Source: Coptis chinensis
Lineage: Eukaryota > Streptophyta > Magnoliopsida > Ranunculales > Ranunculaceae
DNA length: 64,000 nucleotides
NCBI GenBank assembly: GCA_015680905.1
Contig: CM027381.1
Location: 87,755,501 to 87,819,500, forward strand
Direction of reading: 5' to 3'
Both the position numbers and the translations under genes were made by a program. Numbering within the stretch: position 1 is the stretch's first letter; the number at the start of each line of letters is the position of its first letter. The notes beneath the pieces are model-generated. The model did not search any database. It saw nothing but the letters and a program-made list of their open reading frames with translations, and was not told where the DNA came from. This document shows, piece after piece, positions 1 through 64,000 of this stretch.

Positions 1-1495
1 AAATTTGCGGTCCCTCCGCACCTTATCCACGTGTGCATTCCTCCCCATTGTCTCCCCACTATATATGACATTGATTGTTCCTAATATTACGGCCCGCGGT
101 ACGGTGCTCGTCCTTTGGGTGTATCTCCTTGATAAATTCCCTTAACAATCCTTTCTCTAACATTCTTTCGATCAACTATCGCAGTGCGAAACACTCATTT
201 GTAGTATGATTTTTGATCTGGTGGTAAGCACAAAATGGCTTATCTTCTATCTCCCTGGGTATGCTTCGCGGACCTTCGTAATGCTGCATCCCCTTAATCA
301 GTGGCAAGATTTCGTCCAATGGTTTGTTCAACGGTGTGGACTCTACGTCGCGATATGGTTTTCGTTCGCGGATCTCCCTCCTAACTTGATCTCTGCCTCT
401 CTCCGATTTGCGTGCCGCCTCTCTATAGGCTCCCCCTTCTCTTATCGCAGCCTTTCCTTTGTCTTTTCGGTCTTCCTGTTCTACACTCTGTATTGACTTC
501 TCTGACTTCCTCGGCTCCTTAACATTTCTCTGCAACATATCCTCATAGCGGATGTACTTCTCCACTTTCGGATACAACGCATGCAACGTTGTAACTTCAA
601 TTTTGGATACAGATTCATGGACTCACGGTTCCGGCTTCGATCCATCTTTGGAAAGCAATGGCTGCGGTGTGCATCGTCGGACTTTCCACCTTTAGGGTCT
701 CCTCCTTGAATCTACACAAGAATTCCACGAGTGTCGCCCGGACTTTTGTTTGGCGTTAAATAGATCCATGATATCCACTACCGCCGTTTTACGATGGATA
801 AAATGGTTACAAATGCTTGCTCCAACTCCTCGAACTTGGTTATACTCCAGCGATGCCAACCTATAATACCGGTCGGCGCTCCATCCTTCAAGGTGGCGGG
901 AAACATCATGCAACGGAGCCCATCATATTTAATCTCTTGCCCGCAACGGCATCATTTACTGAAATGGTGCAAGTGGTCCGCGCAGGATCCCCACTTCCCG
1001 TCGTATCTCGAATCTTGGTTGCGTGAATCGGCTTGGGCACCTCGGCGTTCAATTTGCATCGGCCCGGATTCTGATTGAGTCCGACCACCACCTTCTTCAC
1101 CACCACCGACTTTCCCTCTCCGCCCCCGATTCATTTCTCTGTCTTTCTCGATCATCGCTTGGACCATCTCCATGGTAATACACCTTCCCCGTATCGCCTC
1201 TTGGTTTATGACGCACTTCCTCATGCTGGCCTTCTACTTCACTATGTTCTGGCTCCCTTATCTCCTCCTCCTCCTGTGTGGATTCCCTTTCTCTCCTCAG
1301 ACTATCATTCTCATTTCTCAACCTTCCTATCTCCTCCTGTAACAGCCTGGTTGCTTCCCCAGCAACCTCGGGAACTTCCTCTTCCAACTCCTCCATCTCC
1401 TCCATTTCCACACTCCTGGTTTCATCATCAGCCCCCTCAGTCCTCACTTTTTTGGGTCTCCCTCTTGTTTTCTTCACTATGGTTGCCATCTTCAC
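1..1495 (-). pseudogene. Gypsy gag polyprotein, frameshifted
   Basis: The minus-strand frame from 1495 begins MATIVKKTRGRPKKV and has an acidic coiled-coil stretch rich in Glu and Arg. Overlapping frames at 1224-952, 1106-906 and 913-692 carry pieces typical of a retrotransposon gag capsid: DPADHLHHF-like, NDAVAGKRLNMMGS, and FEELEQAF..HFIHRKT-like segments. They join only by changing frame. The frame at 586-176 holds the basic stretch and a nucleocapsid-like run (FCAYHQIKNHTTNECFALR), here with CxYH...H...C spacing. Gag packages element RNA in the cytoplasm. At least three frame changes make this a dead copy; some could be consensus errors. Confidence 0.7.
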
Positions 1496-1558
1496 ACCTT
1501 CTTCTTAGCAATCACTTGATCGTATGCTTTCCTCTCGTTCCCCACAGACGGCGCCAAA

Positions 1559-1923
1559 TGTGTTGTCCAGAATTATAACTTATGAACTCTCTTCTCTCCT
1601 TTTCTTTATTCTCATCTCTCTCCTCTTTATATACCCCCTAACCGCCCTCTCTCTTTAACCGCTCACATATTCTCTAACCGTTCTTCTATTTCCATGATCT
1701 CCTTCCATGTCCCACGTCCTGGAACCGTCCACCTGTCTCCTCAGAGATCGTGTCTTGGCTACTGTGCTCCAGCTCTTTCTTTCCCTATCCAACATCTCCC
1801 TCAAATCATAGTAACTCCACTGATCTTCTCGCACTTCCAGAGTCCGCGGCCTTCACATTATTCGCGGACTATACCCCGTGCTCATTCGTCTTCTTCCGTT
1901 ATGTTACCCCAGCCCAGAACACA
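1559..1923 (-). repeat. 5' LTR of the Gypsy element
   Basis: On the minus strand the LTR ends in ...GGACAACACA immediately before TTTGGCGCCGTC. On the plus strand it starts TGTTGTCCAG near 1561 and ends near AGAACACA at about 1923, so the ends are short imperfect inverted repeats. The outer limit is approximate because no second LTR is in the window. A pyrimidine-rich plus strand with ATATACCCCC near 1630 fits a minus-strand LTR promoter/leader. Confidence 0.6.
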
Positions 1924-3268
1924 CCAGTCGTGTTAGTAGTCAGTCATGTATTAGGCTGATACACCTGCCCAAGCCCTTGATTCATCCTCTGTTCAAACAA
2001 ATTATGTTGTGGAAAAGTTCCAAACATGGATTAAACACGCACAACTTCTGAGATAAGTATCTTTGAAACAATAATATGAAGTCAAATATTTTCGGATAAA
2101 AAAGGATTAAAAAGAAGTACTTTCTGTCGTTTTTCAAAATTTTGCCTCAGAAAAGTTTGCTTTGCAAAGTTTTAGTAAAAATTCTTTTGAAATTATACAG
2201 AAATCCTAATTTGAAATTTGAAGGAAAATTAAGAAGAACAAAGTGGAAATTCATAAAAGAAAAAAAGGTTCGTGAAAATTTTCAGTACATGGGTGATTTC
2301 ATAAATATCAAATGGCTTGAACACCTAGATAAACATGCAAGAAAGCACCAAACAGATAAATAACAGTGACCAGGAGAAATAAATGTAGAAGTTACATAGA
2401 AATCCTACACTGCCCATATGTATGAAACCAAAAAAGAAAGTAGAATAACTGATAAGCCTGAGAATGGTTTCTTTCCGATAATGCTGAAGCATGTGCTTGT
2501 TGTTGCTTCGGTGTAATGGAAATCTTTGCAACACAAAATAGTTCTCAGCTGTGATATCCATATTTTTAACAGCAGAAACAAATATAGACTATAGCAATCA
2601 ACATAATCTAATTAATCTGTGAAAAACTAATCAGATGGCCCTTCGTAGTTTGATCCATATGGATTTGAACCATCAACCTCTCAACTTAGAGTGCTTTAAC
2701 CATTTTGAACTTATAAATCCATTAGAAAACACACATTACCAAACATATTTGCACCAATATACAGACGATGTTAACAAGTTAGTACCTCACCACTCCAACG
2801 GAAAATGCCTATCAAGCTCACCAAATGCTTAATTAATGTAGACTCTACAAATCATAATGTTAGCATGATAGGTAAGTAATCAATATGGAATATGTATAGA
2901 TAGATCAGACCTTGAATAAAAGAATTTATATAAAAATATCTTACTCACCTTTCCCATTTATCAAAAAGAAACGCGCGAGTAGATCTTGAGCTATTTCTTG
3001 CGTTAGGACTGTTAGGAGTTAGGACAAGGTGCATGTCTCCCCTAACAGAAAACTGACCGGCCCATTAAAAGCCCACTCTTCCGCTGTGGATACCATCAGA
3101 CATCAGTTGAATTTTCTTTAAGGTCTCGTTAGCGGTTTTGAAACCCCCGTACAGGATGTGGTGCTGTCTTTAATGTTTAATCTTTATACTTGAAGCCGTT
3201 GACCAAAATGAAATCAGGACCAAAGACTACTTCCTAATAGGATAATTACACTTACGTAAACTTATTCA
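1924..3268. other. Intergenic, AT-rich, no supported gene
   Basis: Open frames here are short, low-complexity and without recognisable domains. The only structured item is a tRNA-like segment at 2654-2720. Confidence 0.6.
2654..2720 (-). pseudogene. tRNA-like segment (decayed tRNA or SINE head)
   Basis: Read on the minus strand, an A-box-like TTCAAAATGGTTAAAGC is followed at normal spacing by a B-box-like GGTTCAAATCC. The anticodon arm does not pair properly and the acceptor ends are poor, so this is at best a tRNA pseudogene or a tRNA-derived SINE head. By position the anticodon would be GTT, but I would not assign an amino acid. Confidence 0.35.
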
Positions 3269-4416
3269 GGGGCATCTTCAATAGAGGGTATAAACCATAT
3301 AGAGTGTAAAATTTACACTCTAAATATCAAAAAAAAAATTCCAATGGGACTGGTATACCATAGATAATAGAGTATTAGTTGATAAAGGAGGTGGAGAATT
3401 TCCCATTTCGCTATCAGTTCATAAATAGCTCGGGCGACACTTTAACCAACGTCCGAACAAAAAAAATTTCGAACATCCACTTTAAGTCACGTTCCTTTCT
3501 AATTCTTAAGTAATTTTTTAACTCGGACGTCACTTTAAGTGACGTCTCGGTTTAAATTAAAGAGGGACGTCATTTAAAGTAAGTGCTTTAAGTGACGTCC
3601 GAGTTTAAAATCTAATTTTTTTTTACACTTTTCCATTGGAGAGTATAGAGCCTTATTAGCAATTCGCCGAATTATTCGCGAATAATTCGCGAATCGAATT
3701 TTTGAAAGGCAAAACGTATAATACTTCCGAATGTTTGAAAGGTTCGCAATAATTCGCGGTTTTTTACCTATACGAATTTTTGGCTCCAAAATAAAAATAA
3801 AAAAAATGAGTGAAAATTCGGTTGCGTTTTTGTTATTTTTTATATACTTTATGTCCTCACTCTTACATTTTTAGTGATAAATTAATCCAAAAGCTTTGTT
3901 TTTATACTTTTTGGGCAATATTTAAATTGTCATGTCATGGTGTATGTGTATTTTGAAATTTGAACGGTAATTTCAATCCAAAAATAAATAAATGAAGGTA
4001 CCTATGTGGACCATTCAATTGGTTTTAATGTTTTTGTAGCTAAATTATATAGATATGTTTGTTATGTTGTAAAGAATGACAATTATTATTAATATTTACT
4101 AACATAATATCTCGAATTTTTTACTTCTGAATTTTTGCAACCAAACGTTTAAAATGCGTATTAATTAAACACTGCATAATTGCCGTATTACGAATTTTTG
4201 ACCGGATATTTGATCGTACCGTTTTTTTAAATCACCGAATAATTCACGAATTATTCCCGTACCGAATTTTTGCCGTATCCCGAATTGCTAACAAGGGTTA
4301 AAGCGTGGATATTTATAGGCTATACAATAATATACAATTAGAGATATAAAATCCTAATGGCACCTACGTGGAGCCTAGGTGGAGGTGTAATTTTACACCT
4401 CCCATTGGAGATGCCC
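3269..4416. mobile_element. Outer TIR element (GGGCATCTYCAATRG ends)
   Basis: The left end GGGGCATCTTCAATAG (from 3269) and the right end, whose reverse complement reads GGGCATCTCCAATGGG (to 4416), form imperfect terminal inverted repeats. Behind them lie matching TAAA/TTTACAC-rich stretches. It has no coding capacity. The interior at 3520-3610 holds a palindrome around ACGTCACTTTAAGTGACGT. No clear target duplication was found, so the superfamily is open (PIF/Harbinger- or hAT-type MITE). A second TIR element sits inside it. Confidence 0.55.
3651..4296. mobile_element. Inner TIR element (CCTTRTTAGCAATTCG ends)
   Basis: The left end CCTTATTAGCAATTCG and the reverse complement of the right end CCTTGTTAGCAATTCG match at 15 of 16 positions. 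Both ends continue with clusters of AATTCG/ATTATTCGCG motifs. It has no open reading frame of note. Its placement inside the 3269-4416 element makes it the younger insertion. Superfamily unknown; the subterminal ATTCG repeats resemble hAT-type elements. Confidence 0.6.
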
Positions 4417-5204
4417 TTAAAATTCCTCTAATAAGAATAAGAGTGAAATAATAAGGATGGTTGTTTAATGAACGGGCGGATATCTATACAACTTAGTAGA
4501 TAATAAGGATGGTTGTGACGCGGTTGACATACCCAACTGTAAGTTCCAGCCAGAACACTGGTAGTTTTGCAGTTGTCATACACTTCAAATAGTTGATATT
4601 CTTCATAACCAAAGTAAATAGTATAATAATACCTCCATTACAGGGGGAACTGAAAAGTATTGAACATAGCAACCATGAAAACAATAAGGAGTGTCATAAG
4701 AACTAAACAACATAAAATCTTAAAAGGAAACAGGACATTAACAACAAGATACGAAAAGTTAGGATGTGTTTGAATGAATGTGAGAATCTACACGAGTGAG
4801 ACCTAATGATGTTAGTTAGGGCTACATTCAAGCTTGGCACAAACTCATTGCAGAAGAAAGGACTCACCGAGTCGGGATCACTAACCAAATGATAAAAAGT
4901 TGACCAAGTTACTCCAAGCCAAGAAATTGATAAGCCTAATACAAAAGTTTTTTAAACTTGTGGGTATTCATCAGGCTCTATGATTCCAGTTGCAACTTGC
5001 AACTATAACTAAAGCATGATCAGAATCCTATTACGGGCATACAATTCATTTTGGAGTAAGACATAATGAACATATTAAACATAAATTCTTTTTCGTCTGA
5101 CAGTAACTAGATCAGTGCAACACGTTGTACTTAACACATACTTCTATGAAGGGAAGACCAAATGTTGTACCTAATGTCACATAGATGCAAATGATCGATG
5201 AAAC
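4417..5204. other. Intergenic, nothing recognised
   Basis: No convincing coding frame, RNA gene or repeat was seen. Short frames on the minus strand (4493-4684, 4703-4888) lack domains and look accidental. Confidence 0.5.
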
Positions 5205-6320
5205 AAGTTTTTAAGAGATTTTTTTACTTAACAAAAGAAAAGTTGTGAAAGTATGTTTTGGTTGAAAAGAAGAAACTTTTAGATTGAGGAAATTCTTTAG
5301 TCAGCCTATATTCTCCATCAAATGTGCTTTGGTAACATTTGCGATAGGTTCAAACAAGAAGTGCAAATAGATTAAAGAGAAAGTTTTGTGTTTACGACTA
5401 ATTGAGATAATTTTGACGAGCATGTATATCACTTGATACCAAATAACATCCATGATGTAGGAAATCCAATTGCCAAGTGAAATGTCTCCACGCCCCTCAC
5501 GCCATGAATTCTTCTATAAAAAAAATCACAAGCGTGGAGAATACATTAGCAAATGCTTCCTATTGCATGTAATTATTCTACTACCAAGTGAGATGTACCT
5601 GCAAATCTGCAACGATCCCCCTTACAGCCAAAGACACATTAAGAGAAAGTTGAATATCATAACCTTTAAAAAATAATAGTGGAGACATGTCATTTTAAGA
5701 AAGAGATGTTTTTTTGTTTTTTTTGGAACAAACTGGAAAATAACAAAATAAAAACTCCTTTGTACCAAAGCATCTCACAGACACGAGCCTCAAAGGACGT
5801 GGTATTGATTATTTTTTTTAAAAGGAAGTAAAACTTTCTATACCATGGAAATTGATTTCTTTTGCAAAAAAATAGAGAGATTTTTTATTTACAACAGTGA
5901 ATTTCTGTTTGAAAAAGAAAATACTTTTGGATTGAGAAAAGGTATTTTGGAAAATTGTAGAAAGGTTTTCAAACAAGAAGCACAAGGAGAAGTTGGGTTT
6001 TTTATGACTGATCGATCAATATAACATTGACAAGCAAGTCTCACATGATGCAATAAAACATCTATGAAGTAGAAAAGCCAAATGCAAAGTGAAATTTCTC
6101 CATGCCCCTCACGCCATGAATTCTTCGTAGAAAAATTCACAAGGGCTGGGAGAATACTTGTGCAAATGCTTCTTACTGCATGAAACTACTCTACTACCAA
6201 GTGAGATGAGATGTATGTGCAATGATCCCCCTTACAGCCAAAGTTGAGTATCATAACTTTTTAAAATAATAGTGGAGAGACATCTTTTAAGAAACTGAAA
6301 AATAACAAAACAAGAACTCC
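5205..6320. repeat. Tandem segmental duplication, two diverged copies (~5205-5700 and ~5865-6320)
   Basis: The run CCCCTCACGCCATGAATTCT occurs at about 5494 and 6104. It is embedded in longer parallel similarity: TCTACTACCAAGTGAGATG, GATCCCCCTTACAGCCAAAG and AATAATAGTGGAGA occur in the same order in both. The copies are about 610 bp apart and differ by many substitutions and indels. No frame is conserved between them, so the duplicated unit is non-coding. Confidence 0.75.
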
Positions 6321-6439
6321 TTTGTATTTTTTTGTTTTTTTTTTTTTTTGGAAAAATAGAAGCAGCGTGAATCAGGTTTTAAAATCAGTTAGAACAATTT
6401 TAGCTTTAAAAATACCGTTTTCCAAATCATTATTCTCGG

Positions 6440-6670
6440 GTGTAGACAACCTCAAAAAGACTCCAGCTACCCCGAGGATATTCTCATAGGGATGAGGGTT
6501 TGCGCACCGTTGGATGTGTGACCTAACGGTTTGAAAATCAAAAACAAAAAGGATGAGAGAGAAAATGAGATGATTTTGTATTTTTTAGACCATTGGATCA
6601 CACATCCAATATCCAATGGTCGCGGACCTCGACCTCATCCTTACGAAGACATTCTCAGGGTAGACAACCT
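6440..6670. mobile_element. MITE-like palindromic element
   Basis: The left arm GGATGAGGGTTTGCGCACCG with TTGGATGTGTGACC is mirrored by a right arm whose reverse complement reads GGATGAGGTCGAGGTCCGCG with TTGGATGTGTGATC. The flanks repeat CTCGGGTGTAGACAACCTC and CTCAGGGTAGACAACCTC. The unit is short, foldback and non-coding, which fits a MITE. Confidence 0.5.
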
Positions 6671-7230
6671 CTTCGGAAAATAGTCAAAATACACAAGGTG
6701 ACTTACAACTGACAAGGATGGGCAGTTAGATAAAATGTATCACTGATTCACATAAGTCAAAGTTGGGCTAAGACTGAAAATCTGTATGCCATGACCATTT
6801 GAAATTGTCACATACCCCAATAGTGAGGAACCATTCTTAAATCTTAAAGAGGGCATCCTGTAACAATGTGTTCTTTGTAAATCCTAGCCCCATGCATGGA
6901 CAATTTAAGCATATGACAGGATTTCGTTCCATCCGTAAGCCAATATAATAATGAATCCGCCGATTGTAGTAATTTGAAACTACATCCATTGCTGAACCAA
7001 ACAACTAATGATTGTTCTTCGTACGAAACATAAAACCAAATACCAAACATAATAAAACCTACATCAAATGTGAGACACAGAGAGACGGTATAAAACCGAA
7101 TATCAAATCACATAAAGACTGGAAAAAAAATTGTGTAATTTCTGGTCATCTGCCTTACATAAAGGGAACATTTATAACATATTATAAGTTACGGAAAAAC
7201 AATATCCACAAAGTGACAAAGCACCAATAG

Positions 7231-7262
<32 letters not shown>

Positions 7263-7263
7263 G
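6671..7263. other. Intergenic, ends in an A-rich tract
   Basis: No gene was seen. An uninterrupted A run of about 28 bases (about 7231-7258) closes the stretch just before the first Helitron-like unit. Confidence 0.5.
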
Positions 7264-8573
7264 CTATATAATAAAGTAGTTTGGTCTTTTTATGCTGTTA
7301 TATCGAGTTTTCGGTAGAAAACAGTTTTGGAATGATCCTATGGTGATAAATCAATTTTTTTAAGAGTCCTACTTACTCTAAACTAAAGAGTCCTACTTAT
7401 CTTTCTTTTAAGAGTTCTACTTAATCGAGCGGTCCGGGAGAAAGCAATTTTGGGATGATCCTACGGTGATAAATCAATTTTTTTTAAGAGTCCTATTTAT
7501 TCTAAACTAAAGAGTCCTACTTATCTTTTCTTTTAAGAGTCTTACTTACTCTAAACTAAAGAGTCATACTTATTTTTTCCCTTTCTTCCTACTTTCTTTT
7601 AACCACTTTCTTCCTACTTTCTTTTAAGAGTCCTACTTACTTTAAACTAAAGAGTTCTACTTATCTTTTCCCTTCCTATGTGATCAAATCACTTTCTTCT
7701 AAGAGACCTATTTCTAAAAAAAAAAAAAAAAAAAAATAAAATAAAATAAAATAGACTTTCATGGCTAGAAAAAACCCCACCCTATTCACGCCCCAAAAAA
7801 AAAAAAGGCTCTCCCAAGCTCTAGTTTCAGGTTCAATTAAAAGTTATATATCATATCCTTACTTAATTTCTCCACAAACAGTTTATGGTGTTATATCAAG
7901 CGGCTGTGGGATGTGGAGAAAACGGTTTTGGGAGATTCTACAGTGATCAAATCACTTTCTTCTAAGAGACCTACTTACTACATAAAAAAAAAAACTTTCC
8001 AAAAACAAATTAGACTTTCACGGCTAGAAAACACCCAAAAAAATCTTCCCAAAATCTTCCCAAATTTATATTAGACATTCCCAAATTTATATTGAAAGAA
8101 AAAACAGTTTTACTTTGGGCTGAGATCTTGCCGGCCACAAATCACTTTCGACTAAAAACCTCCAAAACCCTTTTTCTTCACGCAAACTCAAAACCTTCAA
8201 AACCCCTTTTCTTCACGCAAATAGGTATAGTTATTTCACATATTAAATTATATAATTGTTTCATTGTTTAAATACCCCTATAACTTCTCCTACCGTTTGA
8301 GAAACGTGTATAAATTGAATATGGATTACACAAGGAATGAATAGTTAAAGTTGTCTAGGTACACTCCGTTTCTGGATGAACAAATTGTTCTCAATACATA
8401 TACTCGGTTAAGATGATTTTCTAAGGCATATTCAGTTAAGGGTATCACAATGACACTAACAAGTTCAATTTAAATGTCAAAGAAAAAAAAAATGGTAATT
8501 CTACTGTAAAAGTTAAATTTAAGTGTATTCATTTAATTATGACTCGAGTGGCGTAGCCAAGGGTTAATTCTAG
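7264..8573 (+). mobile_element. Non-autonomous Helitron-like unit 1
   Basis: It starts near CTATATAATAAAGTAGTTTGG and ends in GGCGTAGCCAAGGGTTAATTCTAG, a plant-Helitron-type 3' end: a small GC-rich hairpin followed by CTAG and a T. The next unit begins directly at 8574 with TCTATATAATG. The inside is AT-rich and repeats AAGAGTCCTACTTA several times, with three diverged copies of the block around GGAATGATCCTATGGTGATAAATC. There is no Rep/helicase frame. The 5' dinucleotide is not the canonical TC here. Confidence 0.55.
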
Positions 8574-10942
8574 TCTATATAATGAAGCAGCTTGGTTTTT
8601 TATGTGTTTATATCAAGCGGTCAGGGAGAAAATAATTTTGGGATGATCCTACGGTGATAAATCATTTTATTTTAAGAGACCTACTTACTATAAAAAAAAA
8701 ACTTGCCGAAAACAAAATAGATTTTCACGACTAGAAAAAACCCCAAAAAAATCTTTCCAAAATCTTCCCAAATTTATATTGAAAGAAAAAGCAATTTTGC
8801 TTTGGGCTGAGATCCTACTGGCCACAAATCACTTTATTTTAAGAATCCTTCATAAAAAACACTTCCCAAATTCATAATAACACCATTTGCAACATACATA
8901 AACTATCATTGGTTGATTGAATATGCTTTATTAGATTAGATATGGGGATTTGTAAATTGGATCAACGGAAAAATTGGCTTTAATTGTGACATCCAAAGGT
9001 TGGTTGTTAGCCTAAAACATATATTGATGCCGCAATCACAAATGAACAGTCTGTGTGTTCTACATATGCCATGAGATGAAATTATTGCCATAACAAATGT
9101 TGTTCAATAAACGGTTCATTATCTCTTTGTACTTGAAAAGGAAGTATGAATATTTATTCACTCACAACTTCTTAGACAAACTACTGTTTCCAGTTTTTTT
9201 TATTAAGACTCTTTGCTTAATTATATTTTTGGTTTTGCGTTTATACTATGACTTGCATTAGCATTAGATAGTTGTTGCATTAGCATTAGCATTAGATAGA
9301 TAGTTGAGAGAGTAAAGTAGCGTAGCCACACCAATTGCTACAGGCATTTGAGAAAACATATTGAGGAGAGTGGCATGTTCACTTAGAAATGGATGGATGA
9401 TGCAAGCAACAAAGGGAGAAACATTGTAATGTAGTAGTGAGACAGATTAGTATGCTAGCAATCTGGCATGTACTGCCTTGGAAGCTCCATGAAAGATGAA
9501 AAGAGCTTGCAAAATGATGATTTGTTGTTGGAGAGAACAAATAAGAATATGTCTTTCGGCACATTAGACCAGGGGGGTCTGTGTGTTCAAACTGACAACC
9601 AAGATAACGGATCTTAATTTAATTAGGCTGGAGCTCCTGCTTGAGACATCCAAGTGTTTCTTTCAATAATACCAAATATACCATTGTTGCGGATGTAGAA
9701 AATTAAAAAGCCTCAGGGTTGATCAATAGTAATTTGTAAACAACAACTTTCTTTAAGGCCTGAGTGCTTGACCGGTACATTTTGTGGCAACTAAGTTTGG
9801 CTTATATTTGATTTCGTTCTTCATATTGGTGGCAAAGAATGGTATATAAGATTCCTATATATGGTAGTGTATAATGATATACAAGTTTTACTTGACGAAC
9901 ATGTCATTCTTTATTATCTCTTTGGCTAATATATTTGCTACTTCAGTTCTTAAGCATCGCTTTTAATTGCCTTTGTTGATAATTTAGTGTTAGTCCCATC
10001 TACCGTTTTTCTTTATCAGAAAGGACAAAAAAAAAATGATCTTACTTATGTACTTTTAATTGTTATGTACTTTGCTCAACAAAGCGTACATGTAGCTTTT
10101 AATTGTTAGTTTTTTTTTTTTTTACGCGCGCGTCCACGAGTTAACGGTCACCCATATAATAAAGTGGTGAACTGTATAAAACTAATCATGTCTAGGAAGT
10201 AGTTGATACAGCTTCATTTTTCATTATGTATGTGTCTGCAAATGTCATAACAACATGGAGAGAAACAAATGCAAGTGCAGAAAGTTGTGCGTGACATGGT
10301 GCAACACTACAAAAAGGAGTTAGTAAATGGTGGAATACTTGGCCTCCATTCATGCAAAATTTGGAAAACCATTTTACTACTTACTTTAGATTCATCAGTT
10401 AATATTTCGTTAATATTTCGATGTATTAGGTGGGTACACATATGATGATACTCACACTAGACAGTTCTTATCCCTCATATTCCTTTTTCTTGTAACCTTT
10501 TCATTTATTTTAATCAATTACCTCTAGCAAAAAAAATATGTGTCTGCAAATTCTCATTAGCGTAAATCAATTTTCTTATGGTAGTCTAAAGTTTTCTCGA
10601 GATATAAACAAAATCAAAGTATTTAAATTTTACTTTTGATACTAAAATGTTGGTTTCTTTCTAGTTAGACTATTGTTATAGTTGTGTTAGTGCCAAAGGC
10701 ATGAAGAATAGTGGGTTAATTAAGGGCGTGCATTGGAATGTAGTACACCGTCATTGGATGGAAGAGTTATTGGGCGTATAAGCGACATTGCCAACATGTG
10801 GAAAAGTCCATAGATGAAATTGACTGGAAGTGTTGCACCCAATGATCGATAAAGGTACATTAATTAGTATAGGATAGTTAGAAAATGTTTGATTGTTAGC
10901 GCCTTCCTGTGGCTTGAGGGCAACCCACGGGTTAAATTCTAG
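8574..10942 (+). mobile_element. Non-autonomous Helitron-like unit 2
   Basis: The 5' end TCTATATAATGAAGCAGCTT abuts the CTAG of unit 1. The first 150 bp match the start of unit 1 (TTTTGGGATGATCCTACGG, AAGAGACCTACTTACTA). The 3' end is CCCACGGGTTAAATTCTAG, followed by the TC of the next unit. About 2.4 kb, with no transposase frame. Partial internal ends (GCGTAGCCAC near 9321) suggest it may itself be composite. Confidence 0.5.
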
Positions 10943-11212
10943 TCTATATAACAAAAAGAAGGGTACATGTCAACATGTTAGAAGTTGTGCTTACATTTCT
11001 AAGACGGATTCCATCAATTTTACGTATCTGTTTGCTGTATATTCATCTAGATATAATCTCAGTTCAATTATAATCCTTTTAAGAGCCTACTTCCTTCTAG
11101 CAAACTACAACCAATGCTTTAGTTAATCCATAGACTATATGTAAATTTTAGGTTTTAGTTTTTAATCACCTTCATAATGACTTGAGGGGCGTAGCCACGG
11201 GTTAAATTTTAG
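10943..11212 (+). mobile_element. Short Helitron-like unit 3
   Basis: It starts TCTATATAACAAAAAGAAGG directly after the CTAG of unit 2. It ends GGGGCGTAGCCACGGGTTAAATTTTAG, with TTAG instead of the usual CTRR. It is only about 270 bp and clearly non-autonomous. Confidence 0.5.
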
Positions 11213-11673
11213 TCTATATAACAAAGAAGGGTAGAGTGGGTTGACAAATTCCACCTCATAAGGTGATACGTGGTCGTGCCACTCACTAACCATAGCCACT
11301 AAAATGTTTTTATGGGGTGAGTTAACAAGTTTTTTTGGGGTGAGTTTAAAAGTTTTTCTCACCTCACCCACCCCACACAAAAAAGGCACGGACTGCTTTT
11401 GGGCTGTTGAGCTCTGGAAATATGAGTAAGGGAGGGAGCGGATGCAAAATTTGACCAAAAATGGCGTATCGGGGCCCCTTGCGTCTTACAAACATGATTG
11501 ATATATGTATCGTACTGCAGGGCGGATGTGCGTTGGGAGCGCCAAAGGCGTATATTAACATCTTACATCATCTTGCCGCATCTTGAGGCGGATGCGTGTC
11601 GGGATGAGCCGAAAAATAGCGCGTAAATTAGTTTAGTGGTTATCTAAGCCATTACAACATGGGCAAATACTAG
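11213..11673 (+). mobile_element. Helitron-like unit 4, 3' limit uncertain
   Basis: It starts TCTATATAACAAAGAAGGG immediately after unit 3 and resembles unit 3's start. A possible 3' end is CATGGGCAAATACTAG at 11673, which resembles the ACGGGTTAAATTCTAG end but lacks a clear hairpin. It is non-coding. Confidence 0.35.
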
Positions 11674-12345
11674 TTCAACTATAAAGGACTCACATATCTA
11701 ATGACCCAGCAAACTGCATGCATACTTTAAACACAAATCTAGCAGTATAAGGTATCAAACAAGCTAGGAGTCCAACAAAAATGGCTAATGTGCAATAGTT
11801 GAGACCGCCTACAACAGCAAAATAAGGTATGGTGGGGGAGGACCGCAGGACTGCAACACAAGGAGTTAACGTACGCAATTGCTATTCATTAAAAGAAAAC
11901 CAACAGACATTAGAATTGGAACTTCTCAAATAAGTAAACACAAAGTCACTGAAAAAATAAATAAAATAATGATGATAACATAATTACGAGATAAACAATA
12001 ATACATCACCTTAATTCCCAAAAGCAAGCAAATTTTACTGTGTGTCTGTGTTTAGCAACTTCAGTGTCTATCTCCAAGATCATTTGAACTTATAAAGCTA
12101 AAATAAATAAATAAGTAAATAAAATAAAATAAAATGAATATTACTACTCTTTAGTAGCACAACTAATTCTTGGGTTCAAGACCTTATAAAGCGCCCTCCT
12201 TACAAACAAATAACTATGAAAGTGACATATCATGGAGTTGTAACTATGTTAATATATTATTTTCTTAGTCCTTATATACAAAAGAAACCCTAGTTTGAAA
12301 TCATAAGCACAATGTGTCCGACATGAGTGTCAGTGTGTGTATGAT
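11674..12345. other. Intergenic, nothing recognised
   Basis: AT-rich sequence. The minus frame at 11690-11878 has no domain and is probably chance. Confidence 0.5.
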
Positions 12346-12700
12346 GTAGAACATGAGTTCGTTTCTTTCAAGGTTCGGTGGTCAAGCCCATGGGTCGTGA
12401 GCCCACTAGTTTAGTTTCTACTTTATTGTTATTAGTATAAATAAGGGCTTATGGTTAGGGTTTCAGGGAGTTGTTTTAGTTGTGTTTATATGTGTTATGA
12501 ATTATTGAGTGATTATCAATAAAGGTGAAACTTTTAGAGTTTTACAAAGTGTAGATTTTGATTAAGTGTTGTGATGCTAACACTTTTGCGGTGTAAAGAA
12601 TTGAAGTTTCTTTATCCGTTTTGGTACTAACTCAAGTTCATTACTCACGTTCTTCGTGTGTAATGCTAGAGTAAGAGATTCGTTCCAACTTAAAACAAGG
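12346..12700 (+). mobile_element. Possible LTR-derived sequence
   Basis: TGTAGAACATGAG is followed by a TATA-like TATAAATAAGGGC (about 12437), a leader-like GGTTTCAGGGAG and a run resembling an LTR polyadenylation region (TTATCAATAAAGG, about 12518). No partner LTR was found, so the limits and even the class are tentative. Confidence 0.3.
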
Positions 12701-13057
12701 ATGACATTACAACTAGAGTTTGTTCAAGGGAAACTAGTAAGAAGGATTTTTGATGATTGAGTTATACTAAAACTACTTAACTTACTTTTAGATTCTTAAA
12801 TTAAAGTTACGTAAACATGCACCACTAAAAAAGAGTAATGGATAGATAGAAAGAGGCGGAGAGTTAAATCCACTCATGTGAAGACAAACCTCTATTGATT
12901 GAATATAGTTTATTGCATATTTAATCTTTCTTAGAATTCATAGCTTAGACAAATCTTAATAAATATTAGAGTTTTGATCCCTAACAATATAACTCATCTC
13001 TAAGATCATATATATTTTTTATTGGTAAGCCTGTTTTTAAATGAGATCAGTAACTCT

Positions 13058-13130
13058 TTGATGTTGGCGGGGTTCGAGCCCCAGACCTTTGGTATCATCA
13101 CCCAAAGATTTTACCGACTTTGCTAGTTGG
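13058..13130 (-). repeat. SINE-like fragment, copy 1
   Basis: On the minus strand this reads TAGCAAAGTCGGTAAAATC, TTTGGGTGATGATACC, then AGGTCTGGGGCTCGAACC, the arrangement of a tRNA-like SINE head with a B box. A second copy in the opposite orientation lies at 58601-58655, so it is dispersed. It is reminiscent of plant Au-type SINEs, but the match was not computed. Confidence 0.5.
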
Positions 13131-13692
13131 CATCTCTAAGATCATATTGCTAGCATGAGAAACAAAAGCAATGACTTATTTCTAAGAAATCACCTCAATT
13201 CCTAACTAAACTCTACACCAACTACCATTTTGGGGTAGGATATAAAGTCTACTTTATTTGTCCTAAACAAATAACTAGAAATCAATAACAAAAGTTATTC
13301 CTCACATGAGCTCCATTAACCTTTCACAAAGGAAGGTTTTAGCTCATGATCATGGGATTACAATGCGCATGTGTTATGTGTTATGCTATTATGAAAGAGT
13401 AAGAAGAAGAATAAGAGAAGAAACTAACTTTGCCTTAAGGAAATGTAGATTTAATTTAGAAGAACATAAGTGTTGCCACCATTAAACCTCTTACAAGAGT
13501 TTAACATAAAACAAACAAAAGATAAAAATACAAGACAAGAAATGAATGCTCTCATTTTCCAATTTACTACATATGAGAGCATTCTCTCTTCCATCCCACG
13601 TGAAGCCACCTCCCACATTAAATTCCATCATATCTAAAACTAAATCAAGACAAAATAATTACTATTACAAGAATCCAAAGTCAAATCTTGCT

Positions 13693-13760
13693 AATTAATG
13701 AGATGCAAGGTGTCATGTGGTGCCAATTAATGAGATACAAGGTGTCATGTGGTGTCAATT
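13693..13760. repeat. 32-bp unit, two tandem copies
   Basis: AATTAATGAGATGCAAGGTG and AATTAATGAGATACAAGGTG begin consecutive units (13693 and 13725). Both are followed by TCATGTGGTGYC. Two copies with about two mismatches, apparently a local slippage duplication. Confidence 0.7.
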
Positions 13761-13769
13761 ATTTGTTTG

Positions 13770-14926
13770 ACTTATGAGCTTGAATTGGGACATGATGACT
13801 CATCCAATTTTGAGGGCCCACAAAATGGGTCTGCGTGTTGCGTCCAGTGGTGGGTTCGTCTTTTGGCATTTTTACAACTTTCCGCCTTTGCGTAGAGTTC
13901 GTCGTAGTGATCGTCTGGGTCCGCAACTTTTACTTGCCGAAATTTGTGAGAGTCTGGTTCAAGAGATATGAGCTTCAGAAGTTTGATGCTTCTGTGCACA
14001 TAATTCCATTTCTGACTTGATTATATCCTGTTTGAGTCTTTGAGCTTTAGCCTAGCTTTGTTGGGCTTCACATGGGCTTACTCAGAAAGTTTTACGTATA
14101 CTCACTATTCCGTGCTTAAATACTACATTTATCATCATTTTTACATTGGTTGCGCAAACCTGCAAAATCACGAAAATACAATTATTTCATAATTATTAAG
14201 CATATAATTAACCGAAATATTACGTCTCTACGGTTTTATAATACAGTTTTGGGTGCTTATCATGTTGCTTCCGCCACTTCAATCTACATTATTTGGTATC
14301 GGAACGGTTGATTTTTGGGAGATTGTGCAGAAAATACTGTTCATCGGGGTTACTATTTATCGAGGTACTGTTTACGAAGCAATGTTCACCGAACACTGTT
14401 ACGATATTGTTCACCCGGTTCTGTTCACTGTGATTTATTCCTTTGGAAAAAAAAAATCATATCAAATTTTTATTATTATTTTGGTGAATCACAAAGCAAC
14501 TCGAAGTCGTCCTCCATCCATGGATACTCGCAAGAAAGCATGAAAAACATTACACAAATGTTCCAAAACCTAATCGATGCAAGGTTTCCAGTCCAAAGAG
14601 AGGTGCAACAACCACCTCCACCACCACAGAATAATGGTTCGGTGGCTAGTACTAATGATGCGTCTCAGGTTGATGGTTCAATCCCTCTTTTGACGGCTAC
14701 ATATCCAAAAATGATAGAGAGAACAGAGTTGGTAGAAAATATAACACCAACAGGTATCCTCCCCTCAATGGGGAACGTGAGGGTGTACCCCTCAATGATG
14801 GCGCCACTCGGCTGCCGGTAGGTGTTAAACCTCCCCTATTTGGCGCTCCACCAATCTTTGATAAGTATGAAGATAAGTCTAATTTTGTTGAGCATGTTGA
14901 TCCGGTTTGGGAGGGTTTTGATATTC
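13770..14926 (+). pseudogene. LTR-retrotransposon remnant with gag-like start
   Basis: A possible PBS (TTTGGTATCGGAACGG, about 14291, near the common TGGTATCAGAGC) is followed by a frame with a Pro-rich linker and KNITQMFQNLIDARF (about 14536-14600). Past a frame change lies GVKPPLFGAPPIFDKYED-like coding sequence to about 14925. This layout resembles the start of a retrotransposon gag. Capsid, protease and pol are absent. The upstream DNA may be an LTR, but its ends could not be fixed. Confidence 0.4.
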
Positions 14927-15075
14927 AGTATAGAAAGCTCTTTAGTTATCTGCATCTAAAGTTACAATTGGAGATATGAGTATTTTCTATTTTGGGATGC
15001 ACAGAACTAAAGAGCTTTCTATACTGAACATCTAAAGTTACAATTTGAGGTATGCATATTTTCTATTTTGGTTGT
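14927..15075. repeat. Compound inverted plus direct repeat
   Basis: TTCAGTATAGAAAGCTCTTTAGTT (about 14927) recurs as its exact reverse complement about 60 bp downstream (about 15006). Each arm is followed by ATCTAAAGTTACAATT and TATTTTCTATTTTGG in the same orientation. So the same DNA carries an inverted and a direct repeat at once, as left by a local template switch. Confidence 0.75.
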
Positions 15076-15639
15076 ATCTCTTCAGCTATTTCTTGGGGCT
15101 TTGAAATTTTCAAAAATTGGGAAACACAAAGAAAAATTCCATCTTTTGTATATGAAGAAACGTCATTCCCTTCTTCCATTATTATTTTTTACCCATAAAA
15201 ACCATCAATGGCAAATTTAGTTTTAGAACGATTTATTCAATTGGAGAAAAAAAAAGTGAAGATGAGTTACCCAATTGGAGGATTCGTTGATCTTGTCTTC
15301 TTCTTCAGAGAGATAGATTTGAGAGATTTTGTCACTATGGGTTTTTTGTGAGAGAGTTTGGAGTATTTCACATTTTCACGAATCAATTGGGTTTTGTTTA
15401 TGTTTTTGGTGGTTAATTACTCAATAACCCTAGTGTGTATAATTAAAAAAAAATGTGTATTTGGTTTTTTTAATTCCTAAATATTTGGAAAGACCAAAAC
15501 GTTTTTTCCAAAATTATAAAATATACTAATAATAAGGTTAAATTGGTAATCAATCAATTAATTATTTTTCAAATAGGGACTTTTTAAAAATATGTTGACG
15601 TGGCTCCCTATGAGCATCTTGGCAAAACAGATATTAAAG
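15076..15639. other. Intergenic, nothing recognised
   Basis: AT-rich flank of the Copia element. No frame, RNA gene or repeat is supported. Confidence 0.5.
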
Positions 15640-15917
15640 TAGGTAGGATTGATGTAAAACAAGTGGGTTAGTGTTTGCAAGTTAGTAGTCCAAGTCTATG
15701 TAATTGGTCGTAGCTAGTGTTTGAGTGGTTTAGGAGTCTGTTAGCTACTTAGCTATTCTTCAGGAGTTGTGATAGTCTTATGGAGTCTTAGATTGTTGCA
15801 CAAGTATAGCCCACGTAGGCTATGATTCTGTTATAAATAAGTCAAAGATAGTACAATGTATTATCGAGTCTTTTAGTTCTCAGAAAACAAGTAACACTTC
15901 CATTCATTATTCCAATA
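15640..15917 (+). repeat. 5' LTR of Copia A
   Basis: It shares GATTCTGTTATAAATAAGTC (TATA-like) and GTACAATGTATTATCGAGT with the 3' LTR. It ends ATTCCAATA just before the PBS. The first bases (TAGGTAGGATTGATG) differ from the 3' LTR start (TGATAAGAATTAATG), so the exact left edge is uncertain. Confidence 0.85.
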
Positions 15918-16014
15918 GTTTTGGTATTGGAGCATAGGTTTGTTCCAGTTGAGCATTGTGCATTGCTCAAGAGGTTAAGTGCTGTAGCAGAACACCTTTG
16001 TAGAGTGGAAGCGT

Positions 16015-16630
16015 TTGTCTAAAAGCTTCAAAGAGAAGTGCATCATGACTTCTCTAAATGTCTCACGGTCCCAGTCCTTAGTTCCAATCTTCAATGACAA
16101 CAACTACGAGTTATGGACCATTAAGATGAGAACATTCTTTATCTCACAAGACCTTTGGGAGCTTGTTGAGAATGGATATGTAGAGACTGCAATTGATGTG
16201 AGGGAGCTTCGCAAGAAGGATGCAAAGGTGCGCTCTACTTGTCTTACAACAAGCTGTTACAGAGCCGATCTTTCCCCATCTTGCAGTCGCCACAAAATCG
16301 AAAGACACATGGAATGTTTTGAAGCAAGAGTTCCATGGCGACAATAAGGTGACAACCGTAAAGCTTCAAACATTTCGTAGGGAGGTCAAAACTCTCCTTA
16401 TGAAAGGAAATGAATCTGTCCAAGATTTCATTTCTAGAGTTTCCGTGATAGTGAATCAAATGAATTTTTTTGGTGAACAAGTATCTAATCAAAAGGTTGT
16501 AGAAATTTTTTTGAGGAGTCTTCCGACTAAGTGGGATAATGTTGTTATTGCAATAGAAGAATCGAAAGATATGAAAACTTATTCAGTGAATGAATTAATG
16601 TGCTCTCTTTTAGCGCATGAGCTAGGATGA
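16015..16630 (+). pseudogene. Copia A gag, one frameshift
   Basis: The first frame (from about 16045) encodes the typical Copia gag opening VPIFNDNNYELWTIKMRTFF. The frame then shifts near 16220 to one reading SKDTWNVLKQEFHGDNKV and SVQDFISRVSVIVNQM, a UBN2/retrotran_gag type capsid. The normal function is packaging of element RNA into cytoplasmic particles. The zinc knuckle lies further on (about 16811-16860: CYTC...VGH...C) and carries a TAG at 16827-16829 in place of one spacer residue. Confidence 0.85.
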
Positions 16631-19103
16631 ACAGGCCATCAAAAAAGAATGTGGACCAGGCATTTCACTCTAAGGTGGAGATGTCTAACTGAGGGGAAGA
16701 GGTCGAGGAAGAGGCAACTTTCATGGTCGAGGAAGAGGACACGACAAATACAATATGGGTAGAAGCAATCAAAATGGCAGCTACCAAAGGTTGAATAATG
16801 AGGATAGGAGATGTTATACTTGCAATTAGGTTGGGCATATCTCATCACATTGCCCACAAAAAGATAAGCAACATGCAAATTTTGCAGTAGAAAACATGAA
16901 GAATAAAATCTATTCCTTACTTGTTTAGAGTCGCAAGAGAAGATGGGTGATGTATGGCTCTTGGACAGCGGTTGTAGCAACCATATGACAGGGGAGAGAA
17001 CTCTTTTTCGCAGCATAGATGAGTCCGCAAAGTTAGAAATTCGGTTGGGTAATGACAAGAAGATCCATATCAAAGGCAAAGGGACTATCAAGGGCAAAGG
17101 CAAATCATGTATCGAAAAATCTCTATGTGAAATCTATTATTCCCCTGATTTAGCTCATAATTTGATATTCAGTTTTGTTTGAGAATAATAAGTGTGAAAT
17201 TAGAAGAAAAGAGGTATATGATAAACCTCTTATTCAGATTCCTATGACTAAGAATAGGATGTTTCCTCTAGATCTTTCGTGCTTGGAAGAGTGTGCACTA
17301 GTTACTAATGTCAAAGATGATTCTAGACTTTGGCATCTACGGTATGGTCATTTGCATTTTAATGACTTAAAGCTATTAAATCAGAAGAATATGGTGTTTG
17401 GTTTGCCTTCAGTCCACTGTAGTGATGATGTTTGTGAAGGTTGCATCTATGGGAAACAACACAGGTTACCATTTCCGGTTGGAAAGTCTTGGCGTGCGAC
17501 AAAACCCCTTGAAATTGTCTATGCTAATATTTGTGGTCCAACAAGGACATTATCCTTCAGTAAGAATAGATATTTTTTACTCTTTACCGATGATTATACT
17601 CGTATGACTTGGGTTTACTTCCTTTCTTACAAATCTGAAGCTTTTGATAAGTTTAAGGAGTTCAAAGTCTTTGCAAAAAGGACAGCGAGTATATTTTGAA
17701 AACTTTTCGTACGGATAAAGGGGGGAGAATTCTTATCCAAAGAATCCATCTCATATTGCAAGCAGCATGGGATACATAGGCAGTTAACAGTGAGGAGAAC
17801 CCCAGAACATAATGGGGTTGCCGAAAGAAAGAACCGGACAGTGGTGGAAATGGAAAGAAGCATGTTGAATACGAAAAGGCTTCCAAATAAATTCTGGGCT
17901 GATGCAGTGGTGACATTAGTTTTTCTTCTGAACATATCCCTAACGAAGGCGATAAGGAACATGACACCCTATGAGGCTTGGTGGAACCGAAAACCCAATG
18001 TAAGTCATTTAAAGGTTTTTGGTAGCATTGTTTATTCATTGATTGATTCGAGTAATCGTTCTAAGCTTGATAAAAAGAGCAAGAAATGCATTTTCATTGG
18101 GTATAGCGATGAAACCAAGGGTTATCGGTTGTATAATCCAGAAAATGGGAAGCTAATTATTCGTAGAGATGTTATATTTGACGAAAATAGTTTCTGGAAT
18201 GGGGAAGAAGAATATAATCAGCATGTGCCATTTGTTGAAGATGTGGTAGAGCCGACACAAACAACTGAAATTATAGTGTCACCTCAGCATTCTTCATCCT
18301 CATCTCCAAGTTCTTCATCGTCAAAATCAAGTTCTTTGTCCTCATCTTCAAGTTCATCTCGACAATCCTTTCCAAGGAATTCGAGTAGTGGGGGCAATGA
18401 AGACACTAATCTTACTCTTGATTCCAACACTTCTCCACTTAAGTTTCAGTCATTAAGAGAGCTTTATGAAACTTGTGATTAGACTCTTATGGTTGCAGAA
18501 CCAGGAGAACCAGCAAGTTATGAGGAGGCACAAAGCAAAACAGAATGAAAGCTTTCTATGCAAGACGAGGTGAATGCAATTGAGAAGAATGATACATGGC
18601 TGCTATTAGACTTGCCACTTGAGAAGAAAGCTATTGGCATTAAATGGGTCTACAGGCTGAAATGTAATGCGGATGGAACTGTGCAAAAATTTAAAGCAAG
18701 GCTTGTTGCCAAGGGGTATGTGCAGCAGCAAGGTACTAATTTCTTTGACACTTTCTCTCCGGTTGCCAGACTCGAAACTGTCCGAATGATTTTGGCAGTA
18801 GTTGGTCAAAATAACCGATGGCCTGTATTTCAGTTTGATATAAAGTCCACATTTCTAAATGGTTTTTTGGAAGAAGAAGTGTGCGTGGAACAGCTATAGG
18901 GATTCGTTGTTAAAGGGCAAGAGGAGAAAGTTTACAAGCTGAAAAAGGCATTATACGGACTTAAGTAATCTCCAAGAGCTTGGTACAGTAGGCTTGATAC
19001 CTATCTTCGTCAGAATGGTTTCCATAGAAGTAAGAATGAGCCGACAATGTATGTGAAGGTGTCATGTGCTGGTGCTACTCTCATTATATGTGTTTATGTG
19101 TGG

Positions 19104-19165
<62 letters not shown>

Positions 19166-19172
19166 TTTGTCT

Positions 19173-19418
19173 AGAGTGCCACTCTAAATCTGCCACTATC
19201 TCACACTTCTCTTCAACCGTCCGATCTCACTTCAAGATCGATGATCTAACACTCCAAATTTCAACCAACAAAGTGGGGGTAAAAATGTCTTTTCCTTCTC
19301 ATCTTCTCAAAACAAAAGAAAAAAACCGGATCTACAAATATAAATCAGTTCCTTAAGCTTTCCACCCGAATTGTTATTAAGGTTTGGTGCGTGGATTTGT
19401 TTAGTACCGTTATTAATG
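19173..19418 (+). repeat. Left long TIR
   Basis: It pairs almost base for base with 19756-20006. It includes CACTTCTCTTCAACCGTCCG, ACAAAGTGGGGGTAAAAATG and TTTGTTTAGTACC. A handful of single-base differences and small indels separate the arms. Confidence 0.9.
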
Positions 19419-19755
19419 GCAATTCAAGCAAGAATACATATCTTGCTTTGTGTTCAATTTTTGGTGGCTCAAGACGCTGCTTATGAAATCAAAAGGATGG
19501 AAGCGCAATCGATATTCCTTTTTATAGCATTTCATATATCTTTAACTTATATTAAACCAACCTTATTCGTAATAAAATTAAACCAAGAATATTCTTTTTG
19601 TTTTAAGAATTAAAATTTGCTTATGAAGTGGATGTGATTCTTTGCTTTTAGCCCTATATTCTTTGGAAGATCCAAATGCAATATGACTAGAAGCAACAAC
19701 TAACCTATCCAATATCCTTCAATACTCGACACTGAATACCACCACAACAACACAG

Positions 19756-20001
19756 ATTAATAACTGGTACTAAACAAATCCACGACCAAACCTTAATAAC
19801 AATTCCGGGCTGGAAAGCTTAAGGAACTGATTTATATTTGTAGATCTGGTTTTTTTCTTTTGTTTTTGAGAAGATGAGAAGGAAAAGACATTTTTACCCC
19901 CACTTTGTTGTTTGAAATTTGGAGTGTTAGATCATCCGATCTTGAAGTGAGATCGGACGGTTGAAGAGAAGTGTGAGATAAGAGTGGCAGATTTAGAGTG
20001 G

Positions 20002-20006
<5 letters not shown>
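19756..20006 (-). repeat. Right long TIR
   Basis: Reverse-complement partner of 19173-19418. It ends in GAGTGGCACTATA at the right TA tract. Confidence 0.9.
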
Positions 20007-20065
<59 letters not shown>

Positions 20066-20324
20066 TCTTCTAACACACTTGTTCAGGAATTCAAGAAGTG
20101 TATGATGCAAGAGTTTGAAATGTCTAACTTGGGGCTGCTGCACTTTTTTTCGATATCCAAGTACAGCAAATAGATGAGGGGATTTTCATTTGCCAAGAGA
20201 AATATGCGGTGGACTTGCTTAAGAAGTTTCACATGCTGAATTGTGTTACTTCTTCTACTTGATCCTATGAACACGGATGAGAAATTGACGATGACTGATG
20301 GAACACCAAGGGCTGACGAGAGAT

Positions 20325-20420
20325 TATTCAAAAGCATGGTTGGCGGACTAATTATTCAAAAGCATGGAAGCATGGTTGGCGGGCTAATTATTCAAAAGCA
20401 TGGTTGGCGAGCTGATGTAT
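20325..20420 (+). repeat. Short tandem triplication inside Copia A RT
   Basis: ATTATTCAAAAGCATG followed by GTTGGCGRRCT occurs three times in a row, with a small internal ATGGAAGC insertion in the middle copy. The family has one copy of this stretch before MYLTHSRPDI, so this is a post-insertion slippage duplication. Confidence 0.8.
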
Positions 20421-21067
20421 CTTACCCATTCTCGTCCGGATATAATGTTTGCAATCAGTTAGTTTGGTTTCACGATTAATGCACAAACCTTTTGTTCATC
20501 ATCTTGGAGCAGCCAAGAGAATTCTTCACTATATACAGGCGACTACCAGCTATGGTATTTGGTATGGACCAGTTTCAAAATTCAGTTTAGTTGGTTTTGC
20601 TGATAGTGACTGGGCAGGCACTGTAGATGATTGGAAAAGCACAAGTGGCTTCATTTTCAATCTTGTCCGGGGCTATATCATGGCTCTCAAAGAAGCAAGC
20701 AAGTGATCCACATTGTCCTCCGCGTGAAGTCAATATATGGTAGCAACATCGCAAAACATGTCAAGCTATTTGGATGTAGAGAATTTTGGCGGACTTGCAC
20801 CTAGTTCAAGCAAAGACCAACAAAATTTTCTGCGACAGCAAAGCAACTATAGTAATAACGAAGAATCCGGTTTTCCATGGCCGAATGAAGCATATTGAGC
20901 TTCGTCATCACTTCATAAGAGATGTCGTCGCAGAAGGCAAGATTGTGATGCAGTACTATTCGACAAATGACCAAAATGCCGATGGGTTTACCAAGGCACT
21001 CTCATATCCGAAGTTCTGGAAGTTTCGATCCTCACTGAATGTTCTACCTTTTTGCATCAAGAGGGAG

Positions 21068-21348
21068 TGATAAGAATTAATGTAAAACAAGTGGGTTAGT
21101 GTTTGCAAGTTAGTAGTCCAAGTGGTCTATATAATTGGATGTATTGTTTGAGTGGTTTAGGAGTCTGTTAGCTACTTAGCTATACTTCAGGAGTTGAGCT
21201 AGTCTTATGGAGTCTTATATTGTTGCACAAGTATAGCCCACGTAGGCTATGATTCTGTTATAAATAAGTCAGAGATAGTACAATGTATTATCGAGTATTT
21301 TAGTTCTCAGAAAACAAGTAACACGTACTTCCAGTCATTATTCCAACA
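21068..21348 (+). repeat. 3' LTR of Copia A
   Basis: It begins TGATAAGAATTAATG right after the purine tract AAGAGGGAG and ends TTATTCCAACA, giving TG...CA ends. It is collinear with the 5' LTR over its whole length. Confidence 0.9.
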
Positions 21349-21484
21349 GTAATATCAAAGTCGAAGCAGGCTCTGACATTGTCGAAACAAGTTTCAGTCT
21401 TCTGAATCTTAAGAGGAGTCGGTTTCGCCTACTATTGTAAACACAAAACTGGTACGTCATTACATAATTTATGAACTCAAAATT

Positions 21485-21890
21485 TATACCATTTTTAATG
21501 GTGAGACCTGAAAAATACAAAATTTTTTGACCAAACAAACACCAAACCAAATAAACATCAAACAATTTCAGTGGAAACATCAAAAAGTGAGCACCAAATG
21601 TACATTGCGGTGTTTTCAAAACCGCGCCAAATAAAACCCAACACGTACAGCCGCTGCTTTTGGAACACCGCAACAGAAAAGCCTACAATAAAAACTTGTT
21701 TTTGCCCAGGCGGTGTTCGAAACACCGCGACATATATTTGATACAGTACCAAAGCAAACATCAAATTAAAACTGATTTGGTGTTTGGTTTGGTATTCAAG
21801 AGGTCTCACTATTAAAAATAGTTTTTACCACATTTTCAAGAATTTGGCATTTGGTATTCAAGAGGTCTCACCATTAAAGATGTTCTTAGT
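21485..21890. mobile_element. MITE related to the plant-mobile-domain element
   Basis: The left end ACCATTTTTAATGGTGAGACC and the reverse complement of the right end ATCTTTAATGGTGAGACCTC form terminal inverted repeats. The interior carries GCGGTGTTTTCAAAACCGCG-type palindromes and ACCAAACCAAACACC-like runs, also found at the ends of the 50.7-54.0 kb element. Non-coding. Confidence 0.55.
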
Positions 21891-23939
21891 GTAGCGGAAG
21901 AATAAAAAAGTTCTGCCACAACTCAAAACAGTAAAATCACCTTTCTTTCTTAATGTGGGCGCAAAGTAGAGTGCTTTTAGGATTACAAAGGGATTTGATC
22001 TGATTAACCATGTAAAATGTAAAGGAAAACAGTTGCTGTGTCACTCTTCTCAGAATTACTCAGCACATGCTTTACATTCATTTACGAGACAAATTATGTA
22101 AACGAAAACAGTTCCTGTCACTCTTTTTCACTTAATATAATGTTCTACATTCTATAACTGTCAATACAAGCTGCGAAAATATGCTTGCCGTGCATCGCCG
22201 AACCTATGAAAAACACTTCAATTATTTCACGTATTTTCTTCATCCCATTTGTTAGGAGGGATTAAGTTACATAGGGTGGAAATGCACTCGACTCAATCCG
22301 ATTGCCTTGGGATAGCTGGGCTAGGCTACGTCAGAATATCCGTTAGCTGGATAGCATAGCATACTCTACACTGGTACCCATGACCAAAAACTACGTCATT
22401 TTTTGTTTTTTTTGGAAAAGATTATGGGGTTAAGGACTTAAGGGCAGACCCCACCAGTATATTATACCAAAACATAAAACTTACAAGTTTCACAAGCAGT
22501 ATGATCTTTTAAAGGAAGTAAATCACAACAAAGCAATGATATATGGGTTAAGTAGTATTACCCCCACTAGATGAGTTAATTAGGATTTCCTCCCATTGCC
22601 GATAAGGATTTCCCTTCCAAACACACGGTCAATTTGGTTTCACTGTTAACTCTTAAGTCAAATGGCTAAAAATGACACAATTACCCCCACCTAATTAAAA
22701 TTGAATATTTTGTTTACACTTTGAAGAATTCGAGTACTGCATGGAACCATATGAAGGGACAATAGTGTATACTGTATAGTATGACAAACTGATTGAGTCA
22801 TATCGTAGACAAAGTGTAATGGTAATAGAGTTGCTTAAGGCTATCCCACAAAGTTATGATTCTATGAGAAGTCTGATACCTGAGTTCGTACCAAGCGAAG
22901 GTGAAATTGGGGGTATGAGAAGTTGGAAACCTGAGTCCCGACCAGGTGAAGCTGAATTCACATCGTTTATTGGAGGTTTGTCTGAAATGTTATTGCGGAT
23001 GAGTTTTGCGGTGGCCGGTTGGGCAGACTTTCTAATAATTTTGACTAGACCTGCTCCAGTAGTTTTTCTTGAGAAAAAATAGTAGTTGCTTTGGATATAA
23101 CATTGTAAGTTGGATGATGGTGTTTTTTATTTCGAAGTTGACAAGTGGGGATTGTGAATGCTGAATGATTACTGTATAAACTAGATCAATATATTTTGGT
23201 TAACGTTGCAATGGTGTTGGACTGTTGGTGCATTTTATACTAATACTATGGTACTACGGCTTATATCATTCCCACATGCATTTTACACGCACTAGCCAGT
23301 TTATAGAACAGAGTAACAGACAATGGAAATGTTCAATGAATTAGTACAATGCTGTAGGCAATCGCAGCGTAGGTCCTGGACCAGCCCCATTATCAAGTTG
23401 GACTTAGTGCATGCCTGTAGCAGGGCGATCACTACTGTGTGTTCTTTGAGGGCACGGCGTAAAGTGGCAGTAATTAAAATCTAAATCCATCCATATGTGA
23501 AATAGCCAAACACCAAATCCGATCTGATTTACAGTTCAATTTCTTTTTAGAAATGTTACTATGTTGTAGGCTTGTAGCTGGTTATGAAAGCTGGAATTTG
23601 AGTGCAAAGAAATTTTCATTTCCGCCATTCATTCAAAGATCATTGTAACAAACCTAGGACCCAAGTACCCAAAACTCTAGTTGGAAAACAATTAATTCCC
23701 TAAACAGCAGCATTAAGCAGCTTGATAAATGATTGTATAGTAGCACAAACAATAAGAAAAATGAGCTGGGTAGAATTAGCTTTGGAAATCAATTTGAAGC
23801 AAGTCCATATAGTTATCACATGAAAACAGATTATTTACGTGGGTTTTATATCAAGGACAAAATAAGAACTGTTATAACGAGCAGGGCCTCAGCTAACTGT
23901 TGTTCATTTATTTTTTTCATGTTTTAAACCAGTACATTA
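21891..23939. other. Intergenic, one MITE-like stretch, no gene
   Basis: The segment at about 22545-22710 (ACCCCCACTAGATGAGTTAATT...) resembles the segment starting at about 55265 (CCGCTAGATGAGTCAATTTGG) and is probably a dispersed MITE. The 87-codon frame at 22819-23082 has no domain and no codon pattern that persuades me. Confidence 0.45.
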
Positions 23940-24450
23940 TGTTGGAGTTATCCCTCACATGAGGAGAGAAAACAGAGCTTTTGAATTCGGCGTTGGAAAT
24001 GTCGGAATAGCAGTACATTAGGGCTACCAGGGGATAGAGGGGCGACCCGCCGACTCCGAAAGATATTGAGGCCCGCGCAAATTTGGAACTTTGCTTAAAA
24101 TCCAGGTTTTGAAAAACCTAACTTAACAAAGTCGGAAGGATTGGAATCCGCATCTAAAACAAAAGAGAGAGAACCTTTACGTAAATACAACCCTCAGAAA
24201 GAGATAAGAGTGATCTAGTAAGGTGAGAGACCGAAAGGAGAGATTGTAATTTTCCTTCCCACTTTATTAAGAACCATCATTGGCGAACCACGGTAAATCT
24301 TTGTGTTGTGGTTTTGCTTTTTAACATTATTATCATTTGTTAATAGTTGTTTAAATGAGTTGGGCATGTTAGTATAGGTTGTAGTTGATATTTAGATTTT
24401 GTCCGGAGTTGAATTGTGTTCAAATACAAATTATCTTTAGACCAGGGGAA
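23940..24450 (+). repeat. Lone Copia-type LTR (same family as 61939-62590)
   Basis: It starts TGTTGGAGTTATCCCTCACA and runs collinearly with the reverse complement of the LTR at 61939-62590 (shared TCACATGAGGAGAGAAAA, ATAAGAGTGATCTAGTAAGG, GAGTTGGGCATGTTAGTATA). Similarity fades near 24450, before the expected CCAACA end. No internal retrotransposon sequence adjoins it, so it is a solo or truncated LTR. Confidence 0.7.
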
Positions 24451-24989
24451 GAGAGTAAGAACTCGCAAGGAACCTACCACAGAACTTAGGAAGCTACCAA
24501 AGGGCAGTTTTATGACGATTTCAACTTCTTATTTCAAGTATTTTAAAGTGCGGACACATTTCAAGCTCTGCTTTATTTCCAGTTATTTTCTTTACTCGGA
24601 AAAAGAGTATTCCTTCTTATTTCTTGTAATAATCCACGGAAGAATATTCTATAGGACCTTGAGTAGATTTCTCAAACAAGGCAATTATTTTCATTGTGCT
24701 TCAAATACCTTTGATGTTGGCCAAAAAAATGAAACTCAGCCATACGCTACAAAATCTCATTGAATATCGGTAATACAATGCGCAGTATTTACAAATCAAA
24801 TCTTTGACTGCAACCGTAAAAACAATGTAACGGAATTTGGAGGCATTTTTCTTTGAAACTCACCATTGTACAAGAAGTAGAAGAAATGTATGTCGAAATC
24901 ATATTTGATTGATCACTTGTGAGTTTTGAGAAAAATACAAAATAGAAATCCTACATATCTCCGGATACACTTGATCCAACTGTTGAACA
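24451..24989. other. Intergenic / 3' flank of the next gene
   Basis: The 115-codon plus frame at 24416-24763 starts within the LTR and shows no domain. The right part is probably the 3' UTR of the minus-strand gene ending at 24990. Confidence 0.4.
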
Positions 24990-27729
24990 CTACAAGGTTG
25001 TATCAACTTCAGAGTGGCGGATGCGGTGCCGACGTTGAGTTCTTCTGTGGCTACGATTACGCCTCTTAGGTGCAACGTCAGTGGGATTTTCAGGATGATG
25101 GATCTCCTCAGGTGGCCCGGAGTACCCAAAAACAATATCAAAAGGGTCAGTGTCAGATGCTTCAACAGCAGGTCTCATCTGTATCATATCCGTAATTAGA
25201 TGTTAGAAACTGTTGAACAAAGTAAATTTGCTAGGTTTCGATCCAAGTTGCCAACAGATATTCTCCTCAGTTTTAGGTTAATTATTTCCGTAGGTCACTG
25301 GTAAATTTTTATCTTTAGTTGTATTTGTTAGATACTTAAGTACTTAACTCTAATAAATTAAACTCAAAAGGCAAAACTTGGAACCATTATACCATACCAT
25401 GCGTACCATGAGAAAGATAACTACCATAGATTCTTAAACAACATCAAGAAAACTCTATGCAAAGATTGTGAAAAGAATCATTCTTTCATCAAGAAAAGTA
25501 TAGGTGGAACAAACTAGGGAAAAAAAAGTAGAGAAGGTTCTGTCATCCTGCATGATCCAGAGCAATGTATAGTTTTTTTTTTTTTTTAATCCAATCAGTA
25601 GACTGTTTTCACAAGTTGGATGATAATTAACATTCAATTCCAACAGATATTGGATAATAACTTGCTTACCTATTAAAAAGATTGGAAACTTAAGTGTACT
25701 TACAGTGAATTGCATAGACTCTGGGCATTGTTTCAATCCTGAATCAGAGTTATTATCATTGGTATTACTGTCATGTGATATCTGACTCAGAGCACCATCG
25801 TCACTAAAGAAATTTCGAAGACGCCACCTTGAGATTGGCTGATCTGAATTTGAATCATCAAAAACTTTCTCTGGGTAAAAATGTTTTTTCAAGAGTTGCA
25901 TCCTCCAAGGATCATGCTGATTTTTCGTCAGTATTCTGCAATGTAAAAATTTGGCATTAATCTGGAAAATTCAATTTTAACAGAATTGGATCTATAATTA
26001 GCTAAGAAAGCAAACATATTTCATGGGCTGTGTCTACTTTACAATATATATAATTCCGCATACTGCTACCCTATGATGCTCCGTGTTGTGTAACCATTAT
26101 TAAGATTGTAAGTTGTAAGTAGTATTTGGGTTGGTTGACGAATCCATGACCTCTAATTGGTTCACTTCAAGGAAAACCGAACGTCCAAGATAACACAAAA
26201 GCTAAGTAACATGGACACTTCCTAATTTTTAAAATTGTCTGTGTCTGACACAGACACATGGACAGTCATGTTGAACGAAACACTACATGTTCTGCAAACT
26301 ATTTCAAACTAGGCTTTTTTCTATACCCTAAGACTGAGAACATAATCTACTAACATACTTGAAACTCCATAATATGCCCCAAAGTTAGTTATTTGTAAGA
26401 AGGCACTTTTGTAAGGTCTTTAGTCCAAGACTTACTTGTGTAACTAAAGAATAGTAATAGACTCTTTTTAATTAGATGTGTCCCCGTGTCCTACTTCATA
26501 TGGATCGCCGTGTCGGATACTCTGCATCCGTGTTGGACACCGACTCGTGTACCCGTGTCAACGTGACTTAGCACAAAAGTGTAATCAACTAACAATAAAA
26601 TGCACTTATTTACTTTGATCCAAGATTACATTCTTTAAATAGCACTATCACACAACACCACCAAACTACCCACACAACCACCTCATGCTCTCATCCCACT
26701 ACACCTCATCACCTATTCCGGTAACTACCCATTAATACCTGACTCTAAACAAATCTAAGAACATGTTGCTAACCCAATCAATACAATAACTCCTCCTAAC
26801 TCTTAACATACACAAGTAACATGTTGCTACTCCCAAACTGCTACCACATGTGATTATACAAAATTGAGCAAAAGAGTGATCCTAAGAAATATTGTACAAT
26901 TACTTCTAACAAATACTAAGGCAACATTGTTGATAAGAAAACTTGCAACACCACAGATGGGTGTGCCCATTCACTAGTACTGTACTAGCGTAGGTCATTA
27001 CTACCTATGTATACATGTAGTGGCTTAGTTTAATTGGCCATTTCTGTCTGATCACATTCCTTTTAATGTATGCCCCCATCCTTTGATACAACTATAATGT
27101 TAAATGTGTACTGTATAACACGCACACATCATACTAGTAAGATTAAAAACTCACATATTTGCCAACTCGTTCTGCATCCGACTCCCCTCCATGGCAAGAA
27201 TATTGTCTACCGACGAATCCAAACACCTAGTGAAACTCCACCATCCAGAAACCAAAGCAGTTCCTGCAAGCAAAGTTAGCCACGACGCATTATATCCTTG
27301 AAAATAGCAATGGCGTAATTGAAAGACTTATTTTCACACTGTAAAAAAAAAGGTATGTACTCACCACCAGAAAGGCTAATTCTCATTCCATAACCAAGCT
27401 TCCTTAGAGCTGCAATAAAAAAAAAGACAAACGAAAAAAATGTAGACGAAATAACAAGAATAATAAAGAAACAAGATCCTAACACATTTGTTGTACCTGT
27501 CCATGCAATGCCAGAAGTAATACATGTAGTAAGCGTGAAATCCTTAATCGCGTTCGCCTTGGACGTGTTAAATACATCCGCTTCTTCACGTGTCATCTTA
27601 TCCTAAAATATATTTATTATTAAACACCAATTCAAATGAATCAATGAAGGAATGAAGGAATGAATATATATATATATATACCTTGCTGGCTTTGAGAATT
27701 TGTTCCAGTTCAAGTAATGCTTCTCCCAT
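24990..27729 (-). CDS. Conserved plant protein of unknown function, six exons
   Basis: Exons on the minus strand: 27729-27682, 27602-27497, 27409-27365, 27263-27155, 25935-25704, 25178-24990. All introns are GT-AG, phases agree throughout, and the joined frame gives 242 residues with no stop. The start was chosen at MGEALLELEQILKASK because it opens the frame and matches a recognised plant family. The middle (about residues 35-85) is hydrophobic/Gly-rich (TSGIAWTALRKLGYGMRI, GGTALVSGWWSFTRCLDS) and may be membrane-associated. Next come a conserved HDPWRMQLLKKHFYPEKVFD block (about residues 110-130), a Ser/Asn/Asp-rich linker, and a basic His/Arg-rich tail (KRRNRSHRRTQRRHRIRH). The third intron before the end is long (about 1.2 kb). 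Biochemical role unknown. Confidence 0.85.
26225..26575. repeat. Intronic repeat with GTGTCxGACAC motifs
   Basis: Inside the long intron, GTGTCTGACACAGACAC (about 26242) and further on GTGTCCCCGTGTCC, CGTGTCGGATAC and GTGTTGGACACC form a cluster of palindromic motifs bounding about 300 bp. Probably a small TIR element; limits not fixed. Confidence 0.35.
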
Positions 27730-28244
27730 TTTTTTTTTCTTCAGAAATTGGACAGCCCTAGAAAGTAAACTATGTCAACTGTCAAGTCAAGTGTTCTATA
27801 CCACAATGTATTGGGAAATATCTGTGATTTATCGGGAAATTAGTTGACGGTATTATATCGATGGTTGATATATCGGACCCATTTTATAGCTTTCTGAGAT
27901 ATAATAATAAATTGGATATTGGATTCATTTGAAAATATATAATTTATACCAAAAATCTTAAATTATATACCTTGTTAATTACATGATCAAATGAGATTTT
28001 GGAGTTTGTATAGTCCCATAGAATATGCGAAGTGAAATTGGAATTTGGAAACATAACATTTTATTTACTATGTACCATAAAGAGATTGGAATATGATGAA
28101 AACCAAAACAATATAATAGCAACATAGATAACCAAAAACGTGATAAAATATTAAAATGCATATATAGCAACATAGATCACCAATAACTAGAAAAACCTTA
28201 AAGCGACAACCAGTTAACAGGTTGTGTTTTTCGTGGATAGTCTT
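27730..28244. other. 5' flank of the six-exon gene / spacer
   Basis: AT-rich with GATATATCG-type motifs (27840-27880) also seen at 34.75 and 39.85 kb. No gene supported. Confidence 0.45.
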
Positions 28245-28942
28245 TCAAAGAAATAATGCATTTGACCATGGAGTATTATTATCTCCATATGGCATTGCCA
28301 AATCATTTCCGAAGCAATAAACTGGTTGTTGTTGTTCCTGAGGAGGGTTGTTCATCACTTCCATGAGCCATGACTGCCTTTGTATGGCCTCCAGCATAAC
28401 TTTATCCTCTTCACCACCAGTTTGGATCCTGTCATCATTTCCTGCAATCATTTGTGGAGCCATCATTCTTCTAAAACCATCAATCCTTTCTTGAATACCC
28501 TTCATTTTCTCATCAATCAACCACGCCAAATCGTTTAACTCCTCCTTTCCCACATCATACATTCCCGCATTACCAGTCAAGCTTTGGTACATTAATTGTG
28601 TAATCTCATACTCGCGATTCTCCCTCTGCTGCTTTTTCAATTGCTCCTTTACTTTAGCAATCCTTTGTTTAAGGAACCCTTCTTGATTCATCATTTTCTT
28701 GCTTTGTTCCATTTCAGGCATGCTCTTAAACCTCCTGAGCACATTATGAGCCTCAGATGGAGATGGCCAAACATCAGGTTCTGGATCATATTGCCCGTAA
28801 ACAATTGCGCAAGCCTCAACTCCACATAGAATGCTAAGTTCACTCACCTTCTTCATCAACCCCTTCTTTCTTTTCTTAAAAGTCGCCCTTCTAGCTGAAT
28901 CATTAACAATCCATGCAAGCTTGACACCTTCTTTCTAGCCAT
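28245..28942 (-). pseudogene. AGL80-like type I (M-gamma) MADS-box gene, frameshifted near start
   Basis: The minus frame from 28859 to 28245 encodes LMKKVSELSILCGVEACAIV, the second half of a MADS domain, then VWPSPSEAHNVLRRFKSMPE and MNQEGFLKQRIAKVKEQLKK, hallmarks of AGL80-like M-gamma factors, which act in the nucleus in female gametophyte/endosperm. The first half of the MADS domain is present in DNA: ATGGCTAGAAAGAAGGTG at 28942, then KLAWIVNDSARRATFKKR in another frame. The two are joined by two extra bases (28923-28924). An in-frame TAG lies just upstream of the second frame, so no upstream start rescues it. As written the DNA-binding half is lost. It could be a pseudogene, an allele, or a 2-base consensus error in an intact gene. 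It is intronless and divergent from the PPR gene, 281 bp away. Confidence 0.85.
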
Positions 28943-29223
28943 GGTGTGAACAGAGATTAGTGTTTGTAATTGTACACTACATACTCATACATATATACAA
29001 TTTGAGCAGATATGGTAGAATCTGAAAATATATGGTGGAATAATGTAAAAGATACTAATTTAATATAGTACAAGATATTTATTCATGTCACAGTTGTTAC
29101 CAAATCTTTTTGTTATTGAGATATTAGACATCATATTTTCAGATTAAGAGGAGGCGTTTTTAGGTTGGACCAAAACTTTGATAAAATTATAAAACTTATG
29201 AATGTTGACCACTCCTTCCCGCC

Positions 29224-32200
29224 ATGTCCACCATTACTAAAACTTCACTCCAAACCTTAAAACTCAACACCATTCACGACCGCCTGATCACCGCCACCTC
29301 GCTCATCCAACTAAAACAAATCCACGCCCAAATTCTCCAAACCAGCGCGACCACTCTCCTCCTCAATTTGTTCACTACTTCTTTTACTTTCTCCTCAAGT
29401 CTCGACTACACTCTTTCTGTGTTTAATCAAATACCCAACCCTGAAACGCGTTTATGTAATAGACTACTAAGGGAGTTATCAAGAAGTGATGAACCTAGTA
29501 GAACACTTTGGGTGTATGAGAAAATGAGGAGAGGAGGAGAGGGAGTTGGGGTCGATAGGTTTAGTTTTCCGCCTATTTTAAAGGCGTCGGCGAGGGTTTG
29601 TGGGGTGAAAGAAGGGATGGAGATTCATGGGGTTGCTGAGAAGATGGGATTTGATTCAGACCCTTATGTACAGACAGGACTGATGGGTGTGTATATTGCG
29701 TGTGGGCGTGTTTTTGAGGCTAGGTTGGTGTTTGATAAAATGCTGCATAAAGATGTTGTTACTTGGTGTGTTATGATGGATGGGTAAGTTGGTTTCGAAT
29801 ATGTTATAGAGTTATGTAGGTAACAAACTTTTGCTTACTCAAACCGTGTGATATACTCTTTTCCTGTCCTCTGGTGTACTTGCACATAACATAACTCGGC
29901 TATAGGATCCTAAATTATATTGATTTTTCGTTTCTAAATTTATTACAGACTCTCCAATATTGGCGCGTTCAATAATGAGCTGTGGTGCGGCACTTTATTT
30001 ATTTTATTTTTAGACACCCATTTAAATTAACAAGTGTGAACTGGAGGAAAGCAGAGATACCCTCGTGTTTTCACCAGTTCAAAGTTAGTCTAGTAGACAT
30101 TTGGCTTCGAAACTAATTCTGCATCAGACTGTCAGAGATGCTCAAATAGTGCATACCTAAGACATTTGTGCATGGGTAAGAATGGTCTCATTCAATCAGC
30201 CAGGACTGTATATGAATGGAGCTACTCACCACTTGTAGTGCTTACAAAAATTGGAAGGCCTGACACTTTATATCATCTTTGAGTTTTGACTCGTGCTGGT
30301 TATCGAAAAGAATGGTTTTGACTAGTGTTTGTTTGATTCTCTGTTGTGCTTGAGTCCTGAGATTATAGCCACCTAGTAAGCAGTGTAGATGAGTTAATGG
30401 TTATCTACTAGTTAGGTATTCAAATAGTAACTATTGGAAGTGATGGTCTCTAGTTTATCGCGTATAGGCCCCCTTCAGTATGTGTTTCTTTATGACAGTA
30501 CTAGGAAGTGACTAACTTTACCGATCAGAAAAATGAACTATAAGTGACTAACTTTATGAAGCCCTGGTCATGTTAATTTATTAGTACAGGCTGAAATCGG
30601 AAATGGTGCTTTAAACAGAATATGCTAGCAACATGTAATCTAATGGAGACCAATTATCCTCTGGGAATCTAAAGTCATCATGAGCTATTCTGAAGCATGT
30701 CTAAGTAAGGGTCTGATCATGGCCTTCACTCAGTGGGAGACATGTTTCTAAATATTCCGGATTAGATTTTGGAGCAGAGGCACAGTTACCTGTTATCTTC
30801 TACATAATACTGGCTGTTCAAAACCCAAAATAACAAGTCTGTCAGCTAAAATTTTCATAATAGCTTATCAATTGTAATTATTTAACTTAACCTTTTTGTT
30901 ATTAACTCATCTTTTGTTACTTATGAAATTTACAAGCAGTTATTGTCAGCGTGGACTTTATGAAGATGTCTTGTTACTGTTTGAAGAGATGAAGAGGTCT
31001 GGTGTAGAGCCAGATAAAATGCTTCTCTCTACGATCCTTTCTGCCTGCAGCCGTTCAGGAGATCTAAATTCTGGCAAAGGGATTTATGACTATATTTTGG
31101 AGAAGAATATCGTTATGGACTCTCATTTGAAGAGTTCCCTAATTACAATGTACTCCAACTGTGGGTCAATGGATTTGGCCCAACATCTATATAATGAGAT
31201 GACACCAAAGGACTTAATTGCCTCAACTTCCATGGTTATGGGGTACTCAAAAGTTGGAAAGATAGGAGCTGCTCGGTCGATTTTCGATGAATTGGTTGAA
31301 AAAGACTTGGTTTCTTGGAGCGCAATGATTTCAGGTTATGCAGAGAGTGATTGGCCATTGGAAGCTCTTAAGTTGTTCAATGATATGCAACAGGCGGGTC
31401 TAAGACCTGATCAAATCACTATGTTGAGTGTCATCTCAGCTTGTGCGCAACTTGGCATCCTCGATCAAGCCAAATGGGTACATCTCTTCATTGATAAGAA
31501 CTGTTTTGGGGATGTTTTGTCTATTAATAATGCCCTTATTGACATGTATGCCAAATGTGGAAGTTTAGAGAACGCAAGTAGAGTCTTCCATAAGATACCT
31601 GAAAGGAGGAGGAATGTGATAACGTGGACTAGCATGATCACCGGGTTTGCAATGCATGGTGATGCCGGTACTGCATTGAGGCTCTTTGACCAGATGAATG
31701 CTGATGGGATAGAGCCCAATAGCATTACCTTTGTGAGTGTCCTTTATGCTTGTAGTCATGCTGGGCTTGTTGACAAAGGCCGCCATATATTTGCTCTGAT
31801 GACCAACAAGTACAATATTTTGCCCAAACAAGAGCATTATGGTTGCATGGTAGACCTTCTCGGGCGTGCCAACTTTCTCAGGGAATCCCTTGATCTTGTT
31901 AAATCAATGCCATTTACCCCTAATGTTGTCGTTTGGGGTTCCCTACTGTCTGCTTGCAGGGTCCATGGTGACGTTGAATTAGGAGAATTGGCTGCAAAAC
32001 GCCTGCTTGAGTTAGATCCAGAGCATGACGGAGCTCATGTTCTTCTATCAAACATCTATGCCAAGGCAAGGAGATGGGAAGACGTCGGGGAGGTAAGAAA
32101 GTTCATGAAAAATAGAGGTATTGCCAAGGAAAGAGGGTGTAGCAGGATTGAAGCAAATGGTGAAATACACGAGTTTTTGATGTCTGACAAGACTCACAAA

Positions 32201-32539
32201 CAAACTGATGAGATTTATGAAAAGTTAGATGAAGTTGTGAGCAAGTTAAAGCTGGTGGGTTATGCACCAAACACCAGCAGTGTGTTGGTTGATTTAGATG
32301 AGGAAGAAAAGAAAGAGGTAATTTTATGGCATAGTGAGAAGTTGGCTCTTTGTTATGGTCTGATGAATTTGGGGAATGATTCTTGCATTCACATAGTTAA
32401 AAATCTTCGAGTTTGCAAGGATTGCCACACTTTTTTTAAACTAGTTTCTAAAGTATTTGAGAGGGAGATAGTTGTGAGAGATAGGACTAGATTTCACCAT
32501 TACAAAGATGGTGTTTGTTCATGTAAAGACTATTGGTAA
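29224..32539 (+). CDS. DYW-class pentatricopeptide repeat protein (At4g14820-like)
   Basis: Exons 29224-29783 and 30940-32539 join across a 1156-bp GT-AG intron (GATGG|GTAAGT ... AAGCAG|TTATTG), restoring VVTWCVMMDGYCQRGLYEDV and giving 719 residues. PLS-type PPR repeats fill about residues 60-520, with diagnostic pieces such as DLVSWSAMISGYAESDWPLE and NALIDMYAKCGSLENASRVF. An E domain and a complete DYW domain follow. The zinc/deaminase-like elements are visible: LWHSEKLALCYGLM, LRVCKDCHTFFK, and the terminal CSCKDYW. Such proteins bind single organelle transcripts and convert specific C to U. The overall match is to Arabidopsis At4g14820 by recall. The N-terminus (MSTITKTSLQTLKLN) is Thr/Ser-rich as in organelle targeting peptides. 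Target site unknown. Confidence 0.95.
29784..30939 (+). other. Single intron of the PPR gene
   Basis: Canonical ends GTAAGT and AAGCAG. Removal restores the repeat register (codon GG|T for Gly). Most PPR genes are intronless, so its presence is somewhat uncommon. No transposon-like structure was recognised within it. Confidence 0.85.
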
Positions 32540-33077
32540 CTTTAAATGCATATGTCACTAGGATCTCTCTCTCTGTATAACAGTATATGGAAGCATTTAC
32601 AGCAAAACCTAGTATCCCAATATCACAATGTTCTTAAATCCTAGTTTTTGTTCACTCTAGGTTGTTAGGTTGATTTTGAACAAGGTGCTCAGTTGAGCTA
32701 CGTCTATTGGAATCGGTGAACTCCCGTTTGCTCATTTTCCTTAGTTGTTTGAAGTTTTGATCTCAACCTACTTGGTAGTGTTTATCTCTCTTGAATAAAG
32801 TGTACAGTAGTTACATGCCGCTTCCATGTCTGAACCTCTTCCAACCAATTATAGAAGTCATTGTCTGGACTCTGGAGCTGAAATGTTGCATTCTAACATT
32901 CTAATACTTACAGTATGAAGATTATTTACGTGTTGAAAATGTGAGAGTTTGATGCTAAGCTATAGAAAAGGAGGAACAGATTAACAGACCCTAAAATGAG
33001 GATAAACATCTCTCAAGAGATGAGGTTCTATGTATACGTTAACTAATAGTTGTGTTCATAAATAAAAGGATTACAAA
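32540..33077. other. Convergent 3' spacer
   Basis: Lies between the PPR stop and the stop of the minus-strand membrane protein gene and presumably holds both 3' UTRs. No other feature was seen. Confidence 0.6.
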
Positions 33078-34526
33078 CTAAGTTGGACAATGAAAATTGT
33101 CTTCTCCATTATAACTATATTGGTGAATGAGACTAGGCACCATATACATTTTGTTCTTCAATTTTTCCAGAACTCTTGAGATCCTGATGTTCAAAAACTG
33201 CAGTGCTGCCAAAGACAACCTTGAATCCCCCAGCACTGGATTTTGCTTATACTCAAGAACCCAAGTATTTGGCTCCATTTTCACAACTGACGCGCTCAAT
33301 CTTTCAAGTATCCATGAACTGTTTGCTTGTCGAACTGAATGCTCCACATTTCCATTGGGCCACTGTTTTGAAAGCAAGAAGAAACAAGCACGATCAAACA
33401 TCAAGTTACCCATAAGGTCTTCTCAAACTAACTTTGTACATAAAATTTACAATGTTGATTTACCTCAATCAATCTTCCAGATAGGATAGTAAATGATGTA
33501 GAAGAAAATCCGCTTACTAGCAAACCCGCATTTTGCAGTGGCCATCCCCATATGCTCACCTCCTCAGCTATCGATGAGTACAAAGTACACCTAGACCTCG
33601 CCAGCAGACCATCCTGTAACAAATGTATCATTACATTAAACAAAACTGAGTAGCATTTCCATTTCACCAACATTATCATATTTGTTTAGCTAATAAAGAC
33701 TGTGCCGCTGTCAATGCAGGGCATTGGCCGACGTCAACTAAAAACTGGTATTACAATGACCACTGGCGACTATATATTGTGCAGTCACTTTATATATCTG
33801 AAATTTTGTCAAATTCAATTTCGATAAAACGATGATATAAGTGAATAGTAAAAAGCACAACAAACTTTGACTGAATTCCAGCTGAACAGTAAATAGTACC
33901 TGAATCAATCTCCAACTAGAATCAACAGAGCTGCAGTTTGAAACATTCTCATTGACAAGCCCCTCCAAATTTCTTTGCAAGAGTCTTAACTTTCCAGCCA
34001 AATCATCACTAACCCACAATTCCTCTCCTACTCTTTTAAGGATTTCTGGGGACAATGTAGGTCGCAGAATCCCGGTAACCACCCAAGTAAACACAGAATC
34101 AACTGCAAAAATCACGCTCAAAGCGACAATCAATCTCCATAGATAAAACCCGATATTCCATTTTCTCTTCCTCTTCTTCTCCTTCCCCATGTTTTGTTCC
34201 TCCGGAAAATTCGACTTAGCAGTAGACTTAAGAATGGGGGAAGTTTGAATCTGACTAGTACCTTTCATGGGTGTGGATAAAATGGAAGGTTTGAAACGAA
34301 TAGGGGTTCTTTCAGCTAAAGGTTTCGTAGCGGAAAACTTGGTTAGTGTGCTTTTTTGAATGCTCATTGGCAATAGATCAAGTGTTGCATTAATGCTTGC
34401 TAAGCATATTTCACACTTGCAGTTTGCGTCTTTTCGACATCCAGGGAAATAGCAGCTATCCCGATCTTCTGTTGTGTTAGATCTTGATGATGAAGAAGAA
34501 GAAGATGTTAAGACGGCGGATTTCAT
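33078..34526 (-). CDS. Conserved plant single-pass membrane protein, three exons, function unknown
   Basis: Exons 34526-33900, 33613-33464 and 33362-33078 (minus), all GT-AG and phase 0, give 353 residues. The N-terminal 120 residues are Ser-rich with a Cys cluster CYFPGCRKDANCKCEICLAS (about residues 25-44), which could bind metal. A basic stretch KEKKRKRKW is followed by one hydrophobic segment (IGFYLWRLIVALSVIFAVDS). The C-terminal part is conserved in plants (EEVSIWGWPLQNAGLLVSGF, SFTILSGRLIE, ANSSWILERLSASVVKMEPN, NTWVLEYKQNPVL). I recognise the family from other plant proteomes but know of no assigned biochemical role. It converges on the PPR gene, with stops 538 bp apart. Start chosen as the first ATG of the open frame. 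Confidence 0.88.
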
Positions 34527-35421
34527 GGTTGCTTGGGTTTCTTCTTCCTCTTTTTACTTTCACTTGTGTTGTTTGTTCTTGTCTTTTATTTCTCCCAGCT
34601 ACTTATGTCAAGAAATGAAGAAAGGGAATCATACACTTCTCTTTTGAAAATTCAAATGAGCAACGGTCAAGTTGATAGGTTTGAATTTTGTTGAGTTGAA
34701 ATACCCACTATACCCATATACATAGTACAAATTACAAAATATCAGGATTGGCCGATATATTTACACCTGATTTATGGATATGTATTGTGGATATATCGAC
34801 AAATATCAATAGACTCTGTGTGGGTATTTTTTACTGTAAATGTCATCAATATATCCACAAATATCTTCAATATTTTCATTAAATGTGATGAAAGTTTTAA
34901 TATGAACAACTCTAGCATTCAAAAATACTAACTAATTTATTTGCACATATTTAGGGTTGTTATATATCTCATAAAATCATGTTCTAAGTTCCAAATATAA
35001 ACTCAACATTAGTAAGTTTGTGATTCGTAGTGCTCTTAGAACAAGAGAAATTATTTTTTAACATGTTTGTCTTTGCAAGAAGTTGAGCTTGAAAAATTGG
35101 TGTTATCTCTATAATGTAATTAGACCCAGCCCAGACCTCAACCCGACAAAGAGATAGGGGTACTGGTTGAACCACACAGTAATAGATTGATCCATGAATA
35201 TTAATGTTGTTCATTCTCTAGTGGTTAGTAGGCCTATCATTATCAGAAGAAACATAGGTTCAATCCTTCCCACAACTTAATTGTTATTAAAAACTCCATT
35301 TTTTTTTAATTTCCACACATTATATCAATAATTTGAGAGCCAACATATATTAACAAGTTGTTGGCACTAGTGGCCGACTTGTTAGTACTCAACTTGAGAT
35401 AACAAGGTTTGACTCCACAAT
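34527..35421. other. Upstream region and intergenic spacer
   Basis: It holds the likely promoter of the membrane protein gene. A GATATATCGACAAATATCAAT-type repeat lies at about 34745-34880. Two weak tRNA-like stretches occur near 35215-35265 and 35360-35415. No gene. Confidence 0.45.
34745..34880. repeat. GATATATCG/ATATCAATA repeat, copy A
   Basis: Runs of GATATATC, ACAAATATCAATA and TCATCAATATATCCACAAA recur with the copy at 39835-40030 and weakly near 27840. Probably a dispersed non-coding repeat. Confidence 0.45.
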
Positions 35422-38400
35422 CACTACTACAAAAAGACTCATATACCACGGTAGGTAAGATTTTGTATATATGTCGCTATTTTTGCAATAACAGTGGCTA
35501 ATATTTATATACCACGGTAGAAATTCATCTAATTTTTTGGATCTTAGTTTATACCACTATTTTATAAAAACTGTGGCATCATGTTTGCCATATACCACGC
35601 CCCATTCATTTTCCTTTTTTTAGCTCTAGGTATCCCACTGTTTCTATAAAACAATGGTTTATATTTCGGTAAATTATCAATTCCGTGGGGATTAAAAGTT
35701 ATATCAAAACAGAAACAGAAAAAAATAATAATAATAATAATATAAGAAGAGTTCCACCAACTCTAAAATGTAGGCGCTTAAGGGCTAGGATTAAACTTTC
35801 TTTTGCAATTTGATCCAAAACTTTAATAGATCAATGTGTGTGTTTTACCACATTGTGTTCTTCTCATTTCGTGCTTCACAAGATCTGTTGATTTCTTTTT
35901 CGATTTTCTTCATTCTCATATGGTAAGAATTTCTAGTTTATACTTCGAAATTTCTGGTGTTTAATCTATTATGTTTGTCATCACACTCCTACTCCTCTGA
36001 GTAAATCTTAGTAGACTTCTTGCCAATTAAGTTTGAGAGGGTTGGATACGTTATTTAGGTTATTTGTGTTGATTATTTGTGATGATTCATTGTAGTTTGT
36101 TGGTTGTTCTCTAAATAGCTTGTCTTGCTCTTAATGTTTTTGATTGAATGATTGTGTGGGTTGGCTGGTGTTTGCTTCTCACTTGGGGTAGTTAGCAATA
36201 AAAGAGGGGTTTTGTTGTTGGTGTTGTTCTTGATGGGATAAAAAATATATGAAATTTATTCCAAAAATATACTTATTGTTAAATAAACAATAAATCAAAT
36301 TGATATAACAAATATATCATGAACAAATTTTTAATTTCAACAAACAAACAAACCTTTTAGTTCAACGAATGAACTTAATTTACCAATGATTAAATCCAAG
36401 CCTAGTGATGATCACTATGCCCTTAAGACAAATTTTCTCCCTCACAATGCTTGAAGGTTGATGGGAAACTGTCTCCCAAGATAGAACGGATTTCCTTCTA
36501 TAGAAAGCTAGCACTTCAATTCTATAAAATCAGCGAATACAACATAGTATTTGACTAGAACAGGGGGAGAAGAGAAATATCAAAACTCTGTGTGATTTGG
36601 TGTGTCTTTCTCTCCAAATTCATCCACTATTTATAGGTGAGTGGTGCCTCTTCGAAACAACACAGTGACTCTTGGGAAAAAGTAAGCAACTCTTTGAAAA
36701 GTCACATGTTTCGAAAGGACACACCATTTCGGCATAAATCAATATTTCGAACCAGGGCCTATTTTGAAAAGTCACACCTTTTCGGCATAATGCACTATTT
36801 CGAACCAGTGCACCCTTTCGAAAAGGTTTTTCTCACTTTACGTACTGTTTCAAGAGAAACCCGGCCATTTCATCTCAATGTGGGATAACTTGGAATACAA
36901 ATTACTCATTCATATCTCAATGGATTTGTGCAAATCCATTTTTCTAACAAAAAATAAGAAGAAAATAGAGTTCTTGCAAAATACTAGAATTTCATTTGTG
37001 GGTATCGTTTTATGTAGCTGTTGTTGCAATTGTTGCTAGTGCTTATTATTTACACTTTTCCAATTCAAATGTATATAAAACCACTATTCTTGAGCTTAAT
37101 GTTGTTATTTCCTTATTGGTTTGTTGAAATGTTGTGTATGATAGCTAGAATTCTAAATGTGTTTTTGATTCAATTAATTGCATTTGCAGCATTACCTTTC
37201 ATTTCGGGGAATTTTGTTTTATTTTTTTTTAAAAGAAATTGATAGATTATAGGCTATGGACAGTTTGTTTTGAAGTCTCATTGTGAAATTTAAGCAAACT
37301 CATTCTAAACTTTACTGCAACTTTCCAAGCATCAAACGACAAATAACTTAGTTTTCCCCACCATGCAGTTACTTTTAAGTGAGATTTTATACCAAGAAAT
37401 GACCACACACTTAACCCCATGGAAATAATCTTTTAATTACTTTATACTAAGCCTATAGGAATTGAATTTATAGGCTCTCGAAAGATGGGATAGTTGTTTT
37501 ATACCGGCGGCCATTGAGAGGGTTAAATGAGATATTAAAAGTTGTTACTTCTTGAAGTTTGGATGATACAATCTGTTGGTGTTTTCCGGTTGCTTAGATC
37601 TTGAAAAGTTCAAGTAGTTCAAACTTGTTGAATGCATTCATCTCAGCCACAATGTTGCTAAGTTTAAGTTTGTTTTTCCTATGACTTCTTCAGTATTGGG
37701 ACTTCCAATTGGATAACATATAAGTTGCAGGTTAAACCTTATTCTCAAATCTCCCACCACTTGTTTCCATAATATATTTCTGTGGACTTTCGGAAATCTA
37801 TTTTATGTAGCTTGGCAAGGAAATTTTGAGTCATGGGTACATGACCCTTTACACGTAAGACCTATCACTAATGTAATTTGGCTACAAGGGACAAAAGCTT
37901 GGCTGAACCCATGTTTGGCTTCCTTGTATAGTGGATATGCAAGGGGGAAGTAATTATTCATAGGCATGGTCTATTAGTAAGAATTTGAGAACATTGTGTT
38001 GTAGCCTGCCCATGGTAGTAGCACTGGACTGCTTTTATCCAGTTGTGTTCTGACATGGTTAGAGTCACATTTAGCTTCAATGACCTCTACTCTAGTTGAT
38101 ATGGGTGTTTGGTTCATAGTTATCTTTTCATTCAAATATTATGGCTACGTTGTTGAGATAATAATGTAGTCTAGTGGTGCATGGCGAAATTCAATTGCCA
38201 CAGTTAAGGTAATGTTTAGAAAGGGCAAGGGTGAACAATGTGAGTCTGCAAGGTGTTCGACTCTCCAAATATGCCCGAGTCCGAAGCTATATCCGCAGAC
38301 CTACATTATTCATCCTAAAATTCATATGCTCGTCATCATGTGTGTGTGACCTAATTTTTGAAATAGAAACTTGAGAAGTTGCTATGTGAAATGAAGTCAA

Positions 38401-39790
38401 AGAATTTGATACAATTAGAGTTTAGTTCCTTTACTTAATTTTATTCATGTTATTTTCGTATTTGAAGGCTTAATATTAAATGTTGCTTTGTTGAAATTAG
38501 AGTTAGGCAGTTTGTTATATATAGTAAGGGAGTTATCTTGTTCAGTTGAATTATGCATTTTAACTTATGAATTGGTGTTTGGTGCTAAAATAATGATAGT
38601 ACTATTTAATTTCTTTAAGGTTGATATGTTTTCCTTTGTCCCCATATAAATTTCTTGCCGATACATGTAGATAGGATTGGATTGATGAAATTATCATTGC
38701 TGCTACGTATAATATAGTTTCATGTACCTGGTAGGACTGTGCCGAGGCTTTAGCTATGATTCAGAAATGTCAAGTCTAGATATATGAACCAAAATGTGGC
38801 TTGGCTTCAAGTGTTTCTCCCTTATGCTTGGGAAATGGATTCTCAAAGACACGTAAGTGGTTACTCTTTTACAATTTATTCAATAGCACAAAAGGTTATG
38901 AGTTTTAGTGTTACTATCACTCACTACAATGAATTACGCTTATTATTATTAAGAAATGGACCATTCCATAAGGCGATGAGCATGATTTTCTTAAACTCTA
39001 CTTGAAACTAGTTGTTTGACTTGAAATTCTTAGGTTCAAGTCGGCCATGGTGTCTTAGCGCTGTTTGGACTGCTTCCAGTTAAGGTTTGGGGCTTTATCT
39101 GACAATTTGCATATTGTTGCAAGTTGAACGCTCGATCACAAGGTATTATAAGGCTTTACACAAATTAAAGGATCTAGGTGTTGTCAACATTTTTTTATGT
39201 ATAGATGAAACATGCGTGTATATTACTCTATTGATGTTTTAGATGGAACAAGTAGATTTGGATGGTTCTTTCTTTATTTTTCATTGAATCAAAATAGTAA
39301 TTAGCAATGCATTGTCGCTTGTTGGATGTCTATTGTTTTTTGGTAGTTGCAATATGTTTTTTAAATTCAGTGTGGAATGTTGTATGACACAGCTATTTGT
39401 GATGGACAGGTTGTTTGAAAATCATTTTGCAGGTTGTTAATGTGATGAAAAATGATTCCATCGGGGATTTATATTTTTTTTTCCAGAAAACCTTATTAAC
39501 CACTGTTTCAGAAAAACATAGGTATAAAGAGATAATGTAAACCACGTTTCTTTCTAAACCATGGTAATTGTAACCACTATTTCCCAATGAACTGAATATA
39601 GCAGTTCATAAGTTTTGGATATCTCTAATGTTACGGTTTTAACAAAAACCGTGGTAAATACTAAGACTTTAATACCACGGTTTTGTTAAGATTATTAGTC
39701 ACGGTAGCTGTTACCACGGTTCTAAAACAGTGGTTAAAGGCTTTTTACCACTGTATGTAACAATGGTATATGAGCTTTTCTGTAGTAGTG
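35422..39790. mobile_element. CACTA (En/Spm-type) element, complete, non-autonomous
   Basis: The left end CACTACTACAAAAAGACTCA and the reverse complement of the right end CACTACTACAGAAAAGCTCA are CACTA termini. A perfect 3-bp target duplication AAT lies immediately outside both (35419-35421 and 39791-39793). Subterminal repeats of ATACCACGG/CCGTGGTA are dense at both ends (35440-35650, 39480-39770), as expected for transposase-binding regions. About 4.4 kb with no transposase or TNPA-like frame recognised, so it would need a helper. Another LTR-like unit sits inside at about 36240-36949. Confidence 0.9.
36240..36949 (-). repeat. Probable solo LTR nested in the CACTA element
   Basis: On the minus strand it begins TGTTAGAAAAATGGATTTGC at 36949. 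It has a TATA-like CTATAAATAGTGG (about 36630) and resembles a Copia LTR. The flanks both contain AAAAAT, a possible 5-6 bp target duplication. The far end is not certain and no second LTR or coding part is present. Confidence 0.5.
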
Positions 39791-39834
39791 AATTGACCAA
39801 AAACATTTTACATTTAGAAAATTGTAGAATGGTT

Positions 39835-40030
39835 CGGTCGATATATTGAGATATATCGCGATAAACTCTACCGTTTGGTGATATATCGACATCATTCATA
39901 TCATGATATATCAACAAATATCATCAATATTATTTACAAATGAATATGTCGATGAGTATATCGTGATATTTATTATCTTTTTCTGATTTGTCGATATTTA
40001 TCGCAATATTTTGTACTATGCCCATATATA
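39835..40030. repeat. GATATATCG/ATATCAATA repeat, copy B
   Basis: GATATATCGCGATAAAC, GATATATCGAC, GATATATCAACAAATATCAT and CGATATTTATCGC succeed each other just outside the CACTA right end. It resembles 34745-34880. Confidence 0.45.
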
Positions 40031-41340
40031 TATCAATGATCTTGAATTCTCTGCTCATGACTAGTAACAAAGCTGAAAATTTCCAGGGATATTTAGGCTT
40101 TGGTCCTACTATTAATAGCGATATTAGGCTTTGGTCACACTTTTCAAATTAATTAGGCTTTAGTCTTTTTTTTTTCTTGACCGTGAGTCAACATAGCTTG
40201 ACCTTGGTCATTCTACTTACTTTTTCAATATGACCAAAATACCCCTAAGCATGCCTCACGTGTTTTGAAGTTGAAGTGATTAGTTCACCACATGTCAATT
40301 AGTGAATGGATTATGTAGATCTAACAACATCTAGTACGTCGTTGATCTATCTTTAATCTCGTGTATCTCATTATTGAATGCTGATGTATTGAAACAAACC
40401 CATTTAATGCTTCCCTTCCACCTGTTAGTTTCTACAAATGAGAACAAACCCAATCTCCCTCCCAAAAAATTTCATTTCACTAGACATTGACGACAACCCT
40501 ACCTATGTGAATGGAAATTTTATGAAGTAGGTTCAAAAGGAAAAACAAATCACTTTGTCGTCATGTAATACTATCTATCGACTTAATTATTTATAAAACG
40601 TCCCACCCTATGGCGAGATGCATGGTACTATAGTATACATTGTACGTATAACGAGAATTGCAGTGAGTAAGGATGAGTTCTTTAACTCTTAATGAATTTC
40701 ATAGCCCATATTTTAATGAGGTGGTGTATTTAAACTATAACGTACACCTGATGGAAATCCACCCATGTGAATGTAGGATTGGATTAGTTCTTATAGATAT
40801 TTGGGCAAGTATTCTAGCATTCATGTAGCACAGGTAGTGCAGGGCCAAAAAGTGCAACACCGCAGAACAAACAATACAATGAAGGAGCAATGTGGGTGCA
40901 TGTCCTCTATCTCACTAAAAAGAATATTGGTTCAAAGATTTTATTCTTCCACTTTCACGTGATATATGATTTGTTGCCCTATGACTGGTTTAAGCTCGTA
41001 AGACACCAATATTTCATGCACTGTAATTTTGATTCTCTCTGGTACTTGGTTAACCCTTTTGTCATATTCTATTCCAAAATAATGGGGGACTATAAATATT
41101 TTGAAATAGTAGGAGATTGTTGGAATTCACCTTTTGATATTTCAAATTACTTATGTGAGCTTAGTTGAGAAGATAAACAAGTATGTTCTTTCTCTCATTG
41201 TATTTTGTGTAATAGTCCCACATTGGTTGGTAAATTCTTATAAACCAATTTTGCAGTCTATATTATTGTTTTATACCCACATTGGTTAGTTAACTCTTTG
41301 TGAGTGACTTTAACCTCTATATAAAAACTTGTAGTCATCA
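40031..41340. other. Intergenic, nothing supported
   Basis: Near 40085-40170, TTAGGCTTTGGTC-like phrases repeat three times. The plus frame 40890-41168 has no domain. No gene. Confidence 0.45.
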
Positions 41341-41341
41341 A

Positions 41342-41490
41342 CCAAAGATATTTAATAATTAAGACCTAAACCAATCTCTTTCATTCGAGCCAAAGATATT
41401 TAATAATTAAGACTCCTAAACTCATCGACCTAAACTCATCTCTTTCATTTGAGCCAAAGATATTTAATAATTAAGACCTAAACTCATATC
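41342..41490. repeat. Short tandem array at the Copia B insertion site
   Basis: CCAAAGATATTTAATAATTA followed by AGAC occurs at 41342, 41390 and 41454. The units are joined by CTAAACTCATCTCTTTCATT-like spacers. The sequence just right of the Copia (TCTCTTTCATTCGAGCC, from 46943) continues the same spacer, showing the element landed inside the array. Confidence 0.75.
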
Positions 41491-41491
41491 T

Positions 41492-42160
41492 TGTTGGGAG
41501 ATTTCACTAGAAAGTCACACCTCAATCTAGTTACTTTCTATCCCAAATGATTTCAACTTGGAGCTCACAATCTGAGGAAATTAAAGACTTTGTTTATCAC
41601 AACAACCTTGTCAAAGCAAAACCACTACAATATCATCACAATTTGATAGCAACAATAATAATGGAAGTAACAATGCAAAGAGACATTCAAGATTTAGGTG
41701 GTTCGGTAAATGTTACCTACATCCACACACAAGAGCCGAGTTCCTTTATAACAAAGATTGGAGAGTTTACAAGAGATCAAGAATCAATAAGAAGAGGCCT
41801 CCACTCAAACCCTAGCTCAACAGAGCTCCCATGATACCCTAGAAATGAATCTCTCAAAGTTCTACATCAAAACCCTAATCTATTTCCTTTATATAAAGTG
41901 TACATAGACAAAGGGGAAGTAAAAATGGGCTTGGGCGCAATGTGGAGCTTGATCGGCTACATAGGTGACCAAAAAATTATCTCTTCATCGAGCATGAGCA
42001 GTCCGCCTTATATATAGGTTCGATGATAGTCTTTTTCTTAGACATCATAGCTTGAGTTTATATCCAATTTTTCGTCATCAGAATAATGATTCATCGAGAT
42101 TGAAGCGATAGACTGGTGAGCGGACACCGAAAATTCGGCTGCAATCCAACAACCCAACAA
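41492..42160 (-). repeat. 3' LTR of Copia B (left), mosaic
   Basis: It begins on the plus strand TGTTGGGAGATTTCACTAG and ends CAACAACCCAACA. The first 400 bp match the right LTR closely. At 41569-41592, 41951-41983, 42019-42043 and 42063-42090 it instead matches DNA at 47.0-47.5 kb. Confidence 0.85.
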
Positions 42161-45100
42161 TCTCCCCACTTGGAACCTTCGAGATTCTTCATGCACATCA
42201 CATCTCAATTGTAACCACTCAATCCAAATCCAATATACTAAAAACAACACTTTCGGCTCATCCATCATGGTCTTCAAGCAAGAAGACCCACTGAATTGAA
42301 CAAACTTCAACTTCTCGATGAACTAACAGGCTTGTTAACATATCCGCCGGATTCTCAACTCCCTTGGATCTTCTCAAGTGCCAAAACCTCATCCTCCAAC
42401 GGATCGGATAAAATGATACGAGACCAATGTTTGGTCCTAGAATGAAAGGAATTCTTGGCAAGATGTATAGCACTCGACTATCAACGTGTAACACATTGCT
42501 TCTTCTTGCTTCATCCCAAACTCTTCCATCAATCCACGTAACGGATCATCTCTTTGCTTGCCTGCATTGGGAGAATACAGTTATATATTTGTTCAAAGCA
42601 ACAATCTTACAGAATCGAAAATCCAACTTTTTTTTTCGCTGTGCATAACCAAGTAGTGCTTCTTCATTTTCTACTTCTCTGCAAAATCGGCATCCACATA
42701 CCCTTGCGGGTTCACAACACCCTTCCCATAACATAGGCATTTCTCTGTAGTACCTCCTCGATATCTCAATATCCACTTCACGGCTTCCCAATGTTGCTTG
42801 CGACATTTAGACATAAATCCAGTGACAAAGACCTTTCTTGGGCTATATCCGGACGTGTTGACAAACCATGGCATACATAAGACTTCCAATGGCGGTTGAT
42901 TGGTACCTTAGCCATGAAGTTTCTTTCCTCAAAGGTCTTGGGAGAGTGTTCCTTGGACAACACAAGTGAACTGTATCAACCGGTTTCAACCCATAATGAA
43001 CCTCTTGAATACCTTCTCATATATACTCAACTCTGATGGAATACAACTCCGAATACCTTTACGCCTATCTCTTTTCATCCCTAGAATTGCATTTTTGCAC
43101 CCAAAGTCCTTCATAGAGAACTCACTTGCTAACTTCTCTTTCAATCTCCCAATTTCGACATATCGAACTTCGCTACTAACATATCATCAACATATAGCAA
43201 CGGGATGATGTAGCCGGAGTCGAACCTCTTGAAGTAGCAACAATGGTCGGTCCGTTGCACTTATAGTAGCCATTTCCTTGCATGAAGTTATCAAACTTCA
43301 AATTGCACCCTGCCCTATGGGCTTGTTTCAAACCATACAAGCTCTTTTCGAGCACGCATACCATATTCTCTTTACCGCTTCTTGATGAAACCCTCCGGTT
43401 CATTTGCATATAAATTTCCTCAACTAGGTCACCATGGAGGAAGGCGGTTTAACATCCAACTGCTCAAGATATAAATCTTCCACCTGCAACAATACTTACA
43501 ACACTACTATCGAATAGTATTCGGTTTCCCACTATCGAATATCTCATTTCAATGCCCGCTTTTCTGAAAACCCATGACTACTAGCCTTGCCTTGTATCTC
43601 TTGGAACCATCATGTTCCTCTTTGACTCTAAACACCCATTTGTTCGTAGAGCCTTCTTGCCCATGGGTAGTTTGGCTAACTCCCACGTGCCACAAGAGAT
43701 GAGGGACTTCATCTCATCTTGCATAGCAAGCTCCCACTTGTTTTGCATCACTCACCTCCAATGCTTCATCATAGCATTGGGGCTCGCCACCATCGATGAA
43801 GTAGCAAGTAATTCACATAGGTGGAGGGCGGATATCTCGAACTTCGGTACATGTGGCTGGATGTCTTCAAAGCAGAGGTGGAGATGGACTTCAATGGTGT
43901 AGTATCCTCATTATTCTCGAGTCACTTACTGAACATCCTCGTTAAGTCTCCCACTATACCACGACTTACATCGGATCTTCCAACTCAACATACTCATCTT
44001 GATTCGAACTCAATTCCTTGGTTTGAGCTTCATCTCGTCCTTGACATCACCTTTTCATTAAACACAACATCTCTACTATAATGATTTTCCATTTTGATCA
44101 TCCCAAAAGCGATACCCAAAATCATCACCGCCATAGCCAATGAAGGTGCACTTTAGTGACTTAGCATCAAGCTTGCTTCTAGCTTGGTCACTAATGTGGA
44201 CATAGGACACACAACCAAACACCTTCAAATGGGAAAGGTTCACATCCTTCCCGCTCCACACTTCCTCTGGAATCTTAAAATCCAAAGGCACCGGGTCCTC
44301 TATTGATCGGGTAAGGCTGGCAAAACAACATTTGTGCCTTCACAGCTTCATCAAACACTTCTAGTTAGGCCTTTTCACCTATGCTCTCTCATCTCGATGT
44401 TCTATTCATCCGCTCTAACCCCATTCTGGCGAGGTGTCCCCGAAAAGTCTTTTCCATCTTGATGCCATTGTCGACAAGATTCTTAAAACAGTCCTCTTCA
44501 TACTCTCCACCGTTTGTCGGATCTCGACTTCTTTACTTTCAAGCTTGTCTCATTCTCAACCATGGCCTTCCAAATCTTGAACAATTCAAATTGTTTTCTA
44601 CTTGTGTCTCAAGAAATAGACCCACACCTTCCTAGTATGGTCATCAATGAAAGTCACAAAATATGACTTTCCGCCAAGTGAAGAGACATTAGGAAGCCCC
44701 CCGTTTATCTGTATGAATCAACTCAAGCCTTCTTGCTTTGGGTCGACCCGTTCTCTGAAAACTCACCCGCCATAACGCTTTCCAAATACACGGTTCTCCG
44801 GTGTCAATTTCAATTTCGATCAGAACTTTGGGAGTTTACCGTAAGAGTGAAGGATTTTCATTCCTTTCTCACTCATGTGACCAAGTCTGCGGTGCCAAAC
44901 ATTCGATCCTTTTGCCATTGTCCGGCAATCGAACCCAACCATGTGCGGTCATGTAGAATTACCATCTTTCTTACCATTTGCAACAATCAATGAACCCTTC
45001 GGTCCTTCCAAGTATCACCAAGTAAAGACAGAACAAATCCTTCACTTGCCAATTGCCCCACAGTTCAAATTCTTCCTCAAATCCGGAACATGTCCATTTC

Positions 45101-46282
45101 CCTCAATAACCATGATTAGCCATTCATCTTGATATGCAGTTCACCCTTCCGACAATGTCACAAGGTTGGTCATCACCGAAAAGACCGTTCCAAGGTCACC
45201 TTCGGTGTAGTTCTCAAGGAACTCGATGTGAGGTAGCATGGAAAGATGGATAATCAAGTACCCAAGACTCCTTCTTGTGCTCCATGAACATATTAAAACT
45301 CTCGTCATCTACCATCTCAACAACATTAGCTTCTTGATTCTTTTTCTTGTTCTTATTAATGTTGTTGTTGTTTCTTGGTGCTTGGGCAATTGGGGCTATA
45401 ATGGCCGGCCTACCACAATTATAGCACACCACTTCACTTATGTCTCGAGGTTTGTGTTCAACACTTTACAATTGGGAGGCTTGAGATTTGATCTCCCCAA
45501 ACTTCTTCTTACTACGACTCTGTTTGACTTTCTTCCCTTTTTCGATTAACTTTCAATTTGGACCACGAAGTTGATCCCGACGATGAAAACAATCCCATCT
45601 CCGGTTTCCTCGATTAGTACCATACTAACAACGTGCTCAAACTTCAACTTGGTCATTCGATGAGCCACTAATAGCGCCATAATCCTTCCAACTTGGAGGC
45701 AATTGTCCAAGTATCGCCAAAGCTAGCACCTCATCACTAAATGTAATCTCAACCGACTCAATTGGTCCTTAGTTTGGTTGAATTCATTTAGGTGATCCTG
45801 AAGGAGGTCCCTCCAACATTTTCATACTAAATAGCTTGGTGATCAAATAGACTTTGTTCAGGATTTTAGGTTGTTCATACATGGTAGTAAATGCCTCCAT
45901 GAGAACTCAAATGTCTTCTCGGTCTTAATATTGAAGGCTACCGACTTGAAAAGACTCAATCGGATTGTAACCAAAGCCTTTCTATCTTGCAAATCCCATT
46001 TATCTTGCGGAATCTCCTCCTCAAAAAAATTTATCAATGTTTCCATCAAATCCTTTTGATAGAGAACATCCTCGATTTGCATCTTCCAATCGAAGTTTGT
46101 TCACAAACTTCTATCTTCAATAGTTTCCTTTTTGATTAAATCATGACTCCCACTGAACCAAAACAACGGTGGAGAACTTCTCAGAGGAATTTCTTCAAAC
46201 ACCTAGCTCTCTCTGTGCTAAAGGTGGAGTCTTTCCTCACACACCTTGTTCCAATGATTCAAAACCGTGCTCTGATACCACT
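42161..46282 (-). pseudogene. Copia B gag-pol, fragmented
   Basis: Right to left: gag (46082-45858, MQIEDVLYQKDLMETLINFF, VTIRLSLFKSVAFNI). Zinc knuckle and protease (45432-45214, VCYNCGR then WVLD...FHATSH, the usual DSGAS replaced by a garbled DYPS). Integrase end (44291-44076, VNLSHLKVFGCVSYVHISDQ). RT (43409-43176, EKSLYGLKQA). RNase H side (42963-42671, ILRYRGGTTEKCLCYGKG, YVDADFA). Between them the frame changes every 50-200 bp, denser than ordinary decay. The pol order is normal Copia. Confidence 0.85.
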
Positions 46283-46942
46283 TGTTGGGAGATTTCACTA
46301 GAAAGTCACACCTCAATCTAGTTACTTTCTATCCCAAATGATTTCAACTTGGAGCTCACACCAAGGAAATCACCCACCCAAGACTTTGGTAGTTATCACA
46401 ACAACCTCAACAAAGCAAAACCACTACAATATCATCACAATTCATAGCAACAATAATAATGGAAGTAACAATGCAAAGAGACACAAAGATTTAGGTGGTT
46501 CGGTAAATGTTACCTACATCCACACACAAGAGCCGAGTTTCCTTTATAACAAAGATTGGAGAGTTTACAAGAGATCAAGAATCAATAAGAAGAGGCCTCA
46601 CTCAAACCCTAGCTCAATTATGAGCCCCACAATACCCTAGAAATGAATCTCTCAAAGTTCTACATCAAAACCCTAATCTATTTCCTTTATATAGGTGTAC
46701 ATAGACAAAGGGGAAGTAAAATGGGCTTGGGCCGCAATTCTTTACTTGGTAGGTGAGTGGCCTTTCATCGAGCATGGCCTTGAGTCCGCCTTAGGTGGTG
46801 GCAGCTGCTTTCTTCGATTACATCGGCCTTATATTACACGATCGCCCTGGCGCCATGGACGAAAAATCGCCCTCTTCATCGATTGAGCAGAGAGTGGTGA
46901 ACGGACACCGGAGCAAAGCTCGACGGTTCCAACAACCCAACA
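46283..46942 (-). repeat. 5' LTR of Copia B (right)
   Basis: It begins TGTTGGGAGATTTCACTAG beside the PBS and ends CCAACAACCCAACA. It appears uninterrupted and is the better reference for this LTR family. Confidence 0.88.
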
Positions 46943-49150
46943 TCTCTTTCATTCGAGCCTTAACTACCAGAGTTCATTGAGTAGAAGTCTTTTACATTGA
47001 ATCCTATGAGTAGAATCTGAGGGATTTAAAGACTGTTTTCACACGCCTTGTCTATTCTTCTTCTGTCCTTTCATTCTATTTGATTATCTAACTCCTTTTA
47101 TAATAGTGCATGCTCATTCATGTTGATTGGCTAAGTTAACGTAGGAAGACAAACTAATTCACGAGTTGAGCTGAGGTTTTATGCCAGGGAGACTGCCATT
47201 ATGAAAATTAAGATTCATGATTGCGTGTGGTTACGAATTACAATCACCAGGGTGGAATAGTTTATGCAAAAGTGCCCTCATGATTAGGTCCAAAAGAATG
47301 TGTAATTGTGTATATTGTGAGTAGATCGCTACAGACTACCAAAAAATTATCTTTTCAGCCTAATAATTCTTAGACTAATATATATATATTCGATGATAGT
47401 CTTTCTTAGACTAATAATGAGTAGGAAGTTGGGGTCCAATTTTTCGTCATCAGAATAATGATAAGGAGATGAAGCTGATAGACTGATGGTATGCATATAT
47501 AGAATATTGAACTGCAATCGCTAAAGTATTCCAGGTTCCTCAATAGAGAGGCTCACAGGCATCAGAATGTTTTAAATGCTCTGATGAACTCTCAGATTAA
47601 TTGTCAAACAGCACTTTGGTATCCTATTCCAAATGTGAAAGACAGTGTTGGATGCGACGCTTCGACACCATATGTTATCCTGAATTAGAGAAAATGTGTG
47701 ACATATGGGTGATGTAACACTTGTTACATACTTCCTTCCGAGTTTCAACCCAAAGTAACCCTATCCCAGGATGCATTGCACTGAATTGGGAGAATGGATT
47801 AATGGAACTCATTTGCACTCTTAAGACTCTCAACTCAACAAATTGCTTTTTTTTTTTTTCGCTAAAAACAACTCAACAAATTGTTGTTTGGTAAAACTTT
47901 TTTTTTACACGACAGATTTACAGTTTATATATTTGTTCAAATTAATAACTTACAAAATAGTTTTCACTCAATGTGCCCGTTTATGGTTTTTGGCGTGTCT
48001 ACTGAGTGCTGGAAATTTACATCTTCAAATTAACGTTCTCAGATTCAAAATTGTTTTGTTATGGATAGTTGGATACTTCAGGATTGGAATAGATTTACTT
48101 AATTTTCAGTACACAACCAGTCAAGCAAAGACCTCTTGAGTTAATCAATAAAGTTGACTACTCGATGGGATCGCGAAGGATAATTATTGGCTTGATTGCA
48201 AACAACCATGATTTCGATCAAAGGTACAGTTCCTGTACCCAAAAATCACACTTCATCATTACTCAACATTAATGTACAAAGCTTATGATATAGGTAGCTC
48301 AATCAAGTTATGAAGTAGAAGCGTTTTTAAAGCTTATAATTGCATAATTGAAACATAAGCCATCTATAATGATTGCTGATTTCTCCACATTAAGTTACCA
48401 AAAAAAAAGATTTCTCCCCTAGCTAAGCTAGTGGAGGTGGGCTGCTCTGACTTGTCCGTCGCAAATTGCAATAATATGCATTCCATGATTTTTGTTTTTT
48501 GAGATCTAAGGCTTGGAAATCAAGTGAGTCAAAATGAGATCATTTGGGAGAAAACAACTCAACTTTTTAAGTTTTAAGTAATAAGCTGTAAGTCTATAAC
48601 ACTCTCAACTCTTTACTTCACTACTATGCACAATCTAGAAATCCAAAGACTATCGATAACTCATTTCTGAATTACATTCCATGAACAATCTGAACTTTCT
48701 TTGAAAGTGCATAACTCACTTAACTCTATATTGTGTGGTGAAGAGATAATTAGGCATTGAAATTATAGCTAACGAATCCGAAAACGGAAACAATATAAGC
48801 TAGGTTCTGTTTAAATATTAGCAAAAAAAAAATTTCTTGATAATCCCACTAAAGCAACATTAAGTATAAGATATTGCGACATTTTACTGGACTGACATTT
48901 ATAGCAACAAAGAAGTTGTTAATTGTTTCAATGAAGTGAGATTCAATTCTCATTTTATGAACTTCTCTGTTAAGTCTGTTTACTCCTTGTTGTGGATTTA
49001 AGAACATGCACATCTTGATTCGAACTCAAACTTGGCTGAGTTTTCAGTGAAATGACATCATTTTTGTAGAAAACAGGAGAAGACTACATAATTTTTCCAT
49101 GGTAGGCATTCTAGGAAAGAAGAACAATCCTAGAGTGATAAAGACGACTT
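46943..49150. other. Intergenic DNA right of Copia B
   Basis: Single-copy-looking AT-rich DNA with no supported gene. Several short blocks here reappear in order inside Copia B (41.57-44.4 kb). The plus frame 47843-48139 has no domain. Confidence 0.5.
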
Positions 49151-49501
49151 CTAGAGTGAGAACGACGACTCGTCCCCTACTTGCGAAGAATTTGCTGATC
49201 TCATGTACTTCTTTGAAGATGATGACAAGTCCCCTGACCTCCTCCTTAGCATCTGCCTCATTCCATCAGAAACTCTAACCGCTGGGTTCAACTTGAATTT
49301 TCGACAAAACAACATGTGTGCCTTCACAGCTTCATCCACTTCATTAGGCCTTTTCCCTCTATGCACCTCATCTCTGACTGCTTCTGCGCATAATCCACAT
49401 AGCCATTTCTCGTCGAACTTCGCCTTCACTTCACTTATGTAGTCTTGTGTACAGTCCTCCTTCAATCCGCAACACTCACACCTGACTGACTCGATTTCCA
49501 T
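49151..49501 (-). CDS. DUF1677 family protein
   Basis: A single-exon frame of 116 residues. The N-terminal 60 residues carry the DUF1677 signature: CECCGLKEDCTQDYI, FDEKWLCGLCAEAVRDEV, with paired CxxC cysteines (CECC, CGLC) that may bind a metal. A DEAVKAHMLFCRKF segment follows, then a Ser/Arg-rich variable tail (MLRRRSGDLSSSSKKYMRSA). This plant-specific family is short and has no established function. The start MEIESVRCE places the Cys motif near the N-terminus; no better upstream start is evident. Part of this gene (about 49304-49375) is echoed inside Copia B, which I read as a consensus artefact rather than gene capture. Confidence 0.88.
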   Translation of the reverse strand: MEIESVRCECCGLKEDCTQDYISEVKAKFDEKWLCGLCAEAVRDEVHRGKRPNEVDEAVKAHMLFCRKFKLNPAVRVSDGMRQMLRRRSGDLSSSSKKYMRSANSSQVGDESSFSL

Positions 49502-50747
49502 CTCTAGCTCCTTGTGGACAAAGTAAAATGCAAATTGTTTTCTAGTTACAGTTTATACACTCTGGTGCTCTTTTTTTGTGACTTCGGACTTGTGAGTGAA
49601 GTTGTGGCTATAAGAAGTGTGTTTGGAAGTTGTGTGTGACCTTTTTATGGTGTGGTTTGGGGTGTGACTTGTGAGGGAGGAGATAGTACCCCCATGTTCT
49701 AAAGGGACATGAGACAATGGGGTAGGGGAGGGGGTCTGTAGGTTGGCTTTGTCCTGCATAAAAAACCCAAATGAGAGGTTTTGGAATTAGATTCTCTAGT
49801 CACCACTCACCAGGTTCTTGTCTACTGGTCTGCTACTCTCTTTGTGGGGGTAGTTTTTGTTACTTGTGACAGTTACTTTCAGTTAAATTGGTTGAATACT
49901 TGAATCTGCCATTTCTTGGCTTGGCTTCATTAGTTTTAGCCTTTAGGTAGGAGTCTAGGACTTCGCCCATGTGCAGAGTAGTTGACTCATGGACTATTAT
50001 CAAGTATGGAGTATGGACAAGGAAATCAGTCTAACGTTTTTTAGTAAGAAATGGATAATAATTCTAAAATTCTTTAAAGACTGAAATTGAATTTTCAATA
50101 AAACTCTCAGCCTACACAATATACGCTGTACCGAACACAAAATTAATAAAGGTTACAAGATAATGAGAGCATAGATGTGTAAATGTGTTATAGATACCTT
50201 CAGAAAGGTTGATAAGAAAATAAGAAACTAATGCAATTTGATATATTTCTTAGAAACCGGTGGCCATTAGGTGACTAAACGGACTATGCTTTTGACCTGG
50301 ACATAAATTTTCAGCGGCAACAGAAAAAGAAAAGAACAACAACAACAATTTGAAGTACTTCATGCAGTAAAAACGATGAATCAATATGCTCGATCTGCAC
50401 CCTCAGAACATACCATAACTCGACGATATACACGATGAATCATATGCTTTATACGGTTATACCCAGCCAAGCCATGGTACGTTCCTTTTCTTTTTCCCTT
50501 CATAGTTTCAAATGATTGCCAAAATCTTCAGTATCGTGGCTAGGCTCGGTATAAAGCAAAAGCCTGCCAAAGTAAATTTCCCCAAGGATGCTAGAAAATA
50601 GGCCTGTTTCAGGGGATTTAGGGTGTTGCCAAATCATGGTACAAATCTAATGTAACTCAAATGCCCTGATAATTTTTTTTAAGTTTGGGCAATGGGCAGT
50701 AACAACAATGATTTGCTCACTTACGGCCTTTCAAAAAAAAATTTTTT
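49502..50747. other. Upstream region of the DUF1677 gene
   Basis: Probably promoter and 5' UTR near 49502-49800, then AT-rich spacer. No other gene is supported; the minus frame 49553-49759 is a low-complexity His/Ser/Thr-rich shadow. Confidence 0.45.
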
Positions 50748-53700
50748 TTGCTCACTCTAATTTTTAGGAGAGACAATTTACTATCATCAAACACCAAATT
50801 TCTAACAATTCGGTGTTTTTTCATCTTCAGGAGAGTCACATATTGATGAAAACACCAAAACACACCAAACCAAACACCAAATTGGCTAAAATTTGGTTTC
50901 AAATTGTCTTTGTAAAATCTCTCCGGTTTTGGTTTGATCAAAAAATTATGAATTGCGTGGTTTTTCCAACACCGCATGGGATTGGGCTGCTAAGTGGGCT
51001 TCTATGGCGTAGTTTTGCCAATACCGTTTGGGCTTGGGCTTCTATAGGTGCGGTTTTGCCAAGACCGCGTGCGTTTTTTCTAAAAATTAGGAATTGTGCA
51101 ATTGAAGAAATTAGAAATTGTGCAATTGTATGAAAAAATTATGAATTGTGCAATTGTATCTAAAAATGATAAAAATGATTATGATTATGTATCCAAAATG
51201 ATCCAAAACCTATGATTATGATTATGTATACAAAACGATAAAAATGATCCAAAATCTATGATTATGATCCAATATCCAAAATGATCAAAAACCTATCATA
51301 TTACATAAAATTTATTTAGCTATCTTCTTACGCCCCTTACCACTCGATGTCTCTCCTCTTTCTATTTGGATGTTCCGAAGCTGCTCCTCTAAGTTCCTAA
51401 CCTGAGAACCAAAATCTTCTCTGTCTGCACGAAGGTTAACTACCTCAGCCTGAAGTTCCTCATATCCCTGATGTTGTTGCGTATATACCTGTTGAATATC
51501 CTCATACGCTTTTCGAGTCTCGTCATATGCATGTTAGGATTGCTGATATGTTTGAGAATATGCCTCCTCTCTTTCTTGGCTATAATGATACACGGTCCTC
51601 ATCCCATCAAACATATAAATCTGGTTCTCATATCTTTCCCGAACCTCAGCCTGAAAAGCCAAGAAAATAGATTGTGAGTACATATTATATATATAATGAA
51701 TAAGAAAAATAAAACAATTAAACTCACCGTGGTATACTGATCAATCTGCGGCTCTAACTCATGGCAACAAGCACAAGACACCTCAGAAATAGAAATGTAA
51801 GTAGCCTCCCCATCAGGTCCACACACGGCAAACATCTGAGGATTACTAGCAGACACAGGAGCTGGATGATATGCATTCAGAGGTTGTGAGTTGAAAACAA
51901 GCTGTGGCGGATGAGGAATTCGTAGCTTACGCCTCATTCCTTCTAGGCCTACAAACTCGAAGTTGCTAGCTCGACCAACAGGGGGCAACAACGGACCCAT
52001 GGAGACACGGTTCCACCATCTATAATACTAATCAGCAGTCTGCTCAACAACAAAAGAAGGCGCATCTGGCCAAGGACCACAACTGGCATGAACTTCATGA
52101 ACTTGAGTTCTACTCCACGACTTAGCATCACTAACATCTGGTATGGGAGCACATGGAACTCCCAAACGTCAAGTCATCTGTCTCCAACATCCGCTGCTAG
52201 GTTATTCTTTTGTCAGATATAATGCGGCAAAACAACTTTCTTTTGGTTTTCGTGACAACACACAAGCATGACTAGATCATCAAAGGTAGTAGACAAACGC
52301 CTAGGTCTCCACTCAATAGATGACAATGATCTAATATCAATCTGAGCACGAGCCATACATACATTATTTCTAATATAGTTGGAAGGTTGTAGTCAAGTGG
52401 CATACGACCAACTAGCAAATCTAGGGCGTTATCGGCGAATCATGTTTATGTTAGGACAAAGAAAACGAAAAGTACTCATAAAACCAAATCTCTAAAAGTC
52501 CCGTGAATCACGCAATCGAGGGACTTCATTCCAATATTCCCGGGATTTATCTAGCTTGATATCAATGTGGCATATACCGAAAATCGCTACCAAGGTCATA
52601 ATCTCTTATATTATGCAAATCAGAAGCATAAGCATAATATTCAAGTCGTACCGTAGAATGACCATTTGGAAACAGAACATGCCCAATAAAAAACATTAAA
52701 AAAAAAACCCTAACATACACATCAGCACCCTCACTACCAGGTAGATCAACAGTCAAAGCTAACTCCGCTCGTGTATCAGGATCTAAGAGGGGTTCCATAT
52801 ATGCAGTCTTAATATGAGATAGCTTAATACCAGAAGAATCATAAGCATCCGCATCCAAGCGAGGAAAACTCATAAGCATACTACCCATATTCTCATAATT
52901 TGTATTAAAAGGTATTGGTTGGCCTATACCGATACTCAACCCAGAAATCATGGTGAAGTCTAGTGGTGTGAACCCTAACTCCGCACAAGAAAAATGAAAT
53001 ATATGAGTTGTACTCCACCATCTTTCTACTAAAGCTATGACCACTGCCCAATCAGTCTTCTCATAATCAACATCAACCAAAAGAACCAAAGGTGTACACA
53101 AAATATTATCTCTAATATGTATAAACTCATCCAAACTCTTAATAACCTTTCACTACTCTTTAACACCAAGTAAAACCGATCTAACTCGATAGTTAATAAC
53201 TTGCTGATATTATGAAAAAAATAATAATGCATATAAGATAAATAATTAATTGGTCCAACTCAACTAATTAATGCATAATATTCAAAATATTTAATCAAAA
53301 CTTATTAATTATCTGAGAATTAGCCACAACACTCAACACGTGTTTTGTATCACATGTAGAAGACACAACTTGCATATCAAGTGCTTCACTGGGATTAAAT
53401 TGTCAATCGAAGTCGTTCATTTGATACTCAAGTACATAGGGATGTCTATCAGTCGACGCGACATTCTTGGCTTCTTCTCCCCCACCATCTTGTACTTCAT
53501 CGGGTTCTTGTACCTCTCCCTCATCGCCAATATCATTTGTGTACTGGCAATACACATCATCATTATCATCATCACCGTCAAAAGGTTCAAAATGATCCAT
53601 ATAAAATTTCAAGAGTTTAGGTAGGTTTTTGTTTTGTTTTTTTACTAAGGAGAGGATTTATAATTGAGAGAAAAGTTGAAAGTGATTGAACCGCGCAGTT

Positions 53701-53969
53701 TTGGTCATCTTTATATAGAAATAGCACGCGGTGTTGAGAACACCGTGCGGTTTTTGAAAAACCGCATGGGTTTGGGTCTGCCAGATGGGCTTTAGTGGCA
53801 CGATTTTGGAAAACCGCGTGGGCTATATGACGCGGTTTATCCAAAACCACGTCATTTGTTATCAAAAATTTGATGTTGCTCCTAAAGATGGTTGGTGTTT
53901 TTTTGGTTTGGTATTTGGGTTGGTTCAAAATTTTGGTGTTTTTTTTTTATCACTCCTAAAAATGCTCTT
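50748..53969 (-). mobile_element. TIR transposon carrying a plant mobile domain gene
   Basis: The left end CTCTAATTTTTAGGAGAGAC and the reverse complement of the right end GAGCATTTTTAGGAGTGATA match as imperfect TIRs. Inside each lie ACCAAACCAAACACCAA-like repeats and GCGGT...ACCGC palindromes (50940-51075, 53690-53860). The coding strand is minus. No DDE transposase was recognised; plant mobile domain genes are known passengers of MULE-like and other elements. Exact ends and target duplication were not resolved. The element at 21485-21890 looks like a deleted relative. Confidence 0.65.
51312..53612 (-). pseudogene. Plant mobile domain (PMD/MAIN-like) protein, degraded
   Basis: An acidic N-terminal piece (53612-53403, HFEPFDGDDDNDDVY) is followed by the best-preserved part, 53134-52562. 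This shows the PMD pattern VERWWSTTHIFHFSCAELGF and DFTMISGLSIGIGQPIPF, then MSFPRLDADAY and a hydrophobic FLMFFIGHVLFPNGHST. Further on (52560-52000) homologous coding DNA is interrupted by stops. 52000-51599 reads GPLLPPVGRASNFEFVGLEG, and the end is Gln/Glu-rich, coiled-coil-like, closing with basic GKGRKKIAK at 51312. PMD proteins include MAIN-type nuclear regulators and many transposon-borne copies. Stops in the middle and the TIR setting favour a decayed transposon gene. Some breaks could be introns. Confidence 0.65.
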
Positions 53970-54014
53970 ACTTTAAGTAAGTATATTTTAATTAGGGTTA
54001 AGTAGGATCAGAGA

Positions 54015-55250
54015 GCAACTCGTAACTCCCAAGGACAAAATGGATGAAAAATCACTCTCAAAACCACCCTCTTTATTATAATCACTCAGGAGGCCCAGAT
54101 AGATTTTAGGACAAATATACCCCTTATGCAAAATGAAAAATGGTCTCGAATAGTAAAAAGTCAAGTTTATTCTTGACACGAAATATAAAAAAAACGTCCT
54201 AGCTCAACCAAAATGACCCGGCGTAGGTAGTATAAACCTCAACAATACATGAGCTATGAACAACTCTAATATGTGTTCTCACTAATCATACATTAAGTTG
54301 AGATATGAACAATCACTATTCGTACCTCAACATAAGCTATGAACAATCATTGTTCATATATACCACAACATAATGTATAATCAATAAAAATACCTATTAA
54401 AGTATGAACAATCACTGCTCATATATACCTAGGGCTGGAAATGGTATGGGATGTGACCCGAATCCGACCATATCCGTATCCATTTTAATGGATATGGTTT
54501 CTATGTTTGTGACTAGAATCCAACCCGAATATTCGAAAACCCGAATCATTTTAACAAGATTTATATTTTGATGCCTAAAAATTAATTTATATCTTATATT
54601 TATATATGAAAATCATTAAAATAGTATATTTTTTGTGTTTTTTAATGGATATGGCTATCCGAATCCGACCCGAATCCGGATGGATCCAAATATAGTAAAG
54701 AGTTTTGAGTGAAAATCCGACCCGAACCCACTCCATTTCCAGCCCTAATTAAGTCATACCTCAATATAATATATGATTAATAAAAACCTATTGGAGTATG
54801 AACATATTTGGGATATGAACAATCAATGTTCATACCTCAACATTTTTGTTTTGCTTGGTAAGTTTGAATTCATTAAAATTTTAACAAAAGCACAAAAGGG
54901 GTGGTGTATAGGGGTGGGCAACATGCTGCTCCCATATTTCTTTCTCTACAAGTCAGGACTATACTCTATTACAACCTCACACAAATTTGAATTTTTTTTG
55001 GAAAAACATAGTGTATATTGTTCATACCTCAATATAGTGTATGAAGTATGTTCACATATTTGGAGTAATTGTTCATACCTCATATCAAAATGATAGAAAT
55101 AGTAAAATCGGAAAACATTTATTTCAAATCCAGGATATTTGTCCTTACGGGTTATTTTCACCCGAAAATTGTCCTTGTTAGTGATTTCTAAAAAGAGCTA
55201 TCTTAGAGAGTGATTTTGATCCGAAATTTGTCGATCTTTGTGACCAATTT
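54015..55250. mobile_element. Non-coding element with ATCACTCTC-type inverted ends
   Basis: CAAGGACAAAATGGATGAAA plus AATCACTCTC near 54030-54060 is mirrored by AGAGAGTGATTTTGATCCG plus TTGTCGATCTTTG near 55203-55240. In between, GAACAATCAYTGTTCATA and CATACCTCAATATA phrases repeat many times in both orientations. It contains the hAT-like MITE at 54430-54746. No coding frame. Confidence 0.5.
54430..54746. mobile_element. hAT-type MITE (TAGGGCTGGAAATGG ends)
   Basis: The left end TAGGGCTGGAAATGG and the right end CCATTTCCAGCCCTA are perfect inverted repeats of 15 bp. The interior repeats ATCCGACCCGAATCCG and GGATATGG near both ends, as in subterminal binding sites of hAT elements. 317 bp, non-coding. 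The expected 8-bp target duplication was not evident. Confidence 0.8.
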
Positions 55251-55264
55251 CTTCTAAGTAGGAT

Positions 55265-55500
55265 TATCCCGCTGCCGCTAGATGAGTCAATTTGGATTTA
55301 CCCCCTTAGATTGGAGATTAGAGTTTCCCCCAATTACACTACACATTCAGGTTAACTTGAGTTGATTGTTAATTTTGTTGTGTGGGGTAGGAGGTGGGGA
55401 GGGTGGAAAACCCTAATTTCTGATCTAGTATGGGATAAATTCTAATTGGCTAATTTTGTGGGGTAATCGTAGGTTAACCCTTTTAATTACTACTAGGAGT
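55265..55500. mobile_element. Probable MITE
   Basis: CTGCCGCTAGATGAGTCAAT and TTTACCCCCTTAGATTGG resemble the stretch at 22545-22710. Family and ends not fixed. Confidence 0.35.
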
Positions 55501-57350
55501 CTAGGACTGCAAGTAAGAACTGTTTAAGATTTAAACAAGGACATGGAGTTTGTGCAGTTTGGTTAAAATTCTATTATTATAAATAACTAACTCGGCCATT
55601 CTATTATAAATAACTAAATAAATAAAATCACAGCTCAGCCAAATGCTGCCCTACCTGTGTCCAAATTATACACTAACATACAATTTATCAATGGTATATA
55701 TATTGGTTTTGGGGTCGGTAGTCGGTACCAATATTTTTCTGTAACAAAATAAAAATAAAAATACCAATAACAATTATGCATATAAACACAATAATGCACA
55801 TTCCAATTTCTCTGTCAAGTGGTGCACCGGAAACATGATTAGACACAAAATCCTACCAAATGTTGGGTAAAAATCCAAATACAATGCCTCCTTTCTCCTC
55901 TGATGTCCATCTCATAAAAGGACGTTGAGATAAAACCATAGTTCACAGACAAAACTTGGCCCAGCATACGTGTGAGGTCCGTACCTCAAATCACAAAGAA
56001 ACCTTCTCAATTGTTGCCACATGACCACATCTAGTATAGTGTTGCGCTAGCATGCTTTGGTTGCGTGTAAAAAATGGCCACAACTGTGTGGTTGATTGGT
56101 TGTACAGTGACATTGGCCACATTCATTTATGATGCATTGTAGATTTTGGGGAGCGGTATTTATACCCAGTTTATAGGATTGGCACCTTCGACAAATTCTC
56201 TGGTAGCTATCATCATTCAATCTATCATAAACTAGTCAAAAAGTAAAGACGGTTTAGTTATTCTTCTTACTGTGGTTAGAGGCTCAGAGCATCATCAACT
56301 AAGGCTATGCTAAAAAAAATTGTGACCCATCAGCATTTTCTGTCAGTAAAAATTGCTAAAATCACTTTATGTATGAATGCATTTCGTTAAAATTTTCAGT
56401 TTTTATTTTGGACGGCAAAATTTGTCCCGTGCCAATGTAATTTTTTTAATTTTTATTAAATTTATTTTTTTATTCGGACAGAAAATTCAACCGTTTTAAT
56501 TTTTTATTTAAAAAAAATACTAAAAGTTCTGGACGGCAAAACTTGTCCGAGCCAATGTAATTTTTTCAATTTTTTATTATTATTTTTTTTATTCGGACGG
56601 AAATTCAACTGTTTTAATTTTTTAATAAAAAAAATACCAAAATTTCTAGACGGCAAAACTTGACCCGTTCAACATCTGGACATGAAAACTTGTCCCGTGT
56701 GAGTCGATGTTAACTTTCTGAGTATTTTGGTCGAGAATTTAACAATTGCTGAGATAAAAACAGGTGTTTGACAGCGCGTTGGTAAACGAAATTGCCAAAA
56801 AATTACTACCTATCACATTAGAAATGGAATATAACAGTGGGTTAATGATGCTATTACATGGAGCACTCGTTGTTTTTGCTATATGTATTTTCACTAAGAG
56901 TCTATTTGAAACCAAGAATCGACACTCCAATAGTTCTCTTTGTTTCCACATTATCCCATATTCTTTGCGAGTCAAAGAACAGGAAGTTTTACTTTAAATC
57001 ATAGTCGAAGTTCTTAGATTTTCGATGATCTCGATTAGATTAACCCATTAACTGGTTATTCTAAATTGCTATTATATTGTATCAATTCAGCAAGCTCTGG
57101 CTTAGCCATTTGAGGAGCTAGCCAATTAAGGTTTCGCTAAACAAACAAATGGAGAAGAATATATGAAAGAATAAAAGAGAACACAGATCATACCTAAATT
57201 TCTTGTTATTGATAATAGTATTAGTTATTGTTTTCATAATAACAATATATCAGTTGCCTATTGTTTTCATAAAGAGTTTGGTGGTAAGGTAGGTAATGTG
57301 TTTATATATTAAGGTTCTAGGTTCTTTTGTATTATCATTTGTCCATGGTT
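55501..57350. other. Intergenic with a tandem repeat at 56405-56700
   Basis: No gene recognised. The two overlapping frames near 56739-56997 on opposite strands have no domain. Confidence 0.45.
56405..56700. repeat. Tandem repeat, ~120-130-bp unit, 2.3 copies
   Basis: GGACGGCAAAATTTGTCC (56411), GGACGGCAAAACTTGTCC (56531) and AGACGGCAAAACTTGACC (56648) head successive units, each followed by GCCAATGTAATTTTTT- and TTCGGACRGAAAATTCAAC-like parts. Confidence 0.75.
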
Positions 57351-57584
57351 TTAGCTCTTTATCCCTTGTTCAGTGTTCAATGATTTATCACATGGCTCTT
57401 TGTTGACTCCATATTCAGTACCAAAAAGAAGCATGTATGTATCGAAGCACTTATAATTGGGTTCGTTGGTTTTGTATTTAGTGCAGTTCTCGCATAAACC
57501 TATCCACATGCCTCTCTCCCTAGCACATAGTTCACAACAATGGTTTATTTGCCGTTCAACCCTTCCAATATATTCAATCATCAA
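57351..57584 (-). CDS. Possible small Cys-rich protein (hypothetical)
   Basis: A 77-residue minus frame with HCCELCARERGMWIGLCENC, i.e. paired CxxC motifs like a zinc ribbon, and a charged C-terminus. I do not recognise a family. It may be the relic of a larger gene or a chance frame; flanking DNA gives no exon that obviously joins it. Confidence 0.25.
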   Translation of the reverse strand: MMIEYIGRVERQINHCCELCARERGMWIGLCENCTKYKTNEPNYKCFDTYMLLFGTEYGVNKEPCDKSLNTEQGIKS

Positions 57585-60500
57585 CTCCTAATAATCAATA
57601 CCAAAACCTTATCCCAAATTATGTTTATGTTTGACTGAAGAAGCTAGCTAACTCTTCTGTTCATCACATTTCAGAATATTTGAACATTATAACCGTGGGG
57701 CTTATGTGTCTCTTATTCCATTATAAATCACCGTGGGCCTATATTATGATCCTTATGTCTTCTTAGTGCTTTGTGTCACAGTGCCTAGCTGTATGCTCTG
57801 CCCATTGCTCAGTGGGCTCGCTTCAAGTAAGTAATTTATAAAGAATTACAGACCCATCAAATGGATTGCACACCATGCAAGTGAAGGTCGCCGAGATCGT
57901 AGCACGTCTGCTCATTGTACTGGACCTCGCTATGCTCGGCCAAATTAACCAAGGCCTAATACAATTTGGGGTCTGTAATTATGTTGGAGTGTTGGACACA
58001 ACATAGACTCTAATACACCCCCACCAAAATTGCCCAAACGAAAAAAGAAACCGAAAAAACTGGTTACAGGTTTCGATCGTCTCCTTCAGCAATTCAACCA
58101 CCCACCCAAAACGACATCTCCATTAAAAATTTTAAATCTCCTCTTAAGTATTAACCAAGAGATGCTGAGACTTCAACCAGAAGATGCCAATTGCAATTTG
58201 CATCCACATTCACTCTTCCTTTACTCTTTTTTTTACTATTACTTTGATTGATTTGAAAACTCGTCAAATAATAATATTACAAATCTTTATTTTAACTTTC
58301 TGTTCTTGATTATGTTTGGGGTGTTTTTAAGATGAATAAAATTGATAAAGATGATTTTGGCATGTATGACTTGAGTGGGTTGATTCAAGACTTTTCCCGT
58401 CAGGTGTACAATCAATGGAGATTGTGCTGGACCTATAGGTGGGCCACACCAACTACTTCTAAGTTCCAACCGACTTGAGTGGGTCGCCCCATGGCCAAAC
58501 AAACAGAAAAAATTAAACCAACTTGAGTGGGTCACGTGTCTTGTAGCCCAGACGACTTGAGTGGTCTCTTTAAAAACAGACTTGCCCACACATTTTGCAC
58601 GTAGCAAAGTCAGTAAAACATTTGGGTGATGATACCTGAGGTCTGGGGTTCGAACTTAATCCAATGCCAATTTTCCAATAAATTTGGAAATTTTTATAAC
58701 TTAATCCAAAAAAAAAAAATCACACACATAGATTACACGTTGATTTTATTCCAAATGACATTACAATGTTACTCAAAGCCTAAATTTCAGCAAAATTTTC
58801 AAACGACTCCCACATGTTGCACCACCTATTTCGAAATGACTCGGTAGTGTCCCTTGGCTTCCTTTGGACGACTTCGTTTTGTCGATTGAGTAAACTACAC
58901 ATTGTAATTTATGGGCTGTTCAAAGAAACTTGTTTTTGGAATTTATGGAACTTACATCAATTGGAACGCACACAATTTGATCAAAATTGCATCATATCAA
59001 TTGAAAAACACAAACACAAACTTGATTTTATTACATAGGATAATCATTATATTGCTCCCCAATTTCATTATTTCAACCAACTATTTTTTTTTTAAATAAT
59101 GCAATAAAATTACTTCAAAATATATTATTTATCATTAAGTAGTGGACGAATTTTTATTTTTGAGGGTTGGGAGAAGTAGTGAGTAAATGGGTTGAGTTTT
59201 GAAAGATAGAAGAAAAGAGATCGAGTTGAGTTTTAGAGGGTTTATGATGATGATGGGGAAAATAGTAAGGACAATAGAAAGTTGCAATAGGTTTACTTTG
59301 ATGTAATTGGGGGTGTCTAACACAAAATATATTTTTTAGGGCAATGACAAACTTGTAATAATTTTTTTTTGGGTCTGCTTAACACAAAATAGGATGTGCC
59401 CATAGAGGAATCCTTCTTTTATGCCTATTTTTGAGAGATGCCTATTTGTATCTCTAATTTGGGCATCCTCCAATGTATATTGCGCCGTAATAAGCAAATT
59501 TTAAAAATCTTTAAACTATGGCGGATCTATATCCGTAAAAGGATTGATCAAGTGCAAATTAAAACCATTAAAGTGCAGAAGCCACTCATATTGTGATCAC
59601 TGACCAAATAATGGATGGCCATCCTTGGTTAATTACTCATAAGAAGAGCAGCTCAGTGACCACTGGTACGTGGTTGGATTGCTCAATGCTTGATTTGCAT
59701 GCAATATAAATTAATGGCCATTTTAGTCCATATTAGGCCTTTAATGTTATTTGAGGACAAAGCCCACCATCTCATGTCCTAACTCTTACAAAAATTTCAA
59801 AAGCACGCTGGCCCGCTGGGTTCTTTTAGCGATGGACTTGGACCACCCTACAAACCAATTTATTCGGCAGCCCATCTGAAATCAGGATTACTCAAACCTG
59901 ATCACCATGCCTGTAGTTAAACCAAGTCACTGCGCTGAGCCCTGTCAGATTCAACTGATCGTCTTTTTCTTCTTCTTCTTTTCTTTATAACTTTGGGCTG
60001 ATTCTATCCAAATTATTACAGCTCACTGGATCAATATCCTGATTACAATGGTCAATCTAAGGGGAAAAATTGTTGGACTTGTTGCTTTTGATATATTGTA
60101 TCCTTTTTCCTTTTTTCATATAGTTTGATTTGGAAATGGCTACAACGCATTTCTAGGTCAACTACTTAACTGTCAAGAACTGATTATATATGGCGAATTA
60201 GTCAAAAACATTCTTTGTCAGTAACCACACACGGCGCCTTTGGATGCAGACGGTATAGACATTCCGAGAAAAAGAACGATGACTTGTAGCAACCTCATTG
60301 TGTAAAGAATCGATCTCCACACAAATTTTTCTCGACTCTTGAACATAGAAAATTGTGGGATTTAAGTCAAAGGTCTAGAAACAACGATGTACTGCGTTTA
60401 TATGCCTCACAAAACACAAATTTTATTAAGGTGGCAATTATAAAGAACAAAAGTTAAAACTCGTCCTGTTTAAAATTATTAATCAATAAGAGAAATCTGA

Positions 60501-61938
60501 GTATGACGGCTCTAAGCGTGACATAAGAGTGTTTAATATGTGTTAGAAACCGGGTTAGTGGCTTTCTAATTGAGTTAAATAATTTAAACGTTGGACACAT
60601 TTGTTATACAATATATGAAGGTACTTTAAACAATTACCAAATAAAACAAGAAAGAATACATCACTGATTAGACATTGAAACTTGGTTACCTCAATTGTCT
60701 ATAGTTTCTTGACTTTCTTCGCTTTATAAACCAGTGAACGATGGATTGCTTACCTTAACAAGCTCATACAAAACTCTGCAATGTAGGCGGGTATATAGCT
60801 ATGTACTTTTTCTTCTGGCGTGCAACGTAGAGATTGCTCTATGTTTTTGTTACGTATTATATATTTATATATTTACCAAAAACAGACTTTTGATCCATGT
60901 CTGTAATATTTTTATATAAGGATGATAACGAAGAGGATTATAAATTTTGTATAGCTAGTACGCTAGACTTTTCTTTCTTATTTTTTTTTGGTAAAGAGTA
61001 AGCTAGACTTGTTGAGCTAAATTCCTGCTTTAATCTATTCATCTTCCCTCTTAAGAGTAAGCAAGAAACATAACAATACTTTTTTTTTCCTATAACTCCT
61101 AGATAGGTTTTTGTTGAATACAAATAATACAAGGAAGAATACAATTTAGACTTCGCTATCACATATATAGTCCTCAGTTGGTCATTTGATCCAAGGGTAT
61201 TGTATCAGGATAATGTACGTGGATAATGGATAATCGTTCAGAAGTCACACCAAGGAGATTCATATATCATACCAAACCTCGTCTTTCTCTCTTTTTCAAC
61301 TCTTCTTGACGACAACGGGGATAACCTTTGCCATGGGAAACAACACCATTTGAAAATAGGCCTAGGCAGAGTCATATTATCACAAGGCTAGCAAATGTCC
61401 AAACAACTTCAATACAAATCAACGACTCAGTCTATCTTGATGAAAATTGGGTGATATCATTCGACGATGTGATTAGTAGGTACTAGGTACTCATCCGATT
61501 CGTATATGTGGTTACGTTTTGGCGGTTTTGCAACATATATTGTTCTATATAAGCAGTCTAAATCCTAAATTCCCTGGTAAAGAAGTTGCCTGCAGATGCA
61601 GGGTGGTAGCATAGGAAAGCAGGGATGTCCTACTAAAGTACTAAGCATGCACATATATGACATATTATGTAGTTGCAGGTTACAAATCCTCACCACCTGG
61701 TGGATGAATTTTGCCCTTGATGCAGATGATGCAGCAAGGTTCTAATTAAAGGCAACAATATCATGCTTAGCGAGTATTAATTGGAGAAATCATAAGAAAT
61801 GAAGCTGGCTATGTTGCTAGCTTATTGCTGGAACAACTACTGGTCTATTTCATATGGTAGATGACTGAGCGGTTAGAATTAATAGCTGTAAATGCGGGTA
61901 ACTCTGCTATGTTGAAATCACAAGCTATGCCATCAAAG
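57585..61938. other. Intergenic, almost featureless; SINE-like fragment at 58601
   Basis: AT-rich with poly-T/A tracts. ACTTGAGTGG phrases repeat at 58370-58565. Frames are short and domain-less. The last 200 bp (61750-61860) weakly recall a LINE RNase H reading frame, but not enough to call. Confidence 0.45.
58601..58655 (+). repeat. SINE-like fragment, copy 2
   Basis: GTAGCAAAGTCAGTAAAACA, TTTGGGTGATGATACC and AGGTCTGGGGTTCGAAC match the reverse complement of 13058-13130 in order, with a B box at GGGGTTCGAAC. Decayed after the head. Confidence 0.5.
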
Positions 61939-62590
61939 TGTTGGGGTTTATACCAATACCAATCGGTTCCCCACTACACAGATAACTTGTATGAACACAC
62001 TTCAATTCCAGATAAATCTCAAATATCACAAACTACCTATACTAACATGCCCAACTCGCTAAACAACTATTAACAACAGATAATAATGTAAAGCAGTAAA
62101 ACCAAACCACAACACAAAGATTTACCGTGGTTCGGCCAATGATGCCTACTTCCACAAGAGCCAGTTCTTAATAAAATGGGAAGGAAGATTACAATCTCTC
62201 CTTACAATCTCTCACCTTACTAGATCACTCTTATCTCTTTACAGGGTTGTATCTCTGTAAAGGTACTCTCTCTTTGTTTTAGTCTGGATTCCAATCCTTC
62301 TGACTTGTTTGGTTAGGTTTTCCAAAACCTTGATTTTTGGTTTTATCTCCAAAACCAACTTTAAGGTACCAGTAGCAAGCCCACGAAAAATAGAATCTTT
62401 GGCCCTATGGAGCTTAAGTCGCTAAGACACCCGAAGTTAAGGCCCTCGCCTCTATGGCCTTGAATCGCCTATTCTCTTGGAACCACGAGCGAAGTCGCAT
62501 TTCTGAAGCCCGCCTCTGGCATTTCCAACGCCGACCACGGGCCGTTTACGTCGACTTTTTTCTCTCCTCATGTGAGGGATAACTCCGACA
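61939..62590 (-). repeat. 3' LTR of Copia C
   Basis: On the plus strand it starts TGTTGGGGTTTATACC and ends GATAACTCCGACA, so the element-sense ends are TGTCGGAG...CCCCAACA. It is collinear with the lone LTR at 23940-24450. It contains poly-pyrimidine leader sequence and GTGATCTAGTAAGG on the minus strand. Confidence 0.85.
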
Positions 62591-62639
62591 ATCTCCCCTC
62601 CCGAACGGTGAGGGGGATACCTCCATGCAATTGCCAAAT

Positions 62640-63475
62640 CAACGGGAGGGAGTGTCTTTGCCATTCCGGCAATAGCCCGCAACAAACATCAAACTTACCT
62701 TTTCGGTAAGACTTTGGTCATCATATCCGGCCGTTCTTGTCGGTATGGATCTTCTCGATACCGCAAATGCTTGTCTTCGAAAGTACTTCTCTAATCGATG
62801 ATAACGCACGTGTATGTGCTTGGATCTAGAATGAAAACTTCGGATTCTTGCTTTCCAGTGGATGGCGCTCGGTATCACGTAGAACTACAAACTGTTTTTA
62901 CGCTTTAGCCCTGGTTAGGTGAAGAACCTCTTCATCCATAGCAACTCTTTGCAACACTTTCGGTGGCGCAATATACTAAACCTTCGTAGTGGAGAGGGCA
63001 ACACACTTTTGCAACTTAGATTGCCAAGAAACCTCCCCCAAAAGTAACCCGGATAACCGGAGGTGGACTTCATCGAAATCAACATCACCTGCCATGTCTG
63101 CATCAGTGTAGCCTTCAAGTAAGGGCTTACTTCCACCAAAGCACAAACATGATTTGGAAGTGCCTTTGAGATATCTCAATATCCACTTAACACCTTCCCA
63201 ATGTTCTTTTTACCCGGATTTGAAATCGCTTACAACCCCAACGGCGAAAGCAATATTCGGTCTAGTACACACCATGACATACATCAAACTGCCCGCTGCG
63301 GATGCATAAGGAATCTTTTCCATCTGACTCTGCTCATGCTCACCCTTAGGACACATCTCTTTGGTCATGCGGGCCGCCCTACCGAGACCAGCCCGGCCGG
63401 CAGCTTGATCCATGTTGAATCTCTTCAACACCTTTCAATGTAGCTTTCTTGAGAAAGCCATAACTTCCCACTCTT
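62640..63475 (-). pseudogene. Copia C RT/RNase H C-terminus, frameshifted
   Basis: Minus frames show YASAAGSLMYVMVCTRPNIA and FAVGVVSDF (63431-63210), then ILRYLKGTSKSCLCFGGSKP and YTDADMAGDVDFDE (63179-62976), and FHSRSKHIHVRYH (62878-62639). These are the end of RT and the RNase H module with its first Asp (DADMAG). At least three frame changes separate them. Element C cannot be active. Confidence 0.85.
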
Positions 63476-64000
63476 TCGTCACGAGGTGATTTTTCAAATA
63501 TTTGCATCCCAAATTTCTCAATTTCTCGTCTTTTTATTATCTTGTTGATGTTAGTTTAATGCAATTGCATCCACATTCAATTTCTAGTTAATTACTTTTG
63601 AGTTTAGTTTATTGCAATTGCATAAAGTTTCCGATTTTCGCTAATTATTCTTTGAGGTCCCCATGTATTTGAATCCAATTTCCGATTTCTTTTAATTATA
63701 TATATCTAATGTGGTGTGTAATACTAACTTCTACTTATCCATCTAGAATCCTTGCAAACATGACATAAAAAAGTAAATTATGCTTGATTATTATGTAGGA
63801 TCATCTTTATCCAGCTCGATTTTCCATTAATTATTCTTTAAATTATGCATTATTCATTATGTGAAATCTTTAAAGATTATCTACCCAATAACGGTGTTGT
63901 TATATTAATTATTCTTAAAAATATTTACAAATATATCTCTATTATATATTAATATTATATTGATCACTTAACCAAATTTCTTATAACGTGAAAACCCCAC
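63476..64000. other. AT-rich window end, nothing recognised
   Basis: TTAATTATTCTTT-like phrases repeat several times (63570-63920). No gene or defined repeat boundary. Confidence 0.5.

Follow-up and report, generated by a model that had tools for sequence, protein, structure and literature searches.

The closest described systems are Ty1/copia LTR retrotransposons, mosaic consensus sequences from collapsed haplotypes, and nanopore errors mediated by base modification. The element described here (Copia B) resembles the first in its LTR pair with TG...CA ends, in the order of its pre-integrase and SH3 domains ahead of the reverse transcriptase and in its length of about 5.4 kb, and is odd only in the damage that it bears in the assembly. 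For the second, the passages of PMC8445201 drawn on here describe how nearby allelic variants in a collapsed assembly led to wrong read alignments and indel errors, the causes given there being neighbouring differences between alleles and internal repeats whose length varies. The present locus is like that system in that collapsed alleles and misaligned reads would give false indels and frameshifts, and unlike it in that a whole 5.4-kb insertion would separate the alleles, with unrelated DNA interspersed through about 3 kb. For the third, the passages used describe base-calling errors linked to modification in nanopore sequencing (PMC10687267), and in a plant review a basecaller of its time without training on native plant DNA (PMC7501810); the likeness lies in base-calling errors on modified native DNA (PMC10687267, PMC7501810). 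The system of PMC10687267, in the part used, is bacterial isolates, and the link to the present locus is drawn from CG/CHG density and error type alone. A literature search found no paper on exactly the artefact proposed below, which is not proof of absence.

The DNA analysed was a stretch of 64,000 nucleotides from Coptis chinensis (GCA_015680905.1, contig CM027381.1), here called the window. The Ty1/copia element (minus strand, 41492-46942, 5451 bp) was recognized by its LTR pair, by pieces of Pfam domains and by its matches across the genome. Both LTRs (41492-42159 and 46283-46942, minus strand) have TG...CA ends and were delimited by these ends and by LTR alignments. On the coding strand, gag and integrase-side domains precede the reverse transcriptase: gag_pre-integrs (44820-44948), SH3_retrovirus (44076-44339) and RVT_2 (43176-43448) were matched in minus-strand frames above the Pfam cut-off, and Retrotran_gag_2 (45858-46100) was matched weakly, below the cut-off (E 0.032). 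The Pfam search covered nine chosen frames of the element, and in these, which leave out 44550-44819, rve (integrase core) had no match. A word at 46269-46280 (minus strand), which we take to be like a primer-binding site, adjoins the right LTR at a distance of two bases; because the domains lie in minus-strand frames and this word stands at the right LTR, the right LTR is the 5′ LTR and the left one the 3′ LTR. The putative target-site duplication is imperfect, TATCT (41487-41491) agreeing with TCTCT (46943-46947) at four of five bases; in five of nine other copies, with ends as cut, all five bases agree. Left of the element, a direct repeat of about 51 bp occurs three times in 41315-41477, at spacings of 48 and 64 bp. 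An 18-bp word from it reappears at 46942; one such repeat unit therefore seems to have been cut in two by the insertion. Another element in the window carries an LTR-like pair of its own (15652-15900 and 21080-21328, separated by 5.4 kb), whose members differ little and are poor in CG/CHG sites.

An earlier note on this DNA had listed seven pairs of short blocks shared, in the same order, by the left part of the element and the DNA to its right. All seven were recovered where it had placed them, the offset between partners declining steadily, as it had said, from 5445 to 4944 by our computation, and the first offset being only six less than the element length of 5451. The series opens with an inexact pair at offset 5445 (41569-41592 with 47014-47036; 18 of 20 aligned bases) and continues with blocks at 41951-41986 (partner 47323-47356; exact core 15 bp, 41968/47338), 42009-42043 (47379-47411; 16 bp, 42019/47389), 42055-42090 (47427-47462; 28 bp, 42063/47435), 42579-42604 (47922-47948; 17 bp, 42581/47925), 43986-44013 (49002-49029; 19 bp, 43995/49011) and 44321-44395 (49304-49375; 20 bp, 44333/49317). 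The end that the note had given to the mosaic did not hold, since a last clear block absent from it (44579-44603 with 49523-49547; 14 bp, 44587/49531, offset 4944) makes the mosaic about 200 bp longer; the best flank alignment extends to 44985, the last clear block stopping at 44603. The left 3.1 kb of the element thus holds seven collinear exact blocks of 14-28 bp, and smaller ones, from the right flank. Comparison of the element with 3 kb of right flank gave eight exact matches that were 14 bp or longer (low-complexity words excluded); seven of them lie on the falling diagonal (offset about 5372 to 4944), the exception being 45430/49427. Local alignment of the left 3.3 kb with the element's own right flank scored 433 as against 182 ± 11 (maximum 202) for 33 decoys from elsewhere in the window and, with stringent gaps, 75 as against 18 ± 4.5 (maximum 40). 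The mosaic was thereby confirmed. The foreign letters are those of the element's own flank, ordered and beginning near the junction, and the contaminated part is the left LTR together with the reverse-transcriptase half.

The right flank that supplies the blocks (46943-49547) occurs at full length at one place in the 935-Mb assembly among the best matches listed, and no second copy of it, such as an empty-site contig, was found among them. The best candidates included 39 further matches, of which two lie within the element (flank positions 396-546 at 75% identity and 2363-2432 at 86%) and the remainder cover only part of the flank (about 60-365 bases at 71-83% identity), one of them elsewhere, at 76% over flank positions 2210-2559 (350 bases), in the DUF1677 part. 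An intact DUF1677-type reading frame stands in the flank (49151-49552, minus strand; 133 aa stop to stop; PF07911, E 3.3e-36, profile positions 1-92 of 94), and the block at 44321-44395, identical to the flank at 31 of 32 bases in its best stretch, is a fragment of it. LTR-to-LTR alignment agreed with the earlier note that the right LTR lacks the blocks of the left one. The flank is the clean partner and the element the recipient, because the flank is found at full length once, its DUF1677 frame is intact, the right LTR is free of blocks and most of the block letters occur in the window copy alone.

At least 32 other matches in the genome span most of the internal region of the element. The comparison with other genome copies for which the earlier note had called bore it out: words of 14 bp or longer that matched the own flank exactly numbered eight in the window copy (seven collinear) and zero in each of eight other informative copies. 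Nine copies were tested with both flanks, L048, which has another family LTR in its right flank, being left out; five had 3 kb per side and three had 2.0-2.4 kb, and L014, L015, L022 and L023 entered the copy alignment and stood outside this word test. Four of the five copies tested with 3 kb each have one 14-bp word in common with the right flank of the window element. Over about its first 460 bp the right LTR is mostly 96-98% identical to the LTRs of other copies, and the left LTR 90-92%. The longest frame of the window copy, 95 aa as against 164-491 aa in nine others, marks its frames as the most broken. Four shorter copies (L012, L013, L018 and L021) share only 76-77% identity with the window element in part of their middle, as against 97-98% between one LTR of each and the right LTR of that element; they may perhaps form a diverged internal subfamily with a common LTR.

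In the nine-copy alignment, 386 of 5451 letters (7.1%) are private to the window copy, as against 1.6-3.5% in the nine others, counted over whole copies. Where private letters could be aligned to the flank, 208 of 222 fitted the element's own right flank, the fit being 76-86% for 11 decoy flanks; six further decoys were also run. With the own left flank, one of the 11, the fit was 147 of 187 (Fisher p 7.6e-6 against the right flank), and letters common with other copies fitted the right flank at 78.2%, decoys giving 76.1-78.0%. When the words of seven letters that occur in the low-noise left LTR and are missing from the right LTR were taken, only eight of 90 stood at the expected place in the flank (74 decoys: average 0.4, maximum 4). 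The right half (44692-46942) has 6.1% private letters, explained by neither flank. No left-flank counterpart of the mosaic was found in the right half by alignment or by private letters: the left flank as a second donor scored 155 in alignment, within the 131-177 of the left flanks of five copies, and it fitted 93 of 114 right-half private letters (82%; decoys 74-81%, own right flank 83%).

In ten of ten other copies, the paired LTRs are near-identical for about 450 bp and then differ by 16-31 indels, with 14-23 gap openings within the 150 bp after position 450. Pooled over nine LTR pairs (without L021, whose LTR end was misplaced, and without the window copy), 28 differences were counted in 3970 columns before position 440 and 357 in 2741 columns after it, the latter made up of 212 indels and 145 substitutions (93 transversions, 52 transitions). 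The LTR pairs of three further copies behave alike, L047 standing outside this later count because the end of its left LTR was not located. LTR lengths in ten copies range from 657 to 791 bp, and the disagreeing part is the CG/CHG-dense U3 side (for example 46733-46942 in the window, and L009, L016 and L017). The right LTR of the window has two CG and one CHG sites in its first 450 bp and 15 and six, respectively, in its last 210 bp. Disagreement among nine other copies rose with CG plus CHG density (rho 0.73; 109 bins of 50 bp, neighbours being non-independent; columns used only where at least five other copies gave coverage), the value for G+C alone being 0.47. The differences are mostly indels and are concentrated at CG/CHG sites, and long-read base-calling error on methylated DNA would fit them best; methylation-driven mutation is not favoured as the source, because most differences past position 440 are indels and because transversions there outnumber transitions. 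Five other copies without the mosaic still show 76-133 gap openings per pair. The claim that the frameshifts of the element are partly false stood as regards the blend and gained a second, family-wide cause; the frameshifts have at least two causes, because the mosaic-free copies also show gap openings and disagreement at CG/CHG-dense spots.

The blocks and this noise tend to coincide. Six of the seven exact blocks lie at noisy CG/CHG spots, and the noise of the other copies around the seven (in order 0.70, 0.41, 0.38, 0.18, 0.23, 0.29 and 0.08) averages 0.32, as against 0.13 for the left zone, a mean reached by 37 of 3157 circular shifts and by none of 5000 random placements. Flank-fitting private letters correlated with noise at rho 0.57 (64 bins), a value that is confounded because noise by itself creates private letters, and private letters of the right half at rho 0.36. 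Flank letters are also found where noise is low (41542-41691, and at the block of 44587); noise therefore favours them and does not govern them.

Flank letters that had been aligned into the element should sit where an aligner places the flank on an uncontaminated copy. When the flank was globally aligned to five other copies at unit cost, the predicted place lay within 2 bp for 10 of 35 block registers, 65 decoys giving 1.5 on average and 6 at most; two linear-gap schemes gave 10 and 7 of 35, and three affine-gap schemes only 1-2 of 35, about the decoy level under unit cost. A straight-line path between the ends placed none of the 35 anchors so closely. The alignment was made to end at the last block, adjacent anchors are linked to one another and seven of the ten unit-cost matches came from two copies; for these reasons, and because one kind of aligner gave the register, the test is supportive and not decisive.

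We consider the mosaic to be a consensus blend of filled and empty insertion sites, with a probability of about 0.88. The copia element would be carried by only some of the molecules that were sequenced, a heterozygous insertion being the simplest case, although any mixture of filled and empty molecules would serve. The faulty step would be read correction or polishing, in which molecules with the empty site would match the left flank and then be forced, base by base and unclipped, onto the element, so that the letters of the right flank would be overlaid on about its first 3.1 kb. Where the element reads agreed, element letters would mostly win; where they were discordant, mainly at CG/CHG-dense spots, the concordant flank letters would often win, and the resulting consensus would be present in no molecule. 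The earlier note had proposed such a blend of two classes of reads, and the register starting near the insertion point, the private flank letters, the uniqueness among the tested copies, the intact flank and the unit-cost positions speak for it. A heterozygous insertion would also halve the coverage of the element, which could explain why the window copy has the most private letters and the shortest frames. Against the blend stand the raised private letters of the right half, the dependence of the register on the scoring scheme, the quiet-spot block at 44587 and quiet-spot flank letters at 41542-41691, the confounded correlation of flank-fitting private letters with noise, the failure to find a second flank copy among the matches listed and the imperfect putative target-site duplication; the pattern is moreover one-sided, the right half being without left-flank letters, which a blend alone does not predict.

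That the same blend arose without a heterozygous insertion, from pooled plants, from a somatic insertion or from a draft based on one faulty corrected read, is unlikely, although the present results would fit it equally well and no second flank copy appeared among the matches listed; a diploid heterozygote would be the simplest source of two classes of molecules. It is very improbable that the blocks are real, short pieces of flank having been copied into the element by repeated gene conversion or template switching: the letters are present in the assembly and the blocks reach 28 exact bases, but such events would have had to transfer many short collinear pieces (cores of 14-28 bp) without surrounding homology, for the most part to spots that are noisy in other copies, and in the register that a unit-cost forced alignment gives, and none of the eight other informative copies is alike. 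Still less credence is given to a real disagreement of the LTRs at CG/CHG sites across the family, in which methylated indel hot spots would have been renewed in each LTR after insertion, the remainder of the LTR staying almost the same, with the flank serving as the patch here; paired LTRs of an element arise from one template, and true divergence of such a shape is therefore not expected. Old common ancestry or chance likeness between element and flank has a negligible chance of explaining the mosaic, for although there is background similarity (decoys about 182) and most weak alignment segments may be chance, the right LTR is free of blocks, the block letters are largely private, one block lies inside the DUF1677 frame, the real score is more than 20 decoy standard deviations away, and for the long blocks the decoys and the other copies rule it out.

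With the blend of filled and empty sites as the preferred reading, the patchwork is most likely a computing artefact and not biology, and the assembled sequence most likely exists in no molecule. Words of an insertion's own flank, lying inside it in a falling register, offer a simple way, without recourse to reads, of testing an assembly for polymorphic insertions that were blended. For the window copy, and probably for the family genome-wide, frameshifts, dating by LTR divergence and claims of gene loss should be set aside until they have been checked with accurate reads.
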